From contig JABXGR010000007.1 in the NCBI GenBank assembly GCA_013538805.1, positions 1 to 64,000 of the forward strand: 64,000 nucleotides of DNA. Direction: 5' to 3'. Below the pieces are notes generated by a model. The model was not told the origin of the DNA and did no database searches. It saw only the letters and a program-made list of their open reading frames with translations. This document shows positions 1-64,000 of this stretch, piece after piece (the stretch's first letter is position 1; every line of letters starts with the position of its first letter). The DNA comes from Candidatus Nitrosocaldus schleperae (GTDB taxonomy: Archaea > Thermoproteota > Nitrososphaeria > Nitrososphaerales > Nitrosocaldaceae). The translations under genes were made by a program, and so were the position numbers.

Positions 1-575
1 TATTCATTGAAGGATGCAAGGATCCAAGAGCAGTTACTATACTGATAAGGGGAGGATCCCAAAGGGTTGTAGATGAGGCTGATAGAAGTATACATGATGC
101 AATAATGGTTGTAAAGGATGTTGTTGAAAACCCTGCTATAGTGGCTGGAGGAGGAAGCATAGAGGCTTATATAGCAAAGGAGTTGAGGTCATGGGCAAAT
201 ACACTCTCTGGAAGGGAGCAACTAGCAGCAATAAAGTTCGCTGAAGCATTAGAGGTTATTCCATTAACGCTAGCAGAGAATGCTGGCATGGACCCGATAG
301 ATACGATGACTGAGTTGAGGTCAAAGCAGAACAAGGGCTCAAAGTGGACTGGGGTTGATGTAAAGAATACACAGGTGGCAGATATGTACAAGTTGGAGGT
401 TCTTGAGCCTGCTGTTGTAAAGTCACAGATTATGAAGGCAGCAACTGAAGCAGCAATAATGATACTACGCATAGATGATGTCATAGCAGCAGCAAAGGCT
501 GAGATGCCAAAGGGAAAGGGCCATGAAGGCGAGGAGGGTGCTGGCGAAGGCACGGGTATGGGCGGTATGGAGTAG
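1..575 (+). CDS. Thermosome (group II chaperonin) subunit, C-terminal part
   Basis: The window opens inside this gene; the reading frame is open from base 3. The visible ~190 residues are the end of a thermosome subunit, the ATP-driven cytosolic double-ring chaperonin of archaea. The frame begins with a segment ending in TILIRGG, continues through VVEDxxxNPAIVAGGGSIE-like text (here DVVENPAIVAGGGSIEA), which is the nucleotide-binding return of the equatorial domain, and then IPLTLAENAGMDPID. It ends in a Gly/Glu-rich tail closing with GMGGME, typical of the flexible thermosome C-terminus that points into the ring cavity. Which paralogue this is (alpha, beta or other) cannot be told from the fragment. 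A hairpin and T-rich tract follow the stop codon. Confidence 0.95.
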   Translation, partial: FIEGCKDPRAVTILIRGGSQRVVDEADRSIHDAIMVVKDVVENPAIVAGGGSIEAYIAKELRSWANTLSGREQLAAIKFAEALEVIPLTLAENAGMDPIDTMTELRSKQNKGSKWTGVDVKNTQVADMYKLEVLEPAVVKSQIMKAATEAAIMILRIDDVIAAAKAEMPKGKGHEGEEGAGEGTGMGGME

Positions 576-610
576 TTAGTTAGTCAGTTGGTTGAGAGCA
601 TAGATGCCAT

Positions 611-659
611 GATCTTGTTAAGATCAAAAATATGAAATAATTTTTTATTTTATTTTATT
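611..659 (+). terminator. Hairpin plus T-rich tract after the thermosome gene
   Basis: A 6-bp inverted repeat (GATCTT, loop GTT, AAGATC; 611-625) is followed by a T-rich run at 641-659. Archaeal termination relies on U-rich RNA, so this is a plausible terminator for the thermosome gene. The A/T-rich stretch at 632-645 may also carry the TATA element for the kinase gene starting at 664. Confidence 0.5.
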
Positions 660-663
660 AAAG

Positions 664-1704
664 ATGAATGGGTTGGATTTGGGTATAGATCTCCCATCTG
701 CTCTAAGGAATATAGGCTATACAGTTGTCATGCACGACTTCTTCATAGACAGGATAGTAAGGCTAGGAAGGCTCTCTCTAGATGATCTGCTCTTAAGCAT
801 GAAGGGCAAGATTGAGGCAGGAGGTGGTAGCATAAGGGGGATTGAGCAGGTTGAGATTAAGGGAGGAAATGCTGTAAACCTTGCTTATGCACTAGCGATG
901 TTGGATGCAAGATGCAAGTTGATAACCGTTGCAGATGATTATGGCAAGGGCATATTAAGGAATACATTCCAGGATTTAAGCAATATAGATCTTATAGTGT
1001 TGAATGGGAAGCAGGGCTACACAGTATCCTTAGAATTTGTAGATGGCTCAAGGGTAGCAAATGTAATGCTTAGCGATGTTGGTGATAATGCATACTTTGG
1101 TGCTGATAGGCTTGAAGGCTTTGAGTATATACTGAGCAACGCATCATGCATAGCAGTAGTCAACTGGGCAAGCAACATGAAGGGTAGAGAACTTGTAGAG
1201 AAGGCATTCAGCACTGCTAGGAGTGCATTGCACTTCATAGACCCAGCAGATCTAGCCAGTAGGGGCAAGGAGTTCGTTGATACCATGCTAGAGAGAGCAT
1301 TCAGGTTAGATGTGTTAAGCATAAATGAGAATGAGGCAAGGATAGTTGCAGATGCATTGATGCTTGAGAAGTTGCCATATGTTTACTCCATGGATGATGT
1401 TGCTAGGCTCTGCAGAGATATAGCATCAAGACTTGCAATTAGGGTTGATCTTCACACACCTATATGCTCAGTAACCTCAGATGGCAAGGATAGTGAAGGG
1501 GTTAGGGCATTCAAGGTTGATGTAAGGATAGCGACTGGGGCAGGGGATGTTTGGGATGCTGCAGATATACTAGCCTATCTATGCAAGATGGATGATCATA
1601 CAAGGTTACTGTTTGCAAATGCATCTGCAGCATACTATGTTGAGAATGCAAAAGCACCAGCACTTGATGATGTGTTGAGTCTTGTAAGTAAGTACTGTGA
1701 GTAA
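664..1704 (+). CDS. PfkB-family carbohydrate or nucleoside kinase
   Basis: This is a ribokinase-like small-molecule kinase of 346 residues; the substrate cannot be assigned. The N-terminal half has the glycine-rich region IKGGNAVNLAYALAMLDA, matching the PfkB signature 1 position where the sugar and lid are held. Near the C-terminus is ATGAGDVWDAADILAYL, the PfkB signature 2 with the GAGD anion hole and catalytic Asp (about residue 297). In most relatives the segment reads GAGDxFxAG, so Trp-Asp-Ala-Ala is a mild variation. The first ~40 residues extend beyond a minimal ribokinase. It stands alone between the thermosome gene and guaA, which is on the opposite strand. Confidence 0.8.
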   Translation: MNGLDLGIDLPSALRNIGYTVVMHDFFIDRIVRLGRLSLDDLLLSMKGKIEAGGGSIRGIEQVEIKGGNAVNLAYALAMLDARCKLITVADDYGKGILRNTFQDLSNIDLIVLNGKQGYTVSLEFVDGSRVANVMLSDVGDNAYFGADRLEGFEYILSNASCIAVVNWASNMKGRELVEKAFSTARSALHFIDPADLASRGKEFVDTMLERAFRLDVLSINENEARIVADALMLEKLPYVYSMDDVARLCRDIASRLAIRVDLHTPICSVTSDGKDSEGVRAFKVDVRIATGAGDVWDAADILAYLCKMDDHTRLLFANASAAYYVENAKAPALDDVLSLVSKYCE

Positions 1705-1838
1705 TAAGTATTCTTACATAAACTGATATATCTTAATTGTGTATATCATAGCAAGGAATAATATGTCAAATTTTGCTAATAATTCTAAGTGGAGGATAAA
1801 ACTAACTAATACCTGAATTTATCTTATTATCCCATCTC

Positions 1839-3371
1839 TTATTGTGGCTCTATGGTTGCTGGTGGCTTGCTCGATATAGCATATGTCACCCATGTAACCC
1901 CTTCAACCTCATTTGTTACCCTGTTGCTTATCCTTGCTAAGAGTTCATATGGTAGCCTTGCCCAGTCTGCAGTCATCGCATCTACAGACTCTACAACCCT
2001 TATGCTTACAATATGCCCATAGACTCTGCCATCGCCAAGCACCCCTACTGCCCTATCATCCCCTACTATTGCAAATGCCTGCCATACCTTATCATACCAT
2101 CCTGCTCTAGCAAGTTCCTCTTCAACTATCTTGCTTGCCCTCCTGCATATCCTCAACTTCTCTTCACTAACCTTGCCTATTATCCTTACAGCAAGCCCTG
2201 GACCTGGGAATGGATGCCTCTTAACCATATGCTCTGGCACGCCTAGAAGCCTTGCCAGTTGCCTAACCTCATCCTTGTAGAGTTGCCTTAACGGCTCTAG
2301 CACCTTAAGGTTCAACCATTTGGGAAGCCCAGCAACGTTGTGATGTGATTTGATGGTTGCTGCTTCCCTTGATACTGATACACCACTCTCTATAACATCT
2401 GGGTATAGTGTACCTTGAGCAAGCCAATGGAATGGACCATGCTCTCTAATGGCATCCTCAAATACCCTAGCAAACTCCTCCCCTATGATAAGCCTCTTTG
2501 CCTCTGGATCCTCAACATCCTTTAGCCTTGTAAGGAATCTACTGCTAGCATCTATGTAGATGGGCTTTATCCCTAAAGCATTGAACATATCAAGCACCTC
2601 ATCCTCCTCCCCCTCTCTAAGCAGTCCATGGTTGATGAATATGCATGCTAGCCTATCTCCTATCGCTCTATGCACTAGTAGTGCTGTAACAGTAGAGTCT
2701 ATACCCCCACTCACTGCAGCAAGGACCCTCTCCCCTTCCTTAACCTTACTCTTTATATCATTAACTGCAGTATCTATGAAGTTACTCATGCTCCACTCCT
2801 GCCTTGCATTGCATATCCTTACTGCAAAGTTCCTTAGTATATCACTTCCATGCTCTGTATGTGCAACCTCTGGATGGAATTGAAGACCATATATCCTCCT
2901 CGCCCTATCTGCTACTGCTGCAGCAAAAGAACTATCAGTGTGAGCAAGGATGCTGAACCCCTCTGGCAATGATTCAGCAGCATCACCATGGCTCATCCAG
3001 CACCTCATCCTTTGCTTTATACCCATGAATAGATCCTTACCATCATCTACTATGAGTTCAGCACTACCATACTCCCTCTTTGCCCTCTTCACAACACCTC
3101 CAAGCATATGTACAAGCATCTGATGCCCATAACATATGCCAAGTATGGGTATGCCTAGGGAGAGTATCCTTCTATCGCAGAATGGTGCGCCATCTTCATA
3201 TACGCTTGCTGGTCCACCTGAGAAGATTATACCCTTTGGGCTCATCTCTGCTAGGGTATCAGCATCTATGTTGTAAGGCACAAGCTCAGCATACACTCCC
3301 TGCTCCCTTATCCTCCTACATATGAGATGGGCATACTGTGAGCCAAAGTCAAGTACAACTATCTTATCCAT
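1839..3371 (-). CDS. guaA: GMP synthase (glutamine-hydrolysing), fused two-domain form
   Basis: It converts XMP to GMP using ATP and glutamine. Residues 1-~190 are a class I glutamine amidotransferase: GGPxSVYEDGAP, the nucleophile elbow GICYGHQ with Cys about residue 80, and the His-Glu pair in LQFHPEVAHTEHG. Residues ~195-380 are the ATP-pyrophosphatase domain with P-loop AVSGGIDSTV. The end is the dimerisation domain with RHPFPGPGLAVRI and the terminal KPPATIEPQ, close to the canonical IEWE ending. Many archaea split the two functions into separate genes; here they are one 510-residue chain. guaB lies 2.8 kb away on the other strand, so both committed steps of GMP synthesis are in this window. 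Confidence 0.97.
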   Translation of the reverse strand: MDKIVVLDFGSQYAHLICRRIREQGVYAELVPYNIDADTLAEMSPKGIIFSGGPASVYEDGAPFCDRRILSLGIPILGICYGHQMLVHMLGGVVKRAKREYGSAELIVDDGKDLFMGIKQRMRCWMSHGDAAESLPEGFSILAHTDSSFAAAVADRARRIYGLQFHPEVAHTEHGSDILRNFAVRICNARQEWSMSNFIDTAVNDIKSKVKEGERVLAAVSGGIDSTVTALLVHRAIGDRLACIFINHGLLREGEEDEVLDMFNALGIKPIYIDASSRFLTRLKDVEDPEAKRLIIGEEFARVFEDAIREHGPFHWLAQGTLYPDVIESGVSVSREAATIKSHHNVAGLPKWLNLKVLEPLRQLYKDEVRQLARLLGVPEHMVKRHPFPGPGLAVRIIGKVSEEKLRICRRASKIVEEELARAGWYDKVWQAFAIVGDDRAVGVLGDGRVYGHIVSIRVVESVDAMTADWARLPYELLARISNRVTNEVEGVTWVTYAISSKPPATIEPQ

Positions 3372-3432
3372 ACCATCATCAACCCATCCTGCCTCTATAT
3401 ATTTGGTTGATGTTATAACTTCATTCTCTTAC

Positions 3433-4059
3433 TTACCTTACCTTCTCTAGCATCCTTGTGAGTACCCATGTTGATGAATTTATGAGTTCGTTGAGCCTAT
3501 CCTTATCCCTGTAGTTCTTTATGAGTATCCTCTTTATGTTCTTAGCCTCATCAAGATCTATGCTGTAATCAAGCATCTGCTCTCCTCTTATCTCACCTTT
3601 CTTGACCCTCTCCTCATCCTTGCCCTTCATCTCCTTCAGTATCCTGTTTATGAAGAATGATTGGAATGGAGGTGTATTGACATTAAGCCTTACATCACTT
3701 GCTGGTACTATGCTTATTGCATCACTTGCTATGTATGCATTTGCTAAGAGTATACCATCCTTAGTCTTCAACTGTCTAACCTCAGTATACTCGCCCTCTA
3801 CAGCCTTTGCACTTACAACCTCCCTAACCTCTTCTACAGCCTTCTCAATAGGCTTCTCTACCCCTGCTACCATCCCTGCACTTATCCTCTCCTCCTTCTG
3901 TAGCATACCTGCTGGCTTGAAGCTCACCTGTTTGAGCATGTTATCAACGATTGTAAGCATCTCTCTCAACCTCTCCAACTCCTCTTCCTTCTCCTCAATC
4001 TGCTTCACTACCCACTCCCTTAGCATTGCAAACCTCTTTATCTCATCATCTGAGTACAT
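3433..4059 (-). CDS. Conserved-looking coiled-coil protein of unknown function
   Basis: I do not recognise this 208-residue protein. Residues 1-45 are strongly charged with a heptad-like pattern (WVVKQIEEKEEELERLREML), predicting a coiled coil. A Pro/Glu/Val-rich linker follows, and then a compact C-terminal domain from about residue 95 with alternating hydrophobics (DGILLANAYIASDAISIVPA) and a closing helical part rich in Lys/Arg. There is no signal peptide or membrane segment, so it is probably cytosolic. It ends 62 bases before the start of guaA on the same strand and may be cotranscribed with it. The codon use matches neighbouring genes, so it is very likely a real gene. Confidence 0.75.
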   Translation of the reverse strand: MYSDDEIKRFAMLREWVVKQIEEKEEELERLREMLTIVDNMLKQVSFKPAGMLQKEERISAGMVAGVEKPIEKAVEEVREVVSAKAVEGEYTEVRQLKTKDGILLANAYIASDAISIVPASDVRLNVNTPPFQSFFINRILKEMKGKDEERVKKGEIRGEQMLDYSIDLDEAKNIKRILIKNYRDKDRLNELINSSTWVLTRMLEKVR

Positions 4060-4113
4060 ATGTAAAGTCTACCTATTCTTCTTAGAAGTGTAATAAATTG
4101 ATTCCTACTCATG

Positions 4114-4893
4114 CTAATCCTTTATTTGTTGTAGTAGATCTTCATATGCAATATTGGAGAAGCCTTCTATCCTGCTGGGTGAGAGGTTGTATAACCTTGA
4201 ATCTGCATGTGAGGCTAGATGCTCAAGCAGTTGCTTTGCAAACCTCATCTTCACAACCTTTACACTGCTATTTACAGGATGATGATTGGGCTTGGAGTAC
4301 TGACCTATAATACTGCCAAGGTCCATTCCTGCTAGTGTTATGCTCCTTGCATTCATAGCATTAGCAATGAATACTGCTCTATCCCCATCAGTGAACCCAC
4401 CAAAGTTATACACATTATTCAATGGTTTAACCTGTGTAGTGCCTATAATATTCTTGAACTTAGGCACTAGGAACTTGATGAGGTTTATGTTATCACCATG
4501 TGCATGCACAACCATAACTGAGCCTAGAGTATCTGCACACAGCAAGTATCCATGATCACCATCGAGATCTGTAACCACAACATCTGGCCTTATTCCATGC
4601 TCTATTAGTGCTCTAGACGCACCATCTGCAGCAATGAATACAAGCCTACTCCATATCCTTGTATGTGATTGGTCTGATGAGCATATCTTACTTACAGTAT
4701 CAAGCAGGGATGGGCCAGCACCAAACACTATAACATCCTTGCCTTCTATCAGTACTCTTAACCTTTCTAGATCCAACGCTCTATCCTTGATCAGGGTTGA
4801 GAGCAGGGTTGCTGCACTACTATCATCAACTATGCTGTAGTTCAATGTACTCTTTATCCTCTCGTACCATCCAGCCCACTCCTCCCACTCCAT
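4114..4893 (-). CDS. mptE: 6-hydroxymethyl-7,8-dihydropterin pyrophosphokinase, MptE-type (DUF115)
   Basis: MptE is the archaeal enzyme that activates 6-hydroxymethyl-dihydropterin with ATP ahead of dihydropteroate formation. The 259-residue protein carries the family pattern: DVIVFGAGPSLLDTV (nucleotide-binding loop, about residues 49-63), then FIAADGASRALIEHGIRPDVVVTDLDGD (ADGA and TDLDG motifs), MVVHAHGDN and a later GGFTDGDRAVFIA. The neighbour reading away on the other strand is folP, whose product acts on the next intermediate, and only 62 bases separate the two start codons. This supports a shared pterin-cofactor role and a common divergent promoter region. Confidence 0.88.
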   Translation of the reverse strand: MEWEEWAGWYERIKSTLNYSIVDDSSAATLLSTLIKDRALDLERLRVLIEGKDVIVFGAGPSLLDTVSKICSSDQSHTRIWSRLVFIAADGASRALIEHGIRPDVVVTDLDGDHGYLLCADTLGSVMVVHAHGDNINLIKFLVPKFKNIIGTTQVKPLNNVYNFGGFTDGDRAVFIANAMNARSITLAGMDLGSIIGQYSKPNHHPVNSSVKVVKMRFAKQLLEHLASHADSRLYNLSPSRIEGFSNIAYEDLLQQIKD

Positions 4894-4955
4894 ACACAGG
4901 TAGAGGTGTAAGAGTGATAAAATGGTTGATGCTAGTAGATGAAGGGTATGGCTAG

Positions 4956-5771
4956 ATGGTAAGGATAATGGGTATAGTTAATGTTAGCCCAGAGTCATTC
5001 TACAAAGGCTCAATCAAGGTTAGAGAGGATGAGATAGCAAGTACAGTAGCAAGCATGGAGGAGTATGGAGCAAGCATTATAGATGTTGGGGCAATGTCAA
5101 CTGCACCTTATCTAGATACTGTAGTGCCAGTTGAGGAGGAGATGGCAAGGCTTAAGCATGCTATAAGGGCTATAAAGGATAGTTGCAGTCTAGCCATATC
5201 AGTTGATACTCCTAGAGCAAGGGCTGCAGATGCTGCTCTAACTGCTGGAGCAACCATAGTCAATGATGTTACTGGCCTAAAGTATGATCCAGACATGGCT
5301 AGGGTTGCTAAGGAGCACTCTGCCTCAGTTATAGTATCAGCATACTCAAGGCATATAGTGAGAGGAGATGCTATAGCAACAACCATCTCACTATTGAGGG
5401 AGAGTATAGATATTGCTCTTACTGCTGGCATAGATGAGGATAAGATAATAGTTGATCCAGCGATTGGGTTCTTCAGGGAGAAGGGTAAGCATGAGTTCTT
5501 TACAAGGCTTGAAGGCATGACATGGTTTGAGAGGGATCTAGCAATAGTAAGGAGGTTAAGGGAGTTGAAGGTTCTAGGTAGAGATGTGTGCGTATCCCCA
5601 TCAAGAAAATCCTTCATAGGCAAGGTTCTAGCCTTGGATAAGCCAGAGGATAGGCTCTATGGCTCGCTAGCGGTTGAGGCTATATGCATAATCAATGGTG
5701 CAGATATAATAAGAACTCATAATGTTAAGGAGAGCATCCAAGTAGCAAGGATGGTAGAGGCCATCCTCTAG
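4956..5771 (+). CDS. folP: Dihydropteroate synthase
   Basis: This TIM-barrel enzyme condenses 6-hydroxymethyl-dihydropterin pyrophosphate with an aminobenzoate-type substrate. The 271-residue chain has the expected motifs in order: MGIVNVSPESF (pterin/phosphate loop 1), SVDT, TIVNDVTGL, IIVDPAIGFF, SPSRKSFIGK and IIRTHNV at the C-terminus. Archaeal relatives can serve folate or a methanopterin-type cofactor, and the sequence alone does not decide which. It is divergent from mptE, an arrangement that strengthens both assignments. A start at 4956 gives MVRIMGIVNVSP; the internal ATG at 4968 would also leave the fold intact. Confidence 0.93.
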   Translation: MVRIMGIVNVSPESFYKGSIKVREDEIASTVASMEEYGASIIDVGAMSTAPYLDTVVPVEEEMARLKHAIRAIKDSCSLAISVDTPRARAADAALTAGATIVNDVTGLKYDPDMARVAKEHSASVIVSAYSRHIVRGDAIATTISLLRESIDIALTAGIDEDKIIVDPAIGFFREKGKHEFFTRLEGMTWFERDLAIVRRLRELKVLGRDVCVSPSRKSFIGKVLALDKPEDRLYGSLAVEAICIINGADIIRTHNVKESIQVARMVEAIL

Positions 5772-5782
5772 ATATATGCTGT

Positions 5783-5992
5783 CTAATCCATACAATACCC
5801 TTCTATACTACAGCACTCAAATAAATCACTACACAAGTTGCTCCCCGTATGCAAGTGCCTCCCAGTAGCCCTATCGTATGGGCAGTTACACCTCTCGCAT
5901 AGAGCATAAGCATTGCTACCCTTCATGAACCTTGCTATTACATCATCCAGATCTATGCTAATCTCACTAACCTCTGCAAGATTAGTGCTCAA
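5783..5992 (-). CDS. Small Cys-rich protein, possible metal-binding
   Basis: I do not recognise this 69-residue protein. The C-terminal 40 residues hold seven cysteines and two histidines: CERCNC at 32-37, HLH at 46-48, Cys54, the pair Cys60-Cys61 and Cys67. This composition is hard to get by chance and suggests a zinc or Fe-S site. The start used is TTG; an ATG at residue 23 would keep all the cysteines. A purine-rich stretch with GGTGAG (about 6003-6010) lies upstream and could act as a ribosome site. It sits between folP and guaB on the opposite strand and ends 12 bases from the folP stop. Confidence 0.5.
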   Translation of the reverse strand: MSTNLAEVSEISIDLDDVIARFMKGSNAYALCERCNCPYDRATGRHLHTGSNLCSDLFECCSIEGYCMD

Positions 5993-6100
5993 AGCCTACC
6001 ATCTCACCCCCTTCTCTATCTATCTATCTTCTCTACCTGTATTGTAAAGCATTCTATCAGCATTTGTATGTAATGAGCATTACATACTCCTAGAGTAATG

Positions 6101-6128
6101 CTTATAATACCTTCCCCTTCTAGAAGGG
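6101..6128 (+). promoter_or_regulatory. guaB promoter: TATA box and 14-bp palindrome
   Basis: A TATA-like element (CTTATAATAC, 6101-6110) is followed by the perfect palindrome CCCTTCTAGAAGGG (6115-6128). Transcription would start about 25 bases after the TATA element, near 6130, just ahead of the TTG codon at 6140. The palindrome lies between the TATA box and the start site, where a bound repressor would block RNA polymerase or TFB, so it is a candidate operator. The long open frame starting at ATG 6098 would place the start codon at or before the TATA box, which argues against that start. Confidence 0.55.
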
Positions 6129-6139
6129 AAGGGAACAGG

Positions 6140-7582
6140 TTGAATATAAGGGAAGGGTTAACGTTCGATGATGTGCTGCTGGTACCAAAACGCTCCTCCA
6201 TAGTCTCTAGATCACATGTCGATCTTAGAACTAGGCTATCGAGAAGGATAAGCCTTAACATCCCTATAGTTAGTGCAAACATGGATACTGTTACTGAAGC
6301 AAATATGGCAATAGCCATGGCTAGGGAGGGAGGCATAGGGATAATCCATAGGTTCATGAGCGTTGAGCAGCAGGTGAATGAGGTTAGGAAGGTTAAGAGG
6401 GCTGAGAATATAATAATAGAGCAACCATACACGATAAGGCAGGAGCAGAGCCTTGCTGAAGCTATGGAGTTGATGGAGGAGTACAATGTCTCAGGCTTGC
6501 TTGTTGTTGACTCAGATGGCAAGTTGGTTGGGATCCTAACAAGGCGGGATGTGATGTTTGAGAGCAGGGTAAGGGCAGGGGAGAAGAGGGTCTACGATGC
6601 AATGACAAAGAATGTTATAACAGCAAAGCACACGATAACGCTAGATGAGGCAAAGGATATACTCCACAAGTATAGGATAGAGAAGTTGCCATTGGTTGAT
6701 GAGCATAACAGGGTTAAAGGGCTCATAACAGCAAAGGATATACTCAGGAGGGAGCAGTACCCTCTTGCAGCAAAGGATAGGAAGGGTAGGCTCCTAGTTG
6801 GTGCTGCAGTTGGAGTCAAGGGCGACTTTATGGAGAGGACTGAGAGGCTGCTCGATGCAGGTGCAGATGTTATAGTTGTTGATATAGCACATGGGCATAG
6901 TGAGAATGCTATAAATGCTATAAAGATGATAAAGAAGGCATATCCAGATTGTGAGTTGATAGCAGGTAATGTTGCAACTGCTCAAGGCACAAAAGACCTC
7001 ATCGAGAACGGTGTTGATGCTGTTAAGGTTGGTGTAGGTTCTGGCTCAATATGCATAACAAGGATAGTAACAGGCTCTGGTGTGCCTCAACTCACAGCAA
7101 TAATGGACTGTGCTAGGGTAGCAAGGGAGTATGATGTGCCAATCATAGCAGATGGAGGGATAAGGAACTCTGGCGATATAACAAAGGCATTGGCAGCAGG
7201 AGCAGAGACCGTTATGATTGGGAGCCTACTTGCTGGTACAGATGAGAGCCCTGGCGTAAGCATAACCAAGAATGGCAAGAGGTACAAGATATACAGGGGT
7301 ATGGCATCCTTCTATGCTTCTCTTGGCAGGAGGATGAGGGAGGAAGGTGCACTTAACATAGAGGATGATCTCAACGATTATGTGCCAGAGGGTGTTGAGG
7401 CACTTGTAGAGTACAAGGGTAGCGTAGTAGAGATAGTAAGGCAACTTGCTGGAGGGTTAAGATCAGGGTTCAGTTACTGTGGTGCAAGGAACATAGAGGA
7501 GTTGCATAGGAACGCTGAGTTCATAAGGATGACCATGGCTGGATACATAGAGAGCATGCCTCATGATGTTAAGGTTATGTAA
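6140..7582 (+). CDS. guaB: Inosine-5'-monophosphate dehydrogenase
   Basis: It oxidises IMP to XMP with NAD+, the first committed step to GMP. I place the start at TTG 6140 ([16 protein letters not shown]), which matches the family N-terminus; the upstream ATG at 6098 adds 14 residues that overlap the TATA box and palindrome. Order: barrel strand with [12 protein letters not shown], a Bateman pair of CBS domains (about residues 95-210), then VVDIAHGHS, the IMP loop [18 protein letters not shown] with the catalytic Cys, [12 protein letters not shown] and [10 protein letters not shown], where bacterial enzymes usually read YRGMGS. About 480 residues is normal length. guaA is nearby on the other strand. 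A strong hairpin follows the gene. Confidence 0.96.
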
Positions 7583-7640
7583 TAACAACAACAGGGTAGC
7601 GAACTTAACTTAAGATATTTTAATTCTTTGTAGTGCAGTA

Positions 7641-7668
7641 TAGCACTATCCTGGATAGGATAGTGCTA
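7641..7668 (+). terminator. Perfect 12-bp stem-loop downstream of guaB
   Basis: TAGCACTATCCT pairs perfectly with AGGATAGTGCTA across the four-base loop GGAT (7641-7668), followed by TTTACTCTTAAT. It lies 58 bases after the guaB stop and about 60 bases before the next start codon. It may be a terminator, an RNA-processing signal, or an inverted-repeat operator for the ino1-like gene; the U tract is short for a classic intrinsic terminator. Confidence 0.55.
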
Positions 7669-7730
7669 TTTACTCTTAATGAAGATATCCTAACATAAAG
7701 ATTAAAATCCTTCAATGATATGCCAGAGCC

Positions 7731-8786
7731 ATGGCAGGGGCAAGGATAAGGGTTGCTGTGTTAGGTTTAGGTAATGTAGCATGTACATTACTGCAGGGTA
7801 TAGAATACTACAGGCAGAGCACTAATGGTAAGAGGGGTCTCTGGCATGAGAGGGTAGGCAACTACTCCATAGATGATATAGATGTTGTTGGAGTATTCGA
7901 TATAGATGCAAGCAAGGTGGGCAGATCTGTAGCAGACGTATTGAATGCCTTGAAAAGTAGTATTAAGGCAGATGCATACAAGGATCTGAATGTTAGTGCA
8001 GGTATAATGGTGGATAAGCCCCCAGAGCACTGGAGCATGGATATAAGCAAAGTTGATAGAGATGAGTTTGTAAATGCACTCAAAGCATGCAATGCAGATG
8101 TTGTGGTTAACCTCATCTCCTCCTCGCTTGATGCCTCATCCTTAGCATATGCTGAATCTTCATTGCAAGCAGGAGCAAGCTTCATCAATGCTACACCCTC
8201 CTTACTGCAGAGCAGCCATGGACTAATAGATGCATACAGGGGTAAGGGATTGCTTATGGTAGGGGATGATCTGATGAGCCAGTTTGGAGGGACGGTATTC
8301 CACAAGGGTATACTTAACCTACTCCATAGGAGGGGTATGATCATAGATAGTTCATACCAGTTGGATGTTGGAGGGAGCAGTGATACAAGGAATACTATGA
8401 GGGAGGAGGTTAGGGCAAGGAAGAGGGCTATAAAGACTGCCAGCATAAATGCTGAACTGTCCTACGAGTTTTTGATAACTGCTGGTACAACAGAGTACAC
8501 AGAGTTCCTTAAGGATGAGAGGGTAAGTTACTACTGGTTCTATGCTGAAGGGTTCATGGGTTCACCAGTAAGGATAGATGTGATGATGAGGAGCAGTGAT
8601 GGTGCAAATGCATGCAATATACTGCTTGATGTTATTAGGGCTGTAAAGTATGCTAGAGATAAGAACAGTCCAGAACTTGATGAGATGATAAGTGCGTATG
8701 GATTCAAGAGTCCTCCAAAGGTTATGAACGTAGTTGATGCTCAACAGAGGTTTGAAGATATATTCATAAACATGAAAGATCCATAA
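7731..8786 (+). CDS. Inositol-3-phosphate synthase family protein
   Basis: This family isomerises glucose-6-phosphate to inositol-3-phosphate in an NAD-dependent aldol-type reaction; the product feeds archaeal inositol phospholipids and compatible solutes such as di-myo-inositol phosphate. The 351-residue protein begins with a Rossmann motif (RVAVLGLGNVACTLLQGI), has VVNLISSSLD, FINATPS, the family core GDDLMSQFGGTVFHKGIL, then YQLDVGGSSDTRNTM and a short C-terminal part ending FEDIFINM. Some relatives with this architecture are uncharacterised oxidoreductases, so the exact substrate is inferred. A TATA-like element (AGATTAAAAT near 7700) is about 28 bases before the ATG. Confidence 0.85.
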   Translation: MAGARIRVAVLGLGNVACTLLQGIEYYRQSTNGKRGLWHERVGNYSIDDIDVVGVFDIDASKVGRSVADVLNALKSSIKADAYKDLNVSAGIMVDKPPEHWSMDISKVDRDEFVNALKACNADVVVNLISSSLDASSLAYAESSLQAGASFINATPSLLQSSHGLIDAYRGKGLLMVGDDLMSQFGGTVFHKGILNLLHRRGMIIDSSYQLDVGGSSDTRNTMREEVRARKRAIKTASINAELSYEFLITAGTTEYTEFLKDERVSYYWFYAEGFMGSPVRIDVMMRSSDGANACNILLDVIRAVKYARDKNSPELDEMISAYGFKSPPKVMNVVDAQQRFEDIFINMKDP

Positions 8787-8820
8787 GTAATAAATAATAA
8801 CAGATAATAGGAAGAAAGAG

Positions 8821-10386
8821 ATGCTAGAGAAGGCTCCAGAGTTCCCTAAAGGGTTCAGGTGGCTCAATGTTAAGGAGCAACTCTCACTTGCAAAGCTGAA
8901 AGGTCATATAGTTGTACTTGACTTCTGGACATACTGCTGCATAAACTGCATGCATATGATATCAGAACTTACTAGGCTGGAGCATAAGTACAGGGATAAG
9001 CCTGTAGTATTCATAGGGGTTCATTCAGCAAAGTTCTACAATGAGCAGGATGCAAAGAATATAGAGCAGGCTATAATGCGCTACGAGATAGAGCATCCAG
9101 TCATAGTGGATGAGGGGATGAGGATATGGCAGATGTATGGTGTTAATGCATGGCCAACAATAGTGATAGTAGACCCTCTAGGCTATATAGTCTACAAGAG
9201 GTCAGGAGAAGGGCAGGGCGAGTTGATAGATGATGTCATCGAGGTATTGCTGGATAGATACTCAAGTACTGGTAGGATTGCAAAGGAGCCTCTGTTGATG
9301 AAGGTAGGGGTTGATACTGTTGGTGTAGAGAAGGCTAATAGCAGATCCAACAGGTTATCGTTCCCAGGCAAGTTAGCATTCTCGCCAGATGGGGAGATGC
9401 TAGTAGTGAGTGATTCAAACAACAACAGGATACTTGTACTTGAACTATCTAATAGAGATGGTACCTCCAATGGGTTGAAGGCAAGGATAGTTGAGATCAT
9501 CGGTAGCAATAAAGGCTTCACTGATGGTCCGCTAAGTGAGGCAAGGTTCTTCAGACCACAAGGTGTAGCATGGGCTGATGATAGCACCATCTACGTTGCA
9601 GATACTGAGAACCATGCTATAAGGATGATAGATCTGAAAGAGAGGAGGGTAAGTACTATTGCAGGGAATGGTAAGCAAGGCTACTACAGCAATGGAGGGT
9701 ATGGTAAGAGCATCTCACTCAACTCTCCATGGGATATAGCATACAGTAGAGAGTATAGAGCATTATTCATAGCAATGGCTGGGCTACATCAGATCTGGCT
9801 ATACAAGATCGATGATGGAATGGCAAGACCATTCGCTGGGAGTGGTTATGAAGGCATAGTTGATTCAACACTAGAGCATGCACAGTTTGCTCAGCCTAGT
9901 GGGTTATCCATACAAGGGAGCATCCTGTATGTTGCAGATAGCGAGAGCTCATCCATAAGGATGGTTGATATCAAGAGGAGGAGGGTCAGCACTATAGTAG
10001 GGAAGGATCTCTTCATCTTTGGGCATAGAGATGGCAGACTAGAGGAGGCTCTGTTTCAGCATCCTCTAGGCTTATCCGTTGTTGGTAGCAGTGCAGATAA
10101 GGATACAAGGATATACGTTGCTGATACTTACAACCATGCTATAAGGCTAATAGATGTTGGTGCTGGAAGGGTAAGTACCATCATAGGTGGAGGAAGCAGT
10201 ATGGAATGTAGGCTAGATGGCTCATGTACATTGATGCTATATGAGCCAAGCGATGTTAAGGTTAATAATAATAAGGATGATGGTCTACTCTACATAGCAG
10301 ATACAAACAATCATATTATAAGGGTATTAGATAGAAGCGAGATGATGCTTTACACACTAAGTATAGAATGGGATGGAGTTAATTAA
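8821..10386 (+). CDS. Thioredoxin-like plus NHL-repeat protein (NHLRC2-like)
   Basis: The 521-residue protein joins a TlpA/thioredoxin fold (residues ~1-145) to a six-bladed NHL beta-propeller (~165-515). The thioredoxin part has VVLDFWTYCCINCMHM, in which the redox pair is Cys-x-x-Cys (CINC), and the cis-Pro segment NAWPTIVIVD. The NHL blades recur as ADSNNNRILV, VADTENHAIRMID, VADSESSSIRMVD, VADTYNHAIRLID and IADTNNHIIRVLD, each followed by STI(A/V/I)G. No signal peptide is visible, so it is probably cytosolic. This domain pair is conserved from bacteria to animals but its role is not settled; a redox-controlled scaffold is a guess. It follows the ino1-like gene by 34 bases, probably as one transcript. 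Confidence 0.85.
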   Translation: MLEKAPEFPKGFRWLNVKEQLSLAKLKGHIVVLDFWTYCCINCMHMISELTRLEHKYRDKPVVFIGVHSAKFYNEQDAKNIEQAIMRYEIEHPVIVDEGMRIWQMYGVNAWPTIVIVDPLGYIVYKRSGEGQGELIDDVIEVLLDRYSSTGRIAKEPLLMKVGVDTVGVEKANSRSNRLSFPGKLAFSPDGEMLVVSDSNNNRILVLELSNRDGTSNGLKARIVEIIGSNKGFTDGPLSEARFFRPQGVAWADDSTIYVADTENHAIRMIDLKERRVSTIAGNGKQGYYSNGGYGKSISLNSPWDIAYSREYRALFIAMAGLHQIWLYKIDDGMARPFAGSGYEGIVDSTLEHAQFAQPSGLSIQGSILYVADSESSSIRMVDIKRRRVSTIVGKDLFIFGHRDGRLEEALFQHPLGLSVVGSSADKDTRIYVADTYNHAIRLIDVGAGRVSTIIGGGSSMECRLDGSCTLMLYEPSDVKVNNNKDDGLLYIADTNNHIIRVLDRSEMMLYTLSIEWDGVN

Positions 10387-10408
10387 TAGTTCTTAAATTG
10401 CAACCTAT

Positions 10409-11281
10409 CTATTGTAATATAGCCTTTGGATAAGAGCCTAGAACCTTTAGGAATACTACCTTATCCTTAACCCCTTCCAAGCATTCCTTGATGCGATCAT
10501 CAAGTTCATGCCCCTCAAAATCAAGGTAAAAGTTGTACTCCCATGGTCTATCCTTTATCGGTCTTGATACTATCATGGTTAGGTTTATGCCTCTTGATGC
10601 AAACTCTCTTAGCACATTGTATAATGCTCCTGCCCTATGCTCTAGAGTGAAGATTATGGATGTCTTGCTGTTTGGGCTGATGCTATTTGCTACACGCCCT
10701 TCCCCTTCCTCTACCCTTCTCACTCCTTCTTCACCCTTTTCAGGGTATGCAAGGATTAGGAACCTTGTATAGTTGTTCTTGTTATCCTCTATGCCCTCAG
10801 CAAGTATACTCAACCCATATATCTCTGCTGCTAGCCTACTAGCAATTGCAGCACTAGCATCAGGCCTCTTCTCCTTTAGCATCTTTACGCTACCTGCTGT
10901 ATCATAGTATGGTATAGGCTCAAACCCATGCCTCTGTATGAACCCCCTACACTGACCTAGTGCTTGAGGATGGGAGTAGACATACCTTATGCTATTGATA
11001 CTGCTATGCTCATAACCTATAAGGCAGTGCTCTATCCTAAGGTAGATCTCGCCTTGTATCTTAAGGGATGTAGTAAGTAGGTTATCATAGGTCTCATTAA
11101 CGCTACCCTCTATAGAGTTCTCTATTGGGACTATCGCATAATCAACCTCACGCATCTCAGCAGAGTAGAATACATCTGCTATTGTACGTTTTGGGATGAG
11201 TTCTGTTATATTGAAGTATTGTAACGCAGCAACTTCGCTATATGCACCTCTCTCACCCTGGAATGCAACCCTTACCTTCAT
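10409..11281 (-). CDS. pheA: Prephenate dehydratase
   Basis: It decarboxylates and dehydrates prephenate to phenylpyruvate in phenylalanine synthesis. The catalytic periplasmic-binding-like domain (residues 1-~180) starts AFQGERGAYSEVAAL and contains VPIENSIEGSVNETYD and the catalytic NNYTRFLIL (Thr-Arg-Phe). The C-terminal ACT domain (~205-290) includes HRAGALYNVLREFASRGINLTMI and VSRPI in place of the usual ESRP, the Phe feedback site. I choose ATG 11281 (MKVRVAFQGERGAYS), preceded by a GAAGAAGAGAGG ribosome site; the TTG at 11302 only adds a short tail. There are no other aromatic genes nearby. Confidence 0.95.
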   Translation of the reverse strand: MKVRVAFQGERGAYSEVAALQYFNITELIPKRTIADVFYSAEMREVDYAIVPIENSIEGSVNETYDNLLTTSLKIQGEIYLRIEHCLIGYEHSSINSIRYVYSHPQALGQCRGFIQRHGFEPIPYYDTAGSVKMLKEKRPDASAAIASRLAAEIYGLSILAEGIEDNKNNYTRFLILAYPEKGEEGVRRVEEGEGRVANSISPNSKTSIIFTLEHRAGALYNVLREFASRGINLTMIVSRPIKDRPWEYNFYLDFEGHELDDRIKECLEGVKDKVVFLKVLGSYPKAILQ

Positions 11282-11370
11282 AGCCTCTCTTCTTCCATTC
11301 AATTACCATCCAATAATATAATTTGTAGTGATTAACCAGCAACAATTAATCCATCAATAAATAAATCAGA

Positions 11371-11931
11371 TCAGTTGCAACGCCATATAGCATTAAGATT
11401 ACCATAGTCATCTGCAAGCTTCCTTGAAGATACTGTATTGCATTCTACACACTTTACCTCCTCAGCATTAAGCTTTACAACTTCTCCACCACACTGGCTG
11501 CACCTTGTGTATATAACCCCAAAGTTACCATCCTTGAAGGTTACATGTATATACCCATTGAGTATGCTAACAACCTTTGCCCTAACCATATCACCAACCC
11601 TGAACATGTTATGAACCTTAACCTTGCCTCTACTTATGTATATTGCATCAAAGCTCGCATCGCTCTTCACATTATTTATGTAAACTATCCTTATATTTGC
11701 AGAATTTGATGTTAGCATATGTATGAATCCTATAACATGATCATCCTTCTTTGGAATTAGAATCTTCTTCAAACCATTAACCCTCACGTACCTCTGCTTC
11801 ATATCATATGTAACCTTGCCTATCCTGCTTGCCCTAAGCATACCATCCCCATGTTGGTATATCCCCTCAAGCCCCTCAAACTCCTCTATCGTTGCTATCC
11901 TATCTCCTGGGAGTGCAAACCTTACCCTCAT
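11371..11931 (-). CDS. csl4: Exosome RNA-binding cap subunit Csl4
   Basis: Csl4 forms part of the trimeric RNA-binding cap of the archaeal exosome, which degrades and tails RNA. The 186-residue protein has the N-terminal Csl4 domain (MRVRFALPGDRIATIEEFEGLEG..., then GDGMLRASRIGKV), an S1-type RNA-binding barrel in the middle (VGDMVRAKVVSILNGYIHVTF), and a C-terminal zinc ribbon with Cys pairs CSQC and CVEC. The next gene on the same strand upstream is dph2; the two are separated by 60 bases, a neighbourhood also common in other archaea. Confidence 0.93.
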   Translation of the reverse strand: MRVRFALPGDRIATIEEFEGLEGIYQHGDGMLRASRIGKVTYDMKQRYVRVNGLKKILIPKKDDHVIGFIHMLTSNSANIRIVYINNVKSDASFDAIYISRGKVKVHNMFRVGDMVRAKVVSILNGYIHVTFKDGNFGVIYTRCSQCGGEVVKLNAEEVKCVECNTVSSRKLADDYGNLNAIWRCN

Positions 11932-11991
11932 CCCCCCATATTATGATGTACTGTTATTTTATCCATTTGATCAACATAACATCATCATAAA

Positions 11992-13020
11992 TTAGAGCCA
12001 GTGTGGGAGTACAAGGAACTCATCATACTCTACACTCTGCTTATCCAGCATCCTAAGCAAGGCATATGCTTGAGGTACTGAGAGCACAGGCTTTGAGAAC
12101 TCATCATCAATGGATATCCTTGGGCATGCAACCTGTATGAACGCATCTATATCGTTGAAGATCCTAAGCCTCTCCTCTGTTACTTCTGTCAATGCTATAA
12201 GCCTTACACTCTTGCCATGTGCCTCAAGCCTACTCTTTATATCCTTCACCCTATTAAGCATGATCTGCCCTTCCTTCAAGCCTACTATTAGCCCTATACG
12301 CTGAGCCTCGAGTGCCTTGTATATAGCAAGGAATGCTCTCCTCTTAAGCCTCTCTGCTACGCTGTTAACCTCCTTAACCTCATCGTAGTAAGGATCAAGC
12401 ATGAGTGTTAACTTGCCAGTCGATAATGCTACACCTACAGCATGAAATGTACTCTGCCCAAGGAAGATGAATGCATCAGCATCATCCCTTGCATAGAATG
12501 CTGGGTAGAACTCACAACCAAACACTTGCTCATCCATCAACTGCCCTCTTCCTCTTGCTTTAATAACATTGAACCCATGCTGCTTCAGCATTGCAATTGC
12601 ATTACCAACCTCATGTATATGCTGGCTATCAGTCAGCACAACAACATTCTCAACACCCTTCTCCTTTAGCATTTCTATGCATTTTGCAATAACTGAATCG
12701 AATTGGATATCATCGTAAGCATCTATGAATACAACGTTACCAAACTCACGCATAGATATGCTATGCCCAACATGGAAGAGTATATCTGCGTTGAGCCTCT
12801 TGGCAGCATCTGTGTTTAGATCGCATGAACCATAGCAGGGATCTGCTATAACATAAGCATCTATACAGAACTCCCTGCTTACCTTATCTGCCAGTGTAGA
12901 TATCTTACCAAGCAATGCCTCTGGACCATTGAATGCAACTACCCTAGGCCTCCTCTCCCTTATTATGCTGAAGATCCTCTCTTCATCTATACGTATCAAC
13001 CTGTATACATTCTCAAGCAC
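11992..13020 (-). CDS. dph2: Diphthamide synthase, radical Fe-S enzyme Dph2
   Basis: Dph2 transfers the 3-amino-3-carboxypropyl group of S-adenosylmethionine onto the conserved histidine of elongation factor 2, the first step of diphthamide formation. The 342-residue protein keeps the three widely spaced cysteines that bind the 4Fe-4S cluster: Cys66 in CYGSCD, Cys169 in VFGCEFYPA and Cys299 in QVACPRISIDD. Other family segments are VVAFNGPEALL, ILFHVGHS and FIFLGQSTFHAVGVALSTG. It is the homodimeric archaeal form. csl4 lies just downstream. Confidence 0.95.
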   Translation of the reverse strand: MLENVYRLIRIDEERIFSIIRERRPRVVAFNGPEALLGKISTLADKVSREFCIDAYVIADPCYGSCDLNTDAAKRLNADILFHVGHSISMREFGNVVFIDAYDDIQFDSVIAKCIEMLKEKGVENVVVLTDSQHIHEVGNAIAMLKQHGFNVIKARGRGQLMDEQVFGCEFYPAFYARDDADAFIFLGQSTFHAVGVALSTGKLTLMLDPYYDEVKEVNSVAERLKRRAFLAIYKALEAQRIGLIVGLKEGQIMLNRVKDIKSRLEAHGKSVRLIALTEVTEERLRIFNDIDAFIQVACPRISIDDEFSKPVLSVPQAYALLRMLDKQSVEYDEFLVLPHWL

Positions 13021-13049
13021 ATATTATATGTCTTGCAGAACTAAGAGGA

Positions 13050-13733
13050 TTACATGTAAGTAGCGTATAGCCTTATGCCTCTCTCTGTAGCCTCATCCTC
13101 TGCCTCTGGCCTTATAGTATGCCCAAAGATGAACTTGAACGCATCTATGCCCTTGAATGCTTCATCAAACCTCTTAACATCGCTCCTATCTATCCTTCCC
13201 TTCACCTCTCCTATTATAATGATATCCTTACCATCTCTACCCTTACCCTTCACGTATACATCAACCTCCCTCTCCTTGCTATCAACCCTTATGTGATGCC
13301 TCAACCTTATATCACTCCTCCTTATGGTTATCCCTTCATCCATCAGGAGTCTAGGCAGTTTGGTAGCTGCGATCTCTTCAAGTGTAAAGCCAAAGTTATT
13401 TGCAAGTACACCTACCTCCTTCCTTAGCGATAATATTGCTAGTTCTGTCTTTGTTTGGGTATCTATAAGCCTTGCTACAGAGTCCTGTAACCTTGCTACA
13501 GAGTCCTCAAGCTTTGCTACAGAGTCCTGTAACCTTGCTACAGAGTCCTCAAGCTTTGCTACAGAGTCCTGTAACCTTGCTACAGAGTCCTCAAGCTTTG
13601 CTACAGAGTCCTGTAACCTTGCTACAGATGCCCTTATATCCTCTAACCCTATAAGCCCTGCTACTGCATATCTGAACTCCTCATCCTCCTTGAGCATGCG
13701 TAGCATACCTTTCTTGAACTCTTCATCATACAT
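13050..13733 (-). CDS. Coiled-coil protein with PD-(D/E)XK nuclease-like C-terminus
   Basis: Residues 1-30 are helical. About residues 33-88 are exact heptads alternating SVARLQD and SVAKLED, a long parallel-type coiled coil. From about residue 110 a globular domain resembles the restriction-endonuclease fold: VDSKEREVDVYVKG (acidic residue) and IIIIGEVKGRIDRSDVKRFDEAF, in which E-V-K gives the E-x-K pair. This is the layout of the DUF3782-type family found widely in thermophilic archaea; its function is unknown. I choose ATG 13733, because a TATA box (TTTATATA, minus strand at 13767-13758) sits about 28 bases upstream; TTG 13751 would add six residues. Confidence 0.75.
   Translation of the reverse strand: MYDEEFKKGMLRMLKEDEEFRYAVAGLIGLEDIRASVARLQDSVAKLEDSVARLQDSVAKLEDSVARLQDSVAKLEDSVARLQDSVARLIDTQTKTELAILSLRKEVGVLANNFGFTLEEIAATKLPRLLMDEGITIRRSDIRLRHHIRVDSKEREVDVYVKGKGRDGKDIIIIGEVKGRIDRSDVKRFDEAFKGIDAFKFIFGHTIRPEAEDEATERGIRLYATYM
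13471..13617. repeat. Seven 21-bp tandem repeats inside the coiled-coil gene
   Basis: Seven back-to-back 21-bp units alternate between two versions, giving 3.5 copies of a 42-bp unit. On the plus strand one version begins CTTGCTACAGAGTCCTGTAA and the other CTTGCTACAGAGTCCTCAAG. Because 21 is a multiple of three, gain or loss of units keeps the frame and changes coiled-coil length by one heptad. The near-identity at DNA level suggests recent expansion or ongoing homogenisation. Confidence 0.95.
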
Positions 13734-13919
13734 ACTGTAAATAGTTGGCAAGAATCTGTATATAAACGGTCTTCTATAAAGATAGAATAGGTAGAGTGAA
13801 TAAATTAAAGGATTAACTACTCAAATAAATATTAATCCATTTAGAACTACTCTTTAAGATATAAATTAAAAGGATGTATTGGTAAAAATATTTAATAACA
13901 TGCATCCACAATAAACTAC

Positions 13920-14153
13920 ATGCCAATAGCATTCGTACTCATAAATGCAGAGATGGGCTCAGAGGAGGCATTGATAAAGGAGTTGAAGCAGTTAGATGGT
14001 GTTAAAGAGGTGTACACTGTATATGGTGTATATGATATAATAGCGAAGGTTGAGAGCGATAGCATGGAGAAGGTAAAGGAGACGATAACATGGAAGATAA
14101 GGAGGCTACCAAACGTAAGATCTACATTAACCATGATAGTTATTGAGAGTTAA
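13920..14153 (+). CDS. Stand-alone Lrp/AsnC ligand-binding (RAM) domain protein
   Basis: The 77-residue protein is only the regulation-of-amino-acid-metabolism domain: AFVLINAEMGSEEALIKEL, VKEVYTVYGVYDIIAKVES and RSTLTMIVIES are the beta-alpha-beta units of this ferredoxin-like fold. There is no helix-turn-helix. Such short forms can bind amino acids and combine with full-length Lrp partners as modulators. A strong A/T element (AAAATATTTAATA, 13888-13900) lies about 26 bases before the ATG. tiaS starts 9 bases after the stop, so the two are probably cotranscribed. Confidence 0.88.
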   Translation: MPIAFVLINAEMGSEEALIKELKQLDGVKEVYTVYGVYDIIAKVESDSMEKVKETITWKIRRLPNVRSTLTMIVIES

Positions 14154-14161
14154 GGGTTAGG

Positions 14162-15541
14162 ATGGTACTACTGATAGGCATAGATGATACAGATAGCAGA
14201 CAGGGAAGGTGTACAACACACCTTGCGTATAGGATAGTGGATTTTTTGCTCTCAAATGGTTATGAGGTTGAAGAGTATCCCTTCCTTGCAAGATTGAACC
14301 CAAACATACCATGGAAGACTAGAGGCAATGGTGCTGTATGCATAAAGGTTAAGGTGGATATGGAGAGTAGGGAAGGGGAGCATGTGATGCAGGTAGTGAA
14401 GGAGATGGTTGAGAGCAACTCCATGATAGGCTATGGAGCAAACCCTGGTATAGTATTCCTTGGGAGATGTAAGAATATAGAGCCTATAGTAAGGTTTGCT
14501 AACGATGCTCTATGGAGGGTTATGAGTAAAAGGGGTGCAATTAAGGTTATTGAGGAGTGTAAGAATGATTCTAGCATAGAGTACTATACCATGGGCAATG
14601 GACAGGGGATAGTTGGGGCATTGGCATCTATAGGGTTAGCATCATCTATGCTTGATGATTACACATTTGAGGCTATAGCATATAGAAGGGAGGAGATGTA
14701 TGGTCTACCAAGGCTTGTGGATGAGGCTAGTGTTATAATGATGGACAAGGCTACCTATCCATACACATTCAATAACTATGATTACAAGCATGCTAGAGTG
14801 CTTATAATACCACATGGTCCAGATCCTGTACTCCTTGGTGTTAGAGGTGATGATCCATGCATCCTTCTAGATGCACTTCCTATGCTCAATCTTCATGAAC
14901 CTATTGAAGGTTACATGTTGTTTAGGAGCAATCAGGGTACAAATGCACATCTAGCAAATATGCTTGATGCTAGCAGTCTTAAGGCATATACATCTGGCTA
15001 CGTTCAAGGCAGGGTAGCATCTGAGCCATTAGCAATAGAGGGAGGGCATACATTCTTTGCATTGGAGTGCTATGGCAATGGTGGAGATGGTTATGGCAAT
15101 GGCAAGGGTAATGTGTTATGTGCAGTATATGAGCCTACAGGACTCAGCCCTATAGCACAGATGCTTAGCGTAGGTGATCTGCTGGAGGTTGGAGGAGGGG
15201 TTAGAAAGGGTACAAGCAAGCATCCCAAGGTGCTGAACGTTGAGTACATCAAGATTGTTGATCTTGCAAGGAAGGTAAGGTACATGAACCCATTATGTAT
15301 ATGTGGCAAGAGGCTAAAGTCTGAGGGTAAAGGCAAGGGTTACGGATGCAAGAAGTGCGGCTATAGGGTTAGGGATGCTGAGAAGGTAGAGGTGGAGGTT
15401 CCAAGGGATCTAAGGCTAGGTCTTTACCTTCCAGATGCAAAGGCACACAGACATCTAACCAAACCATTGCATAGATACAGTATAAAGCCAGGTAGGGTTA
15501 GAATGGATATAGATTGGTTCAAGAGCAAAATAACAGATTGA
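14162..15541 (+). CDS. tiaS: tRNA(Ile2) 2-agmatinylcytidine synthetase
   Basis: TiaS uses ATP and agmatine to modify C34 of tRNA-Ile(CAU), so that it reads AUA instead of AUG. The gene therefore matters in this AUA-rich genome. The N-terminal motif LIGIDDTDSRQGRCTTHLAYR with YPFLARLNPNIPWKTRGNGA is the TCKD kinase-like signature. The middle is the FLD domain with YTMGNGQGIVGALA. The last ~100 residues hold an OB-like segment and a zinc ribbon with CICGKRL and CKKCGYR. The 459-residue length is normal for archaea. The first codon overlaps none of the preceding RAM gene. Confidence 0.95.
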   Translation: MVLLIGIDDTDSRQGRCTTHLAYRIVDFLLSNGYEVEEYPFLARLNPNIPWKTRGNGAVCIKVKVDMESREGEHVMQVVKEMVESNSMIGYGANPGIVFLGRCKNIEPIVRFANDALWRVMSKRGAIKVIEECKNDSSIEYYTMGNGQGIVGALASIGLASSMLDDYTFEAIAYRREEMYGLPRLVDEASVIMMDKATYPYTFNNYDYKHARVLIIPHGPDPVLLGVRGDDPCILLDALPMLNLHEPIEGYMLFRSNQGTNAHLANMLDASSLKAYTSGYVQGRVASEPLAIEGGHTFFALECYGNGGDGYGNGKGNVLCAVYEPTGLSPIAQMLSVGDLLEVGGGVRKGTSKHPKVLNVEYIKIVDLARKVRYMNPLCICGKRLKSEGKGKGYGCKKCGYRVRDAEKVEVEVPRDLRLGLYLPDAKAHRHLTKPLHRYSIKPGRVRMDIDWFKSKITD

Positions 15542-15627
15542 TAACCTCATTCATCGATTGGGTTTAAATCCATAATGTTTAGTATAGGAAGAAGTGAGGT
15601 GAGGTTAGGTTAGGTAGGTGAGATGGA

Positions 15628-16071
15628 ATGGGTATAGTTGTTGATAGTGATAATAATCTAGCATATCTAGAGATGCTATGCAAGAGGGCAGAGATGAACC
15701 TAGCCCTAATAGTGGCAGAGCATGATATAGATCTGAGTGTTAAAGGCAAGAGTAACACCATCTACATACTAGAGTTGGATACAGGAAGCAATACTACTGC
15801 TACTGCTGCTGGTGGAAGGGTAGGAGGCTTTGGTTCAAGGAGGTTCAAGATTGTACATATATTTAGGTTAGAGGATGGAAGGTGTGTTAAGATTAAGAGT
15901 ATAGAGTTAGAAGGTGATGATGATAATAGTAGGGAGGAGATAGATGCTATAGTAGGAGGGTATGTTGTAAGGTTACCTATAAGGCTTAGTGATGGTAGAG
16001 AGGTTATGGTATCATGCTTAATAGATCAATATGCTGTAAGCCAACTCAACTCTAGATTTGGTATAATGTAG
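15628..16071 (+). CDS. Hypothetical protein, beta-rich
   Basis: I do not recognise this 147-residue protein. The first 40 residues look alpha-helical (NLAYLEMLCKRAEMNLALIVAEHDIDL), followed by strands and a Gly/Thr-rich linker, and then more strands (KIVHIFRLEDGRCVKIKSIEL, YVVRLPIRLSDGREVMVSCLID). It has no signal or membrane segment. Codon use is like its neighbours, and a TTTAAAT element at 15562-15568 suggests its own promoter. The leader before the ATG holds several GAGGT/GGTGA copies (15595-15622), unusual in a region where most genes look leaderless. Confidence 0.6.
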   Translation: MGIVVDSDNNLAYLEMLCKRAEMNLALIVAEHDIDLSVKGKSNTIYILELDTGSNTTATAAGGRVGGFGSRRFKIVHIFRLEDGRCVKIKSIELEGDDDNSREEIDAIVGGYVVRLPIRLSDGREVMVSCLIDQYAVSQLNSRFGIM

Positions 16072-16095
16072 TTAGTAACTTGCTGTGATAAGCAA

Positions 16096-16182
16096 TAGTA
16101 GTAGCAGTAGTAGCAGTAGCAACAAAAGTAACTGTTACAACAGCACTAAACTCCCTTCCTTACTTCCTTCCTTACTTCCTTC
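16096..16182. repeat. Two simple-sequence tracts before the tRNA-Met gene
   Basis: An imperfect (AGT/AGC)n trinucleotide tract occupies about 16096-16130, and a pyrimidine-only 12-bp unit (CTTCCTTACTTC) repeats 2.4 times at 16155-16182. Both are in the noncoding space between the hypothetical gene and the 3' end of the tRNA gene. No gene or hairpin is evident here. Confidence 0.7.
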
Positions 16183-16247
16183 TTATCCTCTCTATCCATT
16201 ACTCCTATCTTTGCATTGTAAATGGGACGATCCATACCATATTATAA

Positions 16248-16394
16248 TGGTAGCGGGGGGTGGATTTGAACCACCGTTCTGCGGGTCTCTCACTAGAGGC
16301 TATGAGCCCGCCGGGATAACCAGGCTTCCCCACCCCTATAGGGCATCTACCATCTAGCATTGCTTAATCAGCATCTATGTATGTATGCCTCGCT
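16248..16394 (-). tRNA. Initiator tRNA-Met (CAU) with acceptor-stem and anticodon-loop introns
   Basis: Reading on the minus strand from 16394: exon AGCG, intron 16390-16336 (55 bases), exon from 16335, anticodon-loop intron 16300-16287 (14 bases), exon to 16251 and an encoded CCA (16250-16248). After removal of both, 78 bases fold as a full cloverleaf: acceptor AGCGGGG/CCCCGCT, D stem GGGA/TCCC, anticodon stem GCGGG/CCCGC with loop CTCATAA, T stem GGTGG/CCACC. A1-U72 plus three G-C pairs at 29-31/39-41 mark the archaeal initiator. Without the first intron the acceptor stem has mismatches at 2-71 and 3-70. Intron 1 fits bulge-helix-bulge: GTAG/CTAT central helix, bulges CGA and AGG, inner helix GGCAT/ATGCC. 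Intron 2: central CTCA/TGAG, bulges TAG and AGA, outer helix the anticodon stem. Confidence 0.88.
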
Positions 16395-16427
16395 ACTCCC
16401 CACTACCAACCCATCTTATGAAGAGTC

Positions 16428-16437
16428 TTTTATTAAA
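16428..16437. promoter_or_regulatory. TATA element between tRNA-Met and the sugar dehydrogenase
   Basis: TTTTATTAAA on the plus strand (TTTAATAAAA on the minus) lies about 38 bases upstream of the AGCG exon of the tRNA on the minus strand, and about 28 bases upstream of ATG 16461 on the plus strand. It could serve both. For the tRNA this position fits a 5' end at 16394, not one at 16337, which supports the acceptor-stem intron. Confidence 0.5.
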
Positions 16438-16460
16438 CCTTATTATCTACCATAGGAGGG

Positions 16461-17552
16461 ATGGTGATGAATAGGCTACTCATAACAGGTATTATTGTTG
16501 GGGCTGCATTCATGGCTCTTCTCTTAGTATTGCCTAGAGGCAATCTGCCATTACCTGAACCAGAGCAGAGGTTGGAGGTTATAGCAAAGAACCTTGAGGT
16601 GCCATGGAGTATGGATATGGATGATGATAATGGCATCTTATACTTCACAGAGCGTGTTGGTAGGCTTAACATGATAGATAATAAGGATGGTACTGTAAGG
16701 ACAATATATGCAAGGGAGGTAGCAAGGATAGGAGAGGCGGGGATGCTTGGTCTAGCATTAGATCCAGAGTTCAAGAGCAATGGCTACATATACCTTTACT
16801 ACACATACTCAACCAACGAAGGATTATTCAATAGGGTGGTTAGGCTTGAGAGGGTTGATGATGGTAACTATAGGGAGCATGTACTGCTGGATGGCATACC
16901 TGGGGGAGAGATACACAATGGAGGTAGGATAAAGTTTGGACCAGATGGGATGCTCTACATAACAACTGGTGATGCAGGCAAGGCAGAACTTGCACAGGAT
17001 GTAAACTCCCTAGCAGGTAAGATTCTAAGGATAAGGAAGGATGGATCTATACCAGAGGATAACCCATTCAGTAATGCTGTATACTCATATGGGCATAGGA
17101 ACCCTCAAGGCCTTGCATGGCATCCTAAGAGCAATAACCTATATGCTACTGAGCATGGTCCAGTAGCGGAGGATGAGATAAACATTATAAGGAAAGGGTC
17201 CAACTATGGTTGGCCTATAGAGACATGCTCAAAGGCTGAGATGCATGAGAAGCCAATACTCTGCTATACTGTTAGCATAGCCCCAGCAGGAGCAGCATTT
17301 GCAGAGTATGATGCTAGCATAAGCCTATTCTATGCAACACTAAGAGGCCAGCACGTTGAAAGGGCAGTATTTGATGAGGATGAGAGTATTGCTAGAATAG
17401 AGAACTTCCTCACTGGCTTAGGTAGGGTAAGGGATGTGTACTTTAGCAAGGATGGCTACCTTTACATAGCAACGAGCAATAGGGATGGAAGAGGCATACC
17501 AGCAGGGGATGATGATAAGATAGTTAGAGTTAGGCTTAGAATATCAGAATAG
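16461..17552 (+). CDS. Membrane-anchored PQQ-dependent aldose dehydrogenase-like protein
   Basis: The 363-residue protein has an N-terminal hydrophobic segment (LLITGIIVGAAFMALLLVL, residues ~5-23), acting as signal or anchor, then a six-bladed propeller of the soluble glucose/sorbosone dehydrogenase family, so it works outside the membrane. Family marks are VPWSMDM, the catalytic-His segment EIHNGGRIKFGPDGMLYITTGDAG, SYGHRNPQGLAWHP, ATEHGPVAEDEIN and NYGWP. The usual cofactor is PQQ with calcium. Two starts are possible: ATG 16461 is ~28 bases from a TATA element, and ATG 16467 lies 7 bases behind AGGAGGG (16454-16460). No PQQ synthesis genes are present here. Confidence 0.87.
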   Translation: MVMNRLLITGIIVGAAFMALLLVLPRGNLPLPEPEQRLEVIAKNLEVPWSMDMDDDNGILYFTERVGRLNMIDNKDGTVRTIYAREVARIGEAGMLGLALDPEFKSNGYIYLYYTYSTNEGLFNRVVRLERVDDGNYREHVLLDGIPGGEIHNGGRIKFGPDGMLYITTGDAGKAELAQDVNSLAGKILRIRKDGSIPEDNPFSNAVYSYGHRNPQGLAWHPKSNNLYATEHGPVAEDEINIIRKGSNYGWPIETCSKAEMHEKPILCYTVSIAPAGAAFAEYDASISLFYATLRGQHVERAVFDEDESIARIENFLTGLGRVRDVYFSKDGYLYIATSNRDGRGIPAGDDDKIVRVRLRISE

Positions 17553-17793
17553 ATAGAGTGGTGATGGCTATAAGATAGATAGATGGCTTGCTTCTACTCT
17601 CAGTAGTAATATTGTTACATCACCCAGATATGAGTTGGTTCATCCCAGAGTAGCATCTTAGTAAATGATATAAAATAGTCCAGTACTATGCAACCAACGT
17701 TAGAGTTGCTAACCCATTATGATGTATGAGAGTTGTAGAGTCATGTAGATGTAGTTATGGAACGTTTATTTCTAACATGCATGGAGAAGAGGT

Positions 17794-19047
17794 ATGCACT
17801 TCTATGAGTTGGATAGGGAAGGGAGGTTAGCAGTACTCAAGGAGCATGCATCCCTAACAGATGAGGAGATCAGGATTCTAAGAGAAGGCTCTGGCATAGA
17901 CTTTAAGATGGCAGATAGCATGGTTGAGAATGCCATATCCTTCATCTCCTACCCATTGGGTATAGCAACAAACTTCCTCGTAAATGGAAAGGATTACCTT
18001 GTGCCTATGGCTATAGAGGAGCCATCGGTTATAGCAGCAGCAAGCAAGGGTGCAAAGATAGCTAGGCTTAGAGGAGGGTTCACAGCAGATGCAGACCCTT
18101 CAATCATGATAGGGCAGGTGCAAGTGAAGGGTGTGAAGGATGTTGAGAAGGCAGTGAAGGATGTGATGGAGAGCAAGGATGAACTACTCAGCATAGCAAA
18201 TAGCAAGAGTAGTCTAGCAAGAAGGGGTGCTGGTGCAAAGGATCTGAGGTGCAGAGTTATAGATACTGCTAGAGGTAAGATGTTGATAGTTGAGTTGCTT
18301 GTTGATGTGAAGGATGCCATGGGCGCAAATGTTATCAATACAATGTGTGAGGCTATAGCCTCTAGGGTAGAGAGCATAACAGATGGTAAAGTTCTACTAA
18401 GGATACTCTCAAACTACGCTACCTGCAGGCTTGTTAGGGCAACTGCAAGGTTTGCTAGAGAAGAGGTTGGTGATGATGCAATAGAAGGTATACTTGATGC
18501 ATATGCCTTTGCTGAGGCAGATGTGTATAGATGCGTTACACACAACAAGGGTGTTATGAATGGTATAATAGCAGTAGCAAACGCAACTGCACAGGATACA
18601 AGGGCTATAGAGGCTGGAGCACATGCCTATGCTTGTAGAGGTGGAAGGTACTCATCCTTAACCCATTGGAGCAGGGACAGCAATGGTGATCTTTTAGGTA
18701 GCATAGAACTTCCATTGGCAGTTGGTACTATAGGAGGGCTAACATCTACACATCCAATAGCAAAGTTATCCCTTAAGATACTTGGGGTTGGAAGTGCTAG
18801 GGAGTTGGCATGTGTTATGGCATCTGTTGGGTTGGCACAGAACTTCTCTGCACTCCATGCTCTAGTGAGAGAAGGTATACAGGCTGGGCACATGCGCCTG
18901 CATGCAAGGAAGGTAGCAATGCTTGCTGGTGCTGAAGGCAATATGCTTGATGAGATTGCTGAGAGGCTTGCCAGAGAGGGTAACATAACAGTTGAACATG
19001 CAAGGCAGATAATGCAGGAGATCACCAGTAGTATAAGCAATAATTAA
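17794..19047 (+). CDS. hmgA: 3-hydroxy-3-methylglutaryl-CoA reductase, class I
   Basis: It reduces HMG-CoA to mevalonate with NADPH, the committed step for isoprenoid ether lipids. The 417-residue protein has the class I pattern: ENAISFISYPLGIATNFLVNG (CoA/HMG binding), catalytic Glu in AIEEPSVIAAASKGAK, the catalytic Asp region VDVKDAMGANVINTMCEA (ENVIG/DAMGMN motif), and GTIGGLTSTHPIA with the closing helical part that carries the catalytic His near LHARKVAMLAGA. There is no membrane domain, as expected in archaea. The preceding 241-base gap holds a TATA-like TTTATTT (17764-17770), about 27 bases before the ATG, and nothing else I can identify. Confidence 0.96.
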   Translation: MHFYELDREGRLAVLKEHASLTDEEIRILREGSGIDFKMADSMVENAISFISYPLGIATNFLVNGKDYLVPMAIEEPSVIAAASKGAKIARLRGGFTADADPSIMIGQVQVKGVKDVEKAVKDVMESKDELLSIANSKSSLARRGAGAKDLRCRVIDTARGKMLIVELLVDVKDAMGANVINTMCEAIASRVESITDGKVLLRILSNYATCRLVRATARFAREEVGDDAIEGILDAYAFAEADVYRCVTHNKGVMNGIIAVANATAQDTRAIEAGAHAYACRGGRYSSLTHWSRDSNGDLLGSIELPLAVGTIGGLTSTHPIAKLSLKILGVGSARELACVMASVGLAQNFSALHALVREGIQAGHMRLHARKVAMLAGAEGNMLDEIAERLAREGNITVEHARQIMQEITSSISNN

Positions 19048-19111
19048 GTGATAAAAGGGGAAATAGGCAAAAATATTTAAGCTAGCAAGTATCGATGTGT
19101 ATATACCCATC

Positions 19112-19398
19112 ATGCTTGCATACAGGCTTATAGTTAAAGGTAGGGTTCAGAGGGTAGGGTTTAGAGATATGTTCTAGAACATGCTAGAGCCCTAGGCCTC
19201 AAGGGTAATGTTAGGAGTGAGATGATGACTCTGCATATACATGAAGGGGATGAGAATGTATTGAATAGGTTCATAGAACTCATCAAGAATGCGCAACCTC
19301 CAGCATATGTATCATCTGTAGAGATTATCCCTACACAAGTTGAGGATCTTAAATCTTTCAAGATGATATGGTTAGGGATAAGCTTAAAGCCTTGCTGA
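19112..19398 (+). pseudogene. Acylphosphatase gene broken by a -1 frameshift
   Basis: Acylphosphatases hydrolyse carboxyl-phosphate bonds. From ATG 19112 the frame reads MLAYRLIVKGRVQRVGFRDM and then hits TAG. That is the family signature (VKGRVQRVGFR, with the phosphate loop and catalytic Arg). From 19168 the -1 frame continues YVLEHARALGLKGNV, then about 60 more residues through MMTLHIHEG and AYVSSVEII to a stop at 19396-19398, giving the normal ~95-residue length. Restoring one base near 19166-19170 (GAT[T]AT) joins the halves perfectly. There is no slippery heptamer. Either the gene is recently inactivated or the assembly lost one base. A TATA-like TATTTAAG lies at 19073-19080. Confidence 0.85.
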
Positions 19399-19541
19399 TA
19401 GAACTGATAACAACCACACTAATCAAAGTATGATACTATAGCAGAAAGATGGATAAGATACTCGCTGCACTAACAGCATAGAGATCTCAACCAGAACACT
19501 GGAGAGGATCTCAAGAGTGATACCATATTTGTACACTCCTA

Positions 19542-19553
19542 CCTATATATAGG
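19542..19553 (+). promoter_or_regulatory. TATA box of the histidine cluster
   Basis: The perfect palindrome CCTATATATAGG (19542-19553) is centred about 27 bases before the hisG ATG (19574), the normal spacing for a leaderless archaeal transcript. No other promoter-like element is as strong in the 175-base gap after the acylphosphatase remnant. Confidence 0.65.
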
Positions 19554-19573
19554 GTAGCTGTCTGCTCTAGCAT

Positions 19574-20551
19574 ATGATAAAGTTTGCAATACCCAAGGGT
19601 AGTATAGAGGAGGCTACTTACAGGTTCATAGAGCAGGCATGGTTCTCCCTACATGGCAAGGGCAGGAGTTACAGGGTTAGGGTTAATGATCCAGAGATAC
19701 AGATGAAGATACTCAGACCCCAAGAGATACCAACATTTGTAAGCAATGGGCTCTACGATATAGGGATAACTGGCAAGGACTGGGTTGCTGAGACAAATGC
19801 AGATGTGAAGATGATGCTTGATCTTGAGTATGGTTGGGTTAGGCTTGTCTATGCTATACCTAAGAGCAGTAACTACAACTCATTGGCAGAGATGCTTAAA
19901 GATTATGCAAGCAAGGATAGAATCCTAAGGATATCTACTGAGTACCTCAACTTAGCAAGTAGGTACATAATGAGCAATGAGGAGTATAAGAGGCTATATG
20001 GTGGTAAGGAACCAATGGTTATAACGCCATGGTGGAGTAATGGTAGCAATAGCAAGGTTCAGATAATACTCTCATTTGGTGCAACTGAAGCAAAGCCTCC
20101 AGAGGATTCAGATGCAATAATAGACATAACGGAGACTGGCACTACTCTAGAGCAGAATAACCTAAAGCCAATAGAGAGCATAATGGAGTCAACAGCAGTG
20201 CTTATAGCAAACAAGGAAGCCTTGAAGGATACAAGGAAGAGGGAGAAGATATACGATGTGTTAACACTACTCAAAGGTGTTGTTGATAGCAGGAAGAAGT
20301 TGCATATATTTGCAAATGTCAAGGCTGAGAACCTTCAAGAGCTGCTTAATGGACTCCCAGCACTGAAGAGACCTACAGTAAGCCCATTGAGCGAAGAGGG
20401 TTGGTATGCAGTTAACACAGTAATAAGCAAGGATGAGTTTGTAAGGATACTCCCAATGCTTAGAAGGTTAGCACAAGGACTCGTTGTACATGAACCTAGG
20501 CAGATACTTGCATTGGAGGAGATAATGAAGGATGAGGGGAGGAGTATCTAG
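19574..20551 (+). CDS. hisG: ATP phosphoribosyltransferase, long form
   Basis: It joins ATP and PRPP in the first, feedback-controlled step of histidine synthesis. The 325-residue chain has the catalytic part MIKFAIPKGSIEEATYRF, DIGITGKDWVAE and the PRPP loop region DAIIDITETGTTLEQNNLKP, then a C-terminal ~80-residue ACT-like regulatory domain (LLNGLPALKRPTVSPLSEEGWYAV), so this is the HisG-L form that does not need HisZ. The first gene of the cluster, it overlaps hisD by 20 bases. Confidence 0.95.
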   Translation: MIKFAIPKGSIEEATYRFIEQAWFSLHGKGRSYRVRVNDPEIQMKILRPQEIPTFVSNGLYDIGITGKDWVAETNADVKMMLDLEYGWVRLVYAIPKSSNYNSLAEMLKDYASKDRILRISTEYLNLASRYIMSNEEYKRLYGGKEPMVITPWWSNGSNSKVQIILSFGATEAKPPEDSDAIIDITETGTTLEQNNLKPIESIMESTAVLIANKEALKDTRKREKIYDVLTLLKGVVDSRKKLHIFANVKAENLQELLNGLPALKRPTVSPLSEEGWYAVNTVISKDEFVRILPMLRRLAQGLVVHEPRQILALEEIMKDEGRSI

Positions 20552-21932
20552 CATTGATGGTAACAGTATTAAGGATAGTAGAAGTGGTAGCATCACAATA
20601 AGGGTTGAGAGGCTAGATGTTGACCCAGCGTATGCTGCAGAGATGCTTAGGCGTAAGGTTGTGATGGATGAGGAGAGGGTTAACAGAATCAAGAGCATCG
20701 TTAACGATGTTAAGGTTAGGGGTGATGATGCCATAAGGGAGTACACCCTCAAGTTCGATGGTGTAGACCTTGGTTCTACACCGCTAAAGGTAGCAAGGGA
20801 GGAGATAGACCATGCATATACTCTAGCAAGCAGGGAGGAGGTTGATGCATTAAAGGCTATAAGGTGTAGGCTTGAGGAGGTTGAGAGGGCATTCCTATCA
20901 TGCATAAAGGATATGCATATCATGCTAGGATCAAGCAAGGTAGCAAGGGTATTCAAGCCAATAAGGAGTGTTGGTTGCTACATACCTGGAGGAAAGGCAA
21001 GGTATGCAAGTAGCATGCTCATGTGCGTAGTACCAGCAAAGGTTGCAGGTGTTAAAAGGGTAGTAGCATGTACCCCTCCAATCCCCAATGGCAATGGTAG
21101 TGTTGACCCTCTAACGCTTATTGCAGCAGATATAGCAGGTGTTGATGAGGTTTACAGGGTGGGAGGTGCACAAGCAATAGCAGCAATGGCATATGGGAGT
21201 GAGAGCATAAGACCAGTGAGCAAGATAGTTGGGCCTGGGGGCTTGGCAGTTACAATAGCCAAGCATATAGTCTCAAGTAGGGTAGCAATAGATATGCTTG
21301 CTGGACCAACAGAACTCCTTGTTATTGCAGATAGCAGAGCAGATCCTAGGTATATAGCATTAGATCTTATAGCACAGGCTGAGCATGCACCAGATACTAT
21401 ATGTGGGCTAATAACATGGTCAGAGACCCTAGCCAATAAGGTTGCTGATGAACTTGCATCATTGCTCCCATATTTAAGTAGAGGGGAGATTGTAAAGGAG
21501 AGCCTCTCAAGTAATGGGTTCATAGCAATCTGCAATGATGAGAATTATGCTATAGAGTTTGCAAATGAGTTTGCACCAGAGCATCTCCAAGTTATGGTTG
21601 GTGATGATGTTAAGCATAGGATAGTTGAGGGTATAGACTCTGCAGGTATGGTGCTTGTAGGCAATTACTCGCCATCCCCAGCAAGCGATTACTACACTGG
21701 TACCAACCACGTACTCCCAACTATGGGCTCTGCCAAGGCAAGGGCATCACTAACATGCCTAGATCTCCTCAAGCCAATAAGCATAGTTGAGTTGAGCAGG
21801 GAGGATCTCAAGGATATTGCAGGAGTGGTGAAGTATATTGCAAGGGCTGAAGGGCTTGAGAATCACTACAAGGCTGTTGAGGCTAGACTATCTGATCTTG
21901 AGGCTAGATTATCTGATTCTGATCCATGCTAA
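20532..21932 (+). CDS. hisD: Histidinol dehydrogenase
   Basis: It oxidises histidinol to histidine in two NAD-dependent steps using zinc. Motifs in the 466-residue protein: RSVGCYIPGGKARYASSMLMCVVPAKVAGV, VGGAQAIAAMAYG, IVGPGG, GPTELLVIADSRADP, AQAEHAPDTI (zinc and catalytic region), EFAPEHLQVM with the catalytic Glu-His, and SPASDYYTGTNHVLPT. The C-terminus ends with a duplicated ARLSDLEARLSDS stretch. The start is ATG 20532 inside the end of hisG, implying translational coupling; the first ~15 residues are probably a nonessential tail. Confidence 0.96.
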   Translation: MRGGVSSIDGNSIKDSRSGSITIRVERLDVDPAYAAEMLRRKVVMDEERVNRIKSIVNDVKVRGDDAIREYTLKFDGVDLGSTPLKVAREEIDHAYTLASREEVDALKAIRCRLEEVERAFLSCIKDMHIMLGSSKVARVFKPIRSVGCYIPGGKARYASSMLMCVVPAKVAGVKRVVACTPPIPNGNGSVDPLTLIAADIAGVDEVYRVGGAQAIAAMAYGSESIRPVSKIVGPGGLAVTIAKHIVSSRVAIDMLAGPTELLVIADSRADPRYIALDLIAQAEHAPDTICGLITWSETLANKVADELASLLPYLSRGEIVKESLSSNGFIAICNDENYAIEFANEFAPEHLQVMVGDDVKHRIVEGIDSAGMVLVGNYSPSPASDYYTGTNHVLPTMGSAKARASLTCLDLLKPISIVELSREDLKDIAGVVKYIARAEGLENHYKAVEARLSDLEARLSDSDPC

Positions 21933-21977
21933 CTAACTCACCTTAAGTAAATATAGTGAGAGGCATGAGCGATTAAC

Positions 21978-23057
21978 ATGAAGGTAGAGTGGTTTAAGCA
22001 TAGGCTAGCGAAGTTGAGTAGGTTAGAGGGTTACACCAAGCCAGATAGACCACAACTAAACCCTCAATCACAAAGCTCCATACTTAGGATGGATACCAAC
22101 GAGAATCTTGCACTCCCTCTTGAGTTTGCTAAGGATGTAATGCATGAGGCATTGGATCGTGTAGATCCAAGGCTCTATCCAGAGCAGTATGATGAGTTAA
22201 GATCATCGCTCTCATCCTATCTTGGTTTGAGCAAGGATAACATAGTGATAGGGAATGGTTCTGATCAACTAATTGACCTTACACTTGTAGCATTTGGCTA
22301 TGGACATAGGAGTATAACGATTGATCCAACGTTCACATTCTATAGGGATAGATGCTTACTCCATGGCATAGAGGTTGAGGAGGTTATGCTTGATGATCAC
22401 TTCTCATTTAGTGCAGATAGCATAATTAAGAGCAGTGCAGATATCTTCTATATACCTTCTCCAAATAACCCTACTGGCAACCAGTTTGCTAGAGATATCA
22501 TGGTTGATGTTATAGAGAGGTTCGATGGTCTAATCATGGTTGATGAGGCTTATGCAGAGTTTGCAGGATACTCATTGAAGGATCTAGCAGTGAATAGGGA
22601 TAACCTTATAATATTCAGAACGTTCTCAAAGGCGTTTGGGCTTGCTGGTGCAAGGGTTGGTTATGCCATAGCATGTAAGGAGATGATCGATGTATTCAAC
22701 AGGGTCATCCAGTACCCCTATGCTGTGAGCAGCATCTCCCTCAATGCTGCAATCTCAATACTTAAGAGGTCTGAACAGGTTAAAAGGGTGGTAGAGGATC
22801 TTAAGGGCGAGAGGGAGTGGCTCTATGAGCAGTTGAGCATGCTAGGTTTAAGGGTATTCAGATCTGATGCTAACTTCATACTCTTTGATGTTGATAAGCA
22901 TGAGGATGTGTATAGAAGGTTAAGGGATGAGGAAGGGGTACTCGTTAGGAGGATAGGCAGGGTAGGAGCCTACAGGGGATGCTTGAGGGTAACTGTAGGC
23001 AGCAGGGATATGAATGAGAGGTTCCTAAGGAGCCTTGCTAAGATAATTGGTAAGTAA
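21978..23057 (+). CDS. hisC: Histidinol-phosphate aminotransferase
   Basis: A PLP-dependent fold type I enzyme that transaminates imidazole acetol phosphate to histidinol phosphate. Its 359 residues contain MDTNENLALPL near the N-terminus, IGNGSDQLIDL, IPSPNNPTGNQF, IMVDEAYAEFAGY (Asp for PLP nitrogen), the PLP lysine in FRTFSKAFGLAGARVGY, and the phosphate-binding Arg in GCLRVTVGS. It begins 45 bases after hisD. The following HAD gene would act on its product. Confidence 0.95.
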   Translation: MKVEWFKHRLAKLSRLEGYTKPDRPQLNPQSQSSILRMDTNENLALPLEFAKDVMHEALDRVDPRLYPEQYDELRSSLSSYLGLSKDNIVIGNGSDQLIDLTLVAFGYGHRSITIDPTFTFYRDRCLLHGIEVEEVMLDDHFSFSADSIIKSSADIFYIPSPNNPTGNQFARDIMVDVIERFDGLIMVDEAYAEFAGYSLKDLAVNRDNLIIFRTFSKAFGLAGARVGYAIACKEMIDVFNRVIQYPYAVSSISLNAAISILKRSEQVKRVVEDLKGEREWLYEQLSMLGLRVFRSDANFILFDVDKHEDVYRRLRDEEGVLVRRIGRVGAYRGCLRVTVGSRDMNERFLRSLAKIIGK

Positions 23058-23116
23058 GTGAATTAGCAGTAATTTCATGGCAATGATTAAATTTAAAAGT
23101 GCTGCTATCTAATAGC

Positions 23117-24154
23117 ATGAAGTATAGGGCTATCACAGATGGCATAGCAATCAATGAGGATGTAGACCCATCCTCATCTAACATTGATTCTATAGTGCTA
23201 GATTGCGATGGCACGCTTGTAAGGATAAACAGATCTTACAATGCATGCATAATAGAGACTGCAGGAAGGATACTCTCATCGATCCTTGGGGATGGGTTGA
23301 AGGGCTTCGTTGATGAGCAGATGATACTTGCATTCAGGATGAGTGGGGGTTTCAACAACGATGTTGATACCACCTATGCATGCATACTTGCAGCACTAGC
23401 ATATAATGATGATAGTAGCAACCCTTCCAATAGTAACCCTTCCAATCTAGATGGTGCAAGGATATTTGCACATGAGATGGCAAGACATGCTGACTCGAGA
23501 GGAGTGGAATCTGTTGAGGAGTATCTTGCAAGTATTGGCAAGGCTCATGTGGTGAAGGCTGCTAGAGAGTATACTGGCTACCCTGGGCTTGTAGGCTCAA
23601 GCATGCTTGCTACTCTCTTTGATGAGCTCTTCTATGGCAAGGAACTCTTCAAGGCTATGCATGGAATAGAACCTAGATTCCACCATGGTAAAGGGTTCAT
23701 AGAGTATGATGAGGTTGTTGTAAGCAAGGATTGCCTAAGCATACTTAAGGCTAGGTTCAATGGGAAGGTAGCGATAGTATCTGGAAGGAGTAGGATAGCA
23801 GCAGAGTATGCACTGAGGGATATGCTAGAGTACTTCAATATGGATGCATCTGTATTCATAGAGGATGAGGACAAGTATGTGAAGAGGAATGGTTTAAGGA
23901 TGAACGTTACTAAGCCTACTCCATATGCTTTACTCAAGTCACTGAAGGCTATGAATGCTAGTAGTGCTATAGTCGTTGGGGACTCTGCTGAGGATCTTAT
24001 AATGGCAAGGAATGCATCCAAGGATGGTTACAGAACATACTTCGTTGGTGTGTATGGTACAAGCATAGATGCTGAGAAGCAGAAGCAGATGTTCATCAAC
24101 ATGAGAAGTGATGCGATAATAGAGAATGTAAATCTACTACCTAGACTACTGTAG
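23117..24154 (+). CDS. HAD-family phosphatase, candidate histidinol-phosphatase
   Basis: The protein shows the haloacid dehalogenase motifs: motif I VLDCDGTLV (nucleophile Asp), motif II in AIVSGRSRIAA, and motif IV VVGDSAEDLIMA. A helical cap of about 150 residues follows motif I. It sits between hisC and hisB in the same direction. Histidinol-phosphatase is the one activity that no other gene in the cluster supplies, so this is my best candidate; the assignment rests on position. I choose ATG 23117 because a TATA element (ATTTAAAA, 23091-23098) is about 23-26 bases upstream; the GTG at 23099 would lie within the promoter. Confidence 0.75.
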   Translation: MKYRAITDGIAINEDVDPSSSNIDSIVLDCDGTLVRINRSYNACIIETAGRILSSILGDGLKGFVDEQMILAFRMSGGFNNDVDTTYACILAALAYNDDSSNPSNSNPSNLDGARIFAHEMARHADSRGVESVEEYLASIGKAHVVKAAREYTGYPGLVGSSMLATLFDELFYGKELFKAMHGIEPRFHHGKGFIEYDEVVVSKDCLSILKARFNGKVAIVSGRSRIAAEYALRDMLEYFNMDASVFIEDEDKYVKRNGLRMNVTKPTPYALLKSLKAMNASSAIVVGDSAEDLIMARNASKDGYRTYFVGVYGTSIDAEKQKQMFINMRSDAIIENVNLLPRLL

Positions 24155-24217
24155 GTGCGATCATAATGATCTTATACCTTCCCTTTATATAACACCAGTA
24201 TAGTATCTTATCGTCAG

Positions 24218-24799
24218 ATGCAGGAGAGGAGATCTAGAGTAGAGAGATCCACGAACGAGACAAGTGTAGAGGTTGAGGTTGATCTGGATGGGAGTGGTTC
24301 ATATAGTGTAGATACTGGCATAAGGTTCCTAGATCATATGATAGCATCTATAGCAAAGCACTCCCTCATAGATCTCAGGCTAAAGGGTATAAGCAAGGAT
24401 GGCATAAGGCACCATCTGGTAGAGGATGTTGCCATAACATTTGCTAATGCGCTTGATAAGGCATTGGGTAGTAGGGATGGTATAGAGCGCTTTGGTTATG
24501 CTATGGTGCCAATGGATGATGCCCTAGCAGTTGCAGCATTGGATCTTGTGAGAAGGGCATATCATGCTATAGATCTGAAGTTGGTTAATGGTGTTGAGGA
24601 TATGGCTAAGGAGGATATAGAGCACTTCTTCACATCCCTTGCATCAAACCTTGATGCGTGTTTACATGTAGTAGTGCAGTATGGGAAGAATGACCATCAT
24701 AAGGTTGAGGCAGCATGCAAGGCATTAGCAGTAGCACTAAGGAATGCAGCATCTATGAACCCAAGGAGGGGTGTGGCAAGTACAAAAGGTACTATATAG
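24218..24799 (+). CDS. hisB: Imidazoleglycerol-phosphate dehydratase
   Basis: It dehydrates imidazoleglycerol phosphate using a di-manganese centre. The 193-residue single-function protein has RFLDHMIASIAKHSLIDL, the metal site HHLVEDVAITFANAL, VPMDDALAVAALDLVRR, DIEHFFTSLASNLDACLHV and the second metal cluster NDHHKVEAACKALAVALR. A TATA-like TTTATATAAC (24182-24191) about 30 bases upstream suggests it can be transcribed separately from the HAD gene. After it the his order is interrupted by 1.3 kb before hisH. Confidence 0.96.
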   Translation: MQERRSRVERSTNETSVEVEVDLDGSGSYSVDTGIRFLDHMIASIAKHSLIDLRLKGISKDGIRHHLVEDVAITFANALDKALGSRDGIERFGYAMVPMDDALAVAALDLVRRAYHAIDLKLVNGVEDMAKEDIEHFFTSLASNLDACLHVVVQYGKNDHHKVEAACKALAVALRNAASMNPRRGVASTKGTI

Positions 24800-25159
24800 A
24801 CAATTATAGAAGGCATATAAGAAGCGAAGTAGGTAGAATAAGCATAAGCAGATAGATGATAGAAAAAGATAAAGCGATATGGTTAACACGTCTGGAGGCA
24901 AGATGTTAATTAACATAAGTTCATTGATTATCCTGTTCTAACTAACCATGCAACTTAAGTAAGGGATGTAATTCCGTTAACCTTACCCTACAAGAACCAA
25001 TTTAATACTCTATATATCTGTGTATCTATGTGCTAGTAAACATTAAGTGTCGATTGGCATATTTGATAATGCTTGTTTACCCAACACTCCTGTCTATCCT
25101 ATGCTGTACTCCTGCATTCTGATCAAACTATCAGTAGAATGGTAGCCTATAGACTTGCT
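24800..25159. other. 360-base gap with no gene
   Basis: Between hisB and the end of the MNT gene on the other strand I find no convincing coding frame, tRNA or repeat. The sequence is A/T-rich, with TATA-like text around 25010-25018 (CTCTATATATC). It may contain 3' untranslated sequence and the trace of an insertion of the toxin-antitoxin-like pair. Confidence 0.5.
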
Positions 25160-25519
25160 TTAGTGTATCTCATACACATCTATGAACCTTTTGTACCATC
25201 CATTGAAGAGCCTCCCATCAGCAAAATGGAACTCGATAGGGATGAATGGATCATTAAATACCTCGTTCTTCAACTCTGATATAATGCTAGGGGTATCATC
25301 CATATTTAGCCTATCACTAACTATAAGAATATCCAGATCGCTCAATGCATGATAGTTGCCTCTAATCGCACTACCGAATACAATCACTTTAGCATCCTTA
25401 TCGTATCCTGTGGTTATGAAGTGTTTGATCTTTTCTGCTACATACTTATGGTTCTTTATATAATACATCCTCTTCTCATACCCTGTTAATGCAATATCTA
25501 TAGGCTTAATATCACTCAT
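25160..25519 (-). CDS. Minimal nucleotidyltransferase (MNT) of a HEPN/MNT pair
   Basis: MNT proteins transfer nucleotides to target proteins or RNAs; in known HEPN/MNT modules they act as antitoxins by modifying the HEPN partner. The motif VIVFGSAIRGNYHALSDLDILIV contains GS and D-x-D (SDLD), and a later IEFHF could give the third acidic residue. About 119 residues. An AGGAGGT ribosome site (minus strand, 25534-25527) sits six bases before ATG 25519, which I take as the start; ATG 25537 precedes this site. It follows the HEPN gene on the same strand and reads against the his cluster. Confidence 0.88.
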   Translation of the reverse strand: MSDIKPIDIALTGYEKRMYYIKNHKYVAEKIKHFITTGYDKDAKVIVFGSAIRGNYHALSDLDILIVSDRLNMDDTPSIISELKNEVFNDPFIPIEFHFADGRLFNGWYKRFIDVYEIH

Positions 25520-25544
25520 GGTAATACCTCCTTTCATTTAGCCA

Positions 25545-25931
25545 TTATTCTTCCTTCCTTCCTCTTTCATCTAACATTTTGAGTATATCATCAACGAATC
25601 TTACAAGCCTCTCTGCTTTTGCTTTAGAGTAACGTATAGGAAGGTATCTAGATGCTATATATGCTATCTTGAGATCATCTATAAGTTCGATGTTATCTCT
25701 CATAATCTTAACAAGATCTTGATCTATCTTGGCTAGATCATCGATAAGTACAGTTAGATCATGTATCTTTGTATAGTACCCTATTGATTTTGCTAGCAGG
25801 TATTTTATCTTTAGTTGAAGGGCTTGCTCAGCATGAAAGATAGCAAGATCGTAGAATCCCTTATTGAGGTCATCAAGCGCCTCTTGTATGAACATCTTTG
25901 CTCGTTCATTGAGTATCTCCTCATCATTCAT
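25545..25931 (-). CDS. HEPN-domain protein
   Basis: A 128-residue all-helical protein with the HEPN pattern FIQEALDDLNKGFYDLAIFHAEQALQLKIKYLLA and a later YIASRYLPIRYSKAKAERLV. HEPN proteins are often RNases held in check by the neighbouring MNT protein. The catalytic R-x4-6-H motif of toxic HEPN proteins is not visible, so this copy may be noncatalytic or of the dimer-scaffold type. It is the first gene of the pair, separated from the MNT start by 25 bases. The 203 bases before it (25932-26134) hold A/T-rich sequence and the hisH promoter area. Confidence 0.85.
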   Translation of the reverse strand: MNDEEILNERAKMFIQEALDDLNKGFYDLAIFHAEQALQLKIKYLLAKSIGYYTKIHDLTVLIDDLAKIDQDLVKIMRDNIELIDDLKIAYIASRYLPIRYSKAKAERLVRFVDDILKMLDERGRKEE

Positions 25932-26134
25932 CCTATAACCATCTCCATCAACCTAGGTCTATGCAACGATAGCAATGGTTATATGTTTATTTGAGCTCTG
26001 CACAAGTTAGGCTTTAAGTTAATGCAATCGGTAGGATGATTCTGCTTGGCAATAAATATTGCGTTTGTGTTATCATACAACCATATATCTATAAGAATAG
26101 ATAAATTAGAGTCATGCAGATAGAATAGCGTAGG

Positions 26135-26743
26135 ATGAGTAGAGTTGCTATATTCGATTATGGTGCTGGCAACATATTCAGCATAAAGGTTGCTCTTGAG
26201 AGGCTTGGTGCAGATGTAGAAGTTATAAGGAGCATGGACAACCTTAACATGTACAATGCATTGATCCTTCCAGGTGTAGGGAACTTCGATCCTGCTATGA
26301 GGAGCATCATGCCTTACAAGGATAGACTGCTTGATGCTCTAGCCTCTAGCATGCCTATGCTTGGAATATGTTTAGGCATGGAGATGCTATTTGAGAGGAG
26401 TGAAGAAGGCATCATCCCAGGGTTGAGGATACTTGCTGGAGATGTTGTGATGCTGCCTAGGAGCGTTAAGATCCCTCATATGGGCTGGAATAGGTTAAGG
26501 ATCAATACTAGCAGTAGCGTTCTACTAAATGGTATAGAGGATGGTACATGGGTGTACTTTGTACACTCATACCATGCAAAGCCAAGGGATGCTAGAGTTG
26601 TTAGTGCAACATCCAAGTATGGTGTTGAGTTCCCAGCAGTCATAGAGCATGGCAGTATCTTTGGTACACAGTTCCATCCAGAGAAGTCTGGCTCTGATGG
26701 TATGCATATGCTAAGCAACTTCCTTAACTATCTTAAGAGATGA
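26135..26743 (+). CDS. hisH: Imidazole glycerol phosphate synthase, glutaminase subunit
   Basis: HisH releases ammonia from glutamine and channels it to HisF. The 202-residue class I amidotransferase has FDYGAGNIFSIKVALERLG, LPGVGNFDPAM, the nucleophile elbow MLGICLGMEMLFE (Cys about residue 77), MGWNRL, FVHSYHA and the His-x-Glu pair in FGTQFHPEKSGSDG. Its stop overlaps the first candidate hisA start (ATGA). It resumes the cluster after the HEPN/MNT interruption. Confidence 0.96.
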   Translation: MSRVAIFDYGAGNIFSIKVALERLGADVEVIRSMDNLNMYNALILPGVGNFDPAMRSIMPYKDRLLDALASSMPMLGICLGMEMLFERSEEGIIPGLRILAGDVVMLPRSVKIPHMGWNRLRINTSSSVLLNGIEDGTWVYFVHSYHAKPRDARVVSATSKYGVEFPAVIEHGSIFGTQFHPEKSGSDGMHMLSNFLNYLKR

Positions 26744-27495
26744 TCCCATCACACAAGGTTATGAAGATAATACCTGCTATAGACTTGATCGATGGCAAGG
26801 ATGTAAGGTTAACTAAGGGCGACCCATCTAAGCAAACTGTATATAGCGATGATCCTTTAGCAGTAGCATATACATGGGCTAGAGAAGGGGCAGATGCCCT
26901 CCATGTCGTTGATCTAAATGCAACACTCTCACTAGCAGTAGATAATAGAACAATTGTAGAGAGGATAAGTAAGAGTGTAAGCATACCAGTGCATGCTGCT
27001 GGGGGCATAAGGAGTTTAGATGCTGCTGTATCGATGCTTGAGCATGCATATGCTGTAGTAATTGCTACACTTGCATTCAAGGATGAGCATTCACTAACTA
27101 GATTGCTTGAACTCTATGGCTATGAGAGGATAATAGTTGCATTAGACCACGAAGATGGTATAGTTAAGATCCATGGATGGAAGGATAGCGTTGGTATGGG
27201 CATAGAGGATGCGTTAAGGCACTTCTCTTCATTGGGAGTAAAGAGATTCCTTGTAACGGATACAGCAAGGGATGGTACTATGCTAGGCTTGAGCAACTCA
27301 TCGATCAAGATTATAAGGGATGCTAATAGAGCAGGGCTTGAGATCATAGCATCTGGAGGGATAACAACCCTTGAGGATGTTAGGATGGCTAGAGATGCTG
27401 GAGCCTATGCTGTAATACTAGGCAAGGCATTGTATGAAGGTAGAATAAGAATAAGTGATGCCAAGTCTATCTCTTCCTTATCATCCTCATCTTAG
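26740..27495 (+). CDS. hisA: ProFAR isomerase (HisA)
   Basis: It performs the Amadori isomerisation of ProFAR to PRFAR on a TIM barrel with two phosphate sites. Motifs: IIPAIDLIDGKDVRLTKGD (catalytic Asp and phosphate area), ALHVVDLNATL, PVHAAGGIRS, LVTDTARDGTMLG (second catalytic Asp) and EIIASGGITTLEDV. The ATG at 26740 overlaps the hisH stop, favouring coupling; ATG 26761 (MKIIPAIDLID) gives the more typical N-terminus. No separate TrpF is in the window, so a PriA-like dual role cannot be excluded. Confidence 0.94.
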   Translation: MIPSHKVMKIIPAIDLIDGKDVRLTKGDPSKQTVYSDDPLAVAYTWAREGADALHVVDLNATLSLAVDNRTIVERISKSVSIPVHAAGGIRSLDAAVSMLEHAYAVVIATLAFKDEHSLTRLLELYGYERIIVALDHEDGIVKIHGWKDSVGMGIEDALRHFSSLGVKRFLVTDTARDGTMLGLSNSSIKIIRDANRAGLEIIASGGITTLEDVRMARDAGAYAVILGKALYEGRIRISDAKSISSLSSSS

Positions 27496-27542
27496 CTAGC
27501 CTTACATTATAATTAAATTATGTTCTCTATGCACTCTTTACA

Positions 27543-28310
27543 TTGTTAGCAAAGAGGATAATCCCATGCTTGGATGTGGATAAGGGGAGAGTGGTTAAAG
27601 GTATACACTTCAAGGATATAAGGGATGCTGGCAATCCAGTTGAGTTGGCTAAGCATTATAGTGATGATGGTGCAGATGAACTAGTCTTCCTTGACATAAC
27701 TGCTAGTGAAGAGCATAGAGCAACTATGGTAGATGTTGTTAAGAGTGTAGCAAGAGCAATAGATATACCATTCACTGTTGGAGGAGGCATAAGGAGCATG
27801 GAGGATGCTAGAGCAATACTACTTGCTGGAGCAGACAAGGTATCAATAAACACTGCTGCTCTCAAGAACCCTTCCCTTATAACAGAACTGAAGGATATAT
27901 TTGGTAAGCAGTGTGTTGTTGTTGCAATAGATGCGAAGAGGAGCATTAGAGATGGGAAGGTATTCTATGAGGTCTACATATATGGAGGGAAGAGAGCAAC
28001 TGGTATTGATGCTATTGAATGGGCTAGAAAGGCAGAGGGCCTTGGTGCTGGGGAACTACTGCTAACAAGCATAGATAAGGATGGCACAAAGGATGGCTAT
28101 GATCTTGAGTTGACTGCTCAAGTATGCAAGGCAGTAAATATACCTGTTATAGCATCTGGTGGTGCTGGAGGTCCAGAGCATATGCTTGAACTCTTCAAGC
28201 ATACAGGTGCTGATGCTGCACTTGCTGCATCCATCTTCCATTATGGTGAGTACACTGTAAGGTATGTAAAGCAGTATCTCAAGGATAATGGGGTAGAGGT
28301 AAGGGTGTGA
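27543..28310 (+). CDS. hisF: Imidazole glycerol phosphate synthase, cyclase subunit
   Basis: HisF uses ammonia from HisH to form imidazoleglycerol phosphate and AICAR. The 255-residue barrel has [70 protein letters not shown] and [14 protein letters not shown]. The start is TTG 27543, which gives exactly the family N-terminus; A/T-rich TAATTAAATTA about 30 bases upstream suggests a leaderless start. It is the last his gene in the window; hisI and hisE are absent. Confidence 0.95.
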
Positions 28311-28411
28311 TCAATCTATTTATCGCAAGGAAGTGTATGATAAGCAGTTATATACTACATGCAATTCATTGATAGATGATCCTCATTGGAGTTGGCTAGT
28401 AGTAATAGAAT

Positions 28412-28532
28412 TGGTAGCCCGGCCCAGATTCGAACTGGGGTCTGGGGCTCCAAAGGCCCCCATGCTTGACCGCTACATTCGGCGAGCATTCTATTATTTG
28501 GTTAGTATAGTGATCATGCTCTCCACCGGGCT
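28412..28532 (-). tRNA. tRNA-Gln (UUG) with a 45-base D-arm intron
   Basis: On the minus strand the exon 28532-28523 (AGCCCGGTGG) is followed by an intron 28522-28478, then the exon 28477-28415 and an encoded CCA. The spliced 76 bases fold normally: acceptor AGCCCGG/CCGGGCT, T8, D stem GTGT/GCAT, anticodon stem GGGGC/GCCCC with loop CTTTGGA (anticodon TTG), T stem CCCAG/CTGGG, T loop TTCGAAT. The intron lies between positions 10 and 11 and fits bulge-helix-bulge: central helix CGGT/GCCG, bulges GGA and AAT, inner helix GAGCAT/ATGCTC. A second copy of AGCCCGG (28540-28534) lies directly upstream. TTATTAATAA on the minus strand (28569-28560) is a likely TATA box. Confidence 0.9.
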
Positions 28533-28626
28533 GCCGGGCTATACCTCATGAACCTTATCTTATTAATAATCTTAATTGCCCATGCGTGTAAAGGCTTTAT
28601 TAATCTCATCCCATAATCCTATCAGA

Positions 28627-29778
28627 TTGAAGGTAGTGGTGTATGGTCTTAGTACTGAGGGCTACAACATAGCCAAGAGCCTCTCACTGAAGGGTTTTGA
28701 TGTATCCATGGTAGATGAGTCTAAAGGCATGGCCGTATCCATTAGGGCTGAGATGGCTATGGCTTACTCAAGTGTTAATGCGTTGATGGAGGATGAGCCG
28801 TTGCTGGGGTTGGAGCCTGAGGGTATTGCAATAGCAAGTGCAGACTATATATTCTTCACACCAAAGATAAGAAAGGTTGCTCATGATGCAAAGGTAGAGA
28901 TTGCAGGAAAGTTTAGGAGCATGATAAATCATCTTGGGAAGGACTCATCAATAATATACTGTATACCAACTGGGATAGGAGGAAACAAGGAGGTGATGGA
29001 GGTGCTGGAGCATGTTACTAACATGAAGGTTAATGAGGATATCAACTACTACTACATGCCTATAGCAACTGATGCCCTAGGTTATGTTATAGGCTCTACA
29101 TCTATTATGAGGGAGGATCAAGGCATATACAGGATAATCGAGTGTGTTACTGATGGCAGTAAGATCTCTATGATGGATATACAATCAGCAGAGATACTCT
29201 ACTCAAATAGGGTGCTCTCGCACTACATACCCCTTATAACAGCATTCGAACTATGCAAGAATATAAGCGAGGACACACGTAGCATACTTAGAGAGGAGGA
29301 AGGGCTAAGGGAACTCTTCATAGATGATGTTGCCTCTAGCCTATTTGACCTCTACATGCTTGCAAACTCCATAGAGAGTGCTACTCTAGCACATATAATA
29401 AATAACTGCATAAGGAGCCTAGAGGCATACTCCAAGCATATTGTAGATGAGGTAAGGTTACTGCTCAAGAAGAAGGATCTTAGGGCAAGCAAGTGCAAGA
29501 TAGTCATAGCATGGAGTATAGATAGCAATGAGATGAGGAGTAGCAGAACAGCTATGCTATCACTCCTCTCATCTAGGCTAAGGGATTATGTAGGTGATGT
29601 GGATATGCTAAAAGGTACAAGCCTATTAGAGGTGTATGATGAGAGAACCCTTGTTATACTTGCATGCTCAAGGGCAGATTATGAGAGGATAAAGGATTAC
29701 ATGGATAAGGTTAAGAGTATAGGGAGGGATTCCATAATAGTAGTCAAGGCAAACCCCCTATGCGAGGTTATAGATTGA
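28627..29778 (+). CDS. Rossmann-fold protein, UDP-sugar dehydrogenase-like N-terminus
   Basis: The N-terminus LKVVVYGLSTEGYNIAKSLSLKGFDVSMVDES resembles the NAD-binding fold of nucleotide-sugar dehydrogenases, but the rest (~350 residues) has no motif I recognise and lacks the catalytic Cys segment of that family. It is helical in the middle (SLFDLYMLANSIESATLAHIINNC), with a mixed C-terminal domain. I prefer TTG 28627, since TTTATTAAT (28596-28604) lies about 27 bases upstream; starts at ATG 28582 or TTG 28576 would place the promoter inside the gene. It precedes grpE by 38 bases, so it may be part of the heat-shock transcript. Confidence 0.7.
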   Translation: MKVVVYGLSTEGYNIAKSLSLKGFDVSMVDESKGMAVSIRAEMAMAYSSVNALMEDEPLLGLEPEGIAIASADYIFFTPKIRKVAHDAKVEIAGKFRSMINHLGKDSSIIYCIPTGIGGNKEVMEVLEHVTNMKVNEDINYYYMPIATDALGYVIGSTSIMREDQGIYRIIECVTDGSKISMMDIQSAEILYSNRVLSHYIPLITAFELCKNISEDTRSILREEEGLRELFIDDVASSLFDLYMLANSIESATLAHIINNCIRSLEAYSKHIVDEVRLLLKKKDLRASKCKIVIAWSIDSNEMRSSRTAMLSLLSSRLRDYVGDVDMLKGTSLLEVYDERTLVILACSRADYERIKDYMDKVKSIGRDSIIVVKANPLCEVID

Positions 29779-29816
29779 ATGCTAGGTTTATAGGCTGGCA
29801 TATTTGAGTTTATACT

Positions 29817-30392
29817 ATGAGTGCTATGAATGATGATGGTAATGGTAATGGTGATACTGTTAGCAACGATGCTACTACTACTAATAGCAAGGAGGCTGTT
29901 GCTAGGGGTTCAGGCAACGAAGAGGTTGAGATGCTAAAGAGTGCATTGAAGGAGTATGAGAGTAAATACAAGTACCTCCTTGCAGATTACGATAACTACA
30001 GGAAGAGGGTTGAGAGAGAAGCAGAGTATAGGATAAGGCAGAGTATAGAGTCATTTGTACTCAAACTCCTCAACCTTAGGGATGACTTCATGAGGGCAGT
30101 GGATGCTGCAAGGAAGGGCTCTGATAAGCATATAGTAGAAGGGCTTGAAAGCGTGCTTAAGAACCTTGATGGTATACTCAAGGATGCGGGGGTTGTAGAG
30201 ATACCTGCTGTAGGAAGGGCATTCAATCCAAGCATGCATGAGGCAGTATCCTTCATCTACAATGCTGAACTCCCAGATCTAACAGTTACAAATGAGATAA
30301 GGAAGGGTTATATGATGAATGATAAAGTAATAAGACCCAGCCTTGTAGAGGTATCTAGGAGACCTGTACAGGAAGGAGGTGGTGAGTTATGA
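29817..30392 (+). CDS. grpE: Nucleotide exchange factor GrpE
   Basis: GrpE releases ADP from DnaK. The first ~40 residues are a low-complexity Asn/Asp/Gly-rich tail. Residues ~38-90 form the long dimer coiled coil with [20 protein letters not shown]. The beta domain follows with [19 protein letters not shown] and [18 protein letters not shown], near canonical. The stop overlaps the dnaK start by four bases (ATGA), so the two are coupled. Confidence 0.96.
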
Positions 30393-32209
30393 GTAAGATA
30401 ATAGGCATAGATCTAGGTACAAGTAACTCTGCTGCTGCAGTTATAATTGGAGGCAAGCCTGTAGTTATACCATCAGCAGAAGGCACATCACTCTATGGCA
30501 AGTCATTCCCATCCATAGTTGCATTCACAAAGGATGGGCAACTCCTTGTAGGTGAACCAGCAAGGAGGCAGATGGTAACCAATCCAGAGGGCACAATTAT
30601 AGCAGCGAAGCGCAAGATGGGTACAGATTATAAATTCAAGGTGTATGATAAGGAGTATACACCTCAGCAGATCTCAGCACTGATACTGCAGAAGATAAAG
30701 AAGGATGCAGAAGCATTCCTTGGTGAGAAGATAGAGAAGGCTGTAATTACAGTGCCAGCATACTTCAATGATAACCAGAGGCAGGCTACAAAGGATGCTG
30801 GTGAGATAGCAGGGCTTCAGGTTGTAAGGCTTATACCAGAGCCAACTGCTGCTGCCCTAGCATATGGGCTTGACAAGGCTGACAAGGATCTCAAGATAAT
30901 GGTATTTGATCTTGGAGGAGGCACCCTTGATGTTACAATAATGGAGATGGGAGGAGGGGTATTCGAGGTCAAGGCTACATCTGGAGATACACAGTTAGGA
31001 GGAACGGATATGGATAATGCAATAGTAGATTACATAGTGAGCAGGTTCAAGGAGGATACAGGCATAGATCTTAGCAGGGATAGGATGGCTATGATGCGTG
31101 TAAGGGAGGCAGCAGAGAAGGCAAAGATAGAGTTATCATCACTGCTAACCACTGAGATAAACCTGCCATTCATAGCATACGATCCAAGGAACAATGAGCC
31201 TAAACATCTTAACATGACACTTACTAGAGCAAAGTTGGAGGAGTTGATAAGACCAATAGTTGAGCGCTGTAGGCAGCCTATGATGCAGGCATTGGCAGAT
31301 GCAAAGATGAAGCCTGAGGATATAGATAAGATCATCCTTATAGGAGGTCCAACAAGGATTCCCATGATAAGAGAGTTTGTTAAGCAGATCATGGGCAAGG
31401 AGCCAGAGAGGGGTGTAGATCCAATGGAGGCTGTAGCGATAGGGGCAGCGATACAAGGCGCAATAATAGCAGGGGATATAGCAAGGGATATAGTGCTCCT
31501 TGATGTAACTCCTTTGAGCCTTGGTGTTGAAGTGCTAGGAGGCTTGGCAGAGAAGATAATAGAGAGGAACACAACCATACCATGCAAGAGGAGCAAGATA
31601 TTCACAACAGCAGCAGATTACCAGACAGCAGTAACCATACATGTTGTGCAAGGCGAGAGGCCAATGGCTGCTGATAACGTCTCTCTAGGCATGTTCACAC
31701 TCTCTGGCATACCTCCAGCACCTAGAGGAGTACCTCAGATAGAGGTTACATTTGATCTTGATACTAATGGCATACTACATGTAAGTGCAAAGGATCTAGC
31801 AACTGGGAAGGAGCAGAGCATAACTATAACCTCAGCAAACAAGTTGAGCAAGGAGGAGATAGAGAGGCTCAAGAGAGAGGCAGAGATGTATGCTGAGCAG
31901 GATAAGAGGAAGAAGGAGGAGGCTGAGTTAAGGAACGAGGCTGATAACCTGATATACACTGCTGATAGGATGGTAAAGCAGGATCTGAAGGATAAGTTAA
32001 GTGGAGAGCAGGTTGAGAGGATAAACAAGGCAATACAGGCATTGAAGGATGCACTAGCAGGGAAGGATACAGCATTGATAAAGAGCAGGCTTGATGAGTT
32101 GAAGAGTATCCTTGGAGAGATAAGTGCACAGGTGTATAGCAGGGTAGGTTCAAGCACAGGTGCTGGATCCTCATCTTCTTCATCATCCTCAACAGCAGGC
32201 AGCAAGTGA
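30389..32209 (+). CDS. dnaK: Molecular chaperone DnaK (Hsp70)
   Basis: The 606-residue protein has the complete Hsp70 plan: ATPase domain (1-~370) with [51 protein letters not shown] and [17 protein letters not shown]; linker and substrate-binding domain ([19 protein letters not shown]); helical lid and a Ser-rich tail. Hsp70 in archaea is usually viewed as acquired from bacteria. It forms a grpE-dnaK-dnaJ set, and three small heat-shock genes also lie in the window. Confidence 0.98.
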
Positions 32210-32263
32210 ATGATTGAGCAGACAATCATTAAATAAACGATTTATTATTTTTTATTTGTGTGA

Positions 32264-33424
<1,161 letters not shown>

Positions 33425-33728
33425 GTAGGGTAGGGTAGGTGTGTAGGGGTGTACAAATAATAGATAACAACATCTAACAATATAGTGTTCTGCTAGTCAG
33501 ATTACCTAGATGGGTGAGTTATTTATGCTGCTTCAAAGCCTCGCTATGATAAAGCCTATCATGAAGCAAGAGGAGTATCTGCTCTTGCATATAAGGGATT
33601 CATAATATGAGTTGATTATATGGATAACCTCTGGTAGAATAGGATTCTAATAGTAGATTGTATTAACACTACTATCATCTATGAGAAGTGTAAAAAGATT
33701 TTTATCTTATCATATGGTAGGTAATTGC
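33425..33728. other. 304-base gap after dnaJ: G-rich start, no clear gene
   Basis: Immediately after the dnaJ stop the plus strand carries a run of GGTAGG/GGGTAGGG steps (33422-33449) ending in GTAGGGG, a possible two-layer G-quadruplex. The rest is A/T-rich; a 26-codon frame at 33526 is too short and unfamiliar to call. A TATA-like TTTTTATCTT at 33699-33708 precedes the Hsp20 start. Confidence 0.5.
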
Positions 33729-34316
33729 ATGTCATGGGAGGAGTGGTTCGGTAGGAGGAGAAGACCATTCGCATTCTGGCAGGAGATAGAGGAGATGATG
33801 CGTGAGATGGAGAGGGAGATGGAGAGGATGTTCGAGAGGAGCATGAAAGAACTTGAGGAGATGGTTCCCAAGGACCTTGTAAGAGAGTACAAACTGCCAG
33901 ATGGAAGAGTAAGGAGAGAGTGGGGCCCATTCGTCTACGGCTACTCTCTTACCATAGGACCTGATGGAAAGCCAGTTATAAGAGAGTTCGGCAACGTTAG
34001 ACCTTCATTTACAGGTGGAAGGATAGCACTGAAGGAGGAGAGGGAGCCTTTGGTTGATGTTATGAGCACTGATGGAGAGTTGAAGGTGATAGCTGAACTC
34101 CCAGGGATAAACAAGGAGGATATAAGGGTTACAGCAACCGAGAAGAGTGTTAACATAAGGGCTGAGAACCCTGAGAGGAAGTACAGCAAGAGCATAGATC
34201 TGCCAGAAGAGGTTGATCCTGCTAGTGCTAAATCAACCTACAAGAATGGCATACTTGAGATAACATTCAAGAAGAAAGGTTCGAAGCAGGAAGGATTCAC
34301 CATAAAGGTTGAGTAG
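33729..34316 (+). CDS. Hsp20 small heat-shock protein with acidic N-terminal extension
   Basis: Small heat-shock proteins hold unfolding proteins in oligomers until Hsp70 refolds them. The 195-residue chain is long for an archaeal Hsp20: residues ~10-50 are a Met/Glu-rich helix (EIEEMMREMEREMERMFE), ~50-100 a GPFVYGYS segment, and the alpha-crystallin domain starts at EPLVDVMSTDGELKVIAELPGINKEDIRV and ends at YKNGILEITFKKK with a final IKV tail motif. I choose ATG 33729; a TATA-like sequence 20-30 bases upstream argues against the earlier ATG at 33681. Confidence 0.88.
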   Translation: MSWEEWFGRRRRPFAFWQEIEEMMREMEREMERMFERSMKELEEMVPKDLVREYKLPDGRVRREWGPFVYGYSLTIGPDGKPVIREFGNVRPSFTGGRIALKEEREPLVDVMSTDGELKVIAELPGINKEDIRVTATEKSVNIRAENPERKYSKSIDLPEEVDPASAKSTYKNGILEITFKKKGSKQEGFTIKVE

Positions 34317-34350
34317 TGTACTGATGCTGATAGGAAGGAGTGATGCAAAC

Positions 34351-35082
34351 ATGAAGGTTGTAGAGTACGATAGCAGCAAGATGGAATCACCCTATATTTT
34401 TATAGGTCTGCCAGATGTTGGGTTAGTAGGTAGCATAGCAGTCTCCTACATGATAGAGAGCATAAAGATGACTGAGATAGGGTATGTAGAGTCTGATCTC
34501 TTCCCTCCATTACTGCTAGTTAGGAATGGAGAGGTGAAGAACCCAATAAGACTGTACTCAAACACAACCAATATTATAGCATTGATATCAGAGATGCCCA
34601 TACATCCTTCACTCCTGCAGGAGTTTGTAACCAGCATAGCAGAGTGGTTCAAGAAGGTAAACCCTAGGCTTGTGGTAAGCATAACAGGCATTCCAGTGCA
34701 GAACAGGCTCAACATAGATAAGCCAAAGGTATTCTATATAGCAACTGATGAGCATGCATCATCGCTGATGAGATCAACACAAGCACTTGTATTCGAGGAA
34801 GGTATACTATTTGGTGCATATGCAGCAATACTAAAGGCATGCATGAGCAGGAGCATACCAACACTAACGCTCTTCACACAATCCCATCTCAACTTCCCAG
34901 ACCCATTTGCATCGATAGAGGCGCTAGAGGTTCTAAACAAAGCATTAAACATAGGCATAGATCTTAATGAGTTGAGGGAGGAGGCTGAGATGATAAGGAT
35001 AAAGACCAGGGAGTTGATGAAGCAGACTGAGAGCATGCTAGCAGAGCCAAGGTTAAAGGCTACTCCAACATTCTATGGGTGA
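34351..35082 (+). CDS. PAC2-family proteasome-assembly-chaperone-like protein
   Basis: The family includes eukaryotic PAC2 and archaeal PbaA/PbaB, which help assemble proteasome complexes. The 243-residue protein shows SPYIFIGLPDVGLVGSIAVSYMIES, IALISEMPIHPSLLQEF, VVSITGIPV and the C-terminal helix bundle. ATG 34351 follows AGGAAGGAG (34332-34340) by ten bases and gives MKVVEYDSSKMESPYIF; TTG 34309 or ATG 34324 would add an unlikely tail. It is sandwiched between two Hsp20 genes, and its stop overlaps the next start (TGATG), which places it in a protein-quality transcript. Confidence 0.85.
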   Translation: MKVVEYDSSKMESPYIFIGLPDVGLVGSIAVSYMIESIKMTEIGYVESDLFPPLLLVRNGEVKNPIRLYSNTTNIIALISEMPIHPSLLQEFVTSIAEWFKKVNPRLVVSITGIPVQNRLNIDKPKVFYIATDEHASSLMRSTQALVFEEGILFGAYAAILKACMSRSIPTLTLFTQSHLNFPDPFASIEALEVLNKALNIGIDLNELREEAEMIRIKTRELMKQTESMLAEPRLKATPTFYG

Positions 35083-35543
35083 TGAATATGAGTAGTGAAA
35101 GGAGAGATAAAGAGGAAGAGGGAGAGAGGCGTGATATATTCGATGTTATAGAGGAGATGGATAGGAGGATGAGGAAGATCATGGAGAGGGCATTCTCAAG
35201 CATGATCATGGATGTTGATGAGCAGTTGTACGATATAGAGAGGAGGGAACTTAAGCCACTTACACAGATAAGTGAGACTGATGAGGAGGTTATAGTTACG
35301 CTAGATATACCATGTGCAAGCAAGGAGAGTATAGAGTTGAAGGCAACTGAGGATACTCTATTCATAAGGGCAAGGATGGATAGATGCATAACGTTCAGCA
35401 ACGTTGAGTTTGAGAACTACAGCAAGAGTGTAAGGCTCCCAGCAAGGGTTGAACCTAAATATGCTAGAGCATCGTTCAGGAATGGAATTCTTCAGGTTAG
35501 GTTACCAAAGAAGTTTGAAGGCACTGAGATAAACATAGGTTGA
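35082..35543 (+). CDS. Hsp20-family protein, divergent
   Basis: The N-terminal 50 residues are highly charged (SSERRDKEEEGERRDIFDVI). The alpha-crystallin part follows: LKPLTQISETDEEVIVTLDIPCASKESIELKATEDTLFIRA, then YSKSVRLPARVEPKYARASFRNGILQVRLPKK. The usual A-x-x-x-n-G-v-L position is kept as FRNGILQV; no clear I-x-I tail remains (EINIG). ATG 35082 overlaps the PAC2 stop codon; GTG 35079 is less likely. It is the third gene of the Hsp20-PAC2-Hsp20 set. Confidence 0.85.
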   Translation: MNMSSERRDKEEEGERRDIFDVIEEMDRRMRKIMERAFSSMIMDVDEQLYDIERRELKPLTQISETDEEVIVTLDIPCASKESIELKATEDTLFIRARMDRCITFSNVEFENYSKSVRLPARVEPKYARASFRNGILQVRLPKKFEGTEINIG

Positions 35544-35593
35544 GTAGTTAGATTGGCTTGAAGGTTTATTATTTATTTTTGTGTAGGTAGTGG

Positions 35594-36199
35594 ATGAATT
35601 ATGATATGATGATGAGGAGGGGGAGTAGGAAGAGGAAGATGATGATGAAGATAGCAGTTGATGTTGATGGCGTACTTGCAGATATAATAAGCGTATGGTT
35701 AACATATTACAATGAGAGGCATGACTCATCACTCAGCAAGGAGCAGATACAGAGATGGGACTTCTGGAAGAGTATAGGTTATAGTGCAGAGAGGTTCTAT
35801 TCAGAACTAGCAACATGCTGGAAGGAATGGCACAAGGTTCCAGTGATGGAGGATGGTATCGCTAACTCTATAGCAACGCTTAGAAGTTTAGGCAAAGTGG
35901 ATATAGTAAGTGCACAGATGGCCAAGGATTATGTTAAGATGTGGCTTGATCATAACAAGATCATCTATGATGATTACGTTAGCGTCACAAGGGGAGTAGA
36001 CAAGGCAGATCTAGCATATGATGCATTCATAGATGACTCTCCAATAAATGCAGAGAGGATATCTAGCATGGGTAAGCTGGTCCTCCTCTACGATCAGCCA
36101 TGGAATAGGTACCTTGAGGATGGTAGATATATAGTAAGGGTTAAGAGTATGGATGAGGTAAGGAAGGTACTCATAGATAGATTTGTGAGCAAGTTATAA
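35594..36199 (+). CDS. HAD-family 5'-nucleotidase-like protein
   Basis: Motif I KIAVDVDGVLADI (nucleophile and general acid Asp) and IDDSPINAERI (motif IV) fit the NT5C/deoxyribonucleotidase branch of the HAD family, which dephosphorylates nucleoside monophosphates. The middle segment VPVMEDGIANSIATLRSLGKVDIVSA matches the region before motif II. About 201 residues from ATG 35594; a run of Met codons (residues 5-18) leaves other starts possible, and a T-rich TATA-like region at 35562-35578 supports the first. Not linked to the heat-shock genes in function. Confidence 0.75.
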   Translation: MNYDMMMRRGSRKRKMMMKIAVDVDGVLADIISVWLTYYNERHDSSLSKEQIQRWDFWKSIGYSAERFYSELATCWKEWHKVPVMEDGIANSIATLRSLGKVDIVSAQMAKDYVKMWLDHNKIIYDDYVSVTRGVDKADLAYDAFIDDSPINAERISSMGKLVLLYDQPWNRYLEDGRYIVRVKSMDEVRKVLIDRFVSKL

Positions 36200-36287
36200 G
36201 GTAATTGCTACTTTACTTAATGCTATACAGCAATATTGTAAGCCAAAATATAAAGTAGGATCATCCCTAATCCCTACAAGCAGCGAT

Positions 36288-36372
36288 GCGGGGGTCGCCA
36301 AGCATGGTCAAAGGCGCTAGGCTCAGAACCTAGTCCCTTAGGGGTTCGTGGGTTCAAATCCCACCCCCCGCA
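36288..36372 (+). tRNA. tRNA-Leu (CAG), no intron
   Basis: An 85-base class II tRNA: acceptor GCGGGGG/CCCCCGC, anticodon stem CTAGG/CCTAG with loop CTCAGAA (anticodon CAG), a long variable arm (TCCCTTAGGGGT), T stem GTGGG/CCCAC with loop TTCAAAT, discriminator A. The next bases are CCT, so CCA is not encoded, unlike the two other tRNA genes here. TATA-like ATATAAAG (36248-36255) lies about 36 bases upstream. Confidence 0.97.
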
Positions 36373-36379
36373 CCTGCTA

Positions 36380-37543
36380 CTAGCCCCCTTGTACCAACCG
36401 TGTATCATTTATACTTATGAACCTGGTTGATCCTAACTCTCCTACTATCTCAGCACCATCAAGTATATGCTCTACAAGCATGTATGCTAGTGCTGGAGCC
36501 CTAGCAAGACCATAACCTTTAAGCCCATCAAGTATGTAGATGTTCTTGAACCCTGGTACCCTTCCAACTATAGGTCTACCATCTGGTGTTATGCTTATGG
36601 GTCCAAAGTGCACCTTACTCTCATGTATGTTGAGGTTGATCCTACTCAACAACAGCCCTCTTATATATTTGATATAGGAAGATAGATCGGGATCAGCATC
36701 CCAGTTGAGCACTTCCCCTAAAGCATCCTCAGCCTTATCCACGCTCCAAGTAGTATAGTCTGCACCAACCAACATCCCAGCACGTGATGGTATAAAATAA
36801 GTACGATTTATCTCATCTGAGAATGGTACTATCATATCACTACCATGCTCTATCTTGAAGAAGATCAAAGGTACCTTTAGTATGTTTATTGGTGCATAAA
36901 GATTGCTTATCCCTTTGGTCCATGCACCAGTGCATAGGATTAGAGTATCAGCATCCACATCTCTATTATCAACCCTTAGAGTAAGATGATTATTGTTATT
37001 ATGCTTCTCATCCACCTTTATGCTCATGATATCAGCCTTGCTGATTACAAACTCAACGCCCATATCCTTGAGCCTATCTGCAAATATCCTAGCAAATAGA
37101 AGTGGGTCCATGCATACATCATCCTTAGTGTATATGCACTCAACATCACCACCATCCCCAGCATCAAGCCTCAACCAGGGCCATCTATCCATGGCTTCCT
37201 TTGCATCCATAACCTCGTATGCAACATCAGCATCTGAGAATATTCTAGCATTAGTAGTGATAGACTCTGACCTATCTATACTCAATAGTCCTGTAGTGCT
37301 TAATACATCGTATAGGTTGTACCTCCTCTTCCATTCATCCATTATATCTATACCCTTCTTTGCCAACCTTACATCTAGAACATCGTTCATCTGCAGAGTT
37401 GCTATACCTGCTGATCTACCAGTAGCACCATACCCTGCATGCTTAGCCTCTATTACGCAAACCTTCACACCTCTATTTAGCATAGCCTCTGCAACAGATA
37501 ACCCTGCTATACCTGCACCAACCACTACAACATCCACGCCCAT
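36380..37543 (-). CDS. FAD-dependent oxidoreductase of the D-amino-acid/glycine oxidase family
   Basis: The 387-residue protein starts with the Rossmann FAD-binding motif VVVVGAGIAGLSVAEAML and the following GATGRSAGIATLQM; the C-terminus has ITPDGRPIVGRVPGFKNIYILDGLKGYGLARAPALA, the second FAD-contacting motif of the DAO fold. Substrate unknown: amino acids such as glycine or sarcosine, or glycerol-3-phosphate, are all possible. Cytosolic; no signal peptide. It reads towards tRNA-Leu, ending 8 bases beyond it, and its upstream neighbour is a hemerythrin gene 30 bases away, probably in the same transcript. Confidence 0.85.
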   Translation of the reverse strand: MGVDVVVVGAGIAGLSVAEAMLNRGVKVCVIEAKHAGYGATGRSAGIATLQMNDVLDVRLAKKGIDIMDEWKRRYNLYDVLSTTGLLSIDRSESITTNARIFSDADVAYEVMDAKEAMDRWPWLRLDAGDGGDVECIYTKDDVCMDPLLFARIFADRLKDMGVEFVISKADIMSIKVDEKHNNNNHLTLRVDNRDVDADTLILCTGAWTKGISNLYAPINILKVPLIFFKIEHGSDMIVPFSDEINRTYFIPSRAGMLVGADYTTWSVDKAEDALGEVLNWDADPDLSSYIKYIRGLLLSRINLNIHESKVHFGPISITPDGRPIVGRVPGFKNIYILDGLKGYGLARAPALAYMLVEHILDGAEIVGELGSTRFISINDTRLVQGG

Positions 37544-37573
37544 AGTATAGGTTAGGTGACTGCTGTTATTAAA

Positions 37574-38122
37574 TTACCTTACCTTAGATGCAGTGGAACC
37601 TTCAAGCTCATCAAGCATAGATAATACATACTTTAACCTATAATCATCCATCCTCTCCTTCTTTATTGAATTGAATGAATCCATCACTTGCTTCTGCCCT
37701 TGTTCATCTACAAATGCATCGTATGAAGAGAAGAACCTCTCCTCCCTCTCCATATGCAGATCAAGATACTCAGCATATGCCTTCAGCATCCTTGCTACAG
37801 GTTCACTACTCCTTGCATCTATAAGCCAGAGATCAAGGTTTGAGTTGAGCATCCTTGCTATCCTTCTACCAAGTTCATGCTCTACCATCAATGCTCTAGC
37901 CTCATCCTCAAGCATGGTACCATCTACAGCAGGGAAGTATGAGCACTCCTCCTTGCAGTGATGGTAAGCATCTATGAACATCTCTATGAGGATGAGTACT
38001 TTCTTGACATCATCAACTGGTACACTATTGCTAGAGTATATTATCTCTGCATATCTCCTTGCTATGCTACTTATCCTCCTCACTATTACATGATCCTCCT
38101 TAAGGCTTGATGTTGCACTCAT
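37574..38122 (-). CDS. Hemerythrin-like (HHE) domain protein
   Basis: A four-helix-bundle protein of 182 residues that probably binds a di-iron centre and senses or stores O2 or NO. Candidate iron ligands are DHVIVRR near the N-terminus, AYHHCKEECSYFPA in the second helix, VEHELGRRIAR in the third and EYLDLHMEREERFF in the last. The first His (EDHV) and the HHxxEE and HxxxEE spacing match DnaK-independent DcrH-like families. I choose ATG 38122; GTG 38137 would add five residues. The neighbouring FAD oxidase consumes O2, which suggests a link. Confidence 0.85.
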   Translation of the reverse strand: MSATSSLKEDHVIVRRISSIARRYAEIIYSSNSVPVDDVKKVLILIEMFIDAYHHCKEECSYFPAVDGTMLEDEARALMVEHELGRRIARMLNSNLDLWLIDARSSEPVARMLKAYAEYLDLHMEREERFFSSYDAFVDEQGQKQVMDSFNSIKKERMDDYRLKYVLSMLDELEGSTASKVR

Positions 38123-38150
38123 CCCTATCCCTTGCACCTCTTACCATCAT

Positions 38151-38351
38151 CTACCTGAATCTACCTGAACCTCTACTCGTTGCATGACCCTTAATATAGT
38201 ATGCAAGGAAGATCATCCCAAGCACTATATTTATAACTGTTAGATATAGGATGAAGGATGAACCTGTAACACTGCTCACCCATGCACCCCAGCCTCCAGC
38301 TATGAAGAACATGATTGCTATATGCATTGCCCTCTTCCTCTCTATCTTCAT
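38151..38351 (-). CDS. Small membrane protein, two transmembrane segments
   Basis: I do not recognise this 66-residue protein. After a basic start (MKIERKRA) come two hydrophobic stretches: HIAIMFFIAGGWGAWVSSV and FILYLTVINIVLGMIFLAYYI, then a basic tail ending GSGRFR. ATG 38351 is supported by a TATA box (TTTTTATAAC, minus strand 38387-38378) about 28 bases upstream; a longer frame from 38453 crosses that promoter. It precedes the hemerythrin gene on the same strand. Confidence 0.6.
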   Translation of the reverse strand: MKIERKRAMHIAIMFFIAGGWGAWVSSVTGSSFILYLTVINIVLGMIFLAYYIKGHATSRGSGRFR

Positions 38352-38387
38352 GGCAGATAAGTAGGCGAGCGTGTTATAAAAAGTAGC

Positions 38388-38531
38388 ATGCATTACAGAG
38401 ATGTAGAAGAGGTAGATTATCCTGCATTTATAGGTATGTACCATGTAAAGCATGATGTAGGTTATGGGGTAAGCGCTTATTTCCTGCTAGAGGAGCTGAA
38501 GAAGATACTAGCCTCTATAGATCAACCATAG
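38388..38531 (+). CDS. Possible 47-residue protein
   Basis: An ATG-to-TAG frame encodes MHYRDVEEVDYPAFIGMYHV, a short hydrophobic middle (VGYGVSAYFLLEELKKIL) and ASIDQP. The C-terminal half looks like an amphipathic helix and codon choice resembles real genes. It diverges from the small membrane protein gene. No TATA element is at the right distance, which weakens the case. Function unknown. Confidence 0.3.
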   Translation: MHYRDVEEVDYPAFIGMYHVKHDVGYGVSAYFLLEELKKILASIDQP

Positions 38532-38639
38532 CACTATTTATCTCATCCCTATCTTTGTTTATTTAGTTTTATATGTTTAATGCGATTCTTATATCTAGAT
38601 AATCGCTACTGTTATCTATAACCTTGCATTATTATACTC

Positions 38640-39257
38640 ATGCTAGGCGAGAGGAGCCTCAAGGATGCTGTGAACAAGGCTATAGACTCCATGCTAATGA
38701 TAGAGAGAGAGGATAACAGGATACATGTTGATGAGGTTGCAGGATGCCTCAGGCGCTCATACTACAATAGGAGGGAGCGCTCAATACCAGCAAAGGAGAG
38801 GCTTATCCTCATGAAGAGGTCTATGCGAATCAATAGTAGCCAGAGCAAGGAGTACCATCTTGAGGATCTAACACTGATAGCAAGTGCAGATACAATAGTA
38901 GATGATGCAGTGATAAAGTTTGAGGTTATGGATAGACTGCCAAGCATCCCAGAACCTGCCTCACTCATAGCGCTCAATGCATCGCTTTGGATATTCAACA
39001 AGGAGGAGGGTGCACTTGTATACCTTACAAGGGATGGAGATAGCATGCAATTCTCCATAACTAGGGATAAGAGACTCTTCGATGAGACTATAAGGAGGGC
39101 TAAAGTACTAAGCATGCTACTCAAGGAGAATAGAGTGCCAGTATTTGAGCCATCTGAACAGTGTATGAACTGTCCATACTATGAGAGATGCTATATACAG
39201 CATAAGAGGTATGAGAACCCAACCCTTGAGAGGATATTTGGGTTGAAGAGGGAGTGA
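38640..39257 (+). CDS. Cas4/RecB-like Fe-S nuclease-fold protein
   Basis: The arrangement matches Cas4 and the Dna2 nuclease domain: one Cys near the N-terminus (Cys36 in VAGCLRRSYY) and a terminal cluster of three (Cys175, 178 and 184 in CMNCPYYERC), together able to hold a 4Fe-4S cluster. The core has Asp84 (IASADTIVDD) and Glu95 (VIKFEVMD), the expected D...ExK positions, but Met replaces the catalytic Lys. About 205 residues. No CRISPR array or cas genes are nearby, so this is likely a housekeeping or degenerate repair nuclease. It stands alone between noncoding stretches. Confidence 0.75.
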   Translation: MLGERSLKDAVNKAIDSMLMIEREDNRIHVDEVAGCLRRSYYNRRERSIPAKERLILMKRSMRINSSQSKEYHLEDLTLIASADTIVDDAVIKFEVMDRLPSIPEPASLIALNASLWIFNKEEGALVYLTRDGDSMQFSITRDKRLFDETIRRAKVLSMLLKENRVPVFEPSEQCMNCPYYERCYIQHKRYENPTLERIFGLKRE

Positions 39258-39405
39258 GTAAACAAGATAGCAAGCAAGTAGGTTAACAGCATATATGCTA
39301 CTATCATTAGTTAGTTATAGAGCCTGCCTGCTATAATTATTGTTATAATTATTTCATACATTACTGTAGAATCTGCTATATCATACTGTATTGGTTCAAC
39401 TACTA

Positions 39406-39555
39406 CTAGCCTAACTCAGCCCTCTCCCCCCTAACCTCTTCCTCTTGCTTAACCATTCTAGCATGTCTGTAAGCCCTTATGGAGAACCATACTGCAACTG
39501 CTGCAGCAAATACAGCAGTCATGGCATACATGGTTCCTATGAATGGCTCTGCCAT
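39406..39555 (-). CDS. 49-residue single-span membrane protein
   Basis: The frame begins ATG 39555: MAEPFIGTMYAMTAVFAAAV, then AVWFSIRAYRHARMVKQEEE and a Glu/Arg-rich end. One transmembrane helix (residues ~7-25) is followed by an Arg/Lys/Glu-rich cytosolic tail, consistent with the positive-inside rule. A TATA-like element (CTTTATTAGT on the minus strand, about 39576-39586) is about 26 bases upstream. It is too short for usual gene calling. The layout recalls small subunits of membrane complexes, but I cannot assign it. Flanking gaps (39258-39405 and 39556-39664) show nothing further. Confidence 0.65.
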   Translation of the reverse strand: MAEPFIGTMYAMTAVFAAAVAVWFSIRAYRHARMVKQEEEVRGERAELG

Positions 39556-39664
39556 ACCTTAACTATCTGCTCTCATACTAATAAAGTATTATTAAAAGAG
39601 ATCTGGTTGGTATTGAAAATATAAACAAATATCTTACATATGCAAATATTGCAAGGTACAGATG

Positions 39665-39976
39665 CTAACCTATGCTCTCAACCATCCATGCCATGTACCT
39701 CTCGCTTACAGAGTCCATTGCAATGCTTACAATCTCTGGCACTGTATAGGGATGGCTTGATGCTATGAACTCTTTAAGCCTTGGCAGAGAGTCCTCAGTA
39801 GTCTTGAACAAGGCTAGATACTCCTCAGCATCCTCAACCTTGCCTTCCCACCTATAGATGGATCTTACCCTTGCTATATTAACACAAGCAGCAAGCCTTG
39901 AATCTACAGCATCCTTAGCAGCCTTCAATACGCTAGCCTCATCTGGATATGTTGATATCAGTATTACTCCTTTCAT
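39665..39976 (-). CDS. cutA: CutA1 divalent-cation tolerance protein
   Basis: CutA1 is a trimeric ferredoxin-like protein linked to metal tolerance; its exact role is debated. The family marks are GVILISTYPDEASVLKAA, LAACVNIARVRSIYRWEGKVEDAEEYLALFKT and HPYTVPEIVSI. About 103 residues from ATG 39976 is normal length; the frame is open further upstream but the extension would overlap the divergent protease gene. The 37 bases between the two start codons hold TATA-like text on both strands. Confidence 0.93.
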   Translation of the reverse strand: MKGVILISTYPDEASVLKAAKDAVDSRLAACVNIARVRSIYRWEGKVEDAEEYLALFKTTEDSLPRLKEFIASSHPYTVPEIVSIAMDSVSERYMAWMVESIG

Positions 39977-40013
39977 AGCAACCATTAAATCATACAGGCT
40001 AAAGATATGTATT

Positions 40014-41219
40014 ATGGTATTTGGAGATAATACAAGTATAGTTGCATTACTCATAGCATGGATAATAATTATAGCATCAGCCAAGGCTCTTAGGCTTGAG
40101 AAGAGGGGCTTTGAGATCAAGCCATTCATGCTAACATACAAGAATCATGGTGTATCCTCTACACTAGATAGGCTCTTAGCAATCAACAGGAGTGTAGTTA
40201 GGGTATTTGCAGATGTTAGCATAGTTGCTGGAGCGATAATGATGGTATTTGCAGTATGGTTCCTGCTCAACAACCTTGTGCATTTCTTTGCAGATAGTGG
40301 ACAGTTCTCAGAGGTAACACTGCTCATCCCTGGCGTAACTATAAGGAGTGTACCAAATCTAGTGTACTTCCTTCTAGCAGCACCAATAGTGCTTGTTGTG
40401 CATGAGGTAGCCCATGGTATAGTTGCTAGGCTTGAGAGGATAAGGGTAAAGTCTGGAGGATTTGCTATAATAATCGCTCTTATAGCAGGGTTTGTAGAGC
40501 CAGATGAGGATGAGTTCAATAGGGCAAGGAGGGTATCAAAGGTAAGGGTTATAGCAGCAGGATCAACATCAAACATACTACTCTCATTCCTTGTTGCTTC
40601 CTTGCTCATGTTCAACCCAGCGTTCGGGAACATACTTGAGTTGCTCTCTCCTCAGGTTAGAGGCATATTCTACAATGATCCCATAGGTGTGCCAGTTGTA
40701 CAGGTTATAGAGGGTAGTGGAGCAGCACAAGCAGGGATGCGTGCAGGGGATATAATAACTGCAATAAACGATACACAAGTGAAGACACCAGCAGACCTAG
40801 CAAAGGTTAGACTTGTGCCAGGGGAGCAGGTAAGTGTTAGCATACTAAGGGATGGAGAGCCAATTAGGCTTACAGTTACTATCATGAGCGCTGAGGATGA
40901 TCCTAGCAGGGGTATGATAGGGATAGTAAGGGATGTATTCCCTCACATGCCCCCAAAGGTTCCATTCTGGATACCATGGCCACATGAAGTCTTCATGTTC
41001 CTGCTCTGGCTCTGGATGCTCTCATTCTTCATAGGTATATTCAACATGTTACCAATGATCCCTCTTGATGGGGAGAAGTACATAAGCTCGATGTTGGAGA
41101 ACAGGGTCTCAGCACGCTCGCTGAAGGCAACAAGGATAGGGATAAATGCTCTAGGCTTTGGGCTTCTAGGGGCAAACATAATTGCTACTGTTATAAAGTC
41201 TGGGTTCATAACCATATGA
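40014..41219 (+). CDS. Site-2-protease family (M50) membrane metalloprotease with PDZ domain
   Basis: Intramembrane zinc proteases of this family cleave membrane-bound regulators or remnants of signal peptides. Seen: an N-terminal transmembrane helix (VALLIAWIIIIAS), a second (VAGAIMMVFAVWFLL), the zinc site in VVHEVAHGIVA (HExxH), a PDZ domain (GSGAAQAGMRAGDIITAINDT), a helix and NMLPMIPLDGEK, which matches the second metal motif N-x-x-P-x-x-x-x-D-G, and a final membrane span. About 401 residues from ATG 40014; the upstream part of the open frame (from 39858) is cutA in reverse. A TATA-like ATTAAATC (39983-39990) is about 27 bases before this ATG. Confidence 0.92.
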   Translation: MVFGDNTSIVALLIAWIIIIASAKALRLEKRGFEIKPFMLTYKNHGVSSTLDRLLAINRSVVRVFADVSIVAGAIMMVFAVWFLLNNLVHFFADSGQFSEVTLLIPGVTIRSVPNLVYFLLAAPIVLVVHEVAHGIVARLERIRVKSGGFAIIIALIAGFVEPDEDEFNRARRVSKVRVIAAGSTSNILLSFLVASLLMFNPAFGNILELLSPQVRGIFYNDPIGVPVVQVIEGSGAAQAGMRAGDIITAINDTQVKTPADLAKVRLVPGEQVSVSILRDGEPIRLTVTIMSAEDDPSRGMIGIVRDVFPHMPPKVPFWIPWPHEVFMFLLWLWMLSFFIGIFNMLPMIPLDGEKYISSMLENRVSARSLKATRIGINALGFGLLGANIIATVIKSGFITI

Positions 41220-41360
41220 GTTTTTAGATGGTAACCCCATTGATATATAGGCAGTGATACATTATTGATGGATATAAGAGGATGACAAAGATGAGGGGAT
41301 AGATGTAATATATACATGGTAAGTATGATATGTGAGATGCTAAAGGTAGCAGCTCAATGG

Positions 41361-41370
41361 TTATATAAAT
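41361..41370. promoter_or_regulatory. Strong TATA-like element without an adjacent start codon
   Basis: TTATATAAAT lies 80 bases before the psmB start. It is one of the best TATA matches in the window, and nearly the same on both strands. No open frame begins 25-30 bases away on either strand. It may drive a longer psmB transcript or a small noncoding RNA. Confidence 0.35.
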
Positions 41371-41422
41371 AGTAACTACGATAACGAGCATATTGATTGT
41401 AGTAATTCATACCAAAGCAAAG

Positions 41423-41431
41423 CTTATTTAG
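41423..41431 (+). promoter_or_regulatory. Putative psmB TATA box
   Basis: CTTATTTAG is centred about 24-27 bases before the psmB ATG (41451), the spacing seen for other apparently leaderless genes in this window. Confidence 0.45.
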
Positions 41432-41450
41432 GGCTAATACATAATCTAGC

Positions 41451-42110
41451 ATGCTTGGAGGGTTGTTCTTGCATAACAATAGGTATGTTGAGTCAAACAG
41501 GCTGCATGGGACAACAACTGTAGGGTTACAATGCAAGGATGGTGTAGTCCTTGCAACAGATACAAGGGCTACTGCTGGGTATCTCTTCATTGCCCACAGG
41601 CATGTAAGGAAGATAGCAAAGATAGATGAGCATGTAGCATTAACAATAGCAGGGAGTGTTGCTGATGCACAGAACATGATAGATATACTTAGGTACCATG
41701 CAAGCATCTACAAGTTGGAGAATAGAGTACCTATACCAACTAAATCTGTTGCTAGACTAGCAGCAAACGTATTCTTTGCACAGAGGTTCTACCCCTTGAT
41801 AGCAGAGATACTCGTTGGAGGCTATGATAGCGATGGTCCATCAGTTTACATGGTCGATCTCTTCGGCTCAGTCAACAAGGAGGTGTTTGTATCAACTGGC
41901 TCAGGTTCACCAGTTGCATACGGCATATTAGAGAGCGAGTTCAAGCCAGATATGAGCGTTGATGAGGCAGCAAAGGTTGCAACAAGGGCAATAGCAGCAG
42001 CAATAATGCGTAATGCTGGCACTGGTGATGGTATAGATGTTGTAGCAATAGATAAGAATGGCTATAGGGAGTTGAGTAGAAGGTTCGTGGGTTTAAGGCT
42101 AAATGAGTAA
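41451..42110 (+). CDS. psmB: Proteasome beta subunit, catalytic
   Basis: A 219-residue precursor whose first 20 residues are removed autocatalytically; the mature chain starts at Thr21 in RLHGTTTVGL, the threonine nucleophile. In mature numbering Asp17 (LATDTRAT) and a Lys at about 33-34 (HVRKIAKID) are kept, so this is an active beta subunit. SVADAQNM and GSGSPVAYGILE are family segments. The stop overlaps the first codons of the next gene (eight bases), suggesting coordinated expression with the termination nuclease. Confidence 0.96.
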   Translation: MLGGLFLHNNRYVESNRLHGTTTVGLQCKDGVVLATDTRATAGYLFIAHRHVRKIAKIDEHVALTIAGSVADAQNMIDILRYHASIYKLENRVPIPTKSVARLAANVFFAQRFYPLIAEILVGGYDSDGPSVYMVDLFGSVNKEVFVSTGSGSPVAYGILESEFKPDMSVDEAAKVATRAIAAAIMRNAGTGDGIDVVAIDKNGYRELSRRFVGLRLNE

Positions 42111-44178
42111 GGTTAGAACAAATAGTGTACAGAACATAATAGGGGTTATACTGCAGAATATACCTAGCGATGCTGCTGTAACAAAGATAGAGTATGAAGG
42201 CCCAATGATAGCAATATACACCAAGAACCCTAGATATCTGCTTGAGAACAATGCTATAATCTCTGGCATAGTGAAGAGTATAAAGAAGAGGATAGTTGTT
42301 AGGACTGATGAGTCGATAAGGAAGAGCGAGGAGGATGCAAGGAAGATAATAATGCGTACAATACCAAAGGATGTTGGCATAGTTGGAACATTCTTTGATA
42401 CAGCATTGGGAGAGGTTACTGTAGAGGTTAAGAAGCCTTGGATACTAACACAGGTTGAGGAGGGAGATGAGGAGGAGGTAGCAGTAGAGGATAGAGATGA
42501 GGTAGCATCTGAGAGCATTTCTGCTGATGTTGGGGTTGGTAGTAGCAGTAGTAGTAGCAGTGTTGGTAGTAGTGGTAGCCAGACTCAAGCACATATACAG
42601 AAGCAGAGGCAGATCCAAGCACTCATAATCGATCTGATAGACTCTACTGGTTGGAAGGTAAGGATAAGGAAGGCATCACACATCCCATCTGAGAGCATGA
42701 AGCAGGTCAACTATGCAAAGAAGTTATTTGCAAATGAGCGTTACAGACTCTTGAGGAGCGTTGGGGAGAGCATATTCAGGCCAAGGCTCTTGGAGGATAC
42801 TGAGGCAACATTGATGACCCTGGGAGGGTTCTCAGAGGTAGGTAGGTCATGCATGCTACTAATGACAAGGGAGAGTAAGATACTACTTGACTGTGGCATA
42901 AACCCTGGGGCAAGCGATCCAGTGAATGCATTCCCAAGGCTTGATATAATTGGATTTGATCTTGAGGAGATAGATGCAGTGGTTATAAGCCATGCACACC
43001 TAGACCATACTGGCTTCCTCCCATTGCTCTTCAAGCATGGGTATAGAGGTCCTGTATACTGCACAGATCCTACACTACCATTGATGACACTCATCCAGAT
43101 GGATATGATCAAGGTTGCTGCGGGGGAAGGTGAACTCCCACTCTACACTGAGAGGGATGTTAGAGAGGTTATAAAGCATACAATAACCCTTCCATACAAG
43201 ACAGTTACCGATATTGCTCCAGATATAAAACTTGTATTCTCAAATGCTGGGCATATACTTGGCTCTGCTACAGTTCATCTTCATATAGGGAATGGGGACC
43301 ACAACATAGTCTACACTGGGGATCTGAAGTATGGGAGGAGCCAACTCTTTGATAGTGCATCATGGAACTATCCTAGAGTTGAGACTCTAATAATAGAGAG
43401 TACGTATGGTGCAAAGGAGGATATAATGCCATCTAGAGAAGAGGTTGAGAGCAACTTTGTTAGTTCAATAAACAAGGTTCTTATGGAAGGAGGTAAGGTG
43501 CTGATCCCTGTACCTGCAGTTGGGAGAGCACAGGAGATACTCATGGTCATAGATCATCATATGAAGGCAAAGAACATGGTTGAGGCTCCAGTCTTCATAG
43601 AAGGGATGATATCTGAGGCAAGTGCAATACACGTTGCACACCCTGAGTATCTAACAAGGGAGTTGAGGCAGAGGATACTTGAGGTTGATGACAACCCATT
43701 TACATCTGAGTACTTCACTATGGTAGAGCACCCAAGCCAGAGGGAAGAGGCGTTGAGGGAAGGACCAGCAATAATAATGGCTACATCTGGCATGCTTGAG
43801 GGAGGACCTGTTATAGAGTACTTCAAGAGCATAGCAAAGGACCATAAGAACAAGATACTCTTCGTATCTTACCAGGTTAATGGCACCCTTGGAAGGAGAG
43901 TTCTAGATGGCTCAAGGCAGGTATCCCTTATGGGCAGGGATGGTAAGATAGAGGTTGTTGATATAATGGCTCAGGTTGAGAAGATAGAAGGCTTCAGTGG
44001 GCATAGCGACTACAACCAACTCATGGCTTATGTGAACAAACTGAAACCAAAGTTGAGGAGGGTCATAGTCAACCATGGAGAGAGGAGGAAGGTTGAGAAC
44101 CTTGCAGGTTCAATCTACAGGATATTCAAGGTACCTGCAGCAGCACCAATGGTAAGAGAGGCAATAAGGCTGTATTGA
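42103..44178 (+). CDS. KH-domain/beta-CASP ribonuclease of the aCPSF1 (FttA) family
   Basis: This family is the main archaeal transcription-termination and 3'-processing nuclease. The 691-residue protein has an N-terminal KH-like part (residues ~1-110), the metallo-beta-lactamase core with VVISHAHLDHTGFLPLL (zinc ligands His297, 299, Asp301, His302) and GHILGSATVHL, and the beta-CASP part with AVGRAQEIL, TSGMLEGGP and GFSGHSDYNQL. The second KH domain is altered: relatives I know read KPG-x-VIG-K-G-G after VEVKKP, but here the text goes KKPWILTQVEEGDEEE and then an acidic and Ser-rich stretch (to about residue 172) before TGWKVRIRK. The GxxG RNA-binding loop is therefore missing from its place. 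Operon partner: psmB. Confidence 0.92.
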   Translation: MSKVRTNSVQNIIGVILQNIPSDAAVTKIEYEGPMIAIYTKNPRYLLENNAIISGIVKSIKKRIVVRTDESIRKSEEDARKIIMRTIPKDVGIVGTFFDTALGEVTVEVKKPWILTQVEEGDEEEVAVEDRDEVASESISADVGVGSSSSSSSVGSSGSQTQAHIQKQRQIQALIIDLIDSTGWKVRIRKASHIPSESMKQVNYAKKLFANERYRLLRSVGESIFRPRLLEDTEATLMTLGGFSEVGRSCMLLMTRESKILLDCGINPGASDPVNAFPRLDIIGFDLEEIDAVVISHAHLDHTGFLPLLFKHGYRGPVYCTDPTLPLMTLIQMDMIKVAAGEGELPLYTERDVREVIKHTITLPYKTVTDIAPDIKLVFSNAGHILGSATVHLHIGNGDHNIVYTGDLKYGRSQLFDSASWNYPRVETLIIESTYGAKEDIMPSREEVESNFVSSINKVLMEGGKVLIPVPAVGRAQEILMVIDHHMKAKNMVEAPVFIEGMISEASAIHVAHPEYLTRELRQRILEVDDNPFTSEYFTMVEHPSQREEALREGPAIIMATSGMLEGGPVIEYFKSIAKDHKNKILFVSYQVNGTLGRRVLDGSRQVSLMGRDGKIEVVDIMAQVEKIEGFSGHSDYNQLMAYVNKLKPKLRRVIVNHGERRKVENLAGSIYRIFKVPAAAPMVREAIRLY

Positions 44179-44219
44179 TAATGGAGTCTTTAACTAATAT
44201 TATCTATCTCTTACCTATC

Positions 44220-44510
44220 CTATCTATCCTTCATGTTCTCATATATATTCTTCCATATCCTTACTCCAGGAGGAGTTATAACAAGCCTCTCCTCACCCAG
44301 CCTTGCAATATCACCATTGATTGATCTCACAAACTTGTAGAGTTCCTCTACAACCATCTTGAGATCCTCAAGACTCTTCTGTGCTAGTGGAGTTACCCTT
44401 ATGATGAGTATGTTGTTATGCCTTATATCATCAAGTATAGCCTCTAGATCAGAAGCATCCCTAAGGGTAACTGTCTTAAGATAAAGGGATACCTCACGCT
44501 CCTTCTGCAT
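44220..44510 (-). CDS. sepF: SepF-family cell-division protein
   Basis: SepF anchors FtsZ to the membrane in bacteria and several archaea. The 96-residue core domain reads VSLYLKTVTLRDASDLEAIL, HNNILIIRVTPLAQKS and INGDIARLGEERLVITPPGV, the pattern of the DUF552 fold. An N-terminal membrane-targeting helix is missing or very short (MQKEREV). Nitrososphaerota usually divide with Cdv proteins, so the presence of a SepF-like gene is of interest. It lies alone, with convergent neighbours. Confidence 0.85.
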   Translation of the reverse strand: MQKEREVSLYLKTVTLRDASDLEAILDDIRHNNILIIRVTPLAQKSLEDLKMVVEELYKFVRSINGDIARLGEERLVITPPGVRIWKNIYENMKDR

Positions 44511-44629
44511 ATAGAGAGAGGTTAACCATTTTCATATATCCTTGTTTATTAATAATCATTTACCTACAAGTAAATTAAGAGTGTTTATACACTTTATCTT
44601 TATAATATCATGTTTATTGCTATAAAATG

Positions 44630-45658
44630 TCATATTCTGTAACTTTCTAACATAGTATCAATAATTGGTTCACTTTTAATCTCCTTTGTGGTAATACCAT
44701 CGCTTACAATTATTATGCATGGACCATCTGCATCTGAGTACCTACATACTATAGATGCTGCAAGTGCTAGATCCTCATCAAGTACCTTGCCATCACTACA
44801 CCTAAGTAGTGCCTTTGGTCCCTTTACATCCCTTGGCTCAAGCAAAAGATCGCCATCCTGCATGAGTGTCTGTATCAACTCATTCTCATCCTTGTTCCTA
44901 CCAACTACAAGCTTTGCATTACTGCTTAGCCTGAAGTGTCTCCCAACCTTGAGGAGTTCAACATCGTTGAGTGTAGGATTGCTCACGTGATCAAGCAGAT
45001 CCTTAACCCTTCTAGCAAACTGCTTATCCGTTAGTAAGCATCCTCCACCAGCATTTGGTGCATCAAGCCCTAGTTGCCTTGCCAACTCCATCTGAACCTT
45101 CCTTGATCTACCCTTTATGTCTAGGAGCATATCCCTTCTGATCAGCCCTTTAACCTCAGGCTCTGTAGGCTTTAGATGCTTTGCTGATAATGGTCTAAGC
45201 ACCTTGCCTTCAAGGTTGCTCTCCCTCTCTATTATCCTCAATGCTCTCAGATTCTGGCTCATCGGTCTCTGGTTAAGTACCTCTCCAGTAACTATAAAAT
45301 CTGCATTACACTCCTCCATGTACTCTTTAGCAAGTCTATACATCATCGCTCTACAGTCTATGCATGGGTTCATGCCAGAGCCATAGCCATACTTTGGGTT
45401 CTTAAGCATCTCTATGTACTCCTCTCCAAGGTATACAGTCTTCAACTCAACCCCTAGAGTATCTGCAACCTCCTTAACCCTGAATCCACAGCCTTTGCCA
45501 CAGTCAAAGTCGCAGAACGGTGTCTTTATCGCTAATGCCTTGACCTCAACACCCATATCCTTCATCATCTTGACTGCTAAAGTGCTATCCAATCCTCCTG
45601 AGAGCAATGCTACACATCTTACCTTGCTAGTGCTCTTATCATTATAAGGCTCGCTCAT
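44630..45658 (-). CDS. PP-loop ATPase, tRNA thiolation-like
   Basis: A 342-residue protein with the N-terminal adenylation P-loop CVALLSGGLDSTLAVKMM and the conserved cysteines of thiolation enzymes: FCDFDCGKGCGF and GMNPCIDCRAMMYRL, with FIVTGEVLNQRPMSQ later (nucleotide site). The C-terminal ~100 residues form an NFACT-R/ThiI-like domain (LEPRDVKGPKALLRC). The order suggests a ThiI- or MnmA-related enzyme that installs sulfur in tRNA; the exact position modified is not clear. It reads away from the M24 peptidase gene. Confidence 0.78.
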   Translation of the reverse strand: MSEPYNDKSTSKVRCVALLSGGLDSTLAVKMMKDMGVEVKALAIKTPFCDFDCGKGCGFRVKEVADTLGVELKTVYLGEEYIEMLKNPKYGYGSGMNPCIDCRAMMYRLAKEYMEECNADFIVTGEVLNQRPMSQNLRALRIIERESNLEGKVLRPLSAKHLKPTEPEVKGLIRRDMLLDIKGRSRKVQMELARQLGLDAPNAGGGCLLTDKQFARRVKDLLDHVSNPTLNDVELLKVGRHFRLSSNAKLVVGRNKDENELIQTLMQDGDLLLEPRDVKGPKALLRCSDGKVLDEDLALAASIVCRYSDADGPCIIIVSDGITTKEIKSEPIIDTMLESYRI

Positions 45659-45719
45659 CCTATTACCCCTAGCATTTAGATAGTAGAATAAATATTAAAG
45701 TTATGTTATAGGTAATGGG

Positions 45720-46805
45720 TTGAGTGTAGAGAGTAGGAGCAATAGGGTACTTGATGAGGCATACAGGATAGGTTGTAGTACTGTAATAGCATTTGAGCCA
45801 GAGGATGTATTCTATCTTACTGGCTTCTGGGGCGAGGGTATAGTAGTAGTGCTTAACCAATCAGATACAAGGCTTATAGTGCCACAGCTTGAGGCAGATA
45901 GGGCAAGGAGCATTGCAAGATGCGATGTATTGGAGGCAGAGAGGGGCTCAAGTATGCTTGATAAGGCATTATCCCTTGTTGCAGAGGATGCAGTTGTATG
46001 CACAGACTGCAGTGATCACTCCATATTCGAGAGGATGAGGGTTAAGTTGGTTGATAGTAGCAGGTTGAAGTACAGTAAGGATGTCTTCTACAATGCAAGG
46101 AAGGTGAAGGATGAGCATGAGATCAAGATTATAGAGCATGCAGCAAGGATACTTGATGAACTATTCAAGGTATGTGAGTATGTGATAAGGACAGGGCTGA
46201 GTGAGAGGCAGATACAAGCAATGCTTATGTATGAAGCAATGCGTAGAGGTGCTTATCCCCCAGCGTATAGGTATACACTCTCACCCCTGATAATAGCATC
46301 TGGCACAAACTCATCATTACCTCATGCTGAGCCAAGTGATAGGCTACTCTTAACTGGTGATCTTGTAACAGTTGATCTAACACTAAGGTACAATGGCTAT
46401 ATAGCAGATGCAACAAGGACATTTGCTCTAGGCAGTATAGATAGGGAGAAGGAGGATATCTACCACATCGTTATGGAAGCACAGCAGATGGCAGTGGATG
46501 CTGTGCATGAAGATGCAGAATGCAGAGAGGTAGATGGTGTTGCTAGATCATACATAGAGAGCAAGGGTTATGGAGAGATGTTCATACACTCAACTGGTCA
46601 TGGAATAGGGCTTGATGTACATGAGCCCCCATGGATAAGCCGTAACTCTCAGGAGAGGCTTGCTAGGGGTATGTGTATAACCATAGAACCAGGTATATAC
46701 ATCGCTAACAGGTATGGTGTAAGGATAGAGGACTCCCTAGCAATAGGTAGAGATGGCAAGGTTATTGTAATGAACAGATACACGAAGGATCTTATCAGAT
46801 TATAA
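45720..46805 (+). CDS. Xaa-Pro dipeptidase/aminopeptidase family (M24)
   Basis: Metallopeptidases of this family cleave X-Pro bonds. The 361-residue protein has a creatinase-like N-terminal domain with VFYLTGFWGEGI and the pita-bread catalytic domain with metal ligands Asp in VTVDLTLRYNGYIADATRTF, His in HSTGHGIGLDVHEPPWI, Glu in GMCITIEPGIYI and Glu in GVRIEDSLA. The start is TTG 45720; AAATATTAAAG (45690-45700) lies about 26 bases upstream, supporting a leaderless TTG start. No other in-frame ATG precedes the conserved region. Confidence 0.93.
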   Translation: MSVESRSNRVLDEAYRIGCSTVIAFEPEDVFYLTGFWGEGIVVVLNQSDTRLIVPQLEADRARSIARCDVLEAERGSSMLDKALSLVAEDAVVCTDCSDHSIFERMRVKLVDSSRLKYSKDVFYNARKVKDEHEIKIIEHAARILDELFKVCEYVIRTGLSERQIQAMLMYEAMRRGAYPPAYRYTLSPLIIASGTNSSLPHAEPSDRLLLTGDLVTVDLTLRYNGYIADATRTFALGSIDREKEDIYHIVMEAQQMAVDAVHEDAECREVDGVARSYIESKGYGEMFIHSTGHGIGLDVHEPPWISRNSQERLARGMCITIEPGIYIANRYGVRIEDSLAIGRDGKVIVMNRYTKDLIRL

Positions 46806-46939
46806 GATGATTTATAATAGATATAGGAGGCAGGAGCATTTTATCATAATGAAATGGTGAGATGATCAACTCTGCTAACCTTTATTTACATTTTTCGTAA
46901 TAAATAAGATATTTATAGGCTGAAATAGTAAATATATTC

Positions 46940-47419
46940 ATGCTGAGGAGAAGGGGTAGGAAGCCAAGACTACTAGATGAGATAGATAAGAGCATACTAT
47001 CTACACTCCATGAGGATTGCTTGATCCCATTCGTAAAGATAGCAAAGGCACTCAATGTTAATGAGGGTACGATAAGGCACAGGGTTAAGAGGCTTGTGAA
47101 GAGTGGGATAATCAAGAAGTTCACCATCAAGGTTGATCCAGTCATGCTTGGATTAGGGACATTAGTGCTTGTTATAGTTGTTGTTAGTCCTGGGCATGTA
47201 AAGTATGTTGCACAGGAGTTGGCAAAGGTTCCAAACGTGCTTGAGGTGTTAGAGGTCCATACATATGGAGACCTACTCCTGAAGGTAAGGGGCAGTAGCA
47301 TGCAGGAGATAGCAAACATATTAGCAAACCAGATCAAGACTATAGAGGGTGTTATAAGCACTCAAGTCATCTCAGTACTCAATGTATGGAAGGATGAGCA
47401 TCCATTATTTTTAAGATGA
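46940..47419 (+). CDS. Lrp/AsnC-family transcription regulator
   Basis: A 159-residue DNA-binding protein. The N-terminus after a basic patch (MLRRRGRKPR) is the helix-turn-helix LDEIDKSILSTLHEDCLIPFVKIAKALNVNEGTIRHRVKRLVKSGII, followed by a linker strand and a RAM ligand domain (VLVIVVVSPGHVKYVAQELAKVPNVLEVLEVHTYGDLLLKV). A TATA-like GATATTTATAG (46908-46918) is about 28 bases upstream, probably an autoregulated promoter. It lies next to the coenzyme A genes on the other strand, with 18 bases between stop codons. Confidence 0.93.
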   Translation: MLRRRGRKPRLLDEIDKSILSTLHEDCLIPFVKIAKALNVNEGTIRHRVKRLVKSGIIKKFTIKVDPVMLGLGTLVLVIVVVSPGHVKYVAQELAKVPNVLEVLEVHTYGDLLLKVRGSSMQEIANILANQIKTIEGVISTQVISVLNVWKDEHPLFLR

Positions 47420-47437
47420 TACCTTATAGTTTGCCTT

Positions 47438-48700
47438 TTATTGTTGATGCTTTGATGCCTTTGCTAATGATCCCATCATCTCTGCCATGTATTTAAGTAT
47501 ATTAATGGCCACATCATCCTTCCTACCACGCATATCGATTATAGAACCATCACTACCTACAATAACAACATCACAGTCATCTTTGCCAATGCTCCTACTT
47601 GCATAGTTTGCAACAACCATCTCCCCTCTACACTCCTGCAACTTTGCCTTTGCCTTTGCTATCAACTCCTCCCTACTGCAATCATCAGCCTTGAATGCTA
47701 TGAGGAATGTATCTGGACTGAGAACCTTCACAACATCCACTATCTTCTCAGTTGGCTCAAGCCTTAACATGAACCCATTACTCTCTTTACTCTCTATCTT
47801 GCTACTGCTAACCTGAGCAGGTCTAAAGTCTGCTACAGCAGCATTCATTATAACAGCATCGTAACGCTTGCTCCTCAACTCATTGGTTAATGCATTGAGC
47901 ATATCCTTGCTTGTGCTAACCCTTATTACTCTAACATTTGGAGGTGGCTCACTACTCCCATGCCCATAGATGAGCGTTACATCAGCACCCATGAGCATAG
48001 CCCCTCTAGCAAATGCTGTACCAAACCTCCCAGATGATAGGTTTGTTATAACCCTTACGCTATCTATATGCTCAACCGTTGCACCAGCGGTTATAAGTAT
48101 GCTCTTGCCCTTGAGGAGTGCTCTACGCTTGAGTACCTCTACTGCCTTTGCAAGTACATGCTCAGGCTCTGCAACCTTGGCCTTGCCCTCCTCTATAACT
48201 GGATCAACGAACTCAACTATGCCTTGTAATGCACTTACATTTCTAGCAACGATTGGGTTATGGTACATAACCTCATGCATCGCTAATGCAATTATAATTG
48301 GTATCCTAGATCCTAAGGCTACCGATGCTATCGTTGTAACACTTGTATCATCTATACCATTAGCAATCTTGCTCAATGTGTTTGCTGTACAAGGATATAT
48401 GATGATGAGATCTGCTTTACCCTTCTCTGCAAGCTGTATATGCTCTAACTCCCATGTTAGATCAACTACTGCTCTATTCCCAGTAGCCCATGAGAGGAGT
48501 TCGCTACTGACTAGCCTTGTTGCCTTCCTTGTAAGCACTGGATAAACATCTGCACCATACCTCATGAGAAGCCTGGCAAGATCAACTGCTTTGTATGCAG
48601 CAACGCTAGCAGTTACACATAACACTACCCTCTTGCCTCTCAACTCATCGCCATGTGAACCAGTTATATCCTTGGATGGATGCATATGCATATACCCCAT
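47438..48700 (-). CDS. coaBC: Bifunctional phosphopantothenoylcysteine synthetase/decarboxylase
   Basis: Two steps of coenzyme A synthesis: joining 4'-phosphopantothenate with cysteine (CoaB), then FMN-dependent decarboxylation (CoaC). The N-terminal flavodoxin-like CoaC domain has VVLCVTASVAAYKAVDLARLL, IIYPCTANTLSKIANGIDD and the substrate segment LAMHEVMYHNP. The CoaB domain starts SILITAGATVEHIDSVRVITNLSSG and includes NAAVADFRP and KADDCSREE. The start ATG 48700 overlaps the panB stop (TGATG); the GTG at 48703 is less likely. It is the last gene of the minus-strand CoA cluster. Confidence 0.95.
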   Translation of the reverse strand: MGYMHMHPSKDITGSHGDELRGKRVVLCVTASVAAYKAVDLARLLMRYGADVYPVLTRKATRLVSSELLSWATGNRAVVDLTWELEHIQLAEKGKADLIIIYPCTANTLSKIANGIDDTSVTTIASVALGSRIPIIIALAMHEVMYHNPIVARNVSALQGIVEFVDPVIEEGKAKVAEPEHVLAKAVEVLKRRALLKGKSILITAGATVEHIDSVRVITNLSSGRFGTAFARGAMLMGADVTLIYGHGSSEPPPNVRVIRVSTSKDMLNALTNELRSKRYDAVIMNAAVADFRPAQVSSSKIESKESNGFMLRLEPTEKIVDVVKVLSPDTFLIAFKADDCSREELIAKAKAKLQECRGEMVVANYASRSIGKDDCDVVIVGSDGSIIDMRGRKDDVAINILKYMAEMMGSLAKASKHQQ

Positions 48701-49653
48701 CACTTATCACTCTGCTCCTGCTCCTGCTCCTGATCTTGAACATGCTCTACTTGATCCCTCTGCCTCTTATCCTTCCTCCCAGCATACTTTGCACCAATCA
48801 TGCTAGCCTTGAGCCTCTCAGCATGATCTCTAAGCCTCTCATACTCTTTAGCATCCATATGGAATGTATGCTCCTCCCCTGGAAATCTAGCATTCAATAC
48901 ATCATCTCTATACCTTGTTAGAGCATCTGTAATGATGCTAGAGATATCAACATACCTCTTCACGAACCTTGGACTATACTCATAGAGGCCAAGCATATCA
49001 TGGAGTACAAGCACTTGACCATCGCATGAGGATCCTGAACCTATCCCAATTGTAGGTATGCTCAATGTATCGCTTATGATCTTAGCAACCTCATATGTGA
49101 CCTGCTCCAGCACTATAGAGAATGCCCCAGCCTCCTCAATAGCAATAGCATCCTCTATTATTCTAGAGGCATCATCTACTACCCTACCTTGAACCTTGTA
49201 CCCATGCCATAGTGGTGCAGTCTGAGGCTTCAAGCCTATATGCCCCATCACAGGTATGCCAGCATCAACTAGTGCTTCTACAACATGCTTGAACTCCCTG
49301 CCCCCTTCAACCTTCACAGCATCAGCATTCCCTTCCTTTATGAACCTACATGCGTTGTGTAGTGCATCCTCTCTGCTGATGTGGTATGACATGAATGGCA
49401 TATCTGCAACTACCATAGCATGCTCCCTTGCTCTAGATACTGCCTTGCAGAATACAAGCATCTCCTCCATGCTGATAGGGGTTGTGCTCTTATACCCAAG
49501 CATGACCATTGCAGCACTATCCCCAACAAGTATTATATCAACACCAGCCTTGTCGCATATCCTTGCTGTTGTATAGTCATATGCAGTTACAGCAACTATC
49601 TTCCTATTACCCTTCATACTCATTATGCTCTCAACTGTTATCCTGCTACCCAT
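48700..49653 (-). CDS. panB: Ketopantoate hydroxymethyltransferase
   Basis: It adds a one-carbon unit from a tetrahydropterin carrier to 2-ketoisovalerate. The 317-residue protein is longer than most, because of a tail of Lys/Arg followed by QDQEQEQEQ, a low-complexity charged repeat. Motifs: TAYDYTTARICDKAGVDIILVGDSAAMVMLGYKST, the metal-binding region, GHIGLKPQ, FSIVLEQV and TIGIGSGSSCDGQVLVLHDMLG. Position between pps and coaBC. The carrier would come from the pterin genes mptE/folP elsewhere in the window. Confidence 0.95.
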   Translation of the reverse strand: MGSRITVESIMSMKGNRKIVAVTAYDYTTARICDKAGVDIILVGDSAAMVMLGYKSTTPISMEEMLVFCKAVSRAREHAMVVADMPFMSYHISREDALHNACRFIKEGNADAVKVEGGREFKHVVEALVDAGIPVMGHIGLKPQTAPLWHGYKVQGRVVDDASRIIEDAIAIEEAGAFSIVLEQVTYEVAKIISDTLSIPTIGIGSGSSCDGQVLVLHDMLGLYEYSPRFVKRYVDISSIITDALTRYRDDVLNARFPGEEHTFHMDAKEYERLRDHAERLKASMIGAKYAGRKDKRQRDQVEHVQDQEQEQEQSDK

Positions 49654-49684
49654 CTAATGACACCTATGCTTAATTAACAATCTA

Positions 49685-50494
49685 CTATTCACTACCTATT
49701 TGCCTACTACCTCCCCCTCCTTCCCTCTCTACATACATCCCATCTACACCTAGCCTTATCACTGATAGTGATGCCTCAAGGTTCCTTGTGTTAGAGAATG
49801 ATCTGAGCATCTCATTTAGTCTATCCCTTGGCTCATGCCTCAATGCTCTAGCAGTCTCAACCATCAGAGGCATTGCTCTTGTTATGTTATCAACTATTGT
49901 TATAGTAGCGCTCCTTGCAGTCCTTGATAATGGATTAAGATCAACTGCTATGACCTTCTTACCCATCCTTACAAGGGCCTCAGTCCTATCCCCATCTTCC
50001 AATGGCACAAGGACAACATCAGCACTGTATATCCCATCCCTATCAACCCTCCTCCTCTCACTCATGAGTTCAGGTATGCTCATACTTGCCCTATCACCTA
50101 CCCCATAGACTGTATTGGCACCATGCTCCTTGAGGAGCATCTCTATAGCCTTCTCACGCTCATAGGATCTGTAGAATAGGTTAACCTCTATCTTTGCATT
50201 AACAAGTGATGCTAACCTTACAACATCCTCTGCACAGAGGCATGCAACATTCCCATTGACTGATATTACTGGATGATCTGCAAGGAGCATCATTGCTACT
50301 GAAGCCCTTATGGCTTCTCTAGCGTATGTTGTTGTACGCTCTCCAAGCAGGTAATCGAATGCCTCCCCTCTCCCATGTGCTATCAACCCTTGCTCAACTA
50401 CTATACCTTTCCTTAAGCACTCTACAAGCCTCTCCCTTATCCTTAACGACTCTGCCCTAGGATGGTTCTCTGGTATCCTCAATGATCGTTGCAC
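49685..50494 (-). CDS. 4-phosphopantoate-beta-alanine ligase (phosphopantothenate synthetase)
   Basis: Archaeal counterpart of the bacterial PanC/CoaA route: joins 4-phosphopantoate and beta-alanine. The 269-residue DUF137 protein has IPENHPRAESLRIRERLVECL, GLIAHGRGEAFDYLLGERT, HPVISVNGNVACL, VPLEDGDRTEALVRMGK and KVIAVDLNPLSRTA. Start uncertain: GTG 50494 overlaps the pantoate kinase end by 38 bases; TTG 50482 is the alternative. C-terminal 20 residues are poorly conserved and glycine-rich. Confidence 0.93.
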   Translation of the reverse strand: MQRSLRIPENHPRAESLRIRERLVECLRKGIVVEQGLIAHGRGEAFDYLLGERTTTYAREAIRASVAMMLLADHPVISVNGNVACLCAEDVVRLASLVNAKIEVNLFYRSYEREKAIEMLLKEHGANTVYGVGDRASMSIPELMSERRRVDRDGIYSADVVLVPLEDGDRTEALVRMGKKVIAVDLNPLSRTARSATITIVDNITRAMPLMVETARALRHEPRDRLNEMLRSFSNTRNLEASLSVIRLGVDGMYVEREGGGGSRQIGSE

Positions 50495-51464
50495 CCCTTT
50501 TATCTATGCTGCATGAGAGTAGATGGCACTCTGCTGAAGAGTAGCAAGAGTTATAGTTAGAGTTAGAGTAGAGATCCCTGTAATATGCTAGAACCTTCTC
50601 AACCTTTCCAGCGTTATCATTGCTGACTATGGTGAATACGGTCTCACCAAAGAGTGCTACAGATGCCTTGCAGCCTATACCATGCAAAGCATCTATAACC
50701 CTTCCTGCTCTATCCGTGATGAAGTTTATAGATCTAGCAAACCTGAAAGATAGATCAAGGAATGTCTCTACAGATCTGCTCTCCTTGAGTATGTTAAGCA
50801 TCTTCCCTCCCAGCCCATTTATCATACCTATCCTGTTTGTAAGGAACTCCTTGGTTGGGTAAGGGCTTATGCAGAGCATCAACACCTTATAATCATCCAC
50901 ATCATCCATTATGCTCTCAACCATACCTATGCCAGGTGCACCAGCCTTGAGTCTCATCTCAAGCCCTCCATGGTACTCTGCTATCACTGTACCAGCACCA
51001 CACCTGCATGCTAGATCTGCCTTGTGTGCTATCCTTGCTGCCTCCTCATTGCTAAGGTTCAACCCCAATGCTCTGTTAAGAGCATAGGAGAGGCTGAGCG
51101 CTGCTGCCCCGCTTGAGCCTAGACCATAACCTATTGGGATATCTGCCCTATGCATTATATCTAGCCTGAACCTACATCCATCAACCAACCTAAGGTACTC
51201 TTTTACTACGTAGAGCGATACATCTGCATCACTACAAGGTTTACCATTTATAGATATGTTTATCCTTCTCGTATTATATGGATATGGATACTTGTAAAGA
51301 TGGACCTCAGTTGTTACACCTTTGCTTATGCATACACCAGCGCCCCTAGAACCCTTGAGCAAGGGATCATCTAGCATAAGTGTAGGGAACTCAACGAACC
51401 CAGTTATATGACCTGGTGCAAATGCTATAGCCTTAACATATCTATTGCTATCATTATAGTACAT
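50457..51464 (-). CDS. Pantoate kinase (GHMP family)
   Basis: It phosphorylates pantoate with ATP, the archaeal first step of the pathway. The 335-residue protein has AIAFAPGHITGFVEF, GAGVCISKGV and the GHMP ATP loop IPIGYGLGSSGAAALSLSYALNRA. Start ATG 51464. The first gene of the CoA cluster, it overlaps the phosphopantothenate synthetase gene. The substrate assignment rests on this context, because GHMP kinases are similar. Confidence 0.92.
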   Translation of the reverse strand: MYYNDSNRYVKAIAFAPGHITGFVEFPTLMLDDPLLKGSRGAGVCISKGVTTEVHLYKYPYPYNTRRINISINGKPCSDADVSLYVVKEYLRLVDGCRFRLDIMHRADIPIGYGLGSSGAAALSLSYALNRALGLNLSNEEAARIAHKADLACRCGAGTVIAEYHGGLEMRLKAGAPGIGMVESIMDDVDDYKVLMLCISPYPTKEFLTNRIGMINGLGGKMLNILKESRSVETFLDLSFRFARSINFITDRAGRVIDALHGIGCKASVALFGETVFTIVSNDNAGKVEKVLAYYRDLYSNSNYNSCYSSAECHLLSCSIDKRGATIIEDTREPS

Positions 51465-51528
51465 AACTACAGTTACTGCTAGATGAGAGCATATATAAAT
51501 AACGTTTAAAGAATATAAACTGATTTAA

Positions 51529-52488
51529 ATGAGATATACTAGAAAGGTGCAGAGGATAGGGAGCAGCCTACTCATATCTCTACCAAAGGAATGGGTTGAG
51601 AGCAATGGTATAGAGAGAGGCAGTATAGTACTGATAGAGAGTGCAAATGATAACTCTCTGAGGATATACCCAGCACTTGATGAGGTTAAAGAGAGCAAGG
51701 AGGTTGTGATAAACTACCCTTCACCATACTATGAGCCTATAGCAAACAAGATAACTGGTGCTTATCTTCTAGGCTATGATCTTATAAAGATCAAAGCAAA
51801 CACACCAATATCGTATGAGGAGAGGGAGAGGATAAAGGAGGCTATAGAGAGGCTTGTCAGCTTAGAGATAGTGGATGAGGATGCAACCCATATAGTTGCA
51901 CAGTTCCTGCTTGATGCAACAACACTAGATGCTGAGAAGATACTCTACAGGGTAAGCAGTATAGTCTCTGGCATGTATAGGGATGTTATAACAGCATTGC
52001 AGAGCAAGGATAAGGGGATACTTAAGAGCATAGCAAGGAGGGATGATGAGGTTGATAGACAATACTTCCTCCTTGTAAGGCTCTTGAGGAGCATGCTTAA
52101 GGATCAGAGGCTAGCAGCAAGGATGAACCTAACAAGCATAGAGGTTCTGGATTACAGGTTAGCAGCACACCTGCTAGAGAGTGCTGGAGATGGTGCAGTT
52201 GAACTAGCAAGGGCTGTAGAATCCCTAGAGCATGATGTAGATGAGTATGATAACCTTGTAGAGGTAGCAAAGATGGTTGAGAGGATACAGGATACATCCG
52301 TTAAAGCATTCATAAACCATGATAGGAAGGGCTCTATAGAGGTTATGAGGCAGTACCTTATGCTAAGTGAGCATATCTTAAGCATAAAGCAGGATACGGA
52401 TGCTAAGGTACTTGACTTTATGCATCTACTTGACAAGTTTGCAAGGATATGGGTTGATATTGCTGATCTAGTAATGCCAATACCTTAA
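51529..52488 (+). CDS. PhoU-like regulator with AbrB-type N-terminal domain
   Basis: The 319-residue protein has an N-terminal swapped-hairpin DNA-binding segment MRYTRKVQRIGSSLLISLPK and then PhoU helical repeats (DDEVDRQYFLLVRLLRSML and YDNLVEVAKMVERIQD). Archaeal PhoU-AbrB fusions are linked to phosphate-transport control. The phnDCE transporter genes begin 2.8 kb downstream, which makes a regulatory link plausible but unproved. A TATA-like element lies at 51499-51508 (AACGTTTAAAG), and the gene is divergent from the CoA cluster. Confidence 0.9.
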   Translation: MRYTRKVQRIGSSLLISLPKEWVESNGIERGSIVLIESANDNSLRIYPALDEVKESKEVVINYPSPYYEPIANKITGAYLLGYDLIKIKANTPISYEERERIKEAIERLVSLEIVDEDATHIVAQFLLDATTLDAEKILYRVSSIVSGMYRDVITALQSKDKGILKSIARRDDEVDRQYFLLVRLLRSMLKDQRLAARMNLTSIEVLDYRLAAHLLESAGDGAVELARAVESLEHDVDEYDNLVEVAKMVERIQDTSVKAFINHDRKGSIEVMRQYLMLSEHILSIKQDTDAKVLDFMHLLDKFARIWVDIADLVMPIP

Positions 52489-52510
52489 ATAAAATAAACA
52501 AGAGAGGGAT

Positions 52511-52568
52511 AGTAGCAGGAGTAGTAGTAGGAGTAATAGCGAGCAGTAGTTAGTAGCAGTAGTAGTAA
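52511..52568. repeat. Imperfect AGT/AGC trinucleotide tract
   Basis: Between the convergent phoU-like and aminopeptidase genes the plus strand has about 58 bases dominated by AGT, AGC and AGG triplets. The similar tract at 16096-16130 also lies 3' of a plus-strand gene. No function is evident. Confidence 0.6.
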
Positions 52569-52593
52569 TGCCTTTTATTTATCGCTACCTAAC

Positions 52594-55107
52594 TTACTTC
52601 ATCTCCCTCTCTAGCATATCAAGCCTGTTCATAACATCCCTACTCATACTCTTGAGCCTCTCCAGTTCCTCTCTCACCTGTGCTAACTCCTTTGGTACCT
52701 GTGTAGCCTCCCTTATGGTTGCTATAGCCTCCTCTGCAGCCCTTCTCACTCTAGCATCTATATCGTTGCTAGCAACCCATTCAAGGTCCTTCAGAGCCTT
52801 CTGCTCCTGAGCCTCTGCAAGTGCCTTTATTGCATTAATCCTTACCCTGAACCAGTGATCCCTAAGCAGTTGTATGAGATGATCTATAACCTTCTCATTG
52901 CCCTTTGCATACTTGCTTAGTGCTAGAGTTGCTGCCTCCCTAACCCTGTTATGCTCCCCAAGCCTTGTATGATCTATGAGCACTGGTATACTGAAATCAT
53001 CCCTAACCTCTCCAAAGGCAGCCATTGCTGATGCTCTAACAACCTCGTTATGGGACCTTATCTGGAGGGAGCCCATGAGGTATGGTAATGCCTTCTTGCT
53101 CTTACTCTTCCCTATTGCAAGTACAGCCTCTGCCTGCACATAGTAACTCTCATCACTCTGCACTATCCTATTAAGCAATGGTATGCTATCCTCCCTTGCA
53201 AACTCTCCTATTGCTCTTACAACTGCTCTTCTAGCCTTTGGATGCTTGATACTCTCTACTATGCTTGTAAGTGCATTGTATGCTTTTTCACCCTTTATGC
53301 TTGCTAATGCCTTTGCTGCCTCTGCAGCAACGCCCCAGAATGAATCACCAACTATTGCATCCCTCAACGCATTTATAACATCATCAGAGTCCATGGTAGT
53401 GTTTGCTAGAGCCCTTGCAGCATTTATCCTCTCAACTGTATTGCCATGTTTAAGCATTGCTATGAGCATACGCTTATCCATCTTCAACTCTACAATCTTC
53501 TTCAATGGCAGTTTGTTGAATGGGTCTATGCTTACATACATAGGCTCATACTTGAGTGGTATATGCATGCTCTGCTCCTTCGCCTCTACGTTGAGCACTA
53601 CTTCTTCCCTCTCTCCATTACTCTTGACTATATGCACATCTAGTGGGAAGATGAATGGCTTGCCCTCATCTATGCTCTGCACTTGTGCTATGTTGATGTT
53701 TAGCATCATCCTATCATGGTTGTAATCAACCCTGATCTTAAGCTCTGGGTGCCCTGCTCTATAAAGCCATTGATCAAAGAACTCTTGAAGAGAGTAGCCT
53801 GTAGCATCCTCACAGCACCTTCTGAACTCTTCACTCTCAGCATTGCTTAGCCTAAACCTCTCTAGATAATGCTTTACTGCCTTCCTGAACTGCTTATCCC
53901 CAATCATACATCTGAGCATATGGAGTACACATGCACCCTTCTCATACGCATGCCTATCGAATAGATCATCTGGATGCTTGTAAACGTTTGTAACTATGGC
54001 TCTTGCATAGCGTTTACTATACTCCTCAAAGTACTCATTTGCATACTGCATTATGTAGTAGTTGAACTCATCCTCTCCCCTGCTATGTAGCCAGTAGAGT
54101 GCCTCAAAGTATGTTGCGAATGACTCGTTCAGCCATATATGCTGCCAATCCCTACAGGTTACAAGATCACCAAACCACTGGTGTGCAAGTTCATGTGCTA
54201 CAAGATGATCGCTTGTAAAGTCTATATGGGCTCTTTTATCATGCAGAGTCTCCACTGTAAGCGTAGTGGCATTTATGTTCTCCATCCCTCCATATATGAA
54301 GTCATCAACTGTTACTTGAGCGTACTTGTTGTATGGGTACTTAACACCAGTATACTCCTCAAAGAACCTCATCATATCCTTTGTATTTCCAAATGATAGT
54401 TCAGCATACTCTAGCATATCCTCTGGCACATAGTAGAGTAGTTCTACCCCATTGTACTCATCCCTCAACTCCTTGAACCTTCCTATTACAAGTGAGGTTA
54501 GATATGCTGGATGTGCATGCTCCTCAAGCCAATGGTACCTCTTGTATGAGCCATTATCCTCAACGCTCACAAGCCTGCCATTGCTTACTGCTATTAACCC
54601 ATCTGGTACATCAACTATTATCTCGCTTGTAAACCTCATATCTGGATGGTCTACGCATACAAACCAGTACTTTGAGTATATGCTCTCCCCTTGAGTCCAT
54701 GCTTGCAACCTTCTCTTTGGATAGTGCTCATCAGGCTTTATGAAGTGTAGACCCTTCCTTGGCTTGGCACTGTACTCTATGGTTATCTTTACACTCTCAC
54801 CCTCCTTGAGTACTCTAGGCAGTTCTATCCTTAACCTCTCATCTACATGCTTGAAGGTTAACTCCTGCTCCTGCTCTCCAAGCATAACCTTTGCTATCTT
54901 AAGTTCAGCAGCATCAAGCACTATGCTTCTAACCTCTTCACTGTTAGCAGTTATCTCGACATCTTCCCTAGCATGTATACTCCCTTCATTCATATCTGGC
55001 TTAAGTTCAAGCCTTATGTGCTTGATAAGGAATGGCTTTGATGGTGCATAATGTGCCTTACTGCCTGGAAGCTCAAACCTCTTGCTATTATTTGCTACTC
55101 TATTCAT
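52594..55107 (-). CDS. M1-family aminopeptidase with C-terminal HEAT repeats
   Basis: An 837-residue zinc aminopeptidase that trims N-terminal residues from peptides, likely downstream of the proteasome. The catalytic part has YGGMENINATT (exopeptidase motif, residues 272-282), the zinc site HELAHQWFGDL (His305, His309) and NESFATYFE (Glu328). From about residue 560 the chain continues in helical HEAT-like repeats (for example ALANTTMDSDDVINALRDAI and AAEAAKALASIKGEKAYN), then a terminal coiled coil (REELERLKSMSRDVMNRLDMLEREMK). The repeats resemble PBS-lyase HEAT units, probably for partner binding. Confidence 0.95.
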   Translation of the reverse strand: MNRVANNSKRFELPGSKAHYAPSKPFLIKHIRLELKPDMNEGSIHAREDVEITANSEEVRSIVLDAAELKIAKVMLGEQEQELTFKHVDERLRIELPRVLKEGESVKITIEYSAKPRKGLHFIKPDEHYPKRRLQAWTQGESIYSKYWFVCVDHPDMRFTSEIIVDVPDGLIAVSNGRLVSVEDNGSYKRYHWLEEHAHPAYLTSLVIGRFKELRDEYNGVELLYYVPEDMLEYAELSFGNTKDMMRFFEEYTGVKYPYNKYAQVTVDDFIYGGMENINATTLTVETLHDKRAHIDFTSDHLVAHELAHQWFGDLVTCRDWQHIWLNESFATYFEALYWLHSRGEDEFNYYIMQYANEYFEEYSKRYARAIVTNVYKHPDDLFDRHAYEKGACVLHMLRCMIGDKQFRKAVKHYLERFRLSNAESEEFRRCCEDATGYSLQEFFDQWLYRAGHPELKIRVDYNHDRMMLNINIAQVQSIDEGKPFIFPLDVHIVKSNGEREEVVLNVEAKEQSMHIPLKYEPMYVSIDPFNKLPLKKIVELKMDKRMLIAMLKHGNTVERINAARALANTTMDSDDVINALRDAIVGDSFWGVAAEAAKALASIKGEKAYNALTSIVESIKHPKARRAVVRAIGEFAREDSIPLLNRIVQSDESYYVQAEAVLAIGKSKSKKALPYLMGSLQIRSHNEVVRASAMAAFGEVRDDFSIPVLIDHTRLGEHNRVREAATLALSKYAKGNEKVIDHLIQLLRDHWFRVRINAIKALAEAQEQKALKDLEWVASNDIDARVRRAAEEAIATIREATQVPKELAQVREELERLKSMSRDVMNRLDMLEREMK

Positions 55108-55298
55108 GGCTCACCATCATCCTCTGCCATAAAAAAATATTATCATATCAGGGGAGATGCATCTCCTCATCTCCCATATGGGATCAGTGCAGGTCAATCT
55201 CATCATCATAGTATCTACTCCTCTTTAGGATTTATTCTTATATTGTATAACGGGGTTATAACAATGTTTAAATAGGTTAGCCTAATTAGCCTAGCCTA

Positions 55299-56255
55299 AT
55301 GAGATATATGCGGTTAGTTGCTGTTGTGGCAGCAGCACTCCTAGTTACTGGATTTATTGCTATCAGCAATATGCAAGCAGAGGCACAAGCACAGCAGAGG
55401 CTCAACAAACTTGTTATAGTTGTGCAACCAATACCAAGGGATAGGGTTGTTGCTGAAGCAGCAGAGTTGGAGAAGTACTTCGAGGATAGGCTTGGCATGG
55501 ATGTTGAGATACTCTTCCCACAGAACAATGCTGCAATAGTTGAGAGTATGAGGTTTGGGCATGCACATCTTGCTCTAGGTGTTGGCTCACTTGTAGGAGC
55601 AATGATAGCAAAGCATGCTGATGTAGTTGTACCAATGCTTGTAGAGAGGAGGATGGTGTTCATAGGTAATGAGCAGCAGGTACTCAACTACTACTACTCA
55701 TACTGGATAGTGCTCAAGGATGCACCTTATAACTCGCTTGAGGAGTTGAGGGGCAAGAAGGTCTGCTTCCCTAGCGAGACATCAACATCTGGCTTTGTTA
55801 TGCCTATGAAGACACTGGTTGAGAAGGGTTATGTAAAGCCTATAGATGCAAGTAAGAGGCCAGTAGACCTTCCAAACCAGTTCTTTGGAGAGGTTGTGTT
55901 TGCTGGAGGCTATGCCCAATGCTGGGAGGCATTGAAGCAGAGGCAAGTGGATGTTACAGTTACTGCAGGGGATGTGCCAGCAAAACTATACCAAGAGGCT
56001 ATTGGGAATAGCAAGGTACTTGAGCAGAATGGTCCAGTACCAGCACATGTAACACTCATCTCAAAGAACCTACCAAAGGATGTGAAGATGAAGTTATGGA
56101 ATGCGTTGAGGGATCTGAACAAGGAGCCAGAGAAGGTGCAGAAGTTTGTATCATCAATCTTCGTTAAGTTTGGGATAAGGTATGAGGTACAGCACCTAGG
56201 GCCGTTGATGGATGCTCTAAGGGTTACAGGGCTTGATAACGTGATAAGGATATGA
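55299..56255 (+). CDS. phnD: Phosphonate/phosphate-type ABC transporter substrate-binding protein
   Basis: A 318-residue secreted or lipid-anchored solute-binding protein. Signal peptide: MRYMRLVAVVAAALLVTGFI, then ISNMQAEAQA. The mature protein is of the PhnD family with VAEAAELEKYFEDRLGMDVEIL, FGHAHLALGVGSLVGAMIA and CFPSETSTSGFVMPM, where phosphate and oxyanion groups are held. It heads a three-gene unit; its stop overlaps the next start (ATGATAG). Phosphonate, phosphite or phosphate are all possible substrates. The signal Cys of a lipoprotein is absent. Confidence 0.88.
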   Translation: MRYMRLVAVVAAALLVTGFIAISNMQAEAQAQQRLNKLVIVVQPIPRDRVVAEAAELEKYFEDRLGMDVEILFPQNNAAIVESMRFGHAHLALGVGSLVGAMIAKHADVVVPMLVERRMVFIGNEQQVLNYYYSYWIVLKDAPYNSLEELRGKKVCFPSETSTSGFVMPMKTLVEKGYVKPIDASKRPVDLPNQFFGEVVFAGGYAQCWEALKQRQVDVTVTAGDVPAKLYQEAIGNSKVLEQNGPVPAHVTLISKNLPKDVKMKLWNALRDLNKEPEKVQKFVSSIFVKFGIRYEVQHLGPLMDALRVTGLDNVIRI

Positions 56256-56968
56256 TAGTTCAGGGAAGAGAAGATACATCAGTAGGAAGCATATATGCAG
56301 TTGAGACTATGGATGTAGCATATGGCTATACTAACAACATTTTATTCGATAACGTTAACCTTATGGTAGAGCGTGGTAAGAGCATAGCAATAATGGGGAG
56401 GAGTGGTTCTGGTAAGAGTACACTCCTCAGGATAATAAATGGCTCTATTAGGCCAATAAGGGGTATGGTTAGGGTCCTTGGTGTTGAGGTTTATGGTAGA
56501 TACAGCAATGGGTTGAGGAGGAGGGTTGCATACATACCCCAGAGCCTTGGACTTGTGGATAATGCAACTGTTCTTGAGAATGTTCTCCTTGCAAGAGCAG
56601 CAGACTCTCCGTTTAGAGCATTGCTTGGGTTATGGAGGAAGGAGGATGTTGATGGGGCTATGAGCATACTCAAGAGCATAGGCTTGGATGAGAAGGCAAG
56701 GAGCAAGGTTAACATGCTTAGTGGAGGAGAGAGGCAGAGGGTTGCAATTGCTAGAGCATTGATGCAGGGTGCAAGGGTTGTGCTTGCTGATGAGCCAGTA
56801 TCGAACCTTGATCAGGATAATGCACGCTCCATCTTGGATATATTCAAGGAGATGGGTAGGAGGAACTCAACATCATCCATCATAGTCATGCATGATAGAG
56901 CACTTGCTGAAGAGTATGCAGATGAAGCATATATGCTTGCAGATAAGAGGCTCTCAAGGCTATGGTAG
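56252..56968 (+). CDS. phnC: Phosphonate-type ABC transporter ATPase
   Basis: The 238-residue ATPase has Walker A GRSGSGKSTLL, the Q loop in VAYIPQSLGL, the ABC signature LSGGERQRVAIARALMQGARVVLADEPVSNLD with Walker B, and the switch His in MHDRALAEEY. It energises uptake of the substrate caught by PhnD. It overlaps phnD and precedes the permease gene by 13 bases. Confidence 0.92.
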   Translation: MIVQGREDTSVGSIYAVETMDVAYGYTNNILFDNVNLMVERGKSIAIMGRSGSGKSTLLRIINGSIRPIRGMVRVLGVEVYGRYSNGLRRRVAYIPQSLGLVDNATVLENVLLARAADSPFRALLGLWRKEDVDGAMSILKSIGLDEKARSKVNMLSGGERQRVAIARALMQGARVVLADEPVSNLDQDNARSILDIFKEMGRRNSTSSIIVMHDRALAEEYADEAYMLADKRLSRLW

Positions 56969-56981
56969 GTGATGCTACTGA

Positions 56982-57707
56982 ATGGTTATATGGGTGTTGA
57001 TAATAATAGCATTGATCCTAGCATACTTCCTAGGTCTTATTGATCTTGATTCATGGCTCAAGGCATCCAAGAACCTATCAGTCTTTGCCTCAGACCTCTA
57101 CATAAGGTACGATCTGCTTCCAGATGCGTTACATGCTGTAGGTGAGACCTTCATCATAGCACTCTTTGGCACCGTTGTTGGTGCACTGATCTCTTATCCA
57201 TTATCTGCCATCTCTGCCCAAGGAATAACTGCTAGATGGGTATCACTAGCAGTAAGGACCATAGCAAATGTGCTCAGGACAGTGCCAGCGATATTCTGGG
57301 GCATACTCTTCGTTGTCATGTTTGGTCCAGGGAACGTTGCTGGTGCTGTTGCTCTAGCACTCTACACAGCAGGTTACCTATCAAAGTTCTTCTATGAGAC
57401 GTTTGAGAACGTTAGTAAAGAGCATTATGAGGCATTGGGCTCCCTAGCACTACCATGGATGGTGATGGCTAAGGCATTATTCAAGCATACTGAGAAGCAG
57501 ATGGCAAGTCACATCATGTTCATGTTCGAGTACAACCTTAGGACTGCAAGCATACTTGGTATAGTTGGTGCTGGAGGCATAGGCTACTACATAACTCAAT
57601 ACGTTAGCATCCTTAACTATGCTGCTGCATTCACCTTCTTCATAGTCATACTGCTCTTCGTATTCCTTGTAGATGGTGTAAGTTATATAATAAGAAGGAG
57701 GATATAA
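56982..57707 (+). CDS. phnE: Phosphonate-type ABC transporter permease
   Basis: The 241-residue membrane protein has an N-terminal span (VLIIIALILAYFLGLI), then several more (FIIALFGTVVGALISYPLSAISAQ, TVPAIFWGILFVVMFGPG, FTFFIVILLFVFLVDGVSYII). The cytoplasmic ATPase contact, the EAA-like loop, is ENVSKEHYEALGSLALPWMVM. The lone permease probably forms a homodimer. It is the last gene of the transporter unit. Confidence 0.9.
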   Translation: MVIWVLIIIALILAYFLGLIDLDSWLKASKNLSVFASDLYIRYDLLPDALHAVGETFIIALFGTVVGALISYPLSAISAQGITARWVSLAVRTIANVLRTVPAIFWGILFVVMFGPGNVAGAVALALYTAGYLSKFFYETFENVSKEHYEALGSLALPWMVMAKALFKHTEKQMASHIMFMFEYNLRTASILGIVGAGGIGYYITQYVSILNYAAAFTFFIVILLFVFLVDGVSYIIRRRI

Positions 57708-57820
57708 CAGATTATTTATTTATCTCTATCCGATATTTATTTAATGGTCTTGAAGATGGTTTACTTCTAACATAGTGGTAACTTACAAAGTTTAATAACC
57801 TCTTATGAGAAATAGTAGGT

Positions 57821-58120
57821 ATGCGTGAGGAAGAGGAGTGGTGGTATTCAAAGTGGCTCTTTCCACTATTCGTTGGTGCATTCATAGCAATTGCTCTATT
57901 TGCTATAATCCCAAACCTTCCATGGGTGAAGAATGAGGTTAGCGAGAGTTCGATCGTTGTATCTGTTAATGGCTCCTCATGTACTGTAGAGACAACATCT
58001 CATAGGCTGATAAATGTATCAGACTGCATGAATCATGAGGTAGGGGATAAGGTTAACGTTAAGTATAGAGAGACAACATCTGTTGGTGAGTTAACTAACG
58101 TATCTCTTGTTACCCCTTAG
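57821..58120 (+). CDS. Small membrane-anchored protein with extracytoplasmic Cys pair
   Basis: I do not recognise this 99-residue protein. After a charged, Trp-rich start (MREEEEWWYSKW) comes a membrane span (LFPLFVGAFIAIALFAIIPNL), then an outside domain with Cys54 (SSCTVE) and Cys69 (DCMNHE) that could form a disulfide, and beta-rich text. A TATA-like GTTTAATAAC (57789-57798) lies 26 bases before the ATG. The last 30 bases overlap the end of the NUDIX gene on the other strand. Confidence 0.65.
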   Translation: MREEEEWWYSKWLFPLFVGAFIAIALFAIIPNLPWVKNEVSESSIVVSVNGSSCTVETTSHRLINVSDCMNHEVGDKVNVKYRETTSVGELTNVSLVTP

Positions 58121-58630
58121 ATAGATAGCGTATCTCAAGAGTGCATATAACGTTTTAGCATCCTCTATCTCATTGGTTAGAGCCTTCTCTATAGCCTCAT
58201 CCATGCTGATTACAAACAGGTCTATCTCCTCACCATCTTCATTACTTGTGCTAGAGATCCTCTCAAGGTTACTTGCAACAAAGAAGTGTATCAACTCATT
58301 GCAATAGCCTGGGGTCATGTAGCACTTCCCAATATACTCAAGCCTGCCTGCCCTATATCCAGTCTCCTCAACCAACTCCCTCTGTGCACACTCTTCTATG
58401 CTCTCCCCTTCCTCAACCTTTCCTGCAGGGATCTCAATCAACTCCTTTCCTATAGCATGCCTATAATGCCTCTCAAGCACAATCCTTCCATCATCAAGCA
58501 CTGGTAGTATGGCAACTGAGCCATTATGCTCAACCACCTCCCTTACCCTACCATCCTCAAGCTCATCTACCCTGACTGCTATAACCTTGCCCTTGTAAAC
58601 GTATCTGCTCCTTACTCCTTCCATGGCCAT
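58091..58630 (-). CDS. NUDIX hydrolase, ADP-ribose pyrophosphatase-like
   Basis: The 179-residue protein has the Nudix box PAGKVEEGESIEECAQRELVEETGY with the metal-binding REVEETG-like end, and the upstream ERHYRHAIGKELIEI typical of ADP-ribose and related dinucleotide pyrophosphatases. Substrate inferred. Starts ATG 58630, divergent from yjbQ with 38 bases between; the 3' end overlaps the convergent small membrane-protein gene. Confidence 0.9.
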   Translation of the reverse strand: MAMEGVRSRYVYKGKVIAVRVDELEDGRVREVVEHNGSVAILPVLDDGRIVLERHYRHAIGKELIEIPAGKVEEGESIEECAQRELVEETGYRAGRLEYIGKCYMTPGYCNELIHFFVASNLERISSTSNEDGEEIDLFVISMDEAIEKALTNEIEDAKTLYALLRYAIYLRGNKRYVS

Positions 58631-58668
58631 GTTTAACGCTTAAAGGTAGTTATATAATTAGGTTAACC

Positions 58669-59088
58669 ATGCCAGTTGTAACAAAGAGAGTTAATATAAG
58701 GACTAGGGGAGAAGCAGATATAGTTGATATAAGCGAGTATATAAGCAAGGCTGTAAGAGAGAGTGGGCTTAGCAATGGTATAGTTACTGTATTCGTCAAG
58801 GGTTCGACTGCTGCAATAACAACCATAGAGTATGAGCCAGGATTGCTTAAGGACCTGCCCAAGATGCTTGAGCGTGTAGCACCAAAGGGCATAGAGTATG
58901 AGCATGAGAAGGCTTGGCATGATGGTAATGGGCATTCACATGTTAGAGCATCACTACTAGGACCATCACTAACCATACCATTCGTTGATGGAGGGTTAAC
59001 GCTTGGCACATGGCAGCAGGTTGTGCTTATAGAACTAGATATAAGGAGCAGGGAGAGGAGCATCATAATGCAGATAATAGGAGAGTAA
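58669..59088 (+). CDS. yjbQ: YjbQ/UPF0047 family protein
   Basis: The 139-residue protein has the family pattern: TIEYEPGLLKDLPKMLERVAP, the metal-binding HDGNGHSHVRASLLGPSLTIPFVDG and GTWQQVVLIELD, RERSIIMQIIGE at the end. Some members can produce thiamine phosphate from a precursor, so the family is called secondary thiamine-phosphate synthase, but its main role is unsettled. Likely cytosolic trimer. Confidence 0.92.
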   Translation: MPVVTKRVNIRTRGEADIVDISEYISKAVRESGLSNGIVTVFVKGSTAAITTIEYEPGLLKDLPKMLERVAPKGIEYEHEKAWHDGNGHSHVRASLLGPSLTIPFVDGGLTLGTWQQVVLIELDIRSRERSIIMQIIGE

Positions 59089-59244
59089 CTAACTAACTGA
59101 ATTATTTTTATCATTGGTTATATTATGTAACAGAAGAAGAGCCTGCTAAGATCAACTAATACATGATCATCCTTGATATTATGAGTATCTTATGATCGTA
59201 GCAGAGATTAAGAATTATATTATTTAAATCAAGATAATTAATTT

Positions 59245-59631
59245 ATGAGCAGAGAGATAGAGGTTCCAAAGGATGTTAGACCTATAATGCTTGATGGTGC
59301 AGAGGAGACACTGCTAGGGGATCCCATGGGTGCTAAGAAGCAGTACAGGTATGGTAATCTACACATAAGGGAGTATGAGGATAAGTATGTTGTGCATGTA
59401 GATAGAGCAGATCCAAGGAAAGATCCATTTATGCATATAATGCTTGATGCTCCAGAGTTGATCTTTGCTAGTGCATTTGGAGTATCTGCTGGTGTAAAGA
59501 CAGGCAGCAAGGTGTATAAAGCAACTACAAGCAAGAGTAATGCTATCATTGCTGGTACGCTCACATCTATAGCAACAGGTTACATGGTATACCTGTTGAG
59601 TAGATACATCAAGGATAGGCTGATTGGGTAA
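59245..59631 (+). CDS. Hypothetical protein with C-terminal hydrophobic segment
   Basis: I do not recognise this 128-residue protein. The first 80 residues are charged and soluble-looking (YEDKYVVHVDRADPRKDPFMHIMLDAPE); the last part (ATTSKSNAIIAGTLTSIATGYMVYLLSRYI) has one or two hydrophobic stretches, suggesting a tail anchor. A run TTATATTATTTAAA (59216-59228) may be its TATA box. It precedes the ABC1 kinase gene by 21 bases and may act with it. Confidence 0.6.
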   Translation: MSREIEVPKDVRPIMLDGAEETLLGDPMGAKKQYRYGNLHIREYEDKYVVHVDRADPRKDPFMHIMLDAPELIFASAFGVSAGVKTGSKVYKATTSKSNAIIAGTLTSIATGYMVYLLSRYIKDRLIG

Positions 59632-59652
59632 TCGATAGTTAAGGCAGATGGG

Positions 59653-61284
59653 ATGGAGGAAAAGGTTATGGAGAGGGCAAGGGTACAAGTATCTAGCAGT
59701 AAGAAGGATTACAGGCTTAAGAGGCGTTGCCTACACATAGCCATAAGGCTTGCTCCAATAATTATAAGGTTCAAGCGTGATAGAAGGGAATGGGTGAAGA
59801 AGGAAGGGAAGGGATGTGATGAGGCAAGGATGAGGAGGAATGCAAGTAAAGCTGTGAAGACATTCATAGATCTAGGACCAGTATTCATAAAGTTTGGTCA
59901 GTGGCTCTCAAGTAGACCAGATCTACTACCACAGCCATACCTTGAGGAGTTTGCAAAACTACAGGATGATGTGCCTCCAGCACCAATAGAGGAGGTTAAG
60001 AGGATAATAGAGGAGGAGTTTGGAGCAATGGATAAGGCATTTGACTCATTCGATGAGCAATGCATATCAGGTGCAAGCCTAGGGCAGGTGTATAGGGCTA
60101 GGTATAAAGGCAAGGATGTAGTTGTTAAGGTGATAAGACCAAACATACACTACACAGTTGAGAGGGACCTTGAAGCAATAAGGCTACTCCTACCATATGC
60201 TATAAGGTTCCTTGATCCAAACATAGCATTCTCGCTAGAGTCAATATACTATCAGTTCGTTGAGACTATAAGGGAGGAGATGGACTATAGGATAGAGGCT
60301 GAGAATCTGAGGAGGATAAAGAGGAATCTGAGGGGGGATATGCATGTGATAATACCAGATGTTATAGAGGAGAGGAGTAGCAGCAGGGTACTAACTCTAG
60401 CATACATACCTGGCATAAAGATTACTGATGTGGAGAGGCTTGATGCCCTAGGCATAGATAGAAGGGTACTTGTGATAAGGCTGCACAGGCTATTCTTTAA
60501 GATGCTCCTAAAGCATGATATATTTCATGCTGATCCCCATCCTGGCAACATCGCAGTGAAGGAAGATGGCACCATAATCCTGTATGACTTTGGTATGGTA
60601 GGTAGATTGGATGCAAGCACAAGGCTCAAGTTGATAAGGCTATATCTAGCATTGATTGAGAAGGATCCTGCAAGAGCAGTTAACATACTCTTCAGCCTAG
60701 GTGCACTTGCTCCAGATGCTAATAGATATGTGATAGAGAAGGGTATAGCATTAGCAATAGAAGGGATGCATGGCAAGAAGGTAGATGAGATGGAGGTTAA
60801 GGCTTTGATGGAGTTAGCAAATAGAACTATGACCAGATTCCCATTCAGGCTCCCAAAGCAGCTTGCACTTTACATGAGGATGGCATCACTACTAGAAGGG
60901 ATATACCTTACGCTTAAGGTTGACTTTCAGTTCATGAGGGTACTCTCCTCTTTGCTTCAGGAAGAGGGTTTGATAAGGGATGCATACATAGAGGAGGTGA
61001 AGAGTTCGATTGAAAGTGTAGTGAAGGGCCTGCAGAATTATATAGCAATTGCACCAATGCTCAGAGACTACCTTGAGAGAAATCTCATGGAAGGCAGTAG
61101 TGGTGGTAGATTATATAAAGCAAGATTGAGCAGTAGTAGTGCACTCATAGCAGGAAGTATAGTAACATCATCCCTCATGATAAGTTCAGCTATAATAATG
61201 GAGTCAAACCCAACCCTTGGCCAGATAGGCTTTGCAGCAGCAGCGATGGTCATAGGGGCTATGTTGATTGCAAGGAAGATGTGA
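59653..61284 (+). CDS. ABC1/UbiB-family atypical protein kinase
   Basis: The 543-residue kinase-like protein has KFGQWLSSRPDLLPQPYLEEFAKLQDDVPP (the KxGQ motif), SGASLGQVYRARYKGKDVVVKV (Ala/Gly-rich loop and Lys), EMDYRIEAENLRRI, HADPHPGNIAV and YDFGMVGRLD (catalytic Asp residues). Two C-terminal membrane helices follow (SALIAGSIVTSSLMISSAII and GFAAAAMVIGAMLIA). In bacteria and eukaryotes this family supports ubiquinone synthesis; archaeal members probably support lipid or quinone metabolism. Confidence 0.93.
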   Translation: MEEKVMERARVQVSSSKKDYRLKRRCLHIAIRLAPIIIRFKRDRREWVKKEGKGCDEARMRRNASKAVKTFIDLGPVFIKFGQWLSSRPDLLPQPYLEEFAKLQDDVPPAPIEEVKRIIEEEFGAMDKAFDSFDEQCISGASLGQVYRARYKGKDVVVKVIRPNIHYTVERDLEAIRLLLPYAIRFLDPNIAFSLESIYYQFVETIREEMDYRIEAENLRRIKRNLRGDMHVIIPDVIEERSSSRVLTLAYIPGIKITDVERLDALGIDRRVLVIRLHRLFFKMLLKHDIFHADPHPGNIAVKEDGTIILYDFGMVGRLDASTRLKLIRLYLALIEKDPARAVNILFSLGALAPDANRYVIEKGIALAIEGMHGKKVDEMEVKALMELANRTMTRFPFRLPKQLALYMRMASLLEGIYLTLKVDFQFMRVLSSLLQEEGLIRDAYIEEVKSSIESVVKGLQNYIAIAPMLRDYLERNLMEGSSGGRLYKARLSSSSALIAGSIVTSSLMISSAIIMESNPTLGQIGFAAAAMVIGAMLIARKM

Positions 61285-61386
61285 TTGAATAAATGAAGGA
61301 AGGAGAATAGTAGGGCAGGAATATACTATAGTTTAATCTACCTACAACATCAACCTCTACCCTGCCATACCCCAGCTCTCATCAGC

Positions 61387-61758
61387 TTACTCTATCTTTA
61401 CTGCTCCCTTCAATGGCACCCTTATCTCTAGCAACCCTTCCTTGTATGTTGCCTTCACATCCTCCTCTGCTACACTGAAAGGCAAGGGTATCTTCTTATC
61501 TATCTTCAATGGTCTCTGCTTCCAGTACACTATGCCAGTTGGCTCTACCCTCTCTCTAGTTGCTCTAACTGATAATATGTTACCACTAACCCTTATCACT
61601 ATATCCTCCTTCTTGAACCCAGGCATATCAGCAACCACAACAAGATCAGAACCATCCTCATAGATATCGACTGGGGGCATTACAAACTCATAGAACTCCC
61701 TAGTCTTGCTTGTAAACTCCTTCATCAACTCACGCACTACATACTCTGCTATGCCCAT
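61387..61758 (-). CDS. Hsp20 small heat-shock protein, compact form
   Basis: A 123-residue Hsp20 near the minimal size. The N-terminal helix (IAEYVVRELMKEFTSKTREFYEFV) is followed by the alpha-crystallin domain VDIYEDGSDLVVVADMPGFKKEDIVIRVSGNILSVRA and YKEGLLEIRVPLKGAVKIE. This is the third Hsp20 of the window, with a distinct sequence from the two at 33.7-35.5 kb. It stands alone between an ABC1 kinase and a phosphatase gene that reads away. Confidence 0.92.
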   Translation of the reverse strand: MGIAEYVVRELMKEFTSKTREFYEFVMPPVDIYEDGSDLVVVADMPGFKKEDIVIRVSGNILSVRATRERVEPTGIVYWKQRPLKIDKKIPLPFSVAEEDVKATYKEGLLEIRVPLKGAVKIE

Positions 61759-61934
61759 AGTAAGATTTGCTCCTGAATCGAATATAAACCTTTAATGGAG
61801 ATTTCTAATATCATTCTATCTTGTCAACAACTACAAATCTTTATCCCCTTCAAAATGCTTATGAATAACACTACAAAGGAAGGTTAGTATCTTGCTATAA
61901 GTATCTTTATAACCTCATACACAGTACTCTAGTC

Positions 61935-62855
61935 ATGCGTGAGGTAGATTTAAGAAGGAATATTCAATCAATAGATAGGGATGAGTTCCTATCACTACTT
62001 GATAATGTTATGGCAACTATTAAGCAGGAGAGGGCCAATGCTAGAGTAGGTTATAACAGTATAATGGGTGGATTGGTTAGAATATCTTCATTCAAGCAAT
62101 TGATTATTATAGGTGATGTACATGGTGATCTTAACACATTACTCTCAATACTTGAGATGGTGAAGTTCATGGATGGGCATAACACACTCATATTCCAAGG
62201 CGATTATGGAGATAGAGGTATGATGTCTGTAGAGGTTTACTATACACTGCTATACCTCAAGAGCAGATATCCAGATAGGCTTATAATGCTGAGAGGCAAT
62301 CATGAAGGGCCTATAGACCTCCCATTCTACCCACATGATCTGCCAATGATGCTTGAGGATAAGTTTGGTACATATGCAACCCAAATGTATCTTAGGCTAA
62401 GAGAACTCTTTGATCTCATGTATACAGGAGTGTTTGTGGATGGTTTAATGTTGGTACTTCATGGTGGAGTGCCAGTTAATATGAACTCTCTTGATGATAT
62501 AGCATATGCAGAGAGGATGCATCCTAAGAGTAGTAACCTACAAGAGATACTCTGGAACGATCCTAGAGAGATCCAAGGCTATAGACCATCTGCAAGGGGC
62601 TATGGCTACTACTTCGGCAAGGATATAACTGAGCATGCACTAAATGCTATAGGGGCAAGGCTTATTGTAAGGGCACATGAGCCATGCAATGGCTACAAGG
62701 TTAACCATGATGGTCTAGTGCTAACGCTATTCTCATGCAAGGAGCCATATGGCAATGATAAGGCATCGTTCATGAGCATAAGCAAGGATGAGTATAAATC
62801 GTTAATGAGTGATTACAGCATGGAGAGGCTCTTGCAGCATGTTCACGTATTCTAG
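61935..62855 (+). CDS. Serine/threonine protein phosphatase (PPP family)
   Basis: The 306-residue metallo-phosphatase has the PPP motifs LIIIGDVHGDLNTLLSIL (GDxHG), IFQGDYGDRGMMSVEV (GDxxDRG, with Gly for the usual Val/Tyr), IMLRGNHEGPIDL (GNHE), VLHGGVPVN, and RAHEPCNGYKV. These give two metal ions and the phosphate site. Substrates are phosphoproteins; the ABC1-family kinase 0.6 kb away could be a partner, but there is no direct evidence. TATA-like text around 61905-61915. Confidence 0.93.
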   Translation: MREVDLRRNIQSIDRDEFLSLLDNVMATIKQERANARVGYNSIMGGLVRISSFKQLIIIGDVHGDLNTLLSILEMVKFMDGHNTLIFQGDYGDRGMMSVEVYYTLLYLKSRYPDRLIMLRGNHEGPIDLPFYPHDLPMMLEDKFGTYATQMYLRLRELFDLMYTGVFVDGLMLVLHGGVPVNMNSLDDIAYAERMHPKSSNLQEILWNDPREIQGYRPSARGYGYYFGKDITEHALNAIGARLIVRAHEPCNGYKVNHDGLVLTLFSCKEPYGNDKASFMSISKDEYKSLMSDYSMERLLQHVHVF

Positions 62856-62869
62856 GAGAGGAGTCCAAT

Positions 62870-63463
62870 TTGCTTCTAGTTATAGAAGGTCCAGACAAGG
62901 CTGGCAAATCAACACAGGCAAGGATGCTCAACGATGCTCTAACCAGAGTAGGCTATAGATCTGCAGTGATGAGTTTCCCAGACTACTCAACCCCTATAGG
63001 GAAGGAGATAGAAGCGTTCCTTAGAGGCGAGAGGGATTATCCATTGCAGGTTAAGCATATGCTCCTATCAGCAAACAGGTGGGAGAAGAAGGATGAGGTG
63101 GAGAGGTTACTAGCAAGTAAGGATGTGGTTATACTTAACAGATACTACCAATCGAACATCGTGTATGGTATTGCAAATGGTCTAGATATGCAATGGTTGG
63201 AGATGCTTGATAGATGCCTACCAAGGGAGGATCTTGTTATAGTGCTACATATTACTGCTGAGATTGCTCTAGAGAGGGCAAGGCTTCTTAATTCAATGCA
63301 TAGAGATGTCTTTGAGAGCGTAGAGTTGCTCAAGAGGGTATCCTTGCTCTACTTGGAGTTGGCAGAGAGGTATGGTTGGGTTGTGGTAGATGGGAGCAGA
63401 AGCAAGGAGGAGGTTCATAGGGATGTTCTAAGCATAGTCCTAAAGCATTTAAAGACAGCATAA
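62870..63463 (+). CDS. tmk: Thymidylate kinase
   Basis: It phosphorylates dTMP to dTDP with ATP. The 197-residue protein has P-loop IEGPDKAGKSTQA, the dTMP contact VVILNRYYQSNIVYG (DR[YFH]-like) and LID-like HITAEIALERA. Start TTG 62870 is preceded by a clear GGAGAGGAG ribosome site (62854-62863). It follows the phosphatase by 14 bases, so it is probably cotranscribed and translated from this site. Confidence 0.93.
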   Translation: MLLVIEGPDKAGKSTQARMLNDALTRVGYRSAVMSFPDYSTPIGKEIEAFLRGERDYPLQVKHMLLSANRWEKKDEVERLLASKDVVILNRYYQSNIVYGIANGLDMQWLEMLDRCLPREDLVIVLHITAEIALERARLLNSMHRDVFESVELLKRVSLLYLELAERYGWVVVDGSRSKEEVHRDVLSIVLKHLKTA

Positions 63464-63498
63464 TAATTTTTAACAACTCCATCTAATCTAAATAAAGT

Positions 63499-64000
63499 AT
63501 GAGAGCAGTAGCAGAGATAAGCGATCCCATACATGGTTACTTCTACCTTAACAGTGTGGAGAAGGATATAGTTGATAGCCCTTTATTCCAGAGGCTTAGA
63601 AGGATAAGGCAACTAGCAAGTGCGTACCTAACCTATCCAAGTGCACAGCATACAAGGTTTGAACACTCATTAGGTGCAATGCATCTAGCAGGGTATGCAG
63701 GTAATGTGCTGAAGGATAAGGAGTATGTAAGTAGTGATGATGTGCAGATGTTGAGGCTTGCAGCACTACTCCATGATATAGGGCATGGTCCATTCTCCCA
63801 TCTCTTCGAGGAGGTGCTTGAGGTTAAGAGCAACATCACACATGAGGATATAGGAAGGATGATTATAAGTAAGAGTGTAATAAGCGATATACTTGCAAAG
63901 CATGGGTATAGGACAGATGAGATAAGCGATCTTGCGTTTGGGCAATCTAGCAGGATGTTCTTGAATGAGATAATCTCTGGGGGCTTGAGTGTTGACCTCA
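63499..64000 (+). CDS. HD-domain phosphohydrolase, N-terminal part
   Basis: The window ends inside this gene. 167 residues are visible: DPIHGYFYLNSVEKDIVDSP, FQRLRRIRQLASAYLTYPSAQHTRFEHSLG (first metal His), then AALLHDIGHGPFSHLFEEVL (His-Asp pair), which is the SAMHD1/dGTPase-like arrangement of HD domains. It may hydrolyse dNTPs, which would fit beside tmk. A TATA-like TAAATAAAGT lies just ahead of ATG 63499. Confidence 0.88.
   Translation, partial: MRAVAEISDPIHGYFYLNSVEKDIVDSPLFQRLRRIRQLASAYLTYPSAQHTRFEHSLGAMHLAGYAGNVLKDKEYVSSDDVQMLRLAALLHDIGHGPFSHLFEEVLEVKSNITHEDIGRMIISKSVISDILAKHGYRTDEISDLAFGQSSRMFLNEIISGGLSVDL

Follow-up and report, generated by a model that had tools for sequence, protein, structure and literature searches.

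The initiator tRNA-Met gene of Candidatus Nitrosocaldus schleperae, a hot-spring ammonia-oxidising archaeon, is, as judged from its sequence, genuinely interrupted within the acceptor stem at position 4/5, and its leader carries a short strand complementary to the 3′ end of the tRNA. The gene occupies positions 16394–16251 on the minus strand of the window (the whole stretch of 64,000 nucleotides that was analysed). It is read here as the single functional initiator gene of the genome, containing two introns, whose leader would act as a surrogate acceptor strand during splicing; the probability of this reading is put at roughly 0.78.

Both ARAGORN and Rfam call a contiguous minus-strand tRNA-Met(CAT) with its 3′ end at 16248/16251. 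Read in that way, the acceptor stem is mismatched at pairs 2-71 and 3-70, as the preliminary description had pointed out. Its proposal that the proper 5′ end lies upstream holds: joining exon 1, AGCG (tRNA positions 1–4, 16394–16391), to GGGTGGGG (from 16335) gives AGCGGGG, which pairs exactly with CCCCGCT, and removes an intron of 55 nt (16390–16336). The minus strand reads ...TGGTAGTGGGGAGT-AGCG-AGGCAT...ATGCC-CTAT-AG-GGGTGGGG.... The junctions form a relaxed bulge–helix–bulge (BHB) motif, and every part of it described earlier is present: a 4-bp centre GTAG/CTAT (16396–16393 and 16341–16338), flanking 3-nt bulges CGA and AGG that hold the cut sites, and a 5-bp inner helix GGCAT/ATGCC (16389–16385 and 16346–16342). 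The choice between 3/4 and 4/5, ambiguous in this genome, is settled by several relatives that read CTACAAGGGTGGGG, with only three G residues before T8; in relatives with CTACAAGGG, the stem is thus restored by position 4/5 only. When the 150 nt upstream were dinucleotide-shuffled 20,000 times, AGCG with a 4-bp centre arose by chance in 0.2% and AGCG with a centre and an inner helix of at least three Watson–Crick pairs in 0.005%; the observed five-pair inner helix was never reached among these shuffles.

Exon 2 (positions 5–37, anticodon CAT) extends from 16335 to 16301 and is followed by the second intron suspected in this tRNA, a canonical 14-nt intron at 37/38 (16300–16287) with a full BHB, in which the centre is CTCA/TGAG and the anticodon stem serves as the outer helix. 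Exon 3 (positions 38–73) lies at 16286–16251, with the CCA encoded at 16250–16248. The spliced product is a full cloverleaf with the normal archaeal initiator acceptor stem; the A1:U72 pair, the three G-C pairs (GGG/CCC) of the anticodon stem and the CAT anticodon identify it as an initiator tRNA-Met. The TATA element previously assigned to the upstream 5′ end is found as the TATA-like TTTAATAA at 16437–16430 and is conserved in the congeners. Position 1 of the tRNA lies 39 nt downstream of it and the complementary leader strand about 25 nt downstream, a spacing that agrees with a transcript beginning at the leader copy. The exons are colinear behind this one TATA element, so that the gene is neither split nor permuted.

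An intact second initiator gene, the search for which had been recommended, was absent from the assembly, which spans 1.45 Mb and is 97% complete. This assembly contains a single match to the initiator T-arm/acceptor pattern, a single match to the D-stem/anticodon pattern and no copy of uninterrupted AGCGRGGTGGGG. Since the initiator gene is single in this assembly, a silent locus with an intact backup is unlikely. The 4/5 intron is common to all six genomes of the genus Nitrosocaldus, to Ca. Nitrosothermus koennekii (G006) and to a genome of one further family (G007), that is, to eight genomes of three genera (G003, G006 and G007 are multi-contig assemblies), with intron lengths from 14 to 59 nt. 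Intron base pairs were tabulated directly, the MAFFT intron alignment being too gappy for pair counting. The BHB is constant or covarying: the centre pairs GTAG with CTAC or CTAT in all eight genomes, and the inner helix varies between GGCAT/ATGCC, GACAT/ATGTC, GA/TC and GGT/ACC. The genus has no outer helix (HBh′ form), whereas G006 has one of 2 bp and G007 one of 4 bp. Because the motif is conserved in eight genomes, its origin by chance is untenable. The contiguous form called by ARAGORN and Rfam would suit a tRNA with a mismatched stem and a start at about 16338, or a silent locus accompanied by another initiator gene, but either is scarcely credible given the conservation of both disruption and BHB in eight genomes, the sole initiator-like gene in a 97%-complete assembly and a promoter positioned for the upstream end.

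Across the class, an uninterrupted initiator 5′ end is found in 274 of 330 genomes; the remaining readable cases outside this clade are uninterrupted variants, with about 30 of the 330 left unassigned. An exact scan for the intron 3′ junction, with one genome per species, gave five tRNA matches, all of them in Nitrosocaldaceae. The other 13 of the 18 matches were discarded as containing no tRNA, and most of them read as Walker-A coding sequence.

While the preliminary description was right about the intron, the initiator identity and the second intron, it missed the leader strand complementary to the 3′ end. This strand, TGGTAGTGGGG (11 nt, 16408–16398, minus strand), pairs with the 3′ end CCCCGCTACCA over 11 bp, including the CCA and one G·U pair, when the precursor is folded. 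The duplex has an energy of −22.1 kcal/mol; in comparison with shuffled leaders, p is about 0.001. All eight initiator genes with the 4/5 intron have such a duplex, with energies between −17 and −23 kcal/mol (p ≤ 0.007 in every run, values that overstate independence because the genomes are related). Among the initiator genes without the 4/5 intron, none of 41 has a stand-in strand; their mean is −6.1 kcal/mol, with none below −14.0. The two sets of energies differ with a Mann–Whitney p = 5e-6, calculated on phylogenetically correlated genes. In G006, the leader AAAG pairs with the trailer CTTT, in place of the TGG:CCA pairing of the genus.

A second example lies within the window, in tRNA-Gln(TTG) on the minus strand. 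The leader stand-in AGCCCGG (28540–28534) precedes exon 1, AGCCCGGTGG (positions 1–10, 28532–28523); a 45-nt intron at 10/11 (28522–28478), with the BHB centre CGGT/GCCG and the inner helix GAGCAT/ATGCTC, separates it from exon 2 (positions 11–73, 28477–28415), and the CCA is encoded up to 28412. This intron was missed by ARAGORN and Rfam, and both miscalled the acceptor stem. Stand-in strands recur in genes for tRNA-Gln (10/11), Ala-GGC (7/8), Ser-TGA and Trp (8/9) and Ser-GCT; the tRNA-Ser introns, with their different D-arm, and the Ala intron of G007, with its relaxed centre, were read by hand. Nineteen genes from four genomes, with introns at 4/5, 7/8, 8/9, 9/10 or 10/11, average −17.0 kcal/mol, whereas the 10 genes with D-arm introns, in which no stand-in was found, average −6.7 kcal/mol; the two ranges do not overlap. 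Intron-free orthologues also lack the stand-in (Trp in G006 and G007, Ser-GCT in G000 and G001). In most genes with a stand-in, its first nucleotide lies about 25–28 nt past the TATA element, where transcription is expected to begin, and the leader as a whole is of ordinary length. The rule has its edge in two genes: tRNA-Met (eMet) of G006 (L156), with a 9/10 intron and a weak stand-in of −10.4 kcal/mol, and tRNA-Arg-CCT of G007 (L171), with a D-stem intron, a poorly defined BHB and no stand-in. The Ala-GGC stand-ins of G000 and G001 are also among the weak or distant ones, with p of about 0.1–0.17 in a 40-nt window.

A search of 398 Thermoproteota genomes for AGCCCGG-N(0-12)-AGCCCGGTGG gave 19 matches, 17 of which are tRNA-Gln genes. 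All 17, including those from families far from Nitrosocaldaceae, are interrupted at 10/11, the search having been selected on the leader copy and not on the intron. The copy was present in none of the uninterrupted Gln genes found in 119 of these genomes. The other two matches were set aside as chance occurrences with no tRNA there. Some of the distant Gln genes with the 10/11 intron and leader copy (L189–L201, L207) have extra introns in the anticodon loop and T-arm.

The leader copy might be a functionless scar, left when the intron arose by local duplication of the tRNA 5′ end. The exact AGCCCGG copy adjoining exon 1 in Gln accords with this, as do mobile-element models of tRNA disruption, which leave upstream 5′ fragments (Caldiarchaeum, PMC3293823). 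Such an origin is nevertheless improbable as the whole explanation. From the copies compared, the stand-in strand tracks complementarity rather than identity: that of Ala pairs A3 with U70 despite the G3 of the exon, that of Gln in G003 is GGCCCGG, and an initiator copy reads AGTGGGG. Moreover, the copies reach opposite bases 73–76, which are absent from exon 1 (pairing in Ser extends into positions 73–75), and they are retained from Nitrosocaldaceae to distant Thermoproteota families. It was also considered that the leader copy might be the true mature 5′ strand, followed by a longer intron at about 7/8. The initiator copy of G006, a perfect AGCGGGG, would fit, but no BHB accommodates the join, and the copy in this genome would produce a U·G pair at 3-70. 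In Gln, the copy does not have the T8-G9-G10 required in the mature tRNA; in Ala, it would replace the identity pair G3:U70 by A3:U70. With no BHB and with failures in both Gln and Ala, this arrangement was rejected as very improbable.

The preferred reading, that of a leader acting as a surrogate strand, starts from the position of the BHB centre, which occupies acceptor nucleotides in these genes: A1-G2 in the initiator, 2–5 in Ala, 3–6 in Trp and 5–8 in Gln. For this reason, the true 5′ strand would be unavailable to the 3′ strand until splicing has taken place. The leader would replace it, pairing with the 3′ strand (66–76) and keeping this strand and the T-arm in an acceptor-like helix, while the freed 5′ strand (A1, G2) would build the BHB centre with the intron. 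EndA (α2β2, with a broad-specificity loop) would then cut and RtcB would ligate; the restored AGCGGGG would displace the leader from the 3′ strand by strand exchange, after which RNase P could remove the leader. Other tRNAs with a BHB centre on acceptor nucleotides (introns from 4/5 to 10/11) would use the same solution. With the BHB imposed, the predicted gain from the leader duplex is −14.8 kcal/mol at 37 °C and −8.5 kcal/mol at 70 °C, and without the stand-in, exon 2 (GGGGTGGGG) is predicted to invade the 3′ strand. In the free minimum-energy fold, the leader duplex persists but the BHB is lost, by 1.8–2.2 kcal/mol. Leader pairing that covers the CCA may also postpone end processing until splicing is complete. 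In Methanopyrus kandleri, tRNA ends are normally processed before introns (PMC3695527), and acceptor-intron genes may thus need the reversed order.

Selection could instead have favoured the duplex chiefly because it shields the unspliced precursor from RNase P, tRNase Z or aminoacylation, and not because it helps the BHB to fold. It often spans 73–76, including the CCA; leader:3′RCCA pairing slows RNase P in bacteria (PMC9433436), and the normal trimming of ends ahead of splicing in M. kandleri points the same way. This emphasis is rather unlikely, however, as the duplex is confined to genes whose BHB centre draws on acceptor nucleotides; genes with D-arm introns, whose precursors would equally need guarding, lack it. 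It is probable, with somewhat less assurance than for the initiator gene itself, that a selected, leader-encoded surrogate strand is a general cis element wherever an intron sequesters the acceptor 5′ strand, and that strand exchange couples intron removal to end maturation across Thermoproteota.

According to Sugahara (2008) and Chan (2011), noncanonical archaeal tRNA introns are reportedly spliced by an (αβ)2 EndA. The preliminary description had anticipated a splicing endonuclease able to handle such sites, and the genome is predicted to encode one, with catalytic and non-catalytic subunits and a Crenarchaea-type loop. In the α subunit (192 aa), the catalytic residues Tyr, His and Lys are in place, and its alignment with Aeropyrum pernix EndA extends through the Crenarchaea-specific loop (GKPLGIPKPKDAEF), the function of which has been described (PMC12397907); its Lys-Pro-Lys (KPK) is the counterpart of A. 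pernix K44-P45-R46. The second paralogue (244 aa) lacks the catalytic His and is likely to be the β subunit. The pair is as expected, at the sequence level, for a broad-specificity (αβ)2 enzyme able to cut relaxed BHB motifs. RtcB is also encoded, and the genome contains many further noncanonical introns, in Gln, Ser-TGA, Ala-GGC, Trp, Lys, Asp, Ala-TGC, Ala-CGC and Glu genes.

Noncanonical introns of Thaumarchaeota, (αβ)2 EndA and the Thermoproteales 3/4 intron are already known (PMC8450103, PMC4090602, PMC4033280). The earlier remark that acceptor-stem introns are best documented in Thermoproteales needs qualifying on two points of background: an acceptor-stem intron at 3/4 is on record in Thermoproteales (PMC4090602), and noncanonical introns as such had been recorded in Nitrososphaerota, with 107 listed for Thaumarchaeota using tRNAscan-SE 2.0 (PMC8450103). 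The gene described here shares with other noncanonical archaeal introns the BHB or relaxed BHB at exon borders, the α/β endonuclease and the presence of several introns per gene, but differs in the 4/5 position within the initiator acceptor stem and in the leader-encoded surrogate strand. Like the Thermoproteales 3/4 introns, its intron is inside the acceptor stem; unlike them, it lies one position later, in Nitrososphaerota and in an initiator tRNA. In the split and permuted tRNAs of N. equitans, Caldivirga and Thermofilum pendens (the iMet of which is another disrupted initiator gene), flank pairing likewise holds precursor halves for the BHB. Here, by contrast, there is one colinear transcript, and the flank is base-paired to the acceptor 3′ strand of the mature tRNA, from which it would have to be displaced later. 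In the bacterial leader:3′RCCA pairing (PMC9433436), the 5′ leader also pairs with the 3′ end, the slowing of RNase P being a bacterial finding; there, however, an intact acceptor stem is extended by a few pairs, whereas here the leader replaces the acceptor 5′ strand. In the open-access literature searched, no report was found of an initiator 4/5 acceptor-stem intron or of a leader stand-in or pseudo-acceptor pairing. The recurring pattern suggests a previously undescribed way to fold such precursors.

An acceptor-stem intron poses a folding problem in that one strand is needed for both the stem and the splicing motif, a conflict that a stand-in leader would solve. The resulting rule is predictive: a stand-in is expected when the BHB centre uses acceptor nucleotides. 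It would account for the spread of introns into positions that otherwise block tRNA maturation, and provides a practical sequence cue for tRNA genes missed or miscalled by current programs.

To our knowledge, the published maximum is three introns per archaeal tRNA. The initiator tRNA-Met gene of G007 (L094, G007:C46, minus strand) is best read with four, at 4/5, 37/38, 52/53 and 59/60, each with a BHB or relaxed BHB, one above that maximum. The initiator gene of G006 (L083 / L116) has three, at 4/5 (14 nt), at 37/38 (14 nt) and in the T-loop. Other Nitrososphaerota initiator genes (L032, L036, L046–L050) have a T-stem intron at 52/53, and L046–L048 also have a D-loop intron; multi-intron initiator genes thus appear to be common in this order. 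The initiator gene L036 lacks an acceptor intron, but its leader contains a stretch, GGCGAGG, that complements the 3′ end of the gene (−14.0 kcal/mol) and may be a relic or a chance match.
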